Assembly (NCBI GenBank): GCA_949130485.1
Contig: OX422183.1
Location: forward strand, 8,832,636 to 8,896,635
Origin: Agelas oroides
Lineage: Eukaryota > Porifera > Demospongiae > Agelasida > Agelasidae
DNA: 64,000 nucleotides
Direction: 5' to 3'
The position numbers were made by a program, and so were the translations under genes. The notes below the pieces were generated by a model. The model saw only the letters and a program-made list of their open reading frames with translations. It ran no database searches and had not been told where the DNA came from. Positions 1 through 64,000 of this stretch are shown piece after piece; the stretch's first letter is position 1; each line of letters opens with the position of its first letter.

Positions 1-2187
1 CTTACTTCTACTAAGCCAGAACCTTTCAATCCCCAACAGCCAGAAACCAGTGTACTGTGCATGTCATTTGCTCAACCAGAGCAGTCTTTACATCCACCTG
101 CCCAACAGCCATCTTCTGAACACCCCCCAACATCTTCCCCATGCGTTATCGACTACACAATGAAAGTTGATCCATCCAAACCAATCCGACACTACCAGAT
201 GGAGCTAGCTGAGCCTGGCATCAATGGTGAAAACTACATAGTCTGTGCTCCGACTGGCACAGGTAAGACACTGGTTGCTGGCCTCATCATTTCACATCAC
301 CTTCAAAAGAGACAAAACTTAGAAAAGAGAGTCGTTTTTGTTGTCCCAACAAGACCACTCGCTGAGCAGCAAGCAAAAGAGCTTCATAAGCTCATACCTG
401 GAGCTCAAGTTGAGTCGAGCATTGGAGATGATGTTGGATTGACAATCAAAGATGTTCTCCCACATCATGACATCATTGTCTGCACAGCTGGTAAGCTACT
501 GAATGAGATGAAAGGGAGCTTGGTTGCTTTTAGCAATCTTGGTTTGATGGTACTTGATGAATGCCACCACACTCGCAAGAATGCTCCATATGCCAAGATA
601 ATGGAAAAGTATCTTAAAGAAAAGCAGAGAAGTGGAGCCAGGGGTCTTCCCCAAGTGGTTGGCTTGACAGCATCTCCTGGAGCAGGGGACAATCCAAAGT
701 TAGAAATGGACAAAACGATTGACCACTTGATCTCACTCTGTGCCCTCATGGATGCTACAAGTGGGATAAAAGTTGTTAGAGAGAATGTAGCCGAGCTGGA
801 TCAGTACACTAATAAGCCAACACACACCCTCAAGATTCTCAATTGTCGTGATCAAGGTGAAGAATTCATTCGACTCATCACAGATGAAATGACAAAGCTT
901 GAAGATCTAGTTGGCCTGAAATCTCCTTTCAAAAAGTGGTCACAAGAATATGAAACCTGTGTTCAAAAGGAGAAGCAGCCTTTGGAAATGAGTCTTGACC
1001 CTGAGCACAGAAACCATATCCGCCTTTATGATCTCCTGCGTTGCTACTCACAAGCACTGAATGTCTACATGGACTTGCGTCAGAAAGATGCCGTCAGTGT
1101 CCTCAGCGAGTTTACTGGGCTACCAGCTGATGAGCAAGCTAACGACATTGAGAAACAGCTGAAACAAAGCCTTGTAGAACTGATCCATAAGCTAACCCTG
1201 CTACCACCTGTGCAGAATCCCCTTTTGCGACAGGCTGAAGAAATCCTTCAAGACCAGTTTACAAAAAATCCAGATTCAAAGGGAATACTTTTCGTGCGTA
1301 CAAAGAAGCATGCTTCATCTATGTGTGATTGGCTATCAGTAGGAGCCAGATTACAAATTCATCCTCGGATGATCACTGGCCACACTCGAGATACAGGAAC
1401 TGGCATGACGCAAACTGAGCAAGAAAAGGTGATGGAAAGTTTTCGCAAAGGTGAATGCAATGTTCTTGTGGCTACTTCAGTGGCTGAAGAGGGTCTGGAT
1501 GTACCAGCTTGTAACCTAGTCATTCGATTTCAGCATGTCTCCAATGAAATTGCCAGAACCCAAACACAAGGCCGAGCCAGAGCAGCAGAGAGTAAGGGCT
1601 ATGCTATCCTTGCCAGCGGTTCAAAGAAGCGATTGCAAGAGATGAAGAACATTGAGCTGCAAGCTCTTGTGGATGAAGTACTGCTGGGTGGTTACTTCCC
1701 AACTAGTCAATTTCTGCAGGAAATGCTGTGTGAGGGTCAGCAGAAGATCATCCAAGAACGTAGGCTTAAAAGAAAATTGAAGCAACAACAACAGAAAACA
1801 AATGCAGGAGGAGACATTCGGCTAATATGTAGGAAGTGCAAAACGTTTGCCTGTTCTGGTTCAGATATTTTTACTGTAGAGAATTCCACCCACTATGTTG
1901 TGCCTGATGAAGAGTTCAAAGTGCATAAAATAGTTAAAAGGCCCCACCACTCTCCAAAGCAAATGACACAAAGTATGAACAAAACACACAAAATCTACTG
2001 CGCTGAGTGTGATGCTGACTGGGGTATAATGTGCATCTGGCCAAAAGAAGGCCACGAATTTCCAGTCCTTAAGTGCAAGAGCTTTATTTTCGAGATCAGA
2101 GGAGTTCGACAACACATAAAGAAGTGGTCAGATGTGAAATTTGAGATTCCTCCTCTCTCTTTGAACAGTGACTCTGAATCTGATTAG
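1..2187 (+). CDS. RIG-I-like receptor helicase, copy 1 (5' partial)
   Basis: Cytosolic double-stranded-RNA sensor of the RIG-I/MDA5/LGP2 family, truncated by the window start. Counting from the ATG at 61, residues 64-70 are Walker A (PTGTGKT), followed by the DECHH Walker B box, the TAS motif III, the helicase-C motif VATSVAEEGLDVPACNL and motif VI QTQGRARA. The C-terminal regulatory domain has two zinc-binding pairs (CRKC and CAEC, the latter before DADWGIM), as in the family RNA-end-binding domain. The frame is open back to base 1 and its upstream residues match those before the equivalent ATG at 14404, so the ATG at 61 is probably internal. Upstream exons, likely with a Death domain as in copy 2, lie outside. 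Helicase and regulatory domain share one exon. All catalytic motifs are intact; I infer a working receptor gene. Confidence 0.95.
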   Translation, partial: LTSTKPEPFNPQQPETSVLCMSFAQPEQSLHPPAQQPSSEHPPTSSPCVIDYTMKVDPSKPIRHYQMELAEPGINGENYIVCAPTGTGKTLVAGLIISHHLQKRQNLEKRVVFVVPTRPLAEQQAKELHKLIPGAQVESSIGDDVGLTIKDVLPHHDIIVCTAGKLLNEMKGSLVAFSNLGLMVLDECHHTRKNAPYAKIMEKYLKEKQRSGARGLPQVVGLTASPGAGDNPKLEMDKTIDHLISLCALMDATSGIKVVRENVAELDQYTNKPTHTLKILNCRDQGEEFIRLITDEMTKLEDLVGLKSPFKKWSQEYETCVQKEKQPLEMSLDPEHRNHIRLYDLLRCYSQALNVYMDLRQKDAVSVLSEFTGLPADEQANDIEKQLKQSLVELIHKLTLLPPVQNPLLRQAEEILQDQFTKNPDSKGILFVRTKKHASSMCDWLSVGARLQIHPRMITGHTRDTGTGMTQTEQEKVMESFRKGECNVLVATSVAEEGLDVPACNLVIRFQHVSNEIARTQTQGRARAAESKGYAILASGSKKRLQEMKNIELQALVDEVLLGGYFPTSQFLQEMLCEGQQKIIQERRLKRKLKQQQQKTNAGGDIRLICRKCKTFACSGSDIFTVENSTHYVVPDEEFKVHKIVKRPHHSPKQMTQSMNKTHKIYCAECDADWGIMCIWPKEGHEFPVLKCKSFIFEIRGVRQHIKKWSDVKFEIPPLSLNSDSESD

Positions 2188-2308
<121 letters not shown>

Positions 2309-2342
2309 TAGTTGCTGCTTATCATAATTGTATTGGCCAGCC

Positions 2343-2348
2343 AATAAA
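2343..2348 (+). terminator. Probable polyadenylation signal of RLR copy 1
   Basis: AATAAA lies 156 bases after the stop codon at 2185-2187, just beyond the CA microsatellite. Position and sequence fit a canonical animal poly(A) signal; the cleavage site is not known. Confidence 0.6.
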
Positions 2349-4555
2349 CCATTGAATTGGTTTCCATAATATTTATTATTATTATTATAATATGTATTAG
2401 TAGTTGCTGCACTGTGTTTCATTTATCAAGACTTAGTGTTCATGTGATATTATGTGATGTACTACTCAACCTTTATCCCATATGTTGAGTGAAATTTTGC
2501 CATCCACCGTAAAACTTCAAATTAACCAGATGCTGATTTGCACTTCAGTCAAGGGCTGCATGCCGACAGTTATTGCTCTGTCATTGATAGTGCAGTATGT
2601 GGTTCATTCCATTCTCACCAGAGATTAGAGTAATTGGACATTGCTGACCAATAATCCACACTTCATGCGTATAGCTACCAGGGAAGAGTGCATTTTTATT
2701 GCGAAAGAAATGAATAAAAATGATGTTCGCAATAAAACTGCACCCTTCATCCATGGGTCCTGGCTACCCTCCATTGAAACATTTTAGTATGGAGGTGCCC
2801 TTACTGTATTTCAGGGGTTAGATATTGCAAGTGTACAATTATACAGAGGACAACTTGAATTTCAGGGTATCCTTGATGATTTCTTTCTTTCATATTAAAA
2901 CATGACAGCTATCTTGTAGGTTTGTGTAGGTAGGGATAAGCTAGAGAGTTGCTGGATTTGGGATACAGAGGAAGAGGGAGGGGTGTGAAAGACAGATGGC
3001 AGTAACTTCTGGCTATTTTTGCTCCTGTGCTGAAAGTACACAATCTTCATCTGAAACATGTCTAAGCCAAATTTATCATTTATCTTAGTTACATAAAGAA
3101 TCCTGGAAGGAAAAAAAAAAAAGACGCAAATTTCAAGATACAGAAGTCTTATCCGCTAATCTACGGGTAAATCGTTTTGCTTCATTTCATTTATAGCACA
3201 ACCAGAGTCATGAACTCAGGATGAGATGGATACGGGAGGGTGCGCTTCTTACTCAGAGGTGTCATCTGTTGTATCCCATGACCGTACATACATGAACAAC
3301 TCCTACCTCCTATTTCACAGATTTTGTAGACACTGAGCATCTCACACCATTCAGAATAGCTATTTGTGCCCAACACATAGCTTCTATGCAGAATTCACAA
3401 AAAAGTGATTTGATATGTCTGTACCGTGTTATTTTCCATCTGGAGTCTGCATATGGATGGTATACAGTTAGAGGAGCTTATGCATTATGCATCTTATAGT
3501 AAGCAGCCCACCCCTCTTACCATGTAGGCTGTGATGTAGCTAGCCCTGTGACAATCTTAGTCCCAAGCAACCGTCAGTAAGAGGACCACCCTCCTTATCA
3601 ACTATAAGTCATGGGTACTTTTGAGTCTACAATAATTATGTTCGTAAACAGTAATTGCCTCTTTTTCTAAGTTTCACTACTAGCTGACATGCACAGATAG
3701 AACGTTGGATCTTGCTACATACATGAACAATCAATGAACCACATCTCCCTTAAAAATAAAGGCGGACCAAATGTTATGCAGTCACCCACTGCATGCACAG
3801 GACGCATGACACTGTAATAGCTACCCTAAAGATAGGCAGGAAGTATAATACTTCAAGTGAATAGTCGATGACTCCAGACTACCCTACATGCAGAATCATT
3901 GTGCAACAATTGTAATACATGCATACTTGGACAGATAAACAATCATAGCTCTACTAGGCATTGTTTGTATTGTTTGTGTAATTTAGAGTAGAACATCTAG
4001 CTATACCTTCCCTTTTATTGCACTGACGTGTTTTCCACCCCAAGACTTGCATGCATGTTGCACTCCTTGGTCCATGTTTCAAGATGAGTCAGGTGAAGTA
4101 ATCCAGGTACCAACGACTACAGCACAAGACATGGCCGATCTTTCACCTGAGCACACATCCGTTCCCATAGCTACACTGCATGCATTTCACATCCATTTGG
4201 TGGATCTCATGTCACCAGCTCTGCTTACCAAAATGGCTCACTAGAAGCCCTGGTATTCCAGGCCTGACTTTAGTTACCACTATAAGCAAGCTGAGCTTTG
4301 TACTAAAGTAAAATAGGTTGAAGTTCTGACCTTGAGATTTACCTGATAAAACTGCACTGCACCAGGTTTCAGCTATCCTGAGGGAAACTTTGGAGTAAAC
4401 CTGCTACAATTAGTCTTTAACCCTGAGACAGAGCATGGCTTGTTGTCAAATGTAATATTTTAATCTCGTGAAATAAACTCACACACTTCAAAACAACCAG
4501 TAGTAGCTATATACACTTACTTGCAGTTTACAGTTTGCCAGTCACTATGCATATC
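2349..4555. other. Intergenic, no gene seen
   Basis: No reading frame here resembles a known family, and I see no exon-like phase-compatible pairs. The strip separates the 3' end of RLR copy 1 from the 3' end of the convergent collagen gene. A TTTATT at 4014-4019 could be a distant minus-strand poly(A) signal of the collagen gene, weakly supported. Confidence 0.5.
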
Positions 4556-5990
4556 TCACTTGGTGCATACAGCACAATTTAGTTCCTTAAAATCGTTGTA
4601 AGGTGGGCAAGGAATACCAGTACAGGTAGCCTCAACATGATAAAGTAAACCCATGTTTACAAAACCAGCACTGCCTGGTATGGATTCCAGATCTTTGTCC
4701 ATGCATATGTATGTGCTCTTTGAATGACCTCTATTCTCAGACAGCAGGTATCCAATATATTCCAGAGTCCAGGTTGAAGGGCATGAATTCTTAGCAGGAA
4801 TGATTATAGTAGTTCCTCTTGCTGCAGCATAGCACACAGCACACGGTATATTATGATAGCTTTTGCCAGCCACATTAGTACCTCTGTATTCAGTGCCATA
4901 TAGACCATTATTCCATCTTCCTGGAGTGTAGTTGGTGTCGTAGTCAGGATCACTAGGTAGGCACAATCTATCCACTCCTCCTCCTTTATCAGTGTAGTAG
5001 CCACCAGCAGCTATTCCTGCATAGACCAGTTCAGTTCCTGTTGTATTTGGACAGGTTGTTCTTCCCCACCTGGTATACACCACTCCACCACCACTTGGAC
5101 CAGGAGGGCCTGGGGGGCCTTGGTTTCCTGGTAGACCTATACCGGGCTCTCCCCTCTCCCCATGCTCTCCTTGGGGTCCAGGTGGGCCTATTGGCCCTTG
5201 AATACCTGGATCACCTCTGCTCCCATCCTTGCCATCTCTTCCATCACGACCATCTCGACCTCGCAGTATCTCAATGTAGGGTATAGAGCTTGTGTTCTTG
5301 TCACCATTATTGGCTTCCCTGAGTCCAGTGTTTCTTGGAGTGCGGTGAAGGGCTCCGCCTGCATATAAATTAGTGCAAGGAACAGGTTGTTAGTAATTTG
5401 ATAGACTTTTATTTCATTAGAAATACAAAATGAATGCTGCAAATGTGAAGTATGTATGTAACAGCATGGCACACAGCTTGCTGGAGCAGTGTTGTTGAAC
5501 AGTGTGATAGGGTTACATCACTTGAAAATAAGTTATCTCTTTAGTTGAAGGAGCAATTTTCAGTGGGCATACCTAGCACATTCTTCCCACTATAGTATAG
5601 AGGTACGACTAGCACAGATAATTTGCAGACAACAGCCAAATGAACATACAATACACACACAGCAGAGTGGAAACACATTACATGTGGTATGCTGCACCTA
5701 GGACCTATGCATAGGTATCATAGGTACAAAAACTATAGCTAAATCTCCCACACTAACACCCTCTAGATGACTCAACAAAAATTACCTCACTATCTCTGTC
5801 CAATTTTAACTTCACTACACAATGATTACATGCGCAAAGAGATATTTGCAGCCTCCAAAGGAAGACAAGGAGGTGCTTGGTAATGCAACAAACTAATAAA
5901 AGAAACAGTTAAGTTGTTATATGTACCTTCCATAGTAGCTATACAAATTACAACAGTAGCAGTAAAGAATTTCCATTCAAGTTTGTCCAT
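4556..5990 (-). CDS. Short-chain spongin-like collagen, two exons
   Basis: Secreted extracellular-matrix collagen of the sponge short-chain type. Exon 1 is 5990-5927, encoding M-DKLEWKFF and a hydrophobic stretch (TATVVICIA) that reads as a signal peptide; it ends G|GTACAT in phase 1. Exon 2 is 5358-4556, after a TATATGCAG acceptor, also phase 1, giving 288 residues in total. A short linker is followed by about 20 Gly-X-Y triplets (for example [13 protein letters not shown] and [16 protein letters not shown], with one imperfection near GIGLPG). Then comes a cysteine-rich globular domain from [10 protein letters not shown] to the terminal CAVCTK, containing CAVC, GYL and CPPYND. That domain, including the final CTK, matches my memory of freshwater-sponge short-chain collagen C4. 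Expected role: pericellular or spongin-like skeleton. The matching phases make the two-exon model convincing. Confidence 0.9.
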
Positions 5991-8550
5991 GGCTTGTTCA
6001 CCAACTATCAAGTCACTCAATAATAGATTTCTGCAAGGTAAATGTACAACAGAAATGTTAGCTTTAGCTACACAATATTTGAAAAAACGTGACATTCCTG
6101 CTAGTAAACTATGTAATCCTATGACAATAAGGCATTGTGTGATGGTTATTTAGTCATTATACCGCATGACAGCAGCTGCCGCTTTGTGACATTGTTGTAA
6201 AACTACTCCTGTGTCAACACATTATGATGTATGCTTCAAGTAGCCTCTTTGGGAAATTTAAGATTTTCTCCAGTGGTCAAATGGAAGTATATATTACTGT
6301 TAATTATGATGATGATGGTAATTAGTATAAGTTATCCAGTAAATGCAGTAATTAAAGGTGTACAATAAGTTAAATGGTGTCTTTAGCTGCCTGGAACTCT
6401 TCCTTCTTGGCAAAAAAAACAAAACAATAAAATTTCAACTCAGTACAAGATGCACAGAGAGACCTATTTAAGGCACCAGATACTAATGGACATGCAGTGG
6501 AAGGCAGAGAGTGAGGACAGAGCTGCAGGAGTACCTCAAAGCAGGGAGGGAGGTGTGGAGGATCGGAGAGGATATATAGCTGGGTATGTGAGGCAGGTTG
6601 GGAGTTTCATGCAGGTGAGTGGTCAAAAAGTGCTGGAAAGTGTGACAATCTTCCAGGTTTAAAGATATCCCAGCTGAATTGTTTGGAGCGTCTTCCCTCC
6701 CAAGACCACACCTACAGCTTCTGAGTATAGACTCCAGAGAGCTTTCAATAACGAGAAGTAAAAAGTCAAGGGGTCCTAGAAAGTAACATACCAAAATCTC
6801 AAGATTTTGTTTTGCAGCCACCACAATGCTGTGAGACAAAATCCAGAACGGAAAGCCTGGATTCAAGGTTAAGGTTTTGCCCCAGATTTTCAAGATTTCA
6901 GCAAGATCTTACAGTATACTTTGACACTGCTAGGTTAATGATATTAAAACTTTCAACTGTGACTTCAGTGGAGGGTATACAACATCTCAAGTTAACCAAC
7001 CCTCCTCAACCAACACAAGCTTTGTGACCTCTTTCACATCATTCAAGCAGTTGTGTGACAGCCTCAAGGCATACAATCCCATAGTGGAGTGTTCTGATGA
7101 GAAAGCTCATTGACACACCATCACCACTACCCACTCATCCTAAAAAGCATGGTTTGCACACTTGATCTTCATAGTTAACTACATTACACATGTGTAATTA
7201 TGCACCTGTGTGCTAGTGCTGTTTTAATTAACTAAAAATGAAACTAAAACTAAAATGTATTTTAGCTACAGCTGAGCATTTCTAGTATTTGAACTAAAAT
7301 AAAAAATACCAAGATTTTAGTTACTGTACTAAAACTAAAATGATGATGGAAGATTACTGCTGACTAACTCTAAATTACTGTAACTAAAACTAAAACTAGA
7401 TTCTTAGATCCCCAAAATATCACTAAAATTAAATAGTTTCTTGAATCCAGAATAACTAAAACTAAACCTAAGTAGTTTCTTAAATCCAGAATAACTAAAA
7501 ATAACTTGTTTCTGAGCTACAAAATAACTATAACTAAAACTAGTTTCATGGATCAAAAATAACTAAAACTAAAACTAAAACTAAAATAGAAACCAGTAAC
7601 TAAAACAACACTATTGTGAGCCTTATGTAATGAGTCATGCCTATATAAGCTGCTTGTACCACTCTGACATTGCAAGTTTGTACTGACATACCATCAACTT
7701 AGTTAGGAAAATCAATGTTCAAATTCCCAATGATGGTTGCCATAAATGGCTTGTAAATCGATACAGTTTAGGTGATTTACTCAAGTACAACACAAACAAG
7801 GCATGATTCAAGGGCATACATACTTTTATTGTAATGTATGCATATCATTATAGAACTCCTCTTTTGTTGTGATATCCATATCATGGGAACTGAAAATTGA
7901 ACTATAGTGTCATGAACACCCTGTTTCTGACGTATTTACTGTCAATTCCAATTTAGTTCGAAATTAAAGTTACTTAACCAGTGGATCTTCACAGAAACAA
8001 TGTTAGTAAAGTATTAATTTTGATGTAGTTTCCAAATAGCTATCAGCGTACCCCTAAGAATTATATAGCTGGAAAATGGTTGCAAGTCCACCAACCTTCA
8101 TGTGTGGGGGTTGTCGAATGATGTGTAATTTTAATGGGCTCCTATAATTGGAGGCATACCTTGGATCTACATGTGGTGGTAGTGCTTGTTTCAGCTTGCA
8201 GAACATGCAGACAAATATTGAGTACTGACTGAGTGCAGTACTGATGTTTACAACATGTTAGCTACACACCTTACAGTCAACTTTCAGTTCATGTTCAACA
8301 AAAGTTCAAACAACGAATCTACTAGCATTGTTTCAGCATATTGTCAGCTTGCAGTTTAGGAAGATAGGAGTGACACACCCCTCTCATAGTACTGGTGGTC
8401 ACCACCTTGAAGTCCAGTGTAAAGAGGAGTTCAGCCCTCGTGCTATTGAAGTACACAGGAAATGTCACCTAGGAAAGGAAGACAACACCACATGACTAGC
8501 ATCACATGCTGGAATTGAAACTACAAACAGCTCAAGAAACAAAACTGTCC
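5991..8550. other. Intergenic, repeats only
   Basis: Upstream region of the collagen gene. Apart from the AACTAAAA repeat described separately, it contains a stretch near 6790-6877 (around GACAAAATCCAGAACGGAAA) that resembles one half of the foldback hairpins at 50091-50188 and 50695-50800. No gene is supported. Confidence 0.5.
7215..7612. repeat. Degenerate AACTAAAA repeat with inverted ends
   Basis: About 400 bp dominated by imperfect copies of AACTAAAA. The left edge AGTGCTGTTTTAATTAACT and the reverse complement of the right edge (AGTGTTGTTTTAGTTACTG) match, so the block has terminal inverted repeats and may be a small transposon whose interior expanded. A related block in opposite reading sense lies at about 9850-10149. 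No direct flanking repeat was found. Confidence 0.6.
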
Positions 8551-9160
8551 AATACTTTTTGTGCATAGAAAGAAGCATGCTTCATCAATATGTGATTGGA
8601 TATCCCTACTCCCAGTAGCAACCAGGTGGCGAATTCAACCTCGCATGATCACCGGCCACACTCGAGAAACAGGGCCAGAGCAGCAGAGAGCGAAGGCTTC
8701 ACTATACTCGCTAGTGATTCCAAAAAGCCATACCAAGAATTGAAAATGATGAGCTGCGAGGGCTAGTTGAAAGAGTATCGCATTTAGCCAACTCGTCAAT
8801 TTCTTCTGGAACATCTGTCACAGAAACAAGAGCAGATAATTTGACAACGTGAGCTTAAAAGAAGTTTGAAGCAACAGCGACAGAAAACAAATGCAGGAGA
8901 AGACATTCGACTAAGGTGTAAGAGGTGCAAGACATTTGCCTGTTCTGGTTCAGACGTATTCTCTCTAGAAAATGCCACTCACTATCAGGTAAAGAGTTAA
9001 AAGCGCATAGTTACAAGGCCCTATCGACCCCCAAAGCAAATGACACAAAGCATGAACAAAACACACAAGATCTACTGCACCGAGTGTGATGCTGACTGGG
9101 GTATCATGTGTATCTGGCCAAGTGAAGGATGTGAATTCCCACTTCTGAAATTTTCCCTCT
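8551..9160 (+). pseudogene. RIG-I-like receptor pseudogene, 3' fragment
   Basis: A broken third RLR copy between the two intact ones. It begins in helicase-C near the KKHASSICDWIS motif, keeps the PRMITGHTRETG stretch, then jumps directly to the RARAAES region: about 180 bp carrying helicase motif V are deleted at a shared GCCAGAGC. Further down are frameshifts and in-frame stops (for example GGC TAG and TTT AGC context after 8760), recognisable zinc-site remnants (CKRCK, CTECDADWGIMCIW), and loss of similarity near 9160. The residues LLPVATRWR are shared with copy 2 but not copy 1, so it derives from the copy 2 lineage. Nothing suggests a product. Confidence 0.9.
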
Positions 9161-10639
9161 CTCAAAATCATGAACTGCTCTGGACTGTATACTTGTAGAT
9201 AATGCATGTGAAATTTGGAATCTCCTTTTGAAAGGGATCAGGGGCAGTGGAAGACACCCACCAATTATAATAAGAGCCTCTTTGTTTCAACGGACACAAA
9301 GAGAATTGACTTGAAGTCAGGTTATTGTGAGTATACTGTTGAAATGAGAGTGATGCAAAATGTGGCTTTCAGTTGACACAACTTTTGCAAACTATTTCAA
9401 TGTAACACCATCTCCCATAACAACATATTCTTTAAGAACATCATTTGTATCTTCATTGAATGTACCTTAAAGAAGCATTTGGAATATGACAAGTGCCAAA
9501 TTGCTCTTGCAGAGGTGCCTGTAGTCATCAGGTTTATTCTTGTTCCTATTAGAATCTTACCTGATAAACCGAAAACTACCACTGTGGCTTATATATGTTG
9601 CACTACTCATACTGTAGTGACTATAAACCAGTTACCATAGTGATGACCTGCATGACAAGCATCTTTAGCCACATGATTTTTCTGTGTGCTCATTTTCGTA
9701 TGCTCTAGCTTGTGGCATCAAGGTGGTCACATGAGGAATGTGGAGGATCTCAATCTACATGCCAATGCATGAGAAAGCATCAGAATTGGCAGTGATAAGT
9801 GGTCATGATGGTAATGAGCCAATCCTTAAGTTGCGTAACATAGCTTGTAGCTATAGTTTAGTTTTTAGGTTTAGAAAATAATTTTGGTTTAGTTTAGTTA
9901 ATTTTACAGGTAGTTATAGTTTTATTTACTAAAACTTCCAAACTCCTTGCTAAAAGGTATTTAGTTACAGTTATCAGTGGTGTTTTAGCATAATTATAGT
10001 TTCTTATTCAAGTGTTTTAGTTTAGTTTAGTTAATAGTTAGTTAGTTTCCAGTTTAGCCAAAAATGTTAGTTTGATTAACTAAAACCAGCCAGGTATTTA
10101 TATATATAAAAGGTATGTAGTTGAAGTTATAGTTAACTAAAACAACACTGGTAAGATCACAGTTCATTTGGAAAAGATGATTCAACTGAAATGCACACAC
10201 AGAAATAACATGGCTATTAAGAGACTTGGAATTGAGCTCTCCCCTCCCCTTAGAGATGCTGTTACTTCCACAACTTGACTTGAGGGAGCATTGACACATC
10301 TCATCATCTTTCACTCTCCCTGGAAATAGACTTGAAACTATTATAGTTAATACTGCATAACTGATGAATACTTTTGAAGCTTCAGAACTGCTAATTGACG
10401 TATAGCTTACACCAAGTTTTTGTAAAAAAATAAACCATGGAATTATATAGAAGGCTGGGTATGCCTGGGAATGATTGAGGCTTGATCAATGTCAACCATA
10501 CTGCAAACGATCAAAAAATGGAGGCGGGGAAGGTCTGAGAACAAGATTAATCAATGGCTGTTCACTTCCTCCTCTAGGCACGTATACAACAACCCAGATA
10601 AAGAGGTTCCTCAGATTGTGTAACCATCACATTACATAC
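9161..10639. other. Intergenic, no gene seen
   Basis: No supported coding sequence. The only structured part is the TTTAGTTTAGTT-type repeat at about 9850-10149. Confidence 0.5.
9850..10149. repeat. Degenerate TTAGTTTA repeat
   Basis: Roughly 300 bp rich in TAGTTTAGTT, the complement of the 7215-7612 repeat. The right edge ends in TAGTTAACTAAAACAACACT, the same terminus as at 7612. An internal AGTGGTGTTTTAGC at 9976 may be the matching left end, which would make the element shorter. The left boundary is uncertain. Confidence 0.5.
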
Positions 10640-11105
10640 AAGTCTGTTCCTGGCCACATGCCGAAACAGATAATGCGGAGTTCATGCACAAGTGCACACA
10701 GATCCAGCTCCCCCCATTCCGTTTCAAACTTGGCGTTACTACGCAAGCATTATCCAGTCCAAAACTATGCTCTAAGGATGATTCTCCAAAAAAAAAACAA
10801 GAACAAGCAGTGCTGAGTTGCCAACGAAGCTGAACATAACAAGACTTGAACACAGACGCAGAATCAACATGATTTGCCAGGTACACAGGTGTCTGTTGAA
10901 TCAGGCTCCCTCTTACCTGTCATCAAAATTCAGCACAAATTCTAGCTTTGGTTACACAAGCACCCGTGGAAGCAGTAAGATACATCTGAAATGCCCAGAA
11001 TCGGAATTTTATAGATTGAATTTCACGGAGCTAAACTATACAACGACTTGCCAGAGAGTATCCGGATCATCAAGACTACTTGGGCTTTTCGTAAGGCCCT
11101 AAACA
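10640..11105 (+). mobile_element. LINE reverse-transcriptase 3' remnant
   Basis: Frameshifted remains of the C-terminal end of a non-LTR retrotransposon polyprotein. Pieces in successive frames read LLRKHYPVQNYALRMIL, then LEHRRRINMICQVHRCL, LNQAPSYLSSKF and TRGSS, then YNDLPESIR and TWAFRKAL. The order (QN-A-R-I, LE-RR, YL, TR, WN/YN-LP-IR, F) is that of many CR1/L2/jockey-type elements. An A-rich slip around 10789 breaks the frame. No endonuclease or catalytic YADD region is present in the window, so this is a 5'-truncated dead copy. Confidence 0.75.
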
Positions 11106-11318
11106 AACTCTCTTAGTTCACCAGAGCCCGCCAATTATATATATGTTTTCACTCAGTGTGTAATTTCGTTTTTTTTCTGTCTGTTTTGTTCAAATTAGCT
11201 AAATCTGGACCTGTATGAAAACCTGCAATCTGTATGCAGATACAGCATTTCCTGTTGTAAATTGTTTTACCTACCTATATACCTACCAAGCAAACGTAAC
11301 AGTTATTAATACTTTAAA

Positions 11319-11328
11319 GGGACTTTCC
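11319..11328 (+). promoter_or_regulatory. Consensus kappaB site upstream of RLR copy 2
   Basis: GGGACTTTCC, an exact NF-kappaB consensus, lies about 350 bp upstream of the proposed start codon at 11678. It is followed by a GC-rich palindrome-containing stretch that looks like a promoter. Sponges have Rel/NF-kappaB proteins, and induction of antiviral sensors by NF-kappaB is established in other animals; use of this site is inferred. Confidence 0.5.
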
Positions 11329-11677
11329 CTCCTCTGCGCTGGCCGGCCCCATGGGCCGCCCCCACAGAAGGGGCTGGCCCGCGAAACTGTATGCTTCATG
11401 AAAATAACAGAAACAGTGTTGTTTCAGCACAAGTGCAAGCATCAATGGAGTCGGAAACTTCTCAAGGTACGTACAGTAAACTTACCTTTCACGCGATGTC
11501 TTACCTGTAAAATGTTTTTAGTAGCTAACTTGCTGTACAAGCGGGGCAGTCGGCCAGGGATGCGCAACGTACCTATCTATTTTTCTTGCAATACAAAGAA
11601 GCCTGGGTATGAGTATTATACTATGGTGATGGAAAGTAGGTTTGCTGATACAAACTTAAAATTGGATACTTTTGTTG

Positions 11678-14600
11678 ATGTTTCGACTGAATGCTCCGGG
11701 TCAAAACGTTGGCAAAAGTAAGTTGATATCAGAGAATCTTCTTTCTATCATACAGGAGCTAAGAAGCCACTAATGGCCCATGGAGATATTTGACTTGCAT
11801 TATCGAAATTACAGCCCGCAGGCCAAAGCTCAGTGAGCTGCAACGTTATGTGAAGCCATTTGCAGCCTCTCAATGGGAGGAGCTGGGCATTGCACTGGGG
11901 CTGGCAGATGAGGATGATGGGCAACTCCTATCAGAAATTGAGAGCAAGAAGGGTGGAAATGAGGGGAAATGCTTCATGGACGTGGTGACTACTTGGCTTA
12001 AAGGGAATGGAAAGTCACCAAAGACCTGGGGGACTTTGCTGCACTGTTTGGAGGAAACAGAGATGCATCAAGCAGTCAGATCAATCCAGGAAAATGTCTT
12101 GAAATGTAAGCTGGAAGTTAGAATAATCTCACCTGTAGCATGTTTCTCAGGATTGTCATGTCACTGGATTTCCCCCACTTTGAAATATGTTTATGCCAGC
12201 AGCTTGTCTTCTAGGTATACTGGGATTTCCCACTAATATGTATTAGGGGCTGTATGTGCCATATGGGAATGTTAACTTCCCAGGAATGGTGGGTATCTCC
12301 CAGCTTTATTTGAATCAGCAGTTTCCATGGTATACTATGTCATGTGGCCTGGCGTTGTCAGCATGTTCTTTTCTTAGAAATATAAACAAAACATTTATGG
12401 TATAGTGTGGAGGAGGATTAATGGAGTGTCACCAATGTTACTAGCCTAATGCCCCAAAAGTTCCTTCCTCTTAAGTACAAAGAAGTATGAGTATTATACT
12501 ATGGTGATGGAAAGTAGGTTTTCTGATACCAACTTAAAATTGGGGAGTGCAATGTTTGGAGGAAACCAACATGCACGGAGCTGTCAGATCAATGCAAGAA
12601 AATATCCTGAAATGTAAACTTTCATAAGTTATTCTGCACAGTGAGGTTATGTGTTTACACATACTTCTAAGTATTGTTAGCAACTGGAATTCCCCCACCC
12701 AACAGCCCGTACAACTGACAAGAGTAGCTATGATCTCTATTTACCAGGAATGATGGGTATATCCCTTATGTATTAATGTTTGTCAGCAGTATTTTTGGTG
12801 TCATGTAGACCTCGGTGGATTGTGCCAACATACTTTTGAGTGTAACAAGATCGTAGCATAGGTAATATGTATTGAATACGTATACAACTTGACATTGCAA
12901 GGGGCTTCAGGGGCTAGCCTTTTCCTTTGGAAATTTACTGTGTATTTGTGTCAAGTAAATTATGGTTTGCATTAGCAAAGTTAATGCATCATGGAGCTAG
13001 TGTGAGCAAGTGTTGCTGGTGACTTGGGAGGTATAGCAGCTTTCCTTTCTCAAGCCTGGCTTCCCTAACATGCACCTAGAATCTCAGTGGCCCTTTCCCT
13101 TCTCTGCTGCTGTAGTCTAGTCTACAAGGGCATACTTGTACAAGCTTAGTGAAGGACTCTGACAACATGTGGTAGGGGAACACAAGCATGCACTCGCTTG
13201 CTTGCATAATGATAGTATGAAATTTTTGATGAGCTTATCCCAGGCTGGTTAAAATATGTTATAGCTACAGCTATGACTACTGTAGCCTAGGCAGCTTCTG
13301 TGTCTACTCTACATGAGCATTTTCAGAAGGCTCACCCAGACCCCTCCACAGGCTGCAGTACCGATGCACCAGGGCCAACCAACTGCAAGATGTTCAGGCG
13401 GAGTTCCTTTTTCCCAACATCATGCACTAGCTGTTGTCAACTGCAGGCTACTGATCCCCCAAACAGCCTCTTGTAATCAGTATTCATATTCCTGAATTCT
13501 CTGAAATCTGTAACTCTGAGGTTATTCATAGTTTTTCTGGTACTGCAAACCATGGCATCAGTGCTAGCAATGTATCCACTTAGCCTTGTCCCCAGGCCCC
13601 TCCCCCCCCCGAGGAGAGGCCTGGTACACACTGTTTGCGCATGCGCATAATATCCCCAGTTTTTAGGGGATTCGTAAAATAACGAATACTTGCCGTACAT
13701 TAGGTACATATACGAACCGTGCATGTTCGTTTCACGCAAATGAGCAAGAGTGCTGCGCGGTTCTAAAGTGGCTGCTTCTCCGGGTAAATCGCTGTTTGGT
13801 AAAGCTTTATCGTGCGCCGTTTCTGTTCTAAAGGCCGGTCGTGTTCAAGACGGAGCCGCTACAAGTTGTGTACGAAGAGAGATAAGTGTTTTCATTGGCT
13901 ACGAACGGGCCTTTCTGGGAAATCAATTTGTTACCTTTCTGTTTGAGTGTACGTTTTGAAGAAATGATACCGCCACGTCTGAAAAGTAGTATTCTAGTAG
14001 TATTCTGCAAGTCAAATTGCCGCTGGAGTCTATTTCCGAAGAAAGCTTTGTATTCTTGGTTAGTATAATCTTCCGCATACAGACAAGGTAAGTGCACGAA
14101 GTTTTTACGGAAAATATAACGGAATATATCGCGCATGCGCAAACTGTGTACCAGGCCTCTCCTCGGGGGGGAGGGGCCTGGGGACGAGGCTAAGTGGATA
14201 GTATCCACTATGCTATAAGGAATAATACAAAGTCCCACTTTTGCTTTAATGAACTAATATATAGCTAGCTAATTATCTTATTCCTAATTTGTTGTGTAGC
14301 ACAATGGTCAACTGGACTCGAACCTGAAGAACAGCAGCCAACCCTTACTTCTACTCAGTCAGAAGCTGCCAATCCCCCACAACAAGAAACTAGTGTACTG
14401 AGCATGACACTGGCTCAAACACCAGAGCCAGAGCAGTCTTCACATGCACCTTCCCAACAGTCATCTACGCAACCTTCTGAATGCCCCAAAACATATTCCC
14501 CATCTGGTATCGACTACACATTGAAAGTCAATCCATCCAAGCCAATCAGACAGTACCAGATGGAGCTAGCTAAGCCTGGCATCAATGGTGAAAACTACAT

Positions 14601-16569
14601 AGTCTGTGCTCCGACTGGCACAGGAAAAACGCTGGTTGCAGGCCTCATCATTTCACATCACCTTCAAAAGAGGCAAAACTTAGAAAAGAAAGTCATTTTC
14701 ATTGTCCCAACGAGACCTCTCGTTGAGCAGCAAGCAAAAGAGCTTCAAAGCCTCATACCTGGAGCTCAAGTTGAGTCGAGCATTGGAGATGAGGGTGGTA
14801 TGACAATCAAAGATGTTCTCCCGCACAGCGACATCATTGTGTGCACAGCTGGTAAGCTAGTGAATGAGATAAAAGGCAGCTTGGTTGCTTTCAGTGATCT
14901 TGGCTTGATGGTGCTAGATGAATGTCACCACACTCGCAAAAGAGCTCCATATGCCAAGATGATGGAAAAGTATCTTGAAGAAAAGCAGAAAAGTGGAGCC
15001 AGGGGTCTTCCCCAAGTGGTTGGCTTGACAGCATCCCCTGGAGCGGGAGAAAACCCAACATTGGAAGATGACAAGACAATTGACCACTTGATCTCACTCT
15101 GTGCACTCATAGATGCCACAAGTGGGATAAAAGTTGTTAGAGAGAATGTAGCTGAGCTGGACCGGTGCACCAACAAGCCAACATTCACCCTCAAGATTCC
15201 CAGGCGTCGTGATCCAAATGAAGAATTCATACGGCTCATCATAGATGAAATGACAAGGCTTGAGGGTCTAGTTGACCTGAAATGTCCCTTCAAGAAGTGG
15301 TCCCAGGAATATGAAACTTGTGTTCAACAGAAGAAGCTGCCTTTGGAAATGAGTCTTGACCCTGAGCTCAGAAACAGCATCCGCATTTATGATCTCTTGC
15401 GATGCTACTCACAAGCACTGAATGTCTACATGGACTTGCGTAAAACTGATGCTATTAGTGTTCTAAGCGGGTTTACTGGTCTGCCAGCTGATCAGCAAGC
15501 TAATGATGTTGAGAAGCAGCTGAAACAAAGCCTTGAAAAGCTTATCCATAAGCTAACCCTGCTACCACCTGTTAGAAACCCCCTCATGCAACAAGCTGAA
15601 GGAATCCTACAAGACCAGTTTACAAAAAATCCAGATTCAAAGGCAATACTTTTCGTGCGTACAAAGAAGCATGCTTCATCAATATGTGATTGGATATCCC
15701 TACTCCCAGTAGCAACCAGGTGGCGAGTTCAACCTCGCATGATCACTGGCCACACTCGAGAAACAGGGTATGGTATGACACAAGTCGAACAACAAGAAGT
15801 GATGGTAAGCTTCCGCAAAGGTGAATGCGATGTTCTTGTGGCCACTTCAGTGGCTGAAGAGGGTCTAGATGTACCAGCTTGCAATCTAGTCATTCGATTT
15901 CAGCACGTCTCCAATGAAATTGCCAGAACACAAACACAAGGCCGAGCCAGAGCAGCAGAGAGCGAAGCTTTCACAATTCTCTCTAGTGATTCCAAAAAAC
16001 CATACCAAGAAATGAAAAATGATGAGCTACAAGCACTAGTTGAAAGAGTACTGCATTCAGATTACTTCCCAACCGGTCGATTTTTTCAGGAACGACTGTT
16101 AAAGACACAACAACGGATTATCCGAGAACGTGAGCTCAAAAGAAACTTGAAGAAACAGCAACAAAAAGCAAATGCCAGAGAAGACATCCTGCTAAGGTGT
16201 AAAAAGTGCAAGACAGTTGCCTGCTCTGGTTCAGATGTTTTTTCTATAGAGAATGCTACCCACTATGTTGTGCCAGATGAAGAGTTCAATAGGCATAAAA
16301 TAGTTAAAAGGCCCCATCGGCCCCCAAAGCAAATGACACAAAGTATGTACAAAACACACAGGATCTACTGCGCTGAGTGTGATGCTGATTGGGGTATCAT
16401 GTGTATCTGGCCAAGTGAAGGATACGAATTCCCACTTCTGAAATGCAAGAAGTTCATTTTCGAGATCAGGGGAGATTCACATAGTGTAAAGAAGTGGTCA
16501 GATGTGCCATTCAAGATCTCTCCCATCTCTGCCCGTTGTTCAAACAGTGACTCCACTGAAAGTGACTGA
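11678..16569 (+). CDS. Death-domain RIG-I-like receptor, copy 2
   Basis: Three-exon model, 866 residues. Exon 1, 11678-11717 (MFRLNAPGQNVGK), ends A|GTAAGT in phase 1. Exon 2, 11815-12105, follows ATTACAG and encodes a Death domain (residues 14 to about 108) with QWEELGIALGL, then WLKGNG and TWGTLLHCLEE; it ends T|GTAAGC in phase 1. Exon 3, 14300-16569, follows TTGTGTAG, also phase 1. After a Pro/Gln/Ser-rich linker come Walker A TGTGKT (216-221), DECH (317-320), TAS (354-356), VATSVAEEGLDVP, QTQGRARA and a C-terminal regulatory domain with zinc pairs CKKC and CAEC. Vertebrate RIG-I and MDA5 carry two CARDs; here a single Death fold takes that place. Expected role: cytosolic RNA sensing with Death-domain signalling. 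Helicase certain; exon 1 choice is the weakest part. Confidence 0.88.
12479..12625 (+). pseudogene. Collapsed duplicate of the RLR copy 2 5' exons
   Basis: Inside intron 2 of RLR copy 2. Bases from 12479 repeat the sequence around 11594-11672 (ACTATGGTGATGGAAAGTAG), then at AAATTGG the match jumps to the end of the Death exon around 12040-12105 (TGTTTGGAGGAAACC, then GAAATATCCTGAAATGTAAA including the donor). Everything between, including exon 1 and most of the Death domain, is missing. It is the scar of a local duplication followed by deletion. Confidence 0.8.
13581..14200. mobile_element. Foldback element in RLR copy 2 intron 2
   Basis: Arms of about 75 bp: TAGCCTTGTCCCCAGGCCCC on the left and GGGGCCTGGGGACGAGGCTA on the right, both running inwards to a GCGCATGCGC motif. 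GTATCCACT occurs immediately before the left end and again at 14201-14209, a 9-bp flanking repeat. Between the right GGCTA and that repeat lies AGTGGATA, the inverted form of the target, an oddity. The interior has no coding frame of note. It belongs to the TAGYCTCG family. Confidence 0.8.
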
Positions 16570-17400
16570 CATCAGTTAGTGGCATCTGCTTTTTGTAATA
16601 ACCTATTTTAGTATACTGTTGCTTGATTCTTTCAGACGTCATTGCATACTGGCAAATACCGGAGGCGGCAAGGGCCTAGGCCTCCCCCGTTTATGTTCTT
16701 TGGTTTGTGTTCAGTATAATACACGGAAGCGGAAGAGCGGCGAAAAACGGGGAAGGCCTGGGAACACTTATGACGTGATGACGTCAGGTGGATGCGTACG
16801 CAAGGTGGATGTAGGATCTCACTAAGTTCACCCAACTTGGTGTGGTGACGTCATAAATTGTAATATGCGGACTTGTTAAGTCTTGTTAGGCAGCATAAAA
16901 TTGCTTTATAGTGTCGGTCCACCAGTCCAGTCCACTAGTCCAGTCCAGTGGTTGTAGACAGCCTGTTTTTATGGTTACTTTGACTGTTTGACATGGTTTA
17001 GCCTCATTCCCAGGTTCTTATGGGAGAGCTTTATTCTCGCTTGATGTCACTCGGCAAACTTATTAGCTGGGTTTGGAAATAAGGCTGCAAATCTCCTTCA
17101 AGCTTAAGTGGAGCCTGGTAGTCATGTACCCATGTTCTTTGCTGTTTCCATAACAGAAACCTGCAAGCAGCATATTTGAAGCAGTTTGACGCACTCTGTA
17201 GCCCAAAAGAGAACATATAGTCATGGAAACTGGGGGCAGAGAGGCTTTTGTGATAAGGAGGAGGTCTATCAAGGAAGATGCTTCCAGTTTGACTGTAATC
17301 AAAGATGGAGATTGAGGACACAGCTCAGATATAGAGACTGGAAACAGCATAACATATTGCAGTAGTCTCGTGTCCAAACCTTCACATGTGTGAAGAGTGT
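16570..17400. other. Downstream of RLR copy 2, repeat-derived
   Basis: No gene seen. At 16640-16860 is a dispersed repeat (AAAACGGGGAAGGCCTGGGA, then TGACGTCAGGTGGA) that is related, inverted, to 48141-48320 and to the arms of 28318-28709. Around 16918-16950 are short GTCCAGTCCA repeats. No AATAAA was found soon after the RLR stop at 16569. Confidence 0.5.
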
Positions 17401-17685
17401 CTGGTGTTCTGAGTGACATTTTTTTTGTCAATGGGACAGGGTCACTCTCAAATTTGAGAGCTCCAATCAGACTTTGCAGAAGGCATAATCATATTGCCTG
17501 GGTTAGCAAGATATTTGTCGTACTTTGAATCGTACAGAAAATGTGTCTATCACCTTGTTACCACTGGCACAATAAATTTTACAACAGGCACTGAGCTGTC
17601 AACATCTTGATATCCAGATTTTAAAACATTTTTTGTGCAGTAAGCACCATCCCATCTGACATGAAATGTCACTCAGAACACCAGA
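17401..17685. repeat. 21-bp inverted repeat pair
   Basis: CTGGTGTTCTGAGTGACATT at 17401 and its reverse complement ending at 17685 flank about 240 bp. The arms are perfect over 21 bp. Overlapping reading frames on both strands are therefore mirror images and not evidence of genes. Confidence 0.6.
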
Positions 17686-18103
17686 CCTTTCTGAGTTTCT
17701 GCTTTATGGGAGGGTATGGCAATGGGACTACTTTGGGAGCACACTTCGACAGATTGCACTGCATGATGATTCAATTTGCAAGTCCAGTGTTCTTGTTACA
17801 AATGTTGCACAACATCTTTGGACACAATACAGACTGCGATTTTTTGGGGTGTTGTGTTTTGCTGCATGGCTTCCATGCAGCAACTGTTTTGCTTGACTTG
17901 CTAACTGAGGGGCAAGCTTCTATTCTCTTAACAATGTGGTCAAGTGAAACCGTATCCCAAGATGCTCAGACAAGTGCAGAATGATTTGTAACATTAGAAC
18001 TCAGATTGTAGGGTAAACATTTAGCTCACATGCAAACTAGAACTTACTATGAAAATCTGATGTACCTTGACTGGTGAAGCTAGACCTGAGAGTGAAGACT
18101 AGA

Positions 18104-18495
18104 CTATAGAGGTTCTGCAGTGACGTCATCACCAATTTAAAATTCATAATTAGCCATTCCAAACATTTGCAGGTAATACTGATGGTCCAGCTAACTCAAA
18201 TCTAAAATATGAAGGCCTAACTCCTTTCCATTGATTTTATATAAATTCTTAAAGTCAAACATTTTGCATAGGATTTGTACAGCGAGTGGCAAAATTTGCC
18301 ACTCGCCATACAAGTTAATGCTAAAATATCAAACTTTGACAATTTATATAAAATCAACTATCATTAATTTAGAATTTTCACTTGAGATTTAAGCTGTTTA
18401 GACCTTCCTTATTGCCTAGAAAAATTGGCAAGACTATTAAATTAAAATTAATAAATTTAACCCTTTTGATGACATCACATGCAGAACCTCTATAG
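18104..18495. mobile_element. Inverted-repeat element with CTATAGAGG ends
   Basis: Left end CTATAGAGGTTCTGCAGTGA and right end TGCAGAACCTCTATAG are inverted copies, continuing inward through GACGTCATCA against TGATGACATC. A second palindrome, GAGTGGCAAATTT-type (CGAGTGGCAAAATTTGCCAC at about 18282), sits in the middle. 392 bp, non-coding, MITE-like. Confidence 0.7.
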
Positions 18496-18751
18496 CTAGT
18501 AACTCACAACCTGCAGATGAAAGTTTACTCCTATAACTAAAAGCTATAGCTAGCTGTTTCACTGTAGGTATATATTCAGCTCACAAGCCAGAAAAAAGGG
18601 TATGGAAAAGTAGTGAGCCTTTTCAGGTCCAGAAATTATCACAGCATTTAGTTCACAGAGTTAAATATAGCAAACTGTAGGTGAAACTTTACCTCACAAG
18701 GGACTTACTGAACCTCTTGGAGTATACATAAGAGTCCAGCACTCCAGTAGC

Positions 18752-18900
18752 AGTGGCGGATCTAGGATTTTGAAAAGGGGGGGTTCCAGTGTGCACTTGA
18801 TCGCTATACTTGGCGAAGCGTAATAAAGCGCGCGAAGCGCGCGCCCGCTAGGGGGATCTGGGGGCATGCCCCCCTAAGAAAGTTTTTGATTTCAGACCTG
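18752..18900 (+). repeat. GTGGCGGATCTAGGA dispersed repeat
   Basis: Begins AGTGGCGGATCTAGGATTTT and ends with the G/C palindrome TCTGGGGGCATGCCCCCC. A related GGGGGTCTGGGGGCATGCTC segment recurs at about 55096 and 58904. It looks like one end of an interspersed repeat; no coding content. Confidence 0.5.
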
Positions 18901-19207
18901 AGATCGTTTCTGGTGCTGTTTTGGGGTGAAAGAGCAAGAGTTAGACGACCTACTGCCAAATTTAGTCTTGCGTTTGAAGCCTGTGTGTCATCGGATCCTT
19001 AGCTACAGTAAAACCTCCGAACTAAGGACACATTGGGGATGGGAGATTTGTCCCTTGTAGAGAGGTTGTCCTCTTCTCGGAGGTTGTCTTTTAAACCAGC
19101 TGGAAAGTCATTAAAGACAAAAAAAACTAACACTTAAAGGCTTTAAAATGATTCTGTGCAATTGGAAGAGCAATACTACTTGCATAAAATATGCAGAATG
19201 ATGCAAT

Positions 19208-20842
19208 TATGACATATGTTTACAAGAAAAGGAAAATCTTTAAAAATGAAAAAGAGATGTAGGGATGGCATGACAAAAAATAACACAAAGAAGGGAGGAT
19301 ATAAAAGTGAAGGTAAATATACAAAGCCTTATCCACCCCTACATCTTTTTACACTACAGTTGCACTTTAAGGTGGCACGGTACCCTGTATTTTCAAGGTC
19401 AACAAACCTGGAATCCAAGTTGATAGTCTTCTTTGTCTTGTTAAAATTTTAGCGCACATTCCGTTTTGGGAGTCTCAAACCGTTCACGGTCCGTAAAATT
19501 GGGGATTTTCCCCATTTCCTGTCGGCATTGCCATCCAATAATCAGTTTATAATTAGTAATAGTTATAGCACAGGTGCCAGGGATTTATGGCAGTAAACAG
19601 ACCGAGTCCAAGGGCGTAGCCCGAGGACGAGGTTTGTTTACTACAGCCATAAATCCCTGGCCACCTGTGCTATAATTATTATATATCCCACCTGATTGGC
19701 CCTTTGTTGTTATTATTGTAAACACATCTGTACATGTGCAAGTGTTTACAGTAACTTCAATATTATTTACTGTCACAGAAAAATGATGTAAAATCTGTAC
19801 TATAGTCTGACAATGTAGTAGACTGTAAACTAAAAATACATGGAGAGGGAATTATGAGCCATAATTTCCCTTGTAGCCTTGAGGGGACAAATTATGACAG
19901 TTAAAGTCCACTCTGGCCTATGCATGAAGTATAGTAGGTGGGATATATAGTTAGTTAAGATGTGGCCTGGCGGCACCCTTCATGTGGTGCTCGGAACTTT
20001 GAAGATAAGCTTAGATCGACTTAAAAAAAAATAAAAAATAAAAAATAAAAAAAAGAGAAGGAGTTTAGTAGAGTGCTGTAGTGTCAGTAGCTGTGAGTAG
20101 TGCGTGATGCCTGCTTGTGAAAGCAAGCTTGTGTCTAGAAGCAGCAGAAAGGCCACAGTGGCCAAGACTGTATTTGTTGAGTAGGCCCAGGTCTCGCGGC
20201 CGTATGCCTAGTCTAGTTGGTGACCGTGGCCAGGTGCTTCGAGTGCTGGGCTGGGCTTTAACTAGAATACGCAATTTATCGTTTGTGCTACAGTCTGACA
20301 GACAAGGGAGCTGAACGGTGGCTGTGTGTGGAACAGAGCCGTGAGTTGTTTAGCGACATAAGGGGGAGAGGTGGGGCTAGTAATGCTTGCTTCCACTCGT
20401 GAATGAGCCCCTCCCGTAGACAAGCTGTGAATTTTTCGAAATGTGCATTCATTTTGGTGCAGTCAAAGTTGTCCATTCCAAGAGTAGTGACAAACATGAG
20501 TCTAGCCTGACTTTGAGAGTAGCTTTGAACAAAAGCTGGCATAGATTGATTTGAGATACATTGGTGGTTGGGACGCTACCTACAGTGAGCGTGTAGATGC
20601 GTCCATCGAGTGGCAATTTTGGGTTCATGAATATATTAATGAGCTACTAAAACCCTTTTTAAAATTAGGCAAAGCAAGATTGCCCTAAACCAAACTCTAA
20701 CCCTGAAACTAGGAGTAACCCTGGTCCTGACTGTAACCCAAGTTTATGTTTTCGTTAACCTCCGCCGAGGGACGACCGTGCCACCTTAATGTGAGAAAGA
20801 TGCAGGGATGGGCTTTGTTTGTGTACTTTTTTGGTGATGTTT
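19208..20842. repeat. Inverted GATGTAGGGATGG arms
   Basis: Arm-like sequence at 19208-19384 (AGATGTAGGGATGGCATGAC through TTTAAGGTGGCACGG) recurs inverted at about 20770-20842 (CCGTGCCACCTTAATGTGAG, AGATGCAGGGATGGG). The same family forms the arms at 27897 and 30033. The interior contains the hairpin at 19564-19674 but no gene I can support. Confidence 0.5.
19564..19674. repeat. 111-bp hairpin
   Basis: TATAGCACAGGTGCCAGGGA pairs with the complementary TCCCTGGCCACCTGTGCTAT at the other end, with further pairing through CATAAA and GTAAAC to a small GGGCGTAGCCC loop. An RNA copy would fold into one long stem. Confidence 0.75.
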
Positions 20843-22373
20843 GTTAATCTGTTTAATATTCTCAGATGTGAACACTATATCAAATGCAACCATAACCCCA
20901 TAACTTGAAACAGTACCCACAGTTAAAGTAATTGTTTATGTAAGTCGAAGCATGTAACCATGGCACTTACAGGTAGTTTGGACTCCAGACCCTACAGTAC
21001 AGGCTTTAATCCACCTTGCTTTCAATGCTCCAGAACTTCATTCTAGCTTTTAAAGGCTTGGAGCACACTATTCTTATGAACTGTTAAGGCCTAGGCTTTA
21101 CAGTGAAACAAATACTGTAGCGTGGCTCACAAATCAACTCGCCGTTCGGCGCAAACAGTAAACGGTGCAAAATAGTTATTATTTGGTGCGAGCAATAGCA
21201 AGAGAATCTCTACTTATATACAAAACAGAACACATGATGAAAAGTATGATGACAAATGGTGTGAGCTATACCACAACAGACAGGGGGATGGAGATGTACA
21301 GAAAATGTAGAGGTGACAACGAAAACATGGGAGGAGAAGGCTATTGAGTGAAAAGAACCACCATGTAGCAAAATACACTCAGATAAGCAGCATGCAGATG
21401 TACAAATAAGGCTATAAGGTGGTTTAACAGTATACATAAATGAAAAATCATTACAAACTAATTGATACACTGTATATTATTAAGTTCAACAGTTAACATA
21501 TGTTACAATACCGTTACTGAAGCGGACCTAGCCTCGTCCCCAGGCAGGCCCCTCCCACCCCGAGAAGCAAGGCTATACTGCAAGTGACGGAAAGCTGAGC
21601 AGGGGCCTGGGAACGCTCTATGATACAGCAGTCAGCTGCGCCTTACCTACTCAGTGTCAATAGCATTGTGCATCATCCTCTGTCTTGGGGGCTAGCAAAT
21701 CGCAGAATCGCGTGAGCTAGTCTCGCTCCCAGACCAAATACAGTAATCCGTGGTCTCGGAACGAGACCATGTGTACGCATGCGTACAAAATTACAAAATG
21801 GCGTCCTACGCAACGGACAGCAGCTGCTGTGCGTCTAGAGTTCATCATAGCTTTGGTGAACAGCTATGAAGACACTATGGATCAGGGGAACTTTGCAATG
21901 AGGTATGAATCGTTTTCGTGCTACAACCACGGTGAGTACTTAAGCCATTCTCGAGATATTTTGGTTGACGAAAGAAAGAAAGAAAGAAAGAATAACAAAA
22001 ATGGTACTTTCGTTACGCACACTTTTGCGTTTAGCTGTCTTCCGCGAGGCTTTTGGGCAACTATATGAGTCTTGCTGATCACAAAGGCACTCAAAGGGGA
22101 AGCCTTGACGCTTAAATAAGCTTTTAGCGCAATTGTGGTCAAGGCTTTTGCTTAATAAGTATTGCATATATTGCGCGTCGGCACCATCCCTACATAGAGA
22201 GTTTACCGACTCTCTGATATTTGTACGTAGCTAACCGAATTTAATAAGATGACGTACTTACCCGTTTCAAACTGGGTGAACTTAGTCTATCCCATAACAT
22301 GTCTGGTTCTGTCTTCGTTCCGCGCGCGCAATGCGCAGTGAATAAAAATGATGTCACCACCGAGGGGTCCGCC
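20843..22373. other. No gene; partial foldback ends
   Basis: Contains TAGCCTCGTCCCCAGG at about 21528 and TAGTCTCGCTCCCAGACC at about 21719, both termini of the TAGYCTCG family, and the first copy of a duplicated module (21719-22230). No intact gene is visible. Confidence 0.5.
21719..22230 (+). repeat. Dispersed first-exon-like module, copy 1
   Basis: Starts with a short TAGTCTCG...CGAGAC hairpin, continues GCGCATGCGTACAAAA-type sequence and TGGCGTCCTACGCAACGGAC, ends with TACATAGAGAGTTTACCGAC. It matches 31340-31848 in the same orientation. Here the exon-like segment has lost its ATG (ATA) and carries an early stop, though a GTGAGTAC donor-like site remains. Confidence 0.65.
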
Positions 22374-24300
22374 ACGGGCGTATTTTTTTTTTGGACGCAC
22401 TTTCGAGTTAGTCTCTGGACAGCGATGCATATGCGCATGCGCAGTGCCACACCCTCCGTGTACTTAGACCTTTGAGAAGGGCGTGTTGAACATGATCGAG
22501 CAAACGACTGTTAAGAAGACTGCAGTTAGAAAGAGAGCTACTCCTTAGGTGATTTTTAGCAACAAAGAACTACAGCCTATAACTACAATGTACTTCTAGT
22601 GAACTGTGAGCAAGACTGGAAAGCATCTGGCCACTGTTCCATTTCTGTTGTCTCCTCTAGAAAATTAGCCAAGGACTAAATCATGATAGTGCGTCATATA
22701 GTCTATTCTAGCCTTTAAGACATTCCAACAACCTGGAAACTCTCAGGGAATGTTGTCCCAGGAATGGGCAGCAATTAGAACTGTCTTGCATTTACCTGAT
22801 CAGGAACAGAAAGGACCCAGAGATTGACACTGATTGAGATTTCATTCTGTGGGGTTTTGAAGCAGTAGTTTCTAGAGGGTCTGGGAACAAGACTATTGAA
22901 GCAGTGAGACTGAATGTTTTGCCTGTCGGTACATGAGTGTAGGGAATCACTGATATATTGGAATTTGGAAAGTGAAAACACTGCGACCTTGTTATAGACA
23001 AATTTTGACACACTTTTACTAGACAAATTTGAATCTTGCAATGTTTCAACTGCCAATTTGCAATCTCCATCAGCATTTTTTTGAGCCTGATGAAGAGAAT
23101 GATACATTGCAATCATAAACTTGTCTCTGTCAAAGTCATGCACAATGCCCGTACAATAGCCCCATTTATACTAGCACTTTAAACTACTTTCAAATCAGTT
23201 TCAAATTTTATTTAGGGCAGCTGTGTAAACTTTTAACCGATTTGAAACCAGTCTAAGTGTTAAATGTAAACATGGCTAATGCAAACAGTCTTGATTTTCA
23301 GTTGATATAGGATGCCAACTAAAAAAAAATCTTCCAAGGACGTCAGTGATGATTGACTATAATGTGTTTAATTGTAGGTGTAGCTGATGATTAAGGTCAT
23401 ACCAGTGTAGTTTTATGTTGGTCAGACCTGGCCGACCCAAATATTGGCTAATGCTATATACTCAAACATTATCCACGCAAAAGACGACACCACTCTGACA
23501 AAGTCAGCTTGCAGATTCATATGCACTATGTGGACAATAATTTTAAATAGGCTTGAAGATCAAACAAAAGGCCAAGATCGTCAACTGTAGACGGGGTGAC
23601 TCTTTTGGAGAGCTGTTAGTCTACGGTGGCAGATACTTTCCAGTCATGTTCACAGTTCACTGATAGTGCATTGTAGCTATAGACTGAAATTTTTGATGCT
23701 AAAGGTCCTCTGAAGGATAGCTTCCTTTCCAATTGTCATCTTCATAGTATCGTTTGGCTCGATCATGTTCAATCAACATGATGACACACTCTCACACCAT
23801 TTCCAGCCACCACAATACATAGCAGTTCAATAGTCGGCTCAGTGTCAATCTCTGGGTCGTTTCTGTTCCTCATCAGGTAAATGCAAGATAGTTCCAATTG
23901 CTGCCCACTCCTGGGACAACATTCCCTGAGAGTTTCCAGGTTGTTGGAATGTCTTAAAGGCTAGAATAGACTATATGACGCACTATCATGATTCAGTCCT
24001 CGGCTAATTTTCTAGAGGAGACAACAAAGATGGAACAGTGGCCAGATGCTTCCAGTCTTGCTCACAGTTCACTAGAAGTACATTGTAGTTATAGGCTGTA
24101 GTTCTTTGTTGCAAAAAATCACCTGAGGAGTAGCTCTCTTTCTAACTGCAGTCTTCTTGACAGTCGTTTGCTCGATCATGTTCAACACGCCCTTCTCAAA
24201 GGTAGGTCTAAGTACACAGAGGGTGTGGCACTGCGCATGCGCATATGCATTGCTGTCCAGAGACTAAGTCGAAAGTGCGTCCAAAAAAAAAATACGCCCG
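22374..24300. mobile_element. Element with ~460-bp inverted arms
   Basis: The left arm, about 22374-22833, reappears inverted at about 23838-24300; diagnostic pairs are GACGCACTTTCGAGTTAGTC with its complement near 24262, and CAGAGATTGACACTGA with TCAGTGTCAATCTCTG. A third, more diverged piece of the same arm lies at about 23620-23780. The interior has a 122-residue minus frame (23143-22775) I do not recognise. Long arms suggest a foldback transposon. Confidence 0.7.
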
Positions 24301-24309
24301 CCACGGCGC

Positions 24310-26748
24310 GTCGAATCTCGTTATGTACAGACTTGCTCATGAGAAAAAAATTACGGGTTTACCCCAAAAATTTAGATTTTAACCCTCTCCCTACCAGATT
24401 TAACTTGACCGAATTTCTGCCTACAAGCATGCATTCAGGAAGTATGCAGCACATCGAGGGAGAAGAGAACAAGTAAGCAGGGTATCAGTATAGCAATAAA
24501 ACTAGTCAGTATTGAATATCAGAAAAGGTATGCATTTCTGGCAGCTTTGTAGCTAGGGGGAAACAGACTGACATTTCAGAGCAGCCTCCAGCAGCACAGA
24601 AAAAAGCTTGACTCATATTTTCCATGAGCCTTGACTGGTCAACACTCTTGTGCTTGGTGCACAATTAGTAAACCTGCTGTGCAATGCTGTGGTGTGTGTT
24701 TTTCCGAGTATACTATTGTTTATGAACACGATAGAGTGGACAAAATATGAGTTGACTCTACATGGCAGCGTGTGCACATGCAGACATTTTGCATGTGGGA
24801 TCAGGGCTCTCAGGTTGATCTACTTGTTCACACTAAGTCTTGTCAAAGCTGTGCATGCATGCTATATAGCTGCCATGTTCGATGATAGAACAAAGAATCC
24901 AAAGGAGCAAGTTGAACACTGCCAGGAAGATACATAGTTTGAGGGGATAGTTATCTGTTAGTGTAGCCACACACTACAAGCTCTGGGCAGGTAAGGCAAA
25001 GTGGTTACTGAAAAATACAATCATGCATTTATCGAAAAAGTGAATATCAGTCAAATGCAAGCTTGGAGATGATAACACAGGATTACGGATGGGATGCCTA
25101 ACACTTGAAGTAACATGTATATACCTAGCCCCAGTGCTCAAAGAGAGGGATGCTAGGGGAAGGTTCATCTGTGCGCAGTGTGTCCTGAGTCATCTGGTGC
25201 TCTGAATTAAGGGGTGCTAGGGGAGAACTTATATGTAATCTCCGAGAAGGATGTCTGTATTCACTGCTGTTTGCATTGACCTTGCAAAATACAAGCCAAA
25301 AAGCTGTGATATGAATATAATTATGTGGTTATTTTCCCATTTAGCCTGTAAAGAAGTTTACCACATAATTATATTCATATGCACAGCTTGTTGTCTATAT
25401 TTTGCAATGGTGGGGAAGTGTATCATAGTCTCCTACCCAGGCTCTCCTCACACCCTGAGCTTGCAGTGTGAGACTGGTTTCGTATACACGCAAGTGCGAC
25501 AGTATAGAAATGAGAATCTTGCTTGATATGTAAACATAAGAACACAGCATTAACGGTGCAATCGAACTAGGTAAGGATTAGACATTGCAGAAGGTATGCA
25601 TAATTTTAATACATGCATGCATAGTGAGGGTTCAATTTGAAGCTCTAAAGCATGCACAATTTCATAATTTCTGGATTACAGAACTGTAGGATAGGTGGGC
25701 TAATGTTTGATAGTATATACTTGAAATTCAACTCCAAACAGTCTTCTACCCGGGATTTAGCAAAAGAAATACTACATCTGTTCAAGCATCTATCCTCGGA
25801 AAAAGGGTTCTACTAGCAGACAAGTCTGATAATCATGTATTATATCACATCGCTAGCCAAATTTGGCAACTGCTGCAGCATGGTATGGGTTCATAGGCAA
25901 GGCCAGTGGAAGGGCAAGTATTTTAGTCTTTACTGTTCGGAGGAGGTGGCAAGGAAGCTACGCATTGTTTTACAATGTATTTTCGGGCGTGATTTTCTAT
26001 CCCCGCGTAATACAGTAGCTTCGGGTGTCGAAAACTATCCCAGCGCCAGCATGTCTTGTTGCTCTGATGATCTGGCACAGTTGCTACCTAGCCTCGTTCC
26101 CATCCTCCGCACCTGGGAACGAGGCTAAGTTGCTACCCTGCTCAGACCTTTGAAGTCTGAGTTCCGAAAATATATCAGTCTGAGAATAAATTTTTGCCTC
26201 TAGCATAGGAACATTACCACATTGAACAGACGTAAAATAGCTTCATTTTTAAGCCTGATTTCATCACACAGCGTTGACAATTTCAACAAATTATGTTTGA
26301 GCCTTGGTGCATAGTTAGATTGCAGTGTACAGCAACGTAGTGCTCAAATGCACACCACAGCATTGCACAGCAGGTTTACTAATTGTGCACCAAACACAAG
26401 AGTGTTGGCCAGTCAAGACTCATGGATAGAAATAGAAAATATAATTCAAGCTTTTTTCAGGCTGTGCTGCTGGAGGCTGCTCTGAAATGTCAGTCTGTTT
26501 CCCCCTAGCTACAAAGCTGCCAGAAATGCATACCTTTTCTGATATTCAATACTGACTAGTCTTATTGCTATACTGATACCCTGCTTACTTGTTCTCTTCT
26601 CCCTCGATGTGCTGCATACTCTCTGAATGCATGCTTGTAGGCAGAAATTCGGTTAAGTTAAATCTGGTAGGGAGAGGGTTAAAATCTAAATTTGGGGTAA
26701 ACCCGTAATTTTTTTCTCATGAGCAAGTCTGTACATAACGAGATTCGG
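24310..26748. mobile_element. Element with ~390-bp inverted arms
   Basis: Left arm 24310-24697 and right arm 26368-26748 are inverted copies: ATCTCGTTATGTACAGAC at the outer left and GTCTGTACATAACGAGAT at the outer right; AGCAGGTTTACTAATTGTGC at the inner right with its complement inside the left arm. It abuts the preceding element with about ten bases between, so the two may be one composite. The interior of about 1.7 kb has no recognised gene and includes the 39-bp hairpin at 26089. Confidence 0.7.
26089..26127. mobile_element. 39-bp minimal foldback element
   Basis: TAGCCTCGTTCCCA, a short loop, then TGGGAACGAGGCTA. AGTTGCTACC stands directly on each side (26079-26088 and 26128-26137), a 9-10 bp target duplication. 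Essentially nothing but two termini. Confidence 0.85.
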
Positions 26749-26790
26749 TGCGTCTCGGCGTACGAGATTTCGAAATCCACTGGATCACGT

Positions 26791-26957
26791 GGATTTCGGA
26801 TGGATTTCTGGATTTCAAAGTGGATTTCTGGATTACAAAGTGGATTTCTGGATTTCAAAGTGGGTTTCTGGATTTCAAAGTGGATTTCTGGATTTCAAAG
26901 TGGATTTCTGCATTTCAAAGCGGATTTCTGGATTTCAAAGCGGATTCTGGATTTCGT
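26791..26957 (+). repeat. 20-bp minisatellite
   Basis: Eight or so tandem copies of GTGGATTTCTGGATTTCAAA with single-base variants. Open frames of 73-80 residues through it are repeat artefacts. A two- to three-copy relative (GTGGATTTCCGGATTTCAGA) occurs at about 32085-32145, just before the PQ-loop gene. Confidence 0.9.
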
Positions 26958-27010
26958 TTGAACCTCTAGGACTATATATTCTGAAGATACAGCTAAAATA
27001 TACTCATGAA

Positions 27011-27740
27011 TAGCCTCGTACCCATGCAAGCCGCGTTGGACGGCCTGGTATCAATGTCAATGTTAATACAGCTCTTACAACAAAGTACTGTAGCAAAAAG
27101 ATGACTAGTACAGACGTGACCAGTACAAACGTATTAAAAAACAGCAAAATGTAAATGAGGGAATTTGATTGATAAACCGGAGGTCCGGAATCGACTGCTT
27201 GCGCATGCGCGGCCTTTTTCACTATATTTCCGTAAAAATGTAACGTTTACGTAGATTGTCCACGTGCAATAATATACGGACAAGATGTTCGAAGGAGTAT
27301 ACGTAAAAAGCTGAAAAAAGAGCTACAAGACAATGCACACTCATGCCGTTAAATTTGGCAATTGAGACTAACAAGATAACAGCATAGCTACCCCGCCCTT
27401 GTACCCAACTCGCTTTGCTTACGGTCAAGCACGCAAATGCCAGCACCTCAGTAGCGTACTGACTTACCGAAACTAGTTGGTAGCCGCAAGAAGCATCTTT
27501 GCCTTCGTATACACGGCGATTTTCCTCTACATTCATGGAGTTGAAGGTAATTCAACTGGCAAACGGCTGTATCTTTCGATGATACGGAAATATATCGGAC
27601 GTTTAGAGTTACGTATTGATTTTACCGACAATTTCCAAACGTAAACGGATTCCCAATTTTTTTCCGGGAATGATCGCGCATGCGCAAGCAGTCGATACCA
27701 GGCCGTCTTTCTCCTCCCACGCGGCCTGGGTACGAGGCTA
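27011..27740. mobile_element. Foldback element with perfect 9-bp target duplication
   Basis: Ends TAGCCTCGTACCCATGCAAG and CGCGGCCTGGGTACGAGGCTA; GCGCATGCGC motifs mark the inner edges of the arms. ACTCATGAA occurs immediately on both sides (27002-27010, 27741-27749). 730 bp, no transposase. Confidence 0.88.
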
Positions 27741-28096
27741 ACTCATGAACAATCAATGAACCACATTCCCTAGATGCTAACAGAATACAATGCCACAGGC
27801 ACTTCACCGCTACGCAGCGCATAGGCTGCGTGTTCGTTGATTGTCACACATATACATGCGCATACTGCATGTTCGTTGACGGTCATACATACAAAGACTT
27901 AAAAAACATTAAAAATGTAAAAAGATGTAGGGATGGCATGCCAAAAAGTATGCAAACAAGGTAGGGATAATGCATGAAAGCAAAGGTCAACATATTGGCA
28001 AAGCCCCATCCCTACATCTTTTTCACACTACAGTTAGACAGTGCATGGGGGTCTTCCTAAAACGTACCACAAGTACACCCCAACCTTTCATGGCTG

Positions 28097-28293
28097 TAGC
28101 CTCGTTCTCAGGCCACTTCCTACGTCCTCCCACATGGCCTGGGAACGAGGCTACAAGTTTCTCGTTCTCAGACCACTTCCTAGCTCCTCCCACATGGACT
28201 GGGAACGAGGCTACAAGTTCACCAACCTTTCTGCTGTAGCCTCGTTCTCAGGCCACTTCCTACCTCCTCCCACATGGCCTGGGAACGAGGCTA
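28097..28293. repeat. Three tandem 55-60 bp hairpins
   Basis: Three successive TCGTTCTCAG...CTGGGAACGAGGCTA hairpins. The flank CCAACCTTTC(AT)GCTG precedes both the first and third, showing that the hairpin plus flank was tandemly duplicated after insertion, with one copy missing its TAGCC start. Confidence 0.8.
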
Positions 28294-28317
28294 GTATGAT
28301 CCAGCATTATGTCTTGT

Positions 28318-28709
28318 TAGCCTCGTTCCCAGGCCGTTCCCACCTCCAGTTTATGATCGCTTGCAGTATAAAAACGGAGGGGAAGGCCTGGGAGAAAGAG
28401 TCACGTGCGTGACGTCAGGTAGACGTGAGGGGGGCGGTGCCCGATCGTTGTAACTCACAAACTTTGCGTTGATCAGACTCGAGTCTACCAAACAACGAGC
28501 TGTATTGATGCTGTCTTTCAAACGTTACAGTCTCAAGTTCTTGGACAAGATATTACAAGAAGGACCTCGAGATTCTTCGTCGGGCACCGCCCCCCTCACG
28601 TCTACCCTCACGTCTACCTGACGTCACGCACGTGACTCTTTCTCCCAGGCCTTCCCCTCCGTTTATATACTGCAAAACTGGAGGCGGGAACGGCCTGGGA
28701 ACGAGGCTA
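28318..28709. mobile_element. Foldback element carrying TGACGTCA motifs
   Basis: Arms of about 130 bp: TAGCCTCGTTCCCAGGCCGT at left, ACGGCCTGGGAACGAGGCTA at right; inside both arms are TCACGTGCGTGACGTCAGGT and its inverse. Flanking 9-mers ATGTCTTGT and ATGTCTTGC differ at one base. 392 bp, non-coding. Confidence 0.85.
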
Positions 28710-28835
28710 ATGTCTTGCCGTCGTAGGTACCTATCAGATAGCTACTAAGTAGCTTTACTGCCATCATACTACTTGTAGTGACAGTGGCACCCTTTCTGAT
28801 ACAACCTAGACACTGAGCTTGAGTGGGCTGCAGAC

Positions 28836-29801
28836 GGGTCACCCTAAAAGTAGGAACGAGGAAATGAGAAATGGGAAATGGGAAATGAGGAAATGGGAAG
28901 AAAGCACATTGCATTTTACTCAGCAAACTGCTGACATTTTGTTACTGCGGTCATCAAATGTGATGAAAAAGTTTATGTCCATCCAGCATTTATTGAGAGG
29001 ATCATCTATACCTTACAGTTTGCACCAAAGGGGTATACAACGGCATTGAATATTGCATCATGGTTGGCAAGCTAGTACTTCAATTTTGGCAGCTTGTTAG
29101 GTTTCTTTAAGTTTGATAAATTCGTGAATTACTCATACCTTGTTCCAACTTTCTACGAGGAGTCATTTTGAGGCTTCTTTGGTTTCTTGCTTCACTGGAG
29201 CCACATATATACATATTTGTTTCACATACATGCAGCACTATTATTTACAAAAGCATGTATTATCATGTTTGCAGTCATTCTTCAGTGGATACACACACCA
29301 GCTCTGTGGAGATCAGACATAATTTGATATAATACTGTGCATGTCAGTGTGATTTATAATTGGATGCACTGGGTTAGTCTCGCAAGCCAGACCCTTTCTG
29401 CGCAGTGCCGATCGCTTTCAGAAAGGGTCTGGCTTGCGAGACTAGCACTGGGTAGAGGAGGTAATGTTCAACAGCTTTATAGCTAAGTGAGACAATTCTA
29501 CAAGAATAATCAGCACTAGAAATAGCATGGATCAAATAACTGGAGTGTGTGCATACACTTTGTCAGCATATAGTTGGTTTCCTCATCAGAGAAGGGTAAT
29601 GCAAACGAAAGTGTATCTAGGCCTACCCCTAGGCCTCTAGCAAATACTTGAGCTACTTTGCACAACATGTACACTATACTTTCCTGTTTTACAACTCACC
29701 AATTGTGTCGTAGTACAGTGTTGTTGCCGTCTCCATTTCCCCATTTCTTCATTTCCCCATTTCCCATTTCCCATTTCCCGTTCCTACTTTTAGAGTGACC
29801 C
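28836..29801. mobile_element. GGGTCAC-ended element, perfect 9-bp target duplication
   Basis: Left end GGGTCACCCTAAAAGTAGGA, right end TCCTACTTTTAGAGTGACCC, each followed inward by GAAATGGG-type short repeats. GCTGCAGAC flanks both sides (28827-28835, 29802-29810). 966 bp; the 70-bp hairpin at 29375 is nested within it. Confidence 0.88.
29375..29444. mobile_element. 70-bp foldback element, perfect 9-bp target duplication
   Basis: TAGTCTCGCAAGCCAGACCC and GGGTCTGGCTTGCGAGACTA enclose a small loop. GCACTGGGT occurs at 29366-29374 and 29445-29453. Nearly the whole element is stem. Nested within the 28836-29801 element, so younger than it. Confidence 0.92.
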
Positions 29802-30290
29802 GCTGCAGACTAGTCATAGTAATCAGTGTGTAAACTCAAGTACTCATGCTAACTACATGGATGGGTACAGATTCAGCTCTCAAGCACGCTGTCTAACTGC
29901 AGTGTGAAAAAGATGTAGGGATGGGGCTTTGCCAATATGTTGACCTTTGCTTTCATGCATTATCCCTACCTTGTTTGCATACTTTTTGGCATGCCATCCC
30001 TACATCTTTTTACATTTTTAATGTTTTTTAAGTCTTGTTTCTGTACTTTTTTGAGGTTAATCTCAGTTACAGTTAGACCTAAGCCTAAGAAGAATATTTC
30101 AAGTGTAACCACAACACCAGAAGTTGAAACGGCGTTGACAGTTTAGTAGTAGTTCCAGGCATGTAATAACTAGGAATACGCATGCGCAGAGTATGCCTCG
30201 CGCAGAAGAATATCCGGAAATATGCAAGTAGATATCCGTTGTAACCACGTGTAGCGTGTATAGGTGCTAGGTGTTGGAGACGAGATAGAG

Positions 30291-30600
30291 ATGGCAAAGC
30301 GGTCGTCTGAAGAGTTTCAGGAAGTGAGCGTAGTGTCATGTGAGTATCTGTCAGACTCTTTCTCCTTTGCCTTACTCTCTTCTGATGCAGTGTCCCTTTG
30401 TTTCCGTCTTCGCTCTCTAGCACGATCACGCTTGACTGCTTCTGCTCCATTTCGGCTCTCGGACGACCTTTTTCACACGTCGATCGCCTCCTGCTCCCAC
30501 CAGTACCATGTGGCCCCTGCTCTGTTTCGGCTCTCGCACGCGCACGTCACGGTCTTTCGATCGCCTCCTGGTCGGACCAGTACCACGTGGCTAGTAGTCT
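30291..30600. other. Possible short first exon and Helitron-like fragment
   Basis: Plus strand: ATG at 30291 gives MAKRSSEEFQEVSVVS and stops at a T|GTGAGT donor (30339/30340), phase 1, the same short-first-exon layout as the Death-domain genes here; no partner exon was found. Minus strand, about 30440-30340: VKRDRARERRRKQRDTASEE, an Arg/Glu-rich pattern resembling the N-terminal region of Helitron/PIF1-type ORFs. Neither is secure. Confidence 0.3.
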
Positions 30601-30987
30601 GGGGACGAGACCACAGAAACCGCGCCCACGTAATCAAAGTGTGACGGATATATATATATATATATACATACATACATACAAACGCGTGCTGACTACGCTG
30701 CACGATTAGTAGCCTCGCGCTAAGGCGCTCGGCAATAATGTGTAATATAGCCAGCTAGAACCTGATGAAGGGCCACCCTACCAAACTGTGTGAAACCAAT
30801 TTCATGTTCAGTTGTCAGCACAGAAAACTATCATACTGACAACTGACCATCCTAGCTTTACAGTTCACTAAAGCTGTGAGTAGGCTATTTTTAGTGTAGC
30901 TACAAGTAGGTAGCGCCTTACCTACGTGGTGTTCATAAGCCTTGCCCAAAGCCGCGTGGGGAAAAGTCCGAAAAGACCGTGCCAGCC

Positions 30988-31295
30988 TAGTCTCGCGGAG
31001 CCAGACTCTCACACGAAAAGCGGGAGAGAGTCTGGTGACACTCGCATATTGAGTTGGTGTTGCACTGTCAGCAAGTCAGTAGGTAATTAAGTAGGTGCGA
31101 ACAAGTGTGCCATTGACAAGGAAGTCATGGAAGTGACATTGAAGCCAGACCTTGAAACACGCAGCTGCACTAACCCAATTATGGTCAATTATCGGTCCCA
31201 GAAATTCCTGGACCAATTACACCAACTCAATAATTATGCGAGTGTCACCAGACTCTCTCCCGCTTTTCGTGTGAGAGTCTGGCTCCGCAAGACTA
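30988..31295. mobile_element. Foldback element, perfect 9-bp target duplication
   Basis: Arms of about 70-80 bp: TAGTCTCGCGGAGCCAGACT outward left, AGTCTGGCTCCGCAAGACTA right, through GACTCTCTCCCGCTTTTCGT and TGACACTCGCAT. GTGCCAGCC flanks both ends (30979-30987, 31296-31304). 308 bp. Confidence 0.92.
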
Positions 31296-31339
31296 GTGCC
31301 AGCCATGCGTACTGCCCGCTGGCCATTTCGCCTGTGTAC

Positions 31340-31848
31340 TAGTCTCGCTTCCAGACCAATGACTGTGGTCTTTGGTCTGGGAACGAGACTTCGTGTGCGC
31401 ATGCGTACAAAAATATAAAATGGCGTCCTAAGCAACGGACAGCAGCCTCAGAGTGTTGTGAATGGCTTTTGTTGACCAGGGTGAATTTGAAGCTATGAAG
31501 ACGCTGAGTGGTTGGGAAGCTGCGCGCTGTGATGAGCATCCGTTTCGTGCTAAAATCAAGGTGAGTGCTTGAACCGTTTTTAAGTTATCGTTGTTAGTCG
31601 TAACGAAGAAAGAAAGAAGACGAAAATGGCACTTTTGCTATCGCATACTTTTGTGTTTAGCTGTCTTCCGCGTGGCTTTTGGTCACTTGTATGAGTCTTG
31701 CTGATCACAAAGGCACTCAAAGAGGAAGCCTGGGCGCTTAAATAAGCTTTTAGCGTGTTTGTGGTGAAGTTATACGGCTTTTGCTTAAGTATTGCATATA
31801 TTGCGCGTCGGCGCCATCCCTACATAGAGAGTCTACCGACTCTCTGAT
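31340..31848 (+). repeat. Dispersed first-exon-like module, copy 2
   Basis: Second copy of the 21719-22230 module. Here ATG at 31462 opens 33 codons (MAFVDQGEFEAMKTLSGWEA onward) ending exactly at AAG|GTGAGTGC (31560), a good donor, preceded by a TGGCGTCCTAAGCAACGGAC stretch. It could be an active first exon or a gene fragment carried by a repeat. The downstream half (GCCATCCCTACATAGAGAGT) is shared with copy 1. Confidence 0.6.
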
Positions 31849-32197
31849 ACATATACATACGCGCGTACAGCGTGTTCATGATTGTCATACATAATCATCT
31901 GACATATTGCAATTACATCACCTCGGAAGAATGACCTTTGTACCCGACCGAAGATCGGCCGGGTACAAAGGTCATTGTGTTGAATTACTATTCTTACGTC
32001 ATAGAAAATTGGTGCACGTGCATGTCCATGTATTACGCTATATACGCCATAGTATCTATGATTACGCGGAGTATGATCCTGAATTGGATTTCCGGATTTT
32101 AGAGTGGATTTCCGGATTTCAGAGTGGATTTCTTTGGATTTCTTAGTGAACCCCGGCTCTTTGGACTTTGCCGGCCGTGAAGTGAAGTAGTCAACTA

Positions 32198-35100
32198 ATG
32201 GCTTCTTCTACCAGCATTCTGGATCAGAACTGCTGGCCAGATTGGCCCCAGTGGGAGTGCTATGTCGCCAACTGTGCTGGTCTCGTCAGTACCGCATTGT
32301 GGTTCATCGTATTGCTTCCACAAGTGCTCAAAAACTTCTACCGACGGTCCGTTGTCGGACTTAGCTTCTTATGGGCCGTTGCAAACTTCACAGCATCCCT
32401 CGTCAACCTGTTTTTCGCGTTTTCCGTTGAACTACCCCTCTATATGCGAGTGTCCGCTGTCTACCAGCCAGTACTGGAGTTGACAATCCTCTCACAGTTC
32501 CTGATCTACCATCGTAAACCTGTGACTACCACACAGAAAAAAACTGGTGTGCTATTTGGGTAAAACTGGTGTGCCAAATAAGCACAGAGTGTGCTATTGT
32601 ATATCTTTAACACACTAAACGGTCAAATCCAGCACTGGAGTGTGCTAAAATGGCATGTTCTGCTGTGCTATATAACATATTAGCACATGCAAGCACTAAT
32701 TTCCCTATTAGCACCCTCGGTTTGACACACCACATGTGCTAGTTCCTCATCACCAAAACTGTATGACACACTACATGTGCTAGTTCCTCATCACCAAAAC
32801 TGTATGACACACCACGTGTGCTAGTTTCTCATCATGATCAGCACACTAACACAACGCTGCATGGGACACACTTGTGATAGTATGTGTATATGATCAGACT
32901 CTGATGCTTGTCATGTAATGGAAATATCGATATAATATGTGACTGATTGTGATTGTACACACCAAATGGAACTGTTTGATACCCATTTGGTATAGTTTGA
33001 TCAAGTATTAGCTGTTTCGGGCCTGAAATTGTTAGTTACAAGTAACCGATATGTACAAGTGGTAAAATCACAACCGCACCTGGACTGTTTTTGAACCACT
33101 CATACCAAAATGAAAACAAACATCAGATTATGAATGTACACACCAAATGGAACTGTTTGATACCCATTTTGTATAGTTTGGTCAAGTATTAGCTGTTTCG
33201 GGCCTGAAATTGTTAGTTACAAGTAACCGATATGTACAATTAAGTGGTAAAATCACAACCGCACCTGGACTGTTTTTGAACCACTCATACCAAAATGAAA
33301 ACAAACATCAGATTATGAATGTACACATCAAATGGAACTGTTTGATACCCATTTAGTATAGTTTGGTCAAGTATTAGATGTTTCGGGCCTGAAATTGTTA
33401 GTTACAACTAACCGATACGTTGGTAAAACCACAATCGTATCCAAACAATTTTCAGAACACTTACTCCAAAATGAAAACAAACATCAGATTATGAATGTAC
33501 ACACCAAATGGAACTGTTTGATAACCATTTTGTCTGGTTTGATCAAGTATTATCTGTTTCAGGGATGATATTGTTATAGTTACAAGTAACCGATATGTAC
33601 AAGTGGTAAAACCACAACCGTACCCAGACAATTTTCAGAACACTTACTCCAAAATGAAAACAAACATCAGATTATGAATGTACACACCAAATGGAACTGT
33701 TTGATACCCATTTTGTATAGTTTGGTCAAGTATTAGCTGTTTCGGGCCTGAAATTGTTAGTTACAAGTAACTGATATGTACAAGTGGTAAAATCACAACC
33801 GCACCTGGACTATTTTTGAACCACTCATACCAAAATGAAAACAAACATCAGATTATGAATGTACACATCAAATGGAACTGTTTGATACCCATTTTGTATA
33901 GTTTGGTCAAGTATTAGATGTTTCGGGCCTGAAATTGTTAGTTACAACTAACCGATACGTTGGTAAAACCACAACCGTACCCAGACAATTTTCAGAACAC
34001 TTACTCCAAAATGAAAACAAACATCAGATTATGAATGTACACACCAAATGGAACTGTTTGATACCCATTTTGTATAGTTTGGTCAAGTATTAGCTGTTTC
34101 GGGCCTGAAATTGTTAGTTACAACTAACCGATATGTACAAGTGGTAAAATCACAACCGCACCTAGACTATTTTTGAACCACTGATACCAAAATGAAAACA
34201 AACATCAGATTATGAATGTACACATCAAATGGAACTGTTTGATACCCATTTGGTATAGTTTGGTCAAGTATTAGCTGTTTCGGGCCTGAAATTGTTAGTT
34301 ACAAGTAATTGATACGTTGGTAAAACCACAAACGTACCCAAGCAATTTTCAGAACTCTTACTCCAAAATGAAAACAAACATCAGATTATGAATGTACACA
34401 TCAAATGGAACTGTTTGATACCCATTTGGTATAGTTTGGTCAAGTATTAGCTGTTTCGGGCCTGAAATTGTTAGTTACAAGTAACCGATACGTTGGTAAA
34501 ACCACAACCGTACCCAAACAATTTTCAGAACACTTACTCCAAAATGAAAACAAACATCAGATTATGAATGTACACACCAAATGGAACTGTTTGATACCCA
34601 TTTTGTATAGTTTGGTCAAGTATTAGATGTTTTGGGCCTGAAATTGTTAGTTACAACTAACCGATATGTACAAGTGGTAAAATCACAACCGCACCTGGAC
34701 TATTATTGAACCACTCATACCAAAATGAAAACAAACATCAGATTATGAATGTACACATCAAATGGAACTGTTTGATACCCATTTTGTCTGGTTTGGTCAA
34801 GTATTAGCTGTTTCGGGCCTGAAATTGTTAGTTACAACTAATCGATATGTACAAGTGGTAAAATCACAACCGTACCTAGACTCTTTTTGAACCACTCATA
34901 CCAAAATGAAAACAAACATCAGATTATGAATGTACACATCAAATGGAACTGTTTGATACCCATTTGGTATAGTTTGGTCAAGTATTAGCTGTTTCGGGCC
35001 TGAAATTGTTAGTTACAAGTAATTGATACGTTGGTAAAACCACAAACGTACCCAAACAATTTTCAGAACACTTACTCCAAAATGAAAACAAACATCAGAT

Positions 35101-38100
35101 TATGAATGTACACATCAAATGGAACTGTTTGATACCCATTTGGTATAGTTTGGTCAAGTATTAGCTGTTTCGGGCCTGAAATTGTCATGCAGTTACAAGT
35201 AATCGATACGTTGGTAAAACCACAACCGTACCCAAACAATTTTCAGAACACTTACTCCAAAATGAAAACAAACATCAGATTATGAATGTACACACCAAAT
35301 GGAACTGTTTGATACCCATTTTGTATAGTTTGGTCAAGTATTAGATGTTTTGGGCCTGAAATTGTTAGTTACAACTAACCGATATGTACAAGTGGTAAAA
35401 TCACAACCGCACCTGGACTATTATTGAACCACTCATACCAAAATGAAAACAAACATCAGATTATGAATGTACACATCAAATGGAACTGTTTGATACCCAT
35501 TTTGTCTGGTTTGGTCAAATATTAGCTGTTTCGGGCCTGAAATTGTTAGTTACAACTAATCGATATGTACAAGTGGTAAAATCACAACCGTACCTAGACT
35601 CTTTTTGAACCACTCATACCAAAATGAAAACAAACATCAGATTATGAATGTACACATCAAATGGAACTGTTTGATACCCATTTGGTATAGTTTGGTCAAG
35701 TATTAGCTGTTTCGGGCCTGAAATTGTCAGTTACAAGTAATCGATACGTTGATAAAACCACAACCGTACCCAAACAATTTTCAGAACACTTACTCCAAAA
35801 TGAAAACAAACATCAGATTATGAATGTACACACCAAATGGAACTGTTTGATACCCATTTTGTATAGTTTGGTCAAGTATTAGATGTTTTGGGCCTGAAAT
35901 TGTTAGTTACAACTAACCGATATGTACAAGTGGTAAAATCACAACCGCACCTGGACTATTATTGAACCACTCATACCAAAATGAAAACAAACATCAGATT
36001 ATGAATGTACACATCAAATGGAACTGTTTGATACCCATTTTGTCTGGTTTGGTCAAGTATTAGCTGTTTCGGGCCTGAAATTGTTAGTTACAACTAATCG
36101 ATATGTACAAGTGGTAAAATCACAACCGTACCTAGACTCTTTTTGAACCACTCATACCAAAATGAAAACAAACATCAGATTATGAATGTACACATCAAAT
36201 GGAACTGTTTGATACCCATTTGGTATAGTTTGGTCAAGTATTAGCTGTTTCGGGCCTGAAATTGTTAGTTACAAGTAATTGATACGTTGGTAAAACCACA
36301 AACGTACCCAAGCAATTTTCAGAACTCTTACTCCAAAATGAAAACAAACATCAGATTATGAATGTACACATCAAATGGAACTGTTTGATACCCATTTGGT
36401 ATAGTTTGGTCAAGTATTAGCTGTTTCGGGCCTGAAATTGTCAGTTACAAGTAATCGATACGTTGATAAATTAAACCACAACCGTACCCAAACAATTTTC
36501 AGAACACTTACTCCAAAATGAAAACAAACATCAGATTATGAATGTACACACCAAATGGAACTGTTTGATACCCATTTTGTATAGTTTGGTCAAGTATTAG
36601 ATGTTTTGGGCCTGAAATTGTTAGTTACAACTAACCGATATGTACAAGTGGTAAAATCACAACCGCACCTGGACTATTATTGAACCACTCATACCAAAAT
36701 GAAAACAAACATCAGATTATGAATGTACACATCAAATGGAACTGTTTGATACCCATTTTGTCTGGTTTGGTCAAGTATTAGCTGTTTCGGGCCTGAAATT
36801 GTTAGTTACAACTAACCGACATGTACAAGTGGTAAAATCACAACTGTACCTAGACTCTTTTTGAACCACTCATACCAAAATGAAAACAAACATCAGATTA
36901 TGAATGTACACATCAAATGGAACTGTTTGATACCCATTTGGTATAGTTTGGTCAAGTATTAGCTGTTTCGGGCCTGAAATTGTTAGTTACAAGTAACCGA
37001 TATGTACAAGTGGTAAAATCACAACCGTACCCAGACTATTTTCAGAATACTTACTCCAAAATGAAAACAAACATCAGATTATGAATGTACACATCAAATG
37101 GAACTGTTTGATACCCATTTTATATAGTTTGGTCAAGTATTAGCTGTTTCGGACCTGAAATTGTTAGTTACAAGTAACCGATATGTACAAGTGGTAAAAT
37201 CACAACCGTACCCAGACTATTTTCAGAACACTTACTCCAAAATGAAAACAAACATCAGAGCATGAATGTACACACCAAATGGAACTGTTTGATACCCATT
37301 TGGTATAGGTTGGTCAAGTATTAGCTGTTTCGGGCCTGAAATTGTTAGTTACAAGTAATCGATACGTTGGTAAAACCACAACCGTACCCAAACAATTTTC
37401 AGAACACTTACTCCAAAATGAAAACAAACATCAGATTATGAATGTACACATCAAATGGAACTGTTTGATACCCATTTTGTCTGGTTTGGTCAAGTATTAG
37501 CTGTTTCGATCGGGCCTGAAATTGTTAGTTACAACTAACCGATATGTACAAGTGGTAAAATCACAACCGTACCTAGACTCTTTTTGAACCACTCATACCA
37601 AAATGAAAACAAACATCAGATTATGAATGTACACATCAAATGGAACTGTTTGATACCCATTTTGTCTGGTTTGGTCAAGTATTAGCTGTTTCGGGCCTGA
37701 AATTGTTAGTTACAACTAACCGATATGTACAAGTGATAAAATCACAAACGTACCTAGACTCTTTTTGAACCACTCATACCAAAATGAAAACAAACATCAG
37801 ATTATGAATGTACACATCAAATGGAACTGTTTGATACCCATTTGGTATAGTTTGGTCAAGTATTAGCTGTTTCGATCGGGCCTGAAATTGTTAGTTACAA
37901 GTAATCGATACGTTGGTAAAACCACAACCGTACCCAAACAATTTTCAGAACACTTACTCCAAAATGAAAACAAACATCAGATTATGAATGTACACATCAA
38001 ATGGAACTGTTTGATACCCATTTTGTATAGTTTGGTCAATTATTATATTACATATATGAACATACATGATCATGCAATAACTTTTCCAACTCCTGTAGCT

Positions 38101-40866
38101 TTAGTCTGGAGAGAACAACCATCATGACAGGTAGTAGCGTGTATGTAGAGTCTGTTTTGTTACAGAAACTTATACTTAGAAGTACAGGAGCCAGCCTCGC
38201 AAACAGGGTGGGGCTAATAATGACAGGGGCGTGGCTCAGTCCTTGTACGCGTGCGCAACATGGCACGCGCCATTTCGCATTTTCTCACTTCGATCGTACA
38301 CTTCAAGTTCGTCTTCTTTGATATGATCCGTTCGTGAAAATTCCGCCAGCAACAAAATGGTACCTGAGCTTAGTGGAGGAGAGGGCTTACATGTTCGATG
38401 TCCCACGGGAGCGAATGTCTTTCGGTGACAAGGAGTGCGGAGCGGTTACATCGCTGAGACTTCACACCACCGTGGTAAGAAGTGGCTGAAAGTCAATGAA
38501 TTTATAAATGTACTTTTTTTTACTACATATAAAATAGTTAAAGTAGCTATTTCCGCGTAAGGATACATATAGCTAGCTATAGAGTTGTACTGCAGTAGTA
38601 AAGTCGCTAAAGAAATATTGTTGAATGTGTCATTTCTTTCTTTCTACCTTATACCTCCCTGCTTGTTCCCTTCTCATCCTTCCACCAACTACCAGACTAG
38701 CTAGACCAGTTAGTCTTCCTCTATACTGATCTTGTCTGAGAGATCGTGGTGGTGATAGGTACACAGAGTGAGTCTGCAGCCTTCCCAAAGACATGTTCTG
38801 AAGGGAGGTTCTGGAGGCTGTATATGCACAGAGAGGAAAGGTACGAGATAGGGAGAACAAAAGCTTTTATTTAAAAGCCCCAGATGATTAATTCACATCA
38901 CTTGTATATCCATACACAGGACCTTTGTCTCCAGGCTATTAATGCCTCATTGTTCAGAAGTACCCAGGCCACAAGGTTCAATCTCCACGCTGCCCTGCAA
39001 GTGGTTTAAACTGCTGGTAAGTAAGCTTGTACTATATACTTATTACAACTGCAGTTGTCTGAATTTGCATTTAGGTCTTCCTCCTTAATTTGTTCTGCAC
39101 TGGATTGGGGGTGGGGGGAGCCATAGTACATTTCTTAATGAGGTGCGGAGAACATAAGTTGTACACAAGGCCTTGTATTTTCTGAAATGTACCTGCTGAG
39201 TGGATGACTCTTCTGGTTGGGAATTGTCCAGTGCTTGCGTTTTTGTACTCTTAAATTTGCAAACCTAGTTTGTATCATGACCATCTTCCACTATACCTTC
39301 CAGGCCTGTTTACTTCTCCTCACTACACCAACTGACTACGGAGGCCCCAGCTGCTTGAAGAGGCTCATAGCCAAGTGAGTGGTTACAATGTTTAATACAT
39401 CTAGCCTTATCCCTGGTGATTACGTTCAGGGATTTCCATGTATGCATGAATAACAACAAACAAGATGAGCCTTTCTGAGATGCTGACTGTGTGATTTCTT
39501 CACATACCCCGGTAGAGGAATTGCATTTGAAATGATAGCTGCCACACTTTCGAAATATTTTCAGTACACATGCTGCCATGTTGGAAGGCAATTGAAGGAA
39601 AGCAATTATACAAAAATTACATTTCTACAGACCTGTTTCGGGTGTTTAACTTCAACTTTAGACTATGCAAAGGGTTAGCTAGTGAAGACATTTAACACAC
39701 ATCTGTGAGAAATGAATGCTACTGGTAGGAGCATTGCTAGGGCGGGAAGTTCAATGCGCTAGTATGATAATCACTACTGTTTTGTCCTCCAAGATGCCCC
39801 ACATGACTTGTATAATGGAATAATAGAATGATTGCAGTTCCTCTATCGCATGACCTGACTAGTATATGAATAATTATTGCATGTGCTATTCTTTCACAGA
39901 TGGATGTTAACAATTGAACACAACTAACTGATTGATAGGTACATAAAATGTATATTATATGCATAGTTGAATGCCATTTTTGTATGTATAGAGTATATTG
40001 ACACATTTTTGTACAATGAAGTACTTCAATCACATACGTATTTGTATAAAATGCTGTAACGTAAGTTATAGCATAACTATTGTTTGCTTGTTTTAGTATA
40101 TTCATGTTTTCAACTCAGTGTATGTCACAATTATATTTTGCTTACAGTCAAGAGTGTTTCATTGGAAATTCCATGTAAAAGCTCCACCCACTAAGTGAGG
40201 GGTCAGCTGCATGTCAGTTGACACACTGCTAATTTTGCACACCAATTTTGACACATTGGTAGAATAACACACTTGTTATTTAGCACACTTGCTGAATAGC
40301 ACACTACTAATTTGGCACACTGTCCAGTTAGCACATGTGTAGTTTTGACACACCTAACAATTTGACATGCGTGTAGGTGTGTCAAAACTGGAGACATCAC
40401 TTTTGACACACTTTTTGTGTCAGATTAGCACACTTTTTTTTTTCTGTGCAGGCTACTGGCACTGTTAGTGTGTCTCCTTGTATGGGGGACAATCGTAGAA
40501 TTGGAACTCAACCTACCTGAATCTCGAGACAAGATTCAGTGGATAGCTATTGCTCTCTGGTCAATAGAAACATTTCCACAGATCACTTTAAACATCAAGC
40601 GTCAATCAACTAGTGGTCAAGCCACCACTTCTGTTCTGATAGCATTGGTCGGCAAAACAACTGATTTTCTAGTGACGTACGGTCTACTGATGCCTCTTCC
40701 CTATGTAGTCATGTGCTACTTCTCAAGCTCAAGCGCCTTTATCAACACATTCCAGGTTTGCCGTTATCTGTGTGAAAATCTTCAATTTGGTTTTGTTTCT
40801 TCAGATATCATCTACCCTAAATATTTTGTAAAGATCGATAGAATAACTGAACTTAGTGAGGATTAA
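32198..40866 (+). CDS. PQ-loop (SLC66-like) transporter, four exons
   Basis: Seven-helix PQ-loop membrane protein, 286 residues; relatives such as PQLC2/Ypq1 export basic amino acids from lysosomes or vacuoles. Exon 1, 32198-32513, has helix 1 with the first PQ motif (LLPQVL, P41-Q42), helix 2 (SFLWAVANFTASLVNLFF) and helix 3, ending C|GTAAAC in phase 1. Exon 2, 38958-39016, follows TTGTTCAG. Exon 3, 39304-39374, follows CTTCCAG. Exon 4, 40452-40866, follows CTGTGCAG and carries the second PQ motif (ETFPQITLNI, P191-Q192) and the last helices. Phases 1/0/2 match at each junction and the sum is a multiple of three; leaving out exon 2 or 3 breaks the frame. Transported substrate cannot be told from sequence. 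Intron 1 is 6.4 kb because of a satellite. Confidence 0.85.
32529..32900 (+). repeat. GTGTGCTA-rich segment at the 5' end of intron 1
   Basis: Begins CACACAGAAAAAAACTGGTGTGCTA only 15 bases past the exon 1 donor (read 32528 on) and repeats GTGTGCTA/TGTGCTA many times, with a duplicated CTAGTTCCTCATCACCAAAA unit. It mirrors the segment ending at 40452. Confidence 0.7.
32942..38044 (+). repeat. Intronic satellite, ~28 monomers of 176-181 bp
   Basis: Tandem array within intron 1 of the PQ-loop gene. The anchor GAATGTACACA recurs at 33132, 33317, 33493, 33676, 33857, 34033, 34214, 34390 and so on to 37986. Two monomer classes are visible: a 181-bp type with AAGTGGTAAAATCACAACCG and a 176-bp type with CGTTGGTAAAACCACAACCG. 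From 34566 the order A, A', B, B' (718 bp) repeats with occasional loss of one B, a higher-order repeat. Each monomer holds the imperfect palindrome ATACCCATTTGGTAT or its variant. The array ends abruptly near 38044. No coding potential. Confidence 0.97.
38391..38474 (+). other. Exon-like segment inside intron 1, unrecognised
   Basis: A frame open from 38322, with first ATG at 38391, reads MFDVPRERMSFGDKECGAVT and on to a GTG|GTAAGA donor, phase 0. It does not fit the phase of exon 2 of the host gene, so it is not a simple alternative first exon. I do not recognise it; it could be a nested gene or chance. Confidence 0.25.
40210..40452 (-). repeat. TAGCACAC-rich segment at the 3' end of intron 3
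   Basis: Rich in GCACAC and TGACACAC, the complement of the motif at 32529-32900, and ending TTAGCACACTTTTTTTTTTC then TGTGCAG, which is the exon 4 acceptor. The last 25 bases are nearly the inverse of the first 25 at 32528, so the repeat supplies the polypyrimidine tract and AG. Confidence 0.7.
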
Positions 40867-41585
40867 TAGCCTGGGAACAATGAAGTGGTCATTAACATAA
40901 CACAAGCTTAACAGCACAAGTACAGTGGGAGCAGTTTGTGAGCTCCTTTCTAATGAGCGCAAGAAGTGATTTTACATTTCCACCCAGAATGTACAAGGTC
41001 TCAACAGGACCTAAAGCATCCTGAAGTGAATAAGCTTACCTGCATGCATCATTGACGCAGTGAGCTCGCAAAGTGCTTCACTGTACTTACACTCCATTGA
41101 CAGCACTCATTCAAAATGACAGCATAGTATCCGGATTTCCATCCACTGTCTGTTTATGTTTGGTTACATGAGGTATTGCATAAGGTCTATTGGGAGAAGT
41201 AGAGATACACCACCTGTATTCCGTCTCACCCAGTTGTGCTAGCAACTGAAGAACCACAGGCCAAAATGTATGGTTTTGTACACAGTTTGTCCTATGTCTG
41301 TGCACTATCGTGACTGCATTAGCTGAGTCCATATGCATTTCATGTCTTGTTTACTTTAATCTCAGTGTGCAGAAAAGTAATTTATTCCGACCCGCTCACC
41401 ACTGTGAAGTGCATGTGCATATGAGAGTGTTGGTGTGTATCACTTCTATTAGGTACTTTCAACTAACTGCGTAGTACTGCAACCTAGCCTTGTTCCTAGA
41501 CTCAAATGTCCCTGGCTTTCATCGTTTTTCTTATCACAATTAAGTGATGAAAGCTGGGGGCATGAGGATTGGGCTAGCTGTATAC
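40867..41585. other. No gene seen
   Basis: 3' flank of the PQ-loop gene. An imperfect hairpin (CCTAGCCTTGTTCCTAGACT to GATTGGGCTAGCTG) lies at about 41487-41580. No AATAAA close to the stop codon. Confidence 0.45.
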
Positions 41586-43357
41586 TAGCCTCGTACCCAG
41601 GCCGCTTGCAACGAAAAAGAAAAATGGCTTAATTGGTATCCACTGTTTGTGCACATGCGGTGGTCATAATACACTTCTGTAAAATTGTATGGTTCACGTA
41701 GCCAACTCACTTCTGCAAAAATTGTAAGGTTCACGTAGCCAACTCACTTCTGCAAAATTGTAAGGTTCACAGTCTACACGCAGACCCCGAAATTTATTCC
41801 ACCCGCGTAAACAGTGTGACGTCATCAAATTCTGGATGAATACGTAATGAGCTCTACACACGGCCAACTTTCAAGCTTTATATTTCGTGGTAGCAAACCT
41901 GGATCGAGATGATACTTATATAGCTTGTTGTGAGGGCTGCAAAGTGTAAGTTCATAGTGTCACTGTACCTGCTGGGTGCCGCATACGGCGGTAGAGACTA
42001 CGTCTGCTCACAAGACACAAGTACAATTCTGAGCCATCTTTGATTTACCGTACAACTAGAGGCAAAGTGGAGCTAGAACACGATCTTCACAGCGTATATA
42101 CAGTACATTCAGCACTATAACATAGTCGAGTTAGAAGCCAAAAGCTCAAGTCACACGGTAGATACTAAGTGTAGAATATCGGCAAAAAATCGCTTCATAG
42201 GCTCGAACGTAGACATAGTACAGAACAAGCTACGAAAGGGCAACCAGCGCTACATAGCCCTTCTGGCTCTTTGCTATAACTTACAAAATGTCCAATCTCC
42301 ATAGCTATCGTACTCTCCGAGATACAAGCACTTATGCAAGTGCCCTAGAGACCGCTTTCAGCTGTGATCGATTTTCGATTTGGCGCACAACTAGGGGCAA
42401 AACGGCCAAGAGCTCCGTAAATTTCTGGACACGTTTTTCCCCACTCCGACTACACAATACTCGTATAACTTAGTCAAACTCCAAGTGCTTTTCCAGTTAT
42501 GATTGAGCAAAGTCGGAATATTGTTCAGTAATCTGCTTTGAAATTCCCGGGAAGTTCGCGGGACTTGCAACGGCAACTGAATGACAACCATATTGTGAAC
42601 TGTTGTGTAATAATAGTTTACACAAGCTGAACTTTTAGTTGACTACTTGTAATTGAATGTATGGAAGCCCTGGGGTCTGTGTGTAGACTGTTCACATAGC
42701 CAACTCACTTCTGCAAAATTGTAAGGTTCACATAGCCAACTCCACATGGATCACATCCGGAGGAAGTCTGCAGTGCAGTATGAGTACCGATATAGCTATT
42801 TGCTGTTGACTCTGCCTTCAAAGGCGGATTCTACAATGACATCCAAGCATGCCACCGCTCTCTTCTGCGAGGTGAGACTGCCACACGATTGACCTTCTTG
42901 GTTAGTTTATACTTCTCTTGCCTGTTTCCAGAGGAGATGGCTTACCCTTACATACCTGCCGCTCCTGTTTGACAAAAGCACAGATGGTTGAGCGCAACTT
43001 TGAGATCAGGCTCACGCTCATGAGAGCGTTGAACAGTACTAACACTTTGAATTTGTGACTTACCCAAAAACATCTTTGCCCTCGTATACATGATGCACAG
43101 CCTTCAACTGTTGCAGATTGAGAGTGAACTTTCATTGGCTTTCCAACTCGCAAAAGTTTGTTAGAAACGCCAACTTTCTTGCTCATTCAGTTGCCCTTTT
43201 CAACAATACGGAAATAAAACGAACCTATAGCTATGTAGCGATTATGCAAACCATGTGTATATTCAGATTATACCGGACCCCAAGGTGGTTGTACGTAGGC
43301 AAACAGTGGATACCAGGCCATTTTCCTTTTTTTGCAAGCGGCCTGGGTACAAGGCTA
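41586..43357. mobile_element. 1.8-kb foldback element of the TAGCCTCG family
   Basis: Left end TAGCCTCGTACCCAGGCCGC and right end GCGGCCTGGGTACAAGGCTA are inverse, continuing into TTGGTATCCACTGTTTG and CAAACAGTGGATACCA. The interior holds repeated AACTCACTTCTGCAAAATTG units (about 41700-41760 and 42702) and several short frames I cannot identify. Unlike its relatives it has no matching 9-mer at its edges, so one end may be rearranged. Confidence 0.75.
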
Positions 43358-43919
43358 ATACCCATGCAGCCATAGTTGTAAGTACAAACCACTTCTCCAC
43401 ATAGTTAACCCTCGGCGCGCATGCGTGAGGAGGGTTACAGTAGTTGTCATGTGTCAGGTCTGTGTGTGTGTCTGTGTGTCCGTTTTCTCTATTCTGCCTT
43501 CTCGCGCTTTTAGGCGTCCAACGAGAGGTATCAGCGGCTACAGCGCGGAAAATGCAGTAAAATTAAAAAGCCGTTTTCTCTTAAACTGCTTAGTTCAAAA
43601 GTTAGAAGCATTATAAACTTACCGCGACTAAGTCAGCCATTTTCTTCACGTGCAATGTTTCCGTATACCTCTCCGTAACATGTACGTAGCGGTAATGTGT
43701 GATCACAGTAACTTGGAGCACGTTGTTTCAGTTTTCTGTCGAACTTAGACGTTTGCGACTATCTTTTACGAGAGGTTCAGAAAGGTATGCCGACAGTGTA
43801 ATACCGTAATGGAGTACAATAGGTCTATGTGTCTCAGAAAGGTATGCCCACAGTGTAATACCGTAGTGCACGTGAAGAGGTCAGTTTGTGACTGGCCATG
43901 CCTTCGCATCGAAGAAAAG
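43358..43919. other. No gene seen
   Basis: Includes a duplicated AGAAAGGTATGCC...ACAGTGTAATACCGTA unit at about 43779-43865, possibly the edge of an element preceding the Helitron-like fragment. Confidence 0.4.
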
Positions 43920-44125
43920 GAAAGCACGGTGTACTGCTGTTGGGGAGCCTGAGAACGCAGTGAAACGTAGAAAAGCCTATAGGCGTAGGCTACTGTCTGA
44001 GGAAGAGTTATTAGTGAGGGAGAGAGACAAAGTCCGCAAAGCGAGTAAGAGAGCTTCTGAAACACGTGAGCGGACTTTGCACAGGCAAGAACAGAACCGA
44101 ACACATATGGCAAGCATAAACACTT
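43920..44125 (+). mobile_element. Helitron/PIF1-like N-terminal fragment
   Basis: An Arg/Lys/Glu-rich frame with AVKRRKAYRRRLLSEEELLV, RERDKVRKASKRASETRERT and LHRQEQNR. Repeated R-ET-ER-L-R patterns of this kind precede the rolling-circle domain in many animal Helitron-like ORFs. It runs into a CA microsatellite and has no helicase domain, so at best it is a fragment. A similar minus-strand piece lies at 30340-30440. Confidence 0.4.
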
Positions 44126-44207
44126 ATCATATAGCTTGCGCCGAGGGTTCTGCACTTCAGTGCTGTTCATTTTCATGTACTCTCTCTCTTCTCCTTCCCC
44201 ATCACCA

Positions 44208-44393
44208 ACACACACAACACACACACACACACACACACACGTACACACACACATACACACACACATACACACGTACACACACACACACATACACACACAC
44301 ACACACACGCACATGTACACACGCACACACACACGTACACACACACACACACACACATGTACACACACATGCGCACATGCACACACACACACG
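44208..44393 (+). repeat. (CA)n microsatellite ending at a splice acceptor
   Basis: About 185 bp of CA repeats broken by GTACAC, ATACAC and GCACATG interruptions, ending eight bases before the ACTAG acceptor at 44402. All long frames through it, both strands, are repeat artefacts. Confidence 0.95.
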
Positions 44394-44402
44394 CCTTACT
44401 AG

Positions 44403-44900
44403 GTATTCTGGTATGGCAATGAAAGCTGGTTCAATCCATATGTAAAGGTGGATCAGAAGTCAGGCTGTGATTTAAAACTAGTATCCACATCCAATACAGA
44501 AGAAAGTGCTAAACTATTGGATGAAGATGCTGAATCGCTGGATGATACACAGTGCGATGAACATGAATCTAAACCACGTCCATCTCGAACTGTGCGATCT
44601 CAGTGTAAATACTGGTCTGCAACTGTGATGCGCTACGTTGGCATGTCTTATGTTTCAATTGGTCTGACCGCGTTTGCTATCGGAATATTTCTGAGAACAA
44701 GATCCTACCTCGCCCTTCTGGCACCTGTTGCATGCCTCACAATTGTGGTCCTGGCCAGTGAGTATTATAATTTGAAGCGGAGAGGTCACTTGAAGAGATG
44801 TGAGGAAGCGGAGAGAAGAGTTGAGGATACGATTCTGACATGTGGTTTTAGGAAGAATGTATCTCCTGATCAGAATAGTGTGTCAGGACCAGTTCAGTAG
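44403..44900 (+). CDS. Last exon of an unrecognised two-helix membrane protein
   Basis: Open from an ACTAG acceptor at 44401-44402 to TAG at 44898-44900, 165 codons. It reads FWYGNESWFNPYVK (possible N-glycosylation site NES), then an acidic stretch (AKLLDEDAESLDDTQCDEHE), a basic patch, and two probable membrane segments: MRYVGMSYVSIGLTAFAIGI and LALLAPVACLTIVVLASEYY, with a charged tail (KRRGHLKRCEEAERRVED). The two helices with a short RTRSY turn suggest a hairpin with both termini cytosolic. The first in-frame ATG is at 44627, so upstream exons are expected; none is evident in the repeat-rich DNA to the left. I do not recognise the family and assign no function. Confidence 0.55.
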   Translation, partial: VFWYGNESWFNPYVKVDQKSGCDLKLVSTSNTEESAKLLDEDAESLDDTQCDEHESKPRPSRTVRSQCKYWSATVMRYVGMSYVSIGLTAFAIGIFLRTRSYLALLAPVACLTIVVLASEYYNLKRRGHLKRCEEAERRVEDTILTCGFRKNVSPDQNSVSGPVQ

Positions 44901-45439
44901 TGGAATTTTGCATGAATTAATAATTTTGTACTGCATGTCAAATTCGAGTGGCGTTTAGTGCTAGTAGTGTTCAGTATTATCAGGAAGCTACCTGCTTTAT
45001 GATCGTAATGCCCACGTGATGGTGGATGAAAAGTAAGCTTACCAGGTATAAATCCACATTGGATGTGTGCTTGATTTGAGTCTGCAGCTCAATGCTGCTG
45101 TATAGCTAGCTACTGCTGTTTTTCCAGTGGGCTGGCTAAGATGGATACAGGATACAAAGTGGAAGTCCTCTCGTAACATAGATGAAGCACAGATAAACTC
45201 AACCAATTAAAAAGTTTCAGGCTCACTGGGTTCAGACTAATGTTTATACATGCAAGGGTCACAAGACGAGTGTGGCCTGGGAATTCCGGAATGAGGCTAG
45301 CTAGTCCTATATCTTCTTGCGCATGCGCGCGTAGATAAAATTTTGAAAAGAAAGGTCGTCATTTAGCCACGATTAGAATAGGAGTTTGGACCGTTAGTTG
45401 ATCCGTAAACCTAACGTTCCAGCCAGGCGTCGTTCGATC

Positions 45440-48400
45440 ATGTCGAAGAGGGGTAAGCACGAGTAAAAGGGAGGAATGGTGCTATAGACAATGTAAACCT
45501 GGGGACTACAGTCCTTTGATTTGATCATAGCTAGGCATTTGGGCTATTCCATTTATAGTCGTTTACCCCCTGTGGACATTTTTGCCCGCAGGGCGCATTC
45601 TTTTGGCCTGTTTTTCTTTTACTCCCCTGGACGTAATACAGTAGTTTAGCCAAAGTAGAGAAAAAGCACAAAGCAAAGTGGCTGGAAGACCCTTTTTCAC
45701 ATTAGGCCACTCCAAATGAGACTTTAGTTTCCCGTCCTGACTTCTGTGATTTTACATGCGGGCGGGCGGTCTATTACCATTAACCATTACTATGAATCTC
45801 ATTATAAATTCGTCCGAAATAAAATCTAACTGTGTCGGAATGTGCGCATCCTGGAGCTGTCGAACCCATTCACACTACTATCGTTCCACCGAATCTGGCA
45901 ACTTTGGCGCAATGCTTTTACACGAGTCTACGTTTGCTACTGTACAGCGTACTAGTGCGCGCGTAGTACGTTGGACGGCGTTGCAGATAATTTCGAATAA
46001 TAATGGACATAATGGTCAAATGGCGCGGTAGACTCCGGAGGGGGCGGGCGGAGGACGGGAAACTATAGTCTCATTTGGAGTGGCCTTAGGGCTTTCCCAG
46101 CTTTTTGATTTGCTCGTTGCAAAGATTGCTGAAAGGACTGTAACTGGTCACTGAGACGTAATTAAGGCTTATCATAGATATTATAGACTAGTAACTAGTC
46201 TAGTCTATAAATTTTTTTTATGTCTATGGGTTTATCCACAGGGGTGTATGCCTATTTAATGGAATAGCCCACTGATGGGGCGTACACTAGCCAGTTCCAT
46301 AGATGGCAAGGAAATCAGGTAATGTTAGAATTCTTTTGCTGGTATAAGTGAGAACCATTGACAATATGTAACGGTAGACTCTCTTTTACAGTGCTGTCCC
46401 TAGATGATCTAAATTGGCTGGTGGAAAGGCTATATCCCATTCAACCAAAGTGGTATGAATTAGGGCTACAATTGGGGACACCTTCGGGAAGTCTTGACGT
46501 AATCAAGAAAGATAACTCAGAAACCACTACAGCCTTTATAGAAATGCTGAAACAATGGTTGGCTGGAAAAGAGCCGTCTCTTCAGGAACTTTCAAAAGCA
46601 CTTCGGACCAAGACTGTAGGCCAAGACAAGCTTGGTCTAGACATTTTGGACATTCTCTTGGAAACCTGTGAGTTAGTCAGTGTATAGCAACCCTGTTCCC
46701 AGGCTGAACTCCAGCTTTTCGTTTGCTTACAATATCAAAAGTAACCTTGATCCCAGGCTCTCCCAAGCTAATGGAGCTTTCTACCAATTCTATTCCACAG
46801 CTATAGATAAATTATACCACTCATGTTATTTTGGTAGTGCAAGGCAACGGAACTGCTTATATCTTTTGCTTTACACATGCATATTAGAGTGGTAATGTAT
46901 GCAGTTTGAACTCTTTAGATTTGTATAATTGAAAATGAAAAAGAAATACATCCAAATACAGCTATGAATCGGGTGTCTCTAATCGCTGGACTGGAATATG
47001 AAATGGAACGGTGGAATGGAAAATGGAATGGAACGGTCACCGTACACAGTGACATCTAACTTGACATGTCCAGCTGGCGCTGTTCAACCTATGGATTTTA
47101 TCTCACCATATAGAGGCTGTATGAACAAGTCCAGCATTGCCAGCATACATGTACTTTCTTGTTTGGTATCATGATGTCACGGTCAGAAAATTAGGTATCC
47201 ATAATCAAGGTTCCCTGGACCCGTCTGCTGCTACTATCACAGCAGCTAATGACTAACTACGATATCATGCATGGGGGGCCACACTTAGCAAAGGCTGCTA
47301 CTAAGGTTGTGAGACCTAGGAGTGACCGAGGATTGAGGTGCACAGATGAAGATTGAAGCGAGGAGACTGATCATCGAGCACTAATTTCTGCCATTACATT
47401 ATTGTCCACAACGACATTCCATAACTCTGGCTATGCAAGACTATACTATAACTATTACTGTGAGCTAGCTACAGTACCATACTTGGATATAGAAGTAGCT
47501 ATGTGGGCAATGCAGACTTGTTTATTTACGGTGAGATAGCAGCCCTAAAGATATACTTGGTAGTTCAACCTAGATTGTGCAATGGCAGTTACACGAGTTA
47601 GCTGCAACTGTACACATTCATCTTTCCATTCCATTTTCCATTCCACTGTTCCATTCCATATTCCAGTCCAGTGATTAGAGACACCCCTATGAATCTTCAT
47701 AGTAGACTTTTAGCCTTTGAATTTAGATGCTTCAGCATACTCTTCAGAGTGGTTTCACACAAATAAGAGAGTAAGTGTTGTCATGCTCATACGCTCTCAC
47801 TTCTGGGAAACCGGTTAGTCTTCTACTGTTGATTTCGTCTCGCTTCGAATGAGTGTGAGCGTGAAGCATGAAGCATGTACATAGCTACTGTATAGCAAGT
47901 GGATGCTTGTAACTTGCATGTACAAGCTAATGCACACTGATACACTCATGCCATGTTATTCAAAGCAGGGCAAAATCAACAGTAGCTCTGGTTTTGGTAC
48001 ATTCCTTTCGTCTGCATCGAAACCAAAATGCTGCCACACAACACTTCATGTTCTTTTTGGTAGCCAAACAGCCCCAGACGTTCACGAGATTGACAGTACT
48101 TGACTTCACCAGAAAGAAACTCACTCTATGGTTTATTGCACATGAATTTGTGGTTGGGCACTGCCCCCCCTAGCCCTACGTCCACCTCGCGTCCACCAGA
48201 CGTCATTCACGTGACAGGTGTTCTCAGGCCTTCCCCGTTTTTCGCGCTCTTCCACCTCCGTGTATTATATTGAACGCAAACCAAAGAACAAAATATGGGG
48301 TAGGCCTGGGGTCCAACATCGTAACACTCCTCCACTGGTCAGGATTCAAGACATTCATGTGGTCAAAACCTTACCAGTAAAGTAAGCTTAGTGCACACAC

Positions 48401-51400
48401 ATTTGTGGTTGCTCCTTCCCCCTTCCCTTCACATCCACCTGGCATCATTCACATGATGAATGGCCTTCCTTCTTTTTTTTGTTATTCTTCCACTTTTATG
48501 TCCTATTGTTCAGTCCCAGTTTACTGTAGTAGAAATAGCCTTGTTTCCAGGTAGTCTCGTGCCCAGCCCGCATGTGCCTCCCGGTGAGAAACGGTCGGTA
48601 AACAAAGTCAAATTTCTTGTGCTTATTCCAAAAAGTGTTAAGGACCAATGAGATTGCAAGATTGGTAATTGTTACGTAGCACTTCCCTTACAGTAGCATT
48701 TTTTTTATCTCTACTTGAATATCTGTACATTTTTGAGCAGGTTAGGTATAAAATGTTTTGTAAGTGACACTGTTACAAAAGTGAGCGTTAGCCCAAGAAA
48801 TTTGACTTAGTTTAACAGACTGCTTCTCCTTGTGAGAGGGTGGATTCTGGGGAAGATACTAGTTTCCAGGCCCCTTTAATTCTTCGAGCAGCAGGAAGCA
48901 ACCTGAAATTGAGACTTGAGTGCAAAATGTTTAGCTAGTTAGGATACAGTTCATAGCAAGGTAGTAGTGGCAAGATCTGTTGATCATACGCATTCATAAA
49001 GGTATTGGTTTGCTTCGCTTAGAACTAAGAAACTGTTTGCAAGACTGTCTGGCTATGTAGGAGTGGCTTTGTATATAATTGAAAGCACTAAAGTGAAAGT
49101 TAACTCTCTCAGCACAACACCAGGGCCGGTCCAGTTAGTCCAGTTTCAACTGGACCACTTTTTTCCCCCAATACATTGTGGCTTGCTTGGCTAATTAGTG
49201 CTATAAGCATTGCTTGGTGGACGCTCCCCACGTGCACATAGTGCACGATTAGCAAACGATTGGAAACCGAAACCAGTGCTGTACGGCGCAGTGGGCAGGA
49301 AAGGTAGATATTCATACATGTGCATGGAGTCTGTTGCCTGGCCACCTAAAAGCTAGTCTCGTGCCCAGACCCCACCCGCGAGGAGAGGGTCTGGTGACAT
49401 CCGACCGATCCCCCGGGCTTCATTAACATTGATTGCTGTGCTATCTGCAGGTAATTTACAATACGTGGTTGCAATTGCACAACACCGGAAATTTTTGGCT
49501 ACTTCAGCACGATATATGACACAGCAATTTTTTGGCACATAAATTAGTTATCAGTTTGCATAAAGTAAGCTATGAATTTTTAATGAAGCCCGAGGAATCG
49601 GTCGGATGTCACCAGACCCTCTCCTCTCGGGTGGGGTCTGGGAACGAGACTACCTAAAAGCATAATTCCCAAAATTATTTCAGAAGCAATCTCATAGCCT
49701 CTAAATTCGAAAATTTATGTGGGGGGGGGGGGGGGGGGGGGGGCAGGCTTCCAGACCCCACCTAGCTGTTGCAATAGTTACCTTCAAAATCTGATGGCTA
49801 TGGCCCTGAACACCATTAAAGTGATATGGTACCATTGGAATCGTCGTTTCAAGCTCTTTTCAAAAATAAAGGTTGTTGTTGTTGTGATAAACAAATTTTA
49901 ATTTTCATCCTGACATCACTAATTAAAGATGTATTTTTCACTTCCAGCATCAGCTGATGACCGTCCAGCTCCCCTCTTACCTCAATCTCCAGTTCCTGCT
50001 ACAGAAGCTCAAGATAGCATTCTTCCCAATCTTCATTTGCAGGGTAAATATTATGAGCTTAGATCTTAGAGTAGAACACTTACACTTGACTAGCCTCAAA
50101 CCCAGGCTTTTGTTCCAAACTTTGTCTCACAGCTTTAGAGCAAATTGTAAGGCAAAATCTGGAACAGAAGGCCAGGGTTGAAGGCTAATATGAAGCGCTG
50201 AGAGCCAGAGTGGACTAACTCACAAACATTGAGTTGGCCCCTGCTAAGTTGGGATACTCTTGAAATGTGTTTCAGGAGCTGCATAGAATTTCACATTTTC
50301 AGCCATACGTTTGTAGTTTTTTTTAAATCAATTCAGGCAATTTCCAGTACTTGATATGTGGGTTAGTAGTCCACTCCGGCTCTAAGCCCTTCCGTCCTAA
50401 TGCTTGACTGCAATTTTACATTTGGTGGTATATCCTTGTATCCAGGCCCTCACCCTAGCTCTATAGTGCTGCAAGCTACAAATGCTTAGCCTTGTTCCTT
50501 GGATCATTTCCACCAGAGCATTGAAACGAGGATATCAAAAGCTGTGATGAAGATCTGAGGCTAGCTTTGATACATCAAAGGTCTTGTACATGTATAAGAT
50601 TGATTTTGCCCTTCATTTCTTAGTCAGTGTAACGGGCGAAGTTTTGGGTACTATAACCAGTAGATACATACTGTTCACAGCTGTGCCACTTTGTTAGCCT
50701 TGAACCCAGGCTTTCCGTTCAGGATTTTGTCTCACAGCTTTGGATTTTTCTCCAAAGCTGCAAGACAAAATCCGGAGCAGAAAGCCTGGGTTCAAGGCTA
50801 ACACTTTGTAGTGTAGGCAAGCCAAGATTTATCATACAGGTGTTATACACATTTAATTTTTCTATGTTAATAATCTTATCCTCTGAGAAGCATCAGAAGC
50901 TATTTCCACTCAGTCATCCCCCTGTGCAATACCAAAAGTGATGTTTGTGTAGGAACTAGACTACTCAGCACTTTTACACATGCTGGTGTTTATCCACATT
51001 ATAGGAGGTTCATCACGGAAAGGTGACCATTGGCCTCTGCAGTCGATTGAAAATTCAATGCCTTTCGCTACCAGTACACCTAAGCCTGCAGGTGAGGTTT
51101 AAACACCATCTTACAGTGTGGTAAAGGCAACCACCATAACACATGCTGTTATAGTAACAACCATTTTATCTAATAGCAAATATTGACCTAACCAGCCTTG
51201 AGCTTGTAGTTGTAAATCATGGAAATATTGTGTACCCGGTACATGTACACAACTCTGCGTCAAATGGCTGCAAATGCTATAATCATTAGGTCGTATCACT
51301 CTAATAAGGGTAGTGCTTTGTGTGCAATTTGGAACATAAAAGTCCACGTGCTTAGCTACATCCTTTGGTCAGCATTGGCCATTTCACTCCCTGTTGATAT

Positions 51401-53296
51401 GCAGGAATGGGCTTGTCCTCTAGCTCATTTTTTAGGGCCTCAATTTTCAGTTTCGATTTAGCTTGGGGACAAGGCTAGGTTTGGATGGCCAAGAGCACTG
51501 ACTGTTGTGGTTAGAGTCACATAGCTGTCAACAACAGCTACTAGATGCTTAGTTTAGGAAATTTGGCAATGGGTCCATTGGCTGAGAATGACCACAGAAA
51601 TTCGACCATGTGTAGTGCAAACCTACATGTGTACATTACTTGCAATTGCCAGTTTGCACCAGGAAATGATTGCATATGGGTTTTAAAACATGGAATCACT
51701 CATCACACAAAGGAAAATAGCTAGCTACCCCTAATGCACAGACTGATGATGACTTCTGAATTCCTATTTCAGCTGCAGCAAACCAACCACCAAAGCCTGC
51801 TATAGCAGACACACCAATATCTTTAAGCCAGGACTCTGGAATTGGTCTTGGGTCTCGTTCTTTCATTTGCGAGTGTGGAAAGTGCACCTTCAAAACATAT
51901 CGTACTCAAGGTTGTCCAGAAAGTAGATTTCCCTATCTTGTTACAAGCGACATGTCTGCTGAAGATCGTCAGTGGTTTGAATCCAAGCTTCAATGCGAAA
52001 CTGATGAAATTATCAACTTATTCAATGATGTTACTACTGCGACATTGAAATCATTTTGTAAGCGTGATGTTTCAGTGCATATTATCAGCATGCAAGTGAA
52101 AAATCTTCAGCTCAAATCTTCAAGGCAGTGTTCAATCCGACGGAAAACGATAGAGGAATGGTTTGATTACTTAGCTAACTATTGGTCATGGTTCAACACT
52201 CGTGTTTTGGAACAGCTGATTAAACATTGTGGTACAGAAGAGGATAAGGAACAAATGGCACTTTACCTTGAGGCACGAAGAGTTTTCCTTACGAGGAGTA
52301 TTTTCAGCATTCCACAGAATGCCTATGGTGAGAAACGATGTACAAATTCAAAAAAGCTTGTTCTTAAGCTGGGCAACACTGTGTATGATGGCAATGAAAC
52401 AAAAGCAATTGTCCTTGAACAGATACGAACACTAGTATGTGCGACACTTCCGAATCAGACACATGTTGAATTGCTTAAAGTGAGGGACGGGTGCCTTGAG
52501 TTGACCTTTCAGATTCCAGATCAAAAGGTACCTCATCTGGCGGAAAAACAGAAGTGCAAAATAGCACAGAAAGCGGTTCTCTCCCTCACAATTGAGGATG
52601 AAGTTTACTTTCTGGTATGATAATTGCCACATTCATTGTATGCACAAATACATACACATATGCTTTACCTTTTGTCATGGGGAGAGTGTTTTTGTAGGAA
52701 CATGGACCTGCGTTCATGTGGTGAGCCTTATTAGATAAGGATATTTAGTGCAAAACACCTCGTCAGGAAACAGTTTGGCTGCATGAAAGTGTGTAGTACA
52801 TGTACACTTGTAGCCTCGTTCCCAGGTCTGCTGGGAATGAGGCTAGTGTGCTTGCAACTGAACTAGATTGCACTCTCTTGTACATGTATGTCAAACGTCA
52901 ATTCTCTCACTTCAAGATAGACTACACTCTCTTTTCCTTATAGAACACTTCTGAATCAGAGAATGAACCACCACTTGATGACTCAGCACTCTATCTTAAT
53001 ACACCTCCAGGTCATGGCATAGGTATGCCACATTTGCATTTATGAGATCATAGCATATGTTGTTTAGGAAATCTGAAAGCCCCTCATGGATTGTGTGCTC
53101 TTACACACTCAATAAATAATTAATGAAGTCTGTTTATTCCTGATATGCACATTCTGCAGGCAACTTGCGCAAGAGATCTGCCAGTGAAGACTGTACACCA
53201 TGCACCAGCAAGCCACAACGCAAAAGCCCGCGACATAATTCATCCCCTGCAGTATATTACAACTTCACTCGGACAAAGGTCATCAAAGCTTTCTAA
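45440..53296 (+). CDS. Death-domain protein with ECGKC domain
   Basis: Modelled exons: first exon either 45440-45452 (MSKR) or 46303-46318 (MARKS), both phase 1; then 46392-46667, 49948-50043, 51005-51091, 51773-52614, 52944-53022 and 53160-53296. All junction phases agree; about 510 residues. The 46392 exon is a Death domain (LDDLNWLVERLYPI, WYELGLQLG, MLKQWLAGK, LSKALR). A Pro/Ser-rich linker follows, then from about residue 190 a domain opening CECGKCTFKTY and GCPESRFPYL, mostly helical, with a terminal beta-rich part (LELTFQIPD). I recall the same ECGKC domain in uncharacterised cnidarian, mollusc and sponge proteins; its function is not known to me. The tail is basic and Ser-rich (RKRSASEDCTPCTSKPQRKS). 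Skipping the 52615 donor gives a stop two codons on. Probably an immune or death adaptor. Confidence 0.8.
45705..46085. mobile_element. Harbinger-like MITE with TTA target duplication
   Basis: Left end GGCCACTCCAAATGAGACT, right end AGTCTCATTTGGAGTGGCC, then GTTTCCCGTCC against GGACGGGAAAC. TTA stands on each side (45702-45704, 46086-46088). A 3-bp TWA target and G-rich ends fit PIF/Harbinger MITEs. It lies between the two candidate first exons of the Death-domain gene. Confidence 0.75.
46971..47686. mobile_element. GGGTGTC-ended element, perfect 9-bp target duplication
   Basis: Ends GGGTGTCTCTAATCGCTGGA and TCCAGTCCAGTGATTAGAGACACCC (last 20 read GTCCAGTGATTAGAGACACC plus C), followed inward by GGAATGGAA short repeats. 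CTATGAATC flanks both sides (46962-46970, 47687-47695). 716 bp, in an intron of the Death-domain gene. Its ends resemble those of 28836-29801. Confidence 0.9.
48141..48320 (-). repeat. Dispersed repeat related to 16640-16860
   Basis: Contains, inverted, AAAACGGGGAAGGCCTGAGA, a CACGTGAATGACGTCTGGTG segment and TTTGGTTTGCGTTC. Intronic in the Death-domain gene. Confidence 0.55.
48552..48861. mobile_element. Foldback element, perfect 9-bp target duplication
   Basis: Starts TAGTCTCGTGCCCAGCCCGC and ends GGGGAAGATACTA; subterminal GAGAAACGGTCGG and AAATTTCTTGTGCTTATTCC pair with the right half. GTTTCCAGG flanks both ends (48543-48551, 48862-48870). Same subfamily as 54306-54642 and 62853-63065. 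Confidence 0.9.
49354..49652. mobile_element. Foldback element, perfect 9-bp target duplication
   Basis: Arms of about 75 bp with TAGTCTCGTGCCCAGACCCC and GGGGTCTGGGAACGAGACTA, continuing through GGTGACATCCGACCGAT and CGGGCTTCATTAA. CCTAAAAGC flanks both ends (49345-49353, 49653-49661). 299 bp, intronic. Confidence 0.92.
49721..49743 (+). repeat. 23-base poly-G run
   Basis: Uninterrupted run of G in an intron of the Death-domain gene. Likely unstable and a possible assembly weak point; could form a G-quadruplex in single-stranded form. Confidence 0.95.
50091..50188. repeat. ~100-bp foldback hairpin
   Basis: TAGCCTCAAACCCAGGCTTT pairs imperfectly with the inverse around AGGCCAGGGTTGAAGGCTA; both arms carry TTGTCTCACAGC-type sequence. 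No clear target duplication. Intronic. Confidence 0.65.
50695..50800. mobile_element. 106-bp foldback element
   Basis: TAGCCTTGAACCCAGGCTTT and AAAGCCTGGGTTCAAGGCTA form nearly the whole element. Flanking 9-mers CCACTTTGT and ACACTTTGT match at eight of nine positions. Confidence 0.82.
52811..52845. mobile_element. 35-bp minimal foldback element
   Basis: TAGCCTCGTTCCCAG, a five-base loop, CTGGGAATGAGGCTA. Flanks GTACACTTG and GTGTGCTTG agree at seven of nine bases. It lies between exons 51773-52614 and 52944-53022. Confidence 0.7.
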
Positions 53297-54305
53297 CACA
53301 TTGTCATTTTGTGTTTGCACAGGTGCAGCATACATACTTATAATAGCTAATGCAATGACTTTGTAGCCAGCTAATTAATGCTCTGCAGGAACTGTATTCA
53401 GTTGTGGTTTCTGATTTGTCTGCATGTGCTCCAGCATTCTCAATGTTGTACTGGATAATGCCAAAATGTTGGCGTGTTTCGGCAATGATATATGAGACTA
53501 CCTTTGTTGGAATCCTTCATAACATTACATTTCATCATGGTGTTGGTGCAACAAGCACATCATGCCTAAGTTGCATTCTAGCCCATTGTTAGCTATGTGT
53601 AGCAACGTGAGCAATGCCAAGGGTAGAGAGGGTCTTTGTGAAAGCTGGACTCTGGACTCTGGACTGGACTCATGGACTGGACTATGGACTTGATGGACTG
53701 AGGTGCTTGATGTTACCTGATATAAGTGCATGGCTAAAACTGTTGTTTGAAGTGCCCTGGGCCTTGGCAAAGGCATCTTAGACCATGTGACAATATATGC
53801 ATGCAGCAAGAGAATGGCTGTGCATGTGGGTCAGCATTGCAAGGTCCAACCAAGACCCATGTTGGTATGTCTACTTTGGCCAAGACACATTCTATATTCA
53901 TGCAACAACAGTGGGTGTGGCTCAGCGTTGCAAGGCCCAAGACATTTGTTTAGGAGCTGATTGTAGGTTATGGTAATGTGGCTGTAAACTGACAACATCA
54001 TTCTTATAGAGCCCTAGTACCTTGAAGGTAGTGATTGGTCCGCGAGTGGTATAGTTCATTTGCTGCACAGTTCAGCCTCACCATCAGCTCATAGAAATCA
54101 ACCCAGGTCCTCAGAGATCTTGATAAATGTTTGACTACCTCTGCTTGTGAAATACCAACTGAGAGATACTCATGCATGTCTATGCTCATTGCTCACTCCG
54201 CCCTCTTGAACCGTTCTTGGGACAGAACTCAAGTCTCAGATAACCTGTTGTCAATTAAAAAGCACATTTACATTATGTCAATATTCACAAACAAAAGCTT
54301 TCGCT
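53297..54305. other. Intergenic, no gene seen
   Basis: 3' flank of the Death-domain gene. Contains short GGACTCTGGACTGGACT repeats at about 53645-53690 and a repeated CAAGGCCCAA/CAAGGTCCAA context at 53840 and 53930. No coding signal. Confidence 0.5.
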
Positions 54306-54642
54306 TAGTCTCGTGCCCCGCCCGCGCGCGCCCCGCCCGCGCGCGCCTCCCGGCGAGAAACGGTCTGGTGAACGAAGTCGAATTTCTTGGGCTTATTCCC
54401 CAAAAGTGGTAATGACCAATGAGATTGCGAGATCGGTAATTATTACGTAACACTTCCCTTACAACAGTAGAATTTGTAATCTCCATTCGAGTATCCGTAC
54501 CTTTTTTGAGCGGGTTGGCCGCAAAATGTTTTGATCGTTGCTAGGTTACATTGTCGCAAAAGTGTGCGCTAGCCCAAGAAATTCGACTTGGTTCACCAGA
54601 CCGTTTCTCCTCGGGAGAGGGTGGGGTCTGGGGACGAGACTC
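54306..54642. mobile_element. Foldback element, 9-bp target duplication (8/9)
   Basis: Starts TAGTCTCGTGCCCCGCCCGC, ends GGGGTCTGGGGACGAGACTC; inner arms carry GGTCTGGTGAACGAAGTCGA and its inverse. Flanks GCTTTCGCT and GCCTTCGCT. Close relative of 48552-48861. Confidence 0.85.
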
Positions 54643-54698
54643 GCCTTCGCTCTAGATAACTGATTTGGAATGGGAATAGTCGCTCCGCATTTGACAAC

Positions 54699-57600
54699 GC
54701 GATTTTCGGTTTTGGGCGCAGTTTATACGGAAATCCGTAAAACACCGCGTCACGCAATCCAACTTTAACCCCTAGCGCACTGAAAACTGCAAAAAGTCGT
54801 TATCCGAGACAGCGAGCAACAGACAACTTGATAATAGAGCAATAACTACAGTAGACGCCGGCTATGTGAGGGTGATGTTTTTATTATGTTTAATGCCTGC
54901 AATTAATGTTAGACTGTGTGGTTTTTTGGGCCTCTTCAGAGGGAGTGGCAGGTTTTGGGCACCAATCTTTTATTATTTAGGCCATCTCTGTGGAGCCATT
55001 CTTGACCCTCTTGGTATTCTGGCTCAGAGGCAGTGGAAGGTGCTTGAGATTGGGGGGGGCACCGATGATGGTGCGTGCGTAAGAATGCACACGATAGGGG
55101 GGTCTGGGGGCATGCTCCCCCAGATTAAAATTAGGTGCTCTGAGATCACTTCTGAGATCACTTCTGAGATCATATTTGTACCCAAATGCCACTAGTCCGA
55201 CTAGAGTGGATGACGGGAGTAGGCCTAATACCGCCGTTCGCCACGATACACGTCAGTCATCACAAGGCGTTTTCAGTCACTATAGTCATAGATATATGAG
55301 ACGTCTCATATATCTATGCTGTAGTCGACCTTGTACGTGTCGGGCCTGATGAAGTGGGCATCTTATAGACAAATTGACGACCTAGTTTCTACTTTGTACT
55401 TCACGTTGAAACTAGTTCAGACTGAAGGGCAGAGACTTGCACTTGCAGTATGCATGCGTAATAGCATAGATATGGTAATAGTATCAAACACACGAGTTCA
55501 AGACCCAAGGTGAGCTTTACTGATCATAGTTACTCAGGCCTACCTCCAGGTTCCAGGTCAAGAATTGGGGGGGCTAAGGCCCCCCCTAGCCCCCCCGGTT
55601 CCACCGCCTATGTTCTGGCTTGTCTTCTCTTGACTCCTCCTTCATTGGTCTTTATACATTGGCTTTCTGCCATGAGACCACACAGATGCTATGAAATATA
55701 GATGTATAAATACAGCACTCTTTAGGCTGTTCTACTCATAACTATCAGTCCGTCCAAAGTTGTGAAAGGCATATGCAATTGTTGAGGTAGGTGTATGAGA
55801 TCTTTTTTTTTTGTAGGCACTGCTGAAAATTACAGAGACTGGAGCCACTGCTTTCTGTCATTTGGTTTCTGTTCTAAATGTCTTGCATGAGAATCTAGGA
55901 ACAATCTGTGAATGCAGTAGTGCTGTCATTTTCGCGTTTGAGCATGTACATACAATATAAAAATGTTGAGGGTGAGTCATAGTATTCTATTCATTTTTGA
56001 TGTATCTCAATCACCTGGCTGAATAAAGCAAAAATTCAGTGATTTGGGTGCATGTATATTATGTTGTAAATAAAAGTAACTGAGGAGTCTCACCAGCATT
56101 GCCCAGTGGGTTAAAAGGACTACATCTTCATAGCCTTGTTGCTGGAATTTTTGGAAGAACTGGGACCCCAAAACAAGGACTTGTTTAATATTTAATAATA
56201 GAAGCATGTCCTTATCGCAGTCTGTATGATTATCTCTGAAGTTTCCTGCTGGATTAGGTCCATGTATGTAGCAATGACATGTTATTATCAATAACATGAT
56301 CAGTTGTGTGTCAGGTACTTGGTCATCAAGCTGTGTTGGTCCCGGAAGCCGTCTACAAGCATGTAACAGTAGAACTATTGGTCTCTCTTCAACAGATGAA
56401 AAATATAATTTATAATCATGATACAAATATTGTTATACTCTCTTTTAACTCATAGAAGAGCATATAAATGTATGTATGGGTCTTGTTGAAGGATAATAGC
56501 AGTGCTCACTGGGATTATCTGAAATGCACTAAACACAATGTTATACTGTAGAGTCCAAATTGAGCACCAACAGTTCTTATATAATAATACCTTGGAGTCA
56601 TTCAGATGGAACCACCATTTACTGTCTTTCAGTGAACGACAAACAGCAGAGTAGTGTCCAGTGTTGCTGCATATCCTTGTGTACACAACAATCCCAGTCA
56701 GCTAGTAAATTCTTCTCTCATTGGGATGCTCAGGGTTGGTTCCTATACATACGTCTACTGTAAATTACAGAGTTATGGCATGTACCTGAACTTGGACTTT
56801 AGTCGAGCATCTCACTTTATAGTATCACAGGAAAGTATTCTACATAACGCAAAAACTTTCTATTGTGTAGCTATATACATTGCTTACGTCTTCCCACATG
56901 AATGCATAGTACTTTGGGTAGTAAAGACAACTTCGTTGTCTTTTCCTGGTGAGTATGTTATTGCACCTATAGTGTATTCCATACATGTACTTACAATAAA
57001 CATCATTTTCAATTTTCATTTTGTAAGCTGGATTCTACCTATTACACTCTGAAGTGACATCTTCTACTTGCACACTATACTCTCTAACCTATTTGCAGGA
57101 GAGACGTTCAGTACATGTGCAAGGTCTCTACTCATTGCAGCAAGAGATCTTGCACATGTACTGAACATCTCTCCTGCAAATACGTTAGAGAGAAAAGGGT
57201 GACAAATAGTGTGTAAGTAATGACACAAATAAGTTGTTTGCTCACTCCGGCATACAACTGAAGATGTAAATGTTGTGTTCTTTGGTCAGATATTTCTCTA
57301 TACATTCCTTACATCTTACTTCCGAAAAGATGAGTGTTATATTTGATGCATGACAACTACAAAAACATATACCTCTTTGTGTTCCAGAGCTGGTGTTGGA
57401 TTAATCAAAAATCATTATAGCACTTGCATTCACAGCTCCTGAACCATAAAGTATATATCAAGTCATTACATACTCTTACTTCACACTAGTCTTGCTCAGC
57501 AAACTCAAAAACAGTGCTGAGGAATTCATGAGCATCACACTGCTCATCTTAACAAAGCAGTGGTAATGTGTCTGCATGGTATAAAAAAATCATTCCTAAT

Positions 57601-58460
57601 ACAGTGTTCACCACTCTGCTGTACATGATGCATTGTAAACCCTTCAATGCAGCCAGTATTGTGGTTGGTGAAATGACACTATAGAATATTGGCAGTCACT
57701 CCACATTGTTCTAAATGCTGCAAGGTTGCATATTTGACCTATCAGTGTGACTAAGAATGAATAAAGGAGAGCTTGTTTCTCAGATGTTTATATGGCATTC
57801 CCAGTTGCAGTAGTCACATCCCCAGACCCAAGGGTCTGTGACTATTGAGTGTTTCTTTGGTTGTGCAAAGGAAGCAATTTTGATTTATGAATAAGTGAAT
57901 AATTACTTCTTTATGATGTAATGCTATTTCATTGGCTTGTTCAGAATCGAGACATCTGACTTGCCACAACCAAGAACAAGAAAGTGCTCAATAGTCACCA
58001 GACCCTTTTCCTCATAAGAGATCTGGGCACGAGACTATGTTGCAGAGACTGGGATGGCTTGGAGTGAGTTGGTCAACGACAGATGTCATTTTTGGATGGT
58101 TAGACAGGCACTGCATGATTTCACTTATGTAGCAATTGTTTGCCACGTTGGCAATCCCAGTAGGGTAGAGTGTGCCTCAATTGTAGACTTCCACAAGCTT
58201 TCTACTGCTTCTTGCAGGCCCTATCACCACAGTGTTGGGCTTTTTGTGGGACCTTGATTATAGACCTCCTCTAGCCATCTACTGCTGTTTGCATACCCTA
58301 GCGCTGCAGTATAGGACCGCTTCTGCGACCGAGACAGGCACTTCTTCATTCTTGCAATTTCGCGGTAAAGTCGCAGAGAGGTGATAGGGGTTAAAGTTGG
58401 ACTACATGACGCGGTATTTTACGGATTTCCGTATAAACTGCGCCCAAAACCGAAAATCGC
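54699..58460. mobile_element. USP-carrying unit, copy A, with ~75-bp inverted ends
   Basis: Left end begins GCGATTTTCGGTTTTGGGCG and runs through TTATACGGAAATCCGTAAAA to TTTAACCCCTA; the right end at 58385-58460 is its inverse. Inside are a 32-bp perfect palindrome (55287-55318), a long hairpin (about 57089-57192) and minus-strand USP motifs. The unit is directly repeated at 58461-62485, base for base over most of its length. It is either a transposon carrying a protease gene or a tandem segmental duplication with terminal repeats. Confidence 0.75.
56007..58200 (-). pseudogene. USP-type ubiquitin hydrolase, copy A (status uncertain)
   Basis: Minus-strand exons in order: a Cys box near 58160-58100 (GIANVANNCYISEIMQCL, catalytic Cys in NNCY); a segment at about 57715-57480 with the QDA-EFL type motif (CDAHEFLSTVF); and the His box at about 56680-56570 (NTGHYSAVC, then WWFHLNDSKV). 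These are the signature boxes of ubiquitin-specific peptidases, cysteine proteases that remove ubiquitin. A further exon-like frame (YEDVVLLTHWAMLVRLL) lies at 56426-56007. The Cys-box frame runs into a TAGTCTCG foldback remnant (58037-57811), and the QDA segment ends in a stop after FAEQD, so intact splicing is doubtful. Catalytic residues are nonetheless conserved in both copies. Confidence 0.55.
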
Positions 58461-59759
58461 TTTGACAACAGGTTATCTGAGACTTGAGTTCTGTCGCTCC
58501 GCATTGATCCAGAACCAAGTCCAAATATCGGCCCATAGTCCAGTCCACGAGTTCACTGAAAACTGCAAAAAGTCGTTATCTGAGACAGCGAGCAACAGAC
58601 AACAAAGTACAATTTGATAATAGAGCAATAACTACAGTAGACGCCGGCTATGTGAGGGTGATGTTTTTATTACCTTTAATGCCTACAATTAATGTTTAAT
58701 GCAATGTTGTTGGATAGACTGTGTGGTTTTTTGGGCCTCTTCAGAGGGAGTGGCAGGTTTTGGGCACCAATCTTTTATTATTTAGGCCATCTCTGTGGAG
58801 CCATTCTTGACCCTCTTGGTATTCTGGCTCAGAGGCAGTGGAAGGTGCTTGAGATTGGGGGAGCACCGATGATGGTGCGTGCGTAAGAATGCACACGATA
58901 GGGGGGGTCTGGAGGCATGCTCCCCCAGAATTTTTTTTTTAAATTAGGTGCTCTGAGATCGCTTCTGAGTCATATTTGTACCCAAATGCCACTAGTCTGA
59001 CTAGAGTGGATGGCAGGAGTAGGCCTAATACCGCCGTTCGCCACGATACACGTCAGTCATCACAAGGCGTTTCAGTCACTATAGTCATAGATATATGAGA
59101 CGTCTCATATATCTATGCTGTAGTCGACCTTGTACGTGTCGTGCCTGATGAAGTGGGCATCTTATAGACGAATTGACGACCTGGACAAGAACAGTTTCTA
59201 CTTTGTACTTCACGTTGAAACTAGTTCAGACTGAAGGGCAGAGACTTGCACTTGCAGTATGCATGCGTTACTGAGGCCTACTTCCAGGTTCCAGGTCAAG
59301 AATTGGGGGGGCTAAAGCCCCCCTAGCCCCCCGGTTCCGCCGCCTATGTTCTGGCTTGTCTTCTCTTGACTCCTCCTTCATTGGTCTTTATACATTGGCT
59401 TTCTGCCATGAGACCACACAGATGCTATGAAATATAGATGTATAAATACAGCACTCTTTAGGCTGTTCTACTCATAACTAACTATCAGTCCGTCCAAAGT
59501 TGTGAAAGGCATATGCAATTGTTGAGGTAGGGGTATGAGATAATTTTTTTTTGTAGGCACTGCTGAAAATTACAGAGACTGGAGCCACTGCTTTCTGTCA
59601 TTTGGTTTCTGTTCTACATGAGAATCTAGGAACAATCTGTGAATGCAGTAGTGCTGTCATTTTCGCGTTTGAGCATGTACATACAATATAAAAATGTTGA
59701 GGGTGAGTCATAGTATTCTATGCATTTTTGATGTATGTCAATCACCTGGCTGAATAAAG

Positions 59760-62189
59760 CAAAAATTCAGTGATTTGGGTGCATGTATATTATGTTGTAA
59801 ATAAAAGTAACTGAGGAGTCTCACCAGCATTGCCCAGTGGGTTAAAAGGACTACATCTTCATAGCCTTGTTGCTGGAATTTTTGGAAGAACTGGGACCCC
59901 AAAACAAGGACTTGTTTGCCAGCCTAATATTTAATAATAGAAGCATGTCCTTATCGCAGTCTGTATGAAGTTTCCTGCTGGATTAGGTCCATGTATGTAG
60001 CAATTATTTTATATCAATAACATGATCAGTTGTGTGTCAGGTACTTGGTCATCAAGCTGTGTTGGTCCCGGAAGTCTACAAGCATGTAACAGTAGAACTA
60101 TTGGTCTCTCTTCAACAGATGAATAATATAATTTATAATCATGATGCAAACATTGTTATACTCTCTTTTAACTCATAGAAGAGCATATAAATGTATGTAT
60201 GCATCTTGTTGAAGGATAATAGCAGCTGGGATTATCTGAAATGCACTAAACACTGTAGAGTCCAAATTGAGCACCAACAGTTCTTATATAATAATACCTT
60301 GGAGTCATTCAAATGGAACCACCATTTACTGTCTTTCAGTGAATGACAAACAGCAGAGTAGTGTCCAGTGTTGCTGCATATCCTTGTGTACACAACAATC
60401 CCAGTCAGCTAGTAAATTCTTCTCTCATTGGGATGCTCAGGGTTGGTTCCTATACATACGTCTACTGTAAATTACAGAGTTATGGCATGTACCTGAACTT
60501 GGACTTTAGTCGAGCATCTCACTTTATAGTATCATAGGAAAGTATTCTACATAACACAAAAACTTTTTATTGTGTAGCTATATACATTGCTTATGTCTTC
60601 CCACATGAATGCATAGTACTTTGGGTAGTAAAGACAACTTTGTTGTCTTTTCCTGGTGAGTATGTTATTGCACCTATATAGTGTATTCCATACATGTACT
60701 TACAATAAACATCATTTTCAACTTTCATTTTGTAAGCTGGATTCTACCTATTACACTCTGAAGTGACATCTACTTGCACACTATACTCTCTAACCTATTT
60801 GCAGGAGAGACGTTCAGTACATGTGCAAGATCTCTACTCATTGCAGCAAGAGATCTTGCACATATACTGAACATCTCTCCTGCAAATACGTTAGAGAGAA
60901 AAGGGTGACAAATAGTGTGTAAGTAATGACACAAAGAAAGTTGTTTGCTCACTGTGGCATACAACTGAAGATGTAAATGTTGTGTTCTTTGGTCAGATAT
61001 TTCTCTATACATTCCTTACATCTTACTTCCGAAAAGATGAGTGTTATATTTGATGCATGACAACTACAAAAACATAATTATACCTCTTTGTGTTCCAGAG
61101 CTGGTGTTGGATTAATCAAAAATCATTATGGCACTTACATTCACAGCTCCTGAACCATAAAGTATATATCAAGTCATTACATACTCTTACTTCACACTAG
61201 TCTTGCTCAGCAAACTTAAAAACAGTGCTGAGGAATTCATGAGCATCACACTGCTCGTCTTGACAAAGCAGTGGTAATGTATCTGCATGGTATAAAAAAA
61301 TCATTCCTAATACAGTGTTCAACACTCTGCTGTACATGATGCATTGTAAACCTTTAATGCAGCCAGTATTGTGGTTGGTGAAATGACACCATAGAGTATT
61401 GGCAGTCACTCCACATTGTTCTAAATGCTGCAAGGTTGGATATTTGACCTATCAATGTGACTAAGAATGAATAAAGGAGAGCTTGTTTCTCAGATGTTTA
61501 TATGGCATTCCCAGTTCCAGTGGTCTCATCCCCAGACCCAAGGGTCTGTGACTATTGAGTGTTTCTTTGGTTGTGCCAAGGAAGCAATTTTGATTTTGAA
61601 TAAGTGAATAATTACTTCATTATGATGTAATGCTATTTCATTGGCTTGTTCAGAATGGAGACATCTGACTTGGCACAACCAAGAACAAGAAAGTGCTCAA
61701 TAGTCACCAGACCCTTTTCCTCATAAGAGATCTGGGCACGAGACTATGTTGCAGAGACTGCAAGGGGTAGTCACTTATATGTCCCATGTAGAAGCGTTTG
61801 CGACCGGGATCAAAACTGAATCAAGCGATCAAAGCCCTTTTGGGGGGCCGATCAAGGGATCAAGGTGACCTCCGAACTGCTGAAAATCAACAATCAAGAA
61901 CGCGCGGCTGCAATCTGACCTTTGACCCCTGAAAATCAAGCGATCAAGAGCCTCAGAAGGGGACGATCAAGCGATCAAGCACACTTTTTGCCGATCAAAA
62001 AATTTGATCGCGGTCGCAAACGCTTCTACAGGCGACATATAAGTGACTACCCCTTGGACTGGGATGGCTTGGAGTGAGTTGGTCAACGACAGATGTCATT
62101 TTTGGATGGTTAGACAGGCACTGCATGATTTCACTTATGTAGCAATTGTTTGCCACGTTGGCAATCCCAGAAGGTAGAGTGTGCCTCAA
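59760..62189 (-). pseudogene. USP-type ubiquitin hydrolase, copy B (status uncertain)
   Basis: Same gene as copy A. The Cys box frame (62189 downward, GIANVANNCYISEIMQCL) is intact up to PSHPS, where the 61761-62056 insertion follows. The CDAHEFL segment is at 61433-61197, ending in the same stop, and the His region around 60400-60270 keeps WWFHLNDSKV. An exon-like frame at 61012-60770 (FAGEMFSICARS) is shared with copy A. Either both copies splice around the apparent stops or both inherited the same lesions from a dead parent. Confidence 0.5.
61761..62056. mobile_element. 296-bp MITE with 5-bp target duplication and empty site
   Basis: CAAGGGGTAGTCACTTATAT at left and ATATAAGTGACTACCCCTTG at right, arms about 50 bp with GAAGCGTTTGCGACC. 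The paralogous position in copy A reads GCAGAGACTGGGATGG uninterrupted, while here GACTG is present on both sides (61756-61760, 62057-62061). The interior repeats GATCAAGCGATCAAG. Confidence 0.92.
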
Positions 62190-62852
62190 TTGTAGACTTC
62201 CACAAGCTTTCTACTGCTTCTTGCAGGCCCTATCACCACAGGTGTTGGGCTTTTTGTGGGACCTTATATATAGAGATTATAGACCTCCTCTAGCCATCTA
62301 CTGCTGTTTGCATACCCTAGCGCTGCAGTATAGGACCGCTTCTGCGACCGAGACAGTGATAGGCACTTCTTCATTCTTGCAATTTCGCGGTAAAGTCGCA
62401 GAGAGGTGATAAGGGTTAAAGTTGGACTACATGACGCGGTATTTTACGGATTTCCGTATAAACTGCGCCCAAAACCGAAAATCGCCTCGTTGACGGTTCC
62501 CAAGGTTCACTGCTCCCGAACGCGAGTAAAGGTGTGTATTTCAATTTATTTTTAAGTCCCTACGCAAGGCGTAGCCAGCCTGGTTAGGCTTACTGGACTA
62601 CAAACAAAAATACCTACAAAATATGTATGTATACGCGGGAGAGCTTGGTCACATGATCATGACGTAATCGAAGTAGGACCAGCTCAGCAAAGTTTTGCGC
62701 GTTATTCAACCAACTTTGCGTTCAACTCTCGGTGTGTATGATATTCGCCCCCCGATAGCTAAATACGTGTAGTAAGTTGCCCGCTACCTTCGCTCTTTTT
62801 CCTGTTCTGAGTCTTAGGGTACGCCCACGCACAATTAAAATACCCCCTCTCT

Positions 62853-63065
62853 ACTCTCGTGCCCAGCCCGCACGCGCCCAGACCCCACCCTCTCACGAGG
62901 AGAAACGCCAAACCCGCTCATAGGTAGGGATACTCGAGACTGTCGTAAGGGAAGTGTTACGTAATAGGCCTAAATACCGATCTCGCAATCTCATTGGTCC
63001 TTACCGCTTTTGTGGAATAAGCCCACTTTCAGTTCAATTCACCAGACCGTTTCTCGCCGGGAGGA
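62853..63065. mobile_element. Foldback-family relict just before the G-alpha start
   Basis: CTCGTGCCCAGCCCGCACGC, then CTCATTGGTCCTTACC, AATAAGCCCA and CACCAGACCGTTTCTCGCCG match parts of 54306-54642 and 48552-48861. It ends about 35 bases before the proposed start codon, so it makes up much of the 5' UTR or core promoter. Confidence 0.65.
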
Positions 63066-63099
63066 GCTAGGTCTATCCGTGTTGTGTGTGGACGGGGCG

Positions 63100-63226
63100 A
63101 TGGCGTTCACCTGCTGCTCACCAGATATCGATGCCAGGGAGCAGGTGAGAGTGAGCAAAGCTATCGATCTGGAGCTAGAGCAGTGGAAGCGAGACGCAAG
63201 ACGGGAATTCAAAATGCTCCTCGTAG
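63100..63226 (+). CDS. G-protein alpha subunit, first exon (Gq-like)
   Basis: ATG at 63100 begins MAFTCCSPDIDAREQVRVSK and ends REFKMLLV with G split by a G|GTATGG donor in phase 1. Heterotrimeric G-alpha N-termini have a helix ending in DARRELKLLLLG, immediately before the P-loop GESGKS; here RDARREFKMLLVG fits, and the next exon should open with the P-loop. The adjacent cysteines 5 and 6 are in the position palmitoylated in Gq-class subunits, and there is no Gly2 for myristoylation, favouring Gq over Gi. The remaining exons lie beyond the window. Confidence 0.85.
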
Positions 63227-64000
63227 GTATGGTCGTACCGTGAGGGTAGTGGGAGTTCAAATCTTTCGTCTCCATCCGCACGGGTTGCCCTCTCTCGCCG
63301 AGTTAAGGGGACGCGGCTAGTTATAAAGCGTGCGCCACGGTGGTAAGGACACTATTTGTTGCATGTTACTTTCTCATCCGGGCCCCGCCCGTACGCCTTT
63401 TTGGAACCTGCTTCGCTGCAATCGCTGGCCCGTGCATTATCGCTGTTATTGTGTATTTTTCGATGTTGTGCTATGTATGCGTCGGTAGTGCTGAGTTGTA
63501 CGTTGATTTGGAACTACTGAGCGTACTGCACCCCAGCTAAAAGAAGTTTCTGTCGTGGTAAAAATGGACTCCCCAAAATTGGTTCCCCCGGGAACTTTTT
63601 TTTTTTTTTGATAAATAAGGACCCCCTGGAAACTATTTTACTGCAAAATATGTACTCCCTCTGGACCACCTCCCCAAGATGAATTAATGTAGACCCTGGA
63701 ACATATTTCACTTGCAAAATTTGGGCCTGTGGCATATGTAGGGGGGTTTCCAAAGTTTCTGGAAACTACTCAGGCCTGTCAATTCAGTAGCATACAATGT
63801 ACTGTAGTCTCATTCCCGGCTGCATGCAAGCTCAGTTTCCGTGTACATTGGGCTAAGTTTGCGACAAATGCACATTTCGAACACTGCGTGGGGCCGCTGA
63901 GGCATACTCATGAAAAACAGTCATTCATTTTCTAGATATGCCACTGTGAACTTCACTAATGTCCTTACTAGTCATTGATTTGCCTTCATGTGGCTGGCCT
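63227..64000. other. G-alpha intron 1 (incomplete)
   Basis: No exon with a P-loop or other G-alpha motif is visible. A T-run of 14 lies at about 63597-63609. Confidence 0.5.

Follow-up and report, generated by a model that had tools for sequence, protein, structure and literature searches.

The window, which is the whole stretch of 64,000 nucleotides from the sponge Agelas oroides that was analysed, carries a gene that appears to encode a RIG-I-like receptor (RLR) with an N-terminal Death domain (the focal gene, F), together with related copies. The features are listed below by window position or, where so marked, by position on C1, the contig on which all six RLR places of the genome (259 Mb searched) lie.

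11445..11466, + strand: preferred but tentative candidate for the first coding exon (MESETSQ, phase 1, donor CAAG/GTACGT)
11678..11717, + strand: first exon of the original prediction; it falls within an inverted repeat dispersed in the genome and is unlikely to be a true exon
11815..12105, + strand: Death-domain exon (291 nt; phase 1-1; Pfam Death 18.9 bits)
12106..14299, + strand: phase-1 intron with an inverted-repeat element and the decayed tail of a Death exon
12548..12620, + strand: what is left of a Death-exon duplicate (82% identity with 12040-12112)
14300..16569, + strand: single, large helicase exon (linker, DEAD, Helicase_C, RIG-I C-terminal domain with CxxC..CxxC; stop codon included)
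1..2187, + strand: helicase-RD exon of tandem paralogue A (dN/dS 0.29 versus the focal copy)
C1:8829989-8830273, outside the window: Death exon of paralogue A
8550..9151, + strand: broken RLR copy in two pieces with stops; pseudogene
C1:8359119-8361377: copy E, a dispersed helicase-RD copy and close paralogue of the Death RLRs

The helicase exon is matched in Pfam by DEAD (8.6e-27), Helicase_C (3.6e-18) and RIG-I_C-RD (PF11648, 8.9e-25), and in PDB by RIG-I (7jl1, E 5.5e-91). All five copies retain the helicase motifs APTGTGKT, DECHH and GRARA and the RD's CxxC..CxxC; in RIG-I, the cysteines of the C-terminal domain bind zinc. With its RIG-I-type DEAD and Helicase_C domains and four-cysteine C-terminal domain, the focal gene would be classified as an RLR.

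The Death exon is bounded by an acceptor (ttacag/CC) and a donor (AAAT/GTAAGC), and the helicase exon is preceded by the acceptor TGTGTAG/CA. In the exon model, a phase-1 junction between the two gives a continuous open frame with the domain order Death, P/Q/S-rich linker, SF2 helicase and RIG-I-type RNA-binding domain. The focal gene belongs to a 31-kb cluster, and in each of its four RLR genes with intact frames (F, A, C and D) the helicase exon is preceded by a Death exon of the same phase. These genes sit on both strands, and one is only 47% identical in the helicase exon. Identity to the focal Death exon is 83% for A, 79% for C and 35% for the remaining copy. Among F, A and C the Death exon is free of indels and has dN/dS values of 0.28-0.66, compared with 0.27-0.32 in the helicase exon; the weakest constraint on the Death exon is seen in the F-A pair (0.66). 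In copy E, no N-terminal signalling exon was found in the 6.6 kb upstream and a stop codon lies just past the acceptor; this copy may be decaying. No relatives were found in genome_contigs or viral_contigs.

The original prediction, a phase-1 join of Death and helicase exons preceded by a short exon at 11678-11717, thus holds in the exon model for the join (splice signals, phase and 4/4 cluster genes) and is not supported for the first exon. An ATG and a GTAAGT are indeed present there, but the proposed exon covers the loop of an inverted repeat (11627-11673 / 11704-11750) and some of its right arm. This element has 14 dispersed matches in the genome (77-85%), every one of which covers the ATG and three the whole proposed exon, and a search of the 85.6-kb region at the permitted number of mismatches found no counterpart of 11678-11717. 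In the 1 kb before the Death exon, phase-1 ATG..donor candidates number six in F and none in A or C, while D has two candidate rows from one ATG (MSYK). Since the focal gene alone has six, finding another such candidate is no evidence. The best-placed one outside the repeat element is, tentatively, 11445-11466 or its longer version from ATG 11391, which is also open; no counterpart of 11445-11466 was found in the cluster (85.6-kb region; up to 7 mismatches in 28 bases).

Several lines of evidence support classification of the N-terminal domain as Death rather than CARD. First, Death is the only Pfam family matched by the focal exon, at 18.9 bits and E 0.0017, short of the curated cut-off of 22.6. 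One of the four RLR copies exceeds this cut-off (Death, PF00531: D 25.3, A 19.9, F 18.9, C 14.3). No CARD (PF00619) or CARD_2 match was found in the focal exon at E up to 10, or in the Death exons of the three paralogues at E up to 1. Second, the family profile retrieves 30 PDB rows, of which 27 are Death domains, with CARDs absent; every one of the 11 rows at E <= 0.001 is a Death domain of RIPK1 or FADD. A four-sequence profile (A2) gives Death domains in 7 of 10 rows, with a best E of 0.21. Third, hhalign of the Death family gives 0.2% against set A4, made up of seven CARD-type domains from this genome, and 99.6% against set A5. Both values are partly by construction; in the case of the 99.6%, this is because the seven non-RLR domains of A5 were chosen from focal-exon matches. 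As a control, the profile of the seven CARD-type domains does retrieve CARDs in PDB. Of those seven, five pass the CARD_2 cut-off; L045 passes both CARD and CARD_2, and L046 was left out of the rescan. In A5, four of the seven non-RLR domains, which also belong to A3, exceed Pfam's Death cut-off; L013 and L015 do not reach it, and L026 has no Pfam Death match at E 0.1. The non-RLR Death-like loci number 26 (L013-L038), and six of the 13 scanned with Pfam are over the Death cut-off. The prediction of a Death domain in place of CARDs is therefore supported by the paralogue exons, the score of D and the PDB profiles with their CARD control. The single-sequence structure prediction gives six helices at low confidence (pLDDT 56.8), and the 36 Foldseek matches to this model mix CARD and Death chains, with none at E <= 0.001. 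The predicted structure was set aside for the fold class for these reasons. A phmmer search of PDB with the open frame of the Death exon as a single sequence gave two matches, both due to chance.

The genome also encodes potential signalling partners. Matches over the cut-off were obtained for DED (28 of 40) and TIR (17 of 17), and there is one Rel-homology match. Death-like domains occur on other genes, and a P.TW motif is common to them and the RLR Death domain. CARD domains resembling MDA5 CARD2 are also present on other genes, unfused to any RLR, and may offer an indirect route to a CARD adaptor. The genome-wide CARD search used PF16739 (CARD_2) only, and no CARD_2 match was found anywhere on C1. 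In Amphimedon, according to PMC13012725, FADD is supersaturable, whereas the receptor (A0A1X7U321) and the effector (CASP8) of its DISC are not.

Based on the structure of the exons, the classes of their domains, the paralogues, the dN/dS values below 1 and the Death, DED, TIR and Rel-homology domains in the genome, we consider it fairly likely that the cluster encodes four RIG-I-like cytosolic RNA sensors in which a Death domain freed by RNA would act through a Death adaptor on a caspase/NF-kB output, replacing the CARD-MAVS step. The Death exon would be spliced to the helicase exon. If the protein works as RIG-I does, the Death domain would be released and brought into clusters once the helicase and RD have bound RNA. 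Such clusters may in turn nucleate an adaptor that has a Death domain, like FADD, RIPK1 or MyD88, and the adaptor would lead to a caspase (via DED) and/or NF-kB. It is plausible that signalling runs via a Death adaptor rather than MAVS. We put forward a stronger version more tentatively, its chances being somewhat below even: no RLR of this lineage may use a CARD, every intact clustered sensor may act through Death-Death contact with a FADD/RIPK1-like adaptor on both a caspase and NF-kB, and the MDA5-like CARDs may remain unfused on other genes. If true, this lineage would have kept a form of animal RNA sensing that does not depend on MAVS and may predate the CARD form.

Alternatively, the Death domain may serve self-assembly or autoinhibition of the sensor, for example as Death-Death filaments along dsRNA, with output through another factor, including a CARD protein, and no Death adaptor recruited. 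Death folds do assemble homotypically, the four related Death RLRs could co-assemble (A and C are close to F in this domain), and proteins with MDA5-like CARDs exist in the genome. However, the present data lend this no specific support, and the shared P.TW motif fits heterotypic contacts equally well; we regard it as rather unlikely. It is far less probable that the Death exon is part of another gene lying upstream and that its join to the helicase is a paper model. The 2.2 kb intron with repeats, the uncertain first exon and the reliance of the join on the exon model would allow this, but a homologous phase-1 Death exon precedes the helicase exon in every cluster gene, on both strands, so the pairing is more than chance; the exon is present even where the helicase exon is only 47% identical. 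A divergent CARD in an ordinary CARD-type RLR is hardly credible, for although three of four copies miss the Pfam Death cut-off and the low-confidence model matches CARD and Death chains alike at noise level, D passes that cut-off, the PDB rows at E <= 0.001 are RIPK1 and FADD, and hhalign sets the family apart from CARD-type domains whose own profile finds CARDs.

The focal RLR, which under the preferred reading would act through a Death adaptor in place of MAVS, resembles vertebrate RIG-I and MDA5 in its homologous helicase and RD and in having an N-terminal death-fold signalling domain and a linker, but it has one Death domain in place of the two N-terminal CARDs that define the canonical RIG-I/MDA5 (V1) type. 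Copy E resembles LGP2 in being a helicase-RD protein with no N-terminal signalling exon found; unlike LGP2, it is closely related to the Death RLRs as a paralogue and is possibly decaying. Yao et al. 2022 (PMC8998645) describe the A1-type (Amphimedon-like type 1) RLR as Death-DEXDc-HELICc-RD, with two such genes in the sponge A. queenslandica and members also in lophotrochozoans. The focal gene, at the level of the exon model, shares this fusion of an N-terminal Death domain to helicase and RIG-I C-terminal domain. Cnidarian C-type RLRs, as described in the same paper, likewise have a single N-terminal death-fold domain, but a CARD. The Death-helicase-RD layout is thus already in print for a sponge RLR (PMC8998645), which limits the surprise. 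Compared by description only, the two A. queenslandica genes contrast with four clustered Death RLRs here, plus a dispersed copy in which no Death exon was detected. This analysis adds the cluster, that dispersed copy and the MDA5-like CARDs unfused to an RLR. The Death exon in all four clustered RLRs turns a single predicted exon join into a conserved gene family, and the layout of each gene suggests that Death-domain partners may pass on the alarm in these animals. With the Death exon in 4/4 genes and no CARD_2 on C1, RNA-sensing signalling without the CARD-MAVS link is therefore testable with defined genes.

As to regulation, the evidence for NF-kB control of the RLR copies is too weak to claim: two of four copies carry a strict motif in the 1.2 kb preceding the Death exon, with about 0.14 expected per 1.2 kb. 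In the focal gene, an NF-kB site, GGGACTTTCC, lies at 11319-11328.

By its sequence, the focal gene (F) is a RIG-I-like receptor (RLR). The product of its helicase exon matches RIG-I in PDB (7jl1; query residues 76-753, E 5.5e-91), followed by the LGP2 and MDA5 entries. The Death exon 11815-12105 (291 nt) and the helicase exon 14300-16569 have consensus splice signals and, joined in phase 1, give a single open frame of about 860 codons. The window's genome (259 Mb) contains six places matching PF11648, the RIG-I C-terminal domain (RD), all on contig C1. When the focal Death exon is used as query, its best three other matches, among the matches listed, lie 5′ of the RLR genes A, C and D, one each.

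RLR places (PF11648) and Death exons
window 14300-16569, plus strand: PF11648 place, focal gene F
window 1-2187: PF11648 place, gene A
C1:8823809-8826063: PF11648 place, gene C
from C1:8819864, minus strand: PF11648 place, gene D
C1:8359119-8361377: PF11648 place, copy E
within window 8550-9151: PF11648 place, broken RLR piece
C1:8829989-8830273: Death exon of A, 83% to focal
C1:8822753-8823037: Death exon of C, 79% to focal
C1:8820041-8820316, minus strand: Death exon of D, 35% to focal

The RLR genes D, C, A and F, whose matched frames are free of stops, are clustered within 31 kb. One set of splice signals is shared by F, A and C: acag/gcag|CC (acceptor) and AAAT|GTAAGC (donor) at the Death exon, and TGTGTAG|CA as acceptor of the helicase exon. 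The splice signals of D, at sites of its own, are likewise in phase 1. The Death-helicase join of the original prediction is accepted mainly because the homologous exon and its phase are kept 5′ of the helicase in A, C and D. At the sequence level, the Death-helicase-RD gene is real. The cluster also holds broken RLR pieces, at 8826903-8827926 of the contig and in the window, and a CA/TG simple repeat (2190-2306) lies directly 3′ of the stop of A.

Death is the sole death-fold family reported by Pfam in each of F, A, C and D (18.9, 19.9, 14.3 and 25.3 bits, respectively), with only D passing the cut-off of 22.6. These four domains were combined with seven others from the genome into a profile, which was run on PDB. 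RIPK1 (best 5.6e-5) and FADD (best 1.2e-4) account for all 11 rows at E ≤ 0.001; up to E 10, Death domains, judged by molecule name and match position, make up 27 of 30 rows and CARDs none. A control profile of seven CARD-type domains from the same genome retrieved CARDs of BCL10, APAF1, MDA5 (8e-7) and RIG-I (2.5e-4), which indicates that the method separates Death from CARD. In hhalign, the four RLR domains scored 99.6% against seven other Death-like domains, partly by construction because the latter were chosen from focal-exon matches (4 of the 7 individually exceed the Pfam Death cut-off), versus 0.2% against the CARD set. Structure prediction was less decisive: the single-sequence AlphaFold model of the focal exon has six helices, but its pLDDT is 56.8 and its fold matches, at noise level, include Death and DED alongside CARD and unrelated chains, so that structure does not settle Death versus CARD. 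The predicted Death class of the domain, rather than CARD, is well supported by the profile searches.

The Death exon shows no indels among F, A and C. Its dN/dS (NG86) is 0.66 for F-A, 0.36 for F-C and 0.28 for A-C; the F-A value, based on 27 base changes, is not far below 1. The corresponding helicase values are 0.29, 0.32 and 0.27. The F-A linker (first 75 aligned codons) gives 1.09 (NG86) or 2.2 (YN00).

The first exon proposed originally, 11678-11717, does have an ATG and a phase-1 end before GTAAGT, but it sits inside a dispersed repeat, as indicated by two observations. It takes in the loop of an inverted repeat (11627-11673/11704-11750) together with part of the repeat's right arm, and positions 11590-11760 match 17 genome places: themselves, two copies in the cluster that correspond to the left part of the element, and 14 dispersed matches (77-85% identity). 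The ATG is covered by every one of the 14; 3 reach through 11717 and the other 11 stop between 11687 and 11698. This exon is probably wrong. A candidate outside the repeat is 11445-11466 (MESETSQ, donor CAAG|GTACGT, phase 1), and a longer one starts from ATG 11391, also in phase 1. Since F has six phase-1 ATG-to-donor candidates within 1 kb, phase alone is little proof. With the mismatches that were allowed, the cluster shows no counterpart of 11445-11466 or of 11678-11717; D has a comparable short candidate, MSYK. About 120 bp before 11445 lies the window's sole copy of GGGACTTTCC (11319-11328), a textbook NF-kB site; a strict NF-kB motif is also found upstream of C, the overall result not being significant.

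In the intron of F, 12476-12543 copies 11592-11665 and adjoins a copy (12548-12620) of the Death-exon tail 12040-12112. The pair is what is left of a duplication of the gene's 5′ part, the second Death exon having lost its front. The intron also contains an inverted-repeat element, 13573-14200 (arms 13573-13656/14121-14200, ~91%), which has short matches in other parts of the window.

Copy E, within the stretch C1:8352500-8362499, lies 0.46 Mb away from the cluster. Its helicase and RD frame is open, its dN/dS against F, A and C is 0.33-0.38, and a TGA is the seventh full codon after the acceptor. No Death exon was detected in 6.6 kb upstream, nor nearby among the genome matches listed. E may be an LGP2-like Death-less form with a later ATG start, or a decaying copy.

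The original prediction also held that the sensor recruits a Death-domain partner. The focal Death exon has at least 150 matches at E ≤ 1 among 342 candidates, RLR copies included; 6 of 13 scanned non-RLR Death-like loci (26 in the set) exceed the Pfam Death cut-off. The genome also has 40 DED matches (28 over cut-off), 17 TIR matches (all over cut-off) and one Rel homology match. Components for a Death-DED-caspase or an NF-kB route are therefore present. Predicted CARD proteins are present too: a genome-wide search with PF16739 (CARD_2) gave 12 matches at E ≤ 1. Six of the 12 exceed the cut-off, of which five lie on C6 and one on C15; C1, the contig of all six RLR places, has none of the 12. 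The five C6 exons, four of them included in the CARD profile, lie within about 90 kb (G000:C6:8883430-8973035) and are not fused to an RLR helicase. Putative signalling of these RLRs via a Death-domain adaptor is plausible, and RIPK1 and FADD as nearest PDB neighbours give only a hint of a possible partner.

According to Yao et al. 2022 (PMC8998645), two RLRs of Amphimedon queenslandica are annotated as 'A1-type', with a Death domain at the N-terminus, lophotrochozoans also have A1-type RLRs, and Death plus helicase is suggested as maybe the ancient state. The Death-helicase-RD architecture is already known from a sponge. Unlike Yao et al., passages of PMC8260672 class the Amphimedon RLRs as LGP2-like. 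In PMC8476169, sponge RLRs (species include Amphimedon and Ephydatia) are the outgroup, and its main text shows no words beginning 'death'. Passages of PMC8195603 describe that in Amphimedon TRADD-N has undergone a large expansion, with Death-like domains, and that cnidarians and brachiopods have RLR-like receptors carrying a fused TRADD-N; those of PMC13012725 report the sponge adaptor FADD as supersaturable, and the receptor and effector of the same DISC as not. Passages of PMC6723221, PMC9505182, PMC12723187 and PMC11251625 contain no test of a sponge RLR, and no functional test of any sponge RLR was found in the open-access literature searched, as far as its available text goes. New relative to the literature found are the cluster with a Death exon in four of four genes, copy E, in which no Death exon was detected, and the MDA5-like CARDs unfused to RLR.

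Two further open frames in the window have domain matches.

4556-5389, minus strand: open frame, collagen triple-helix match (5.1e-07)
40429-40866, plus strand: open frame, PQ-loop repeat match (1.6e-10)
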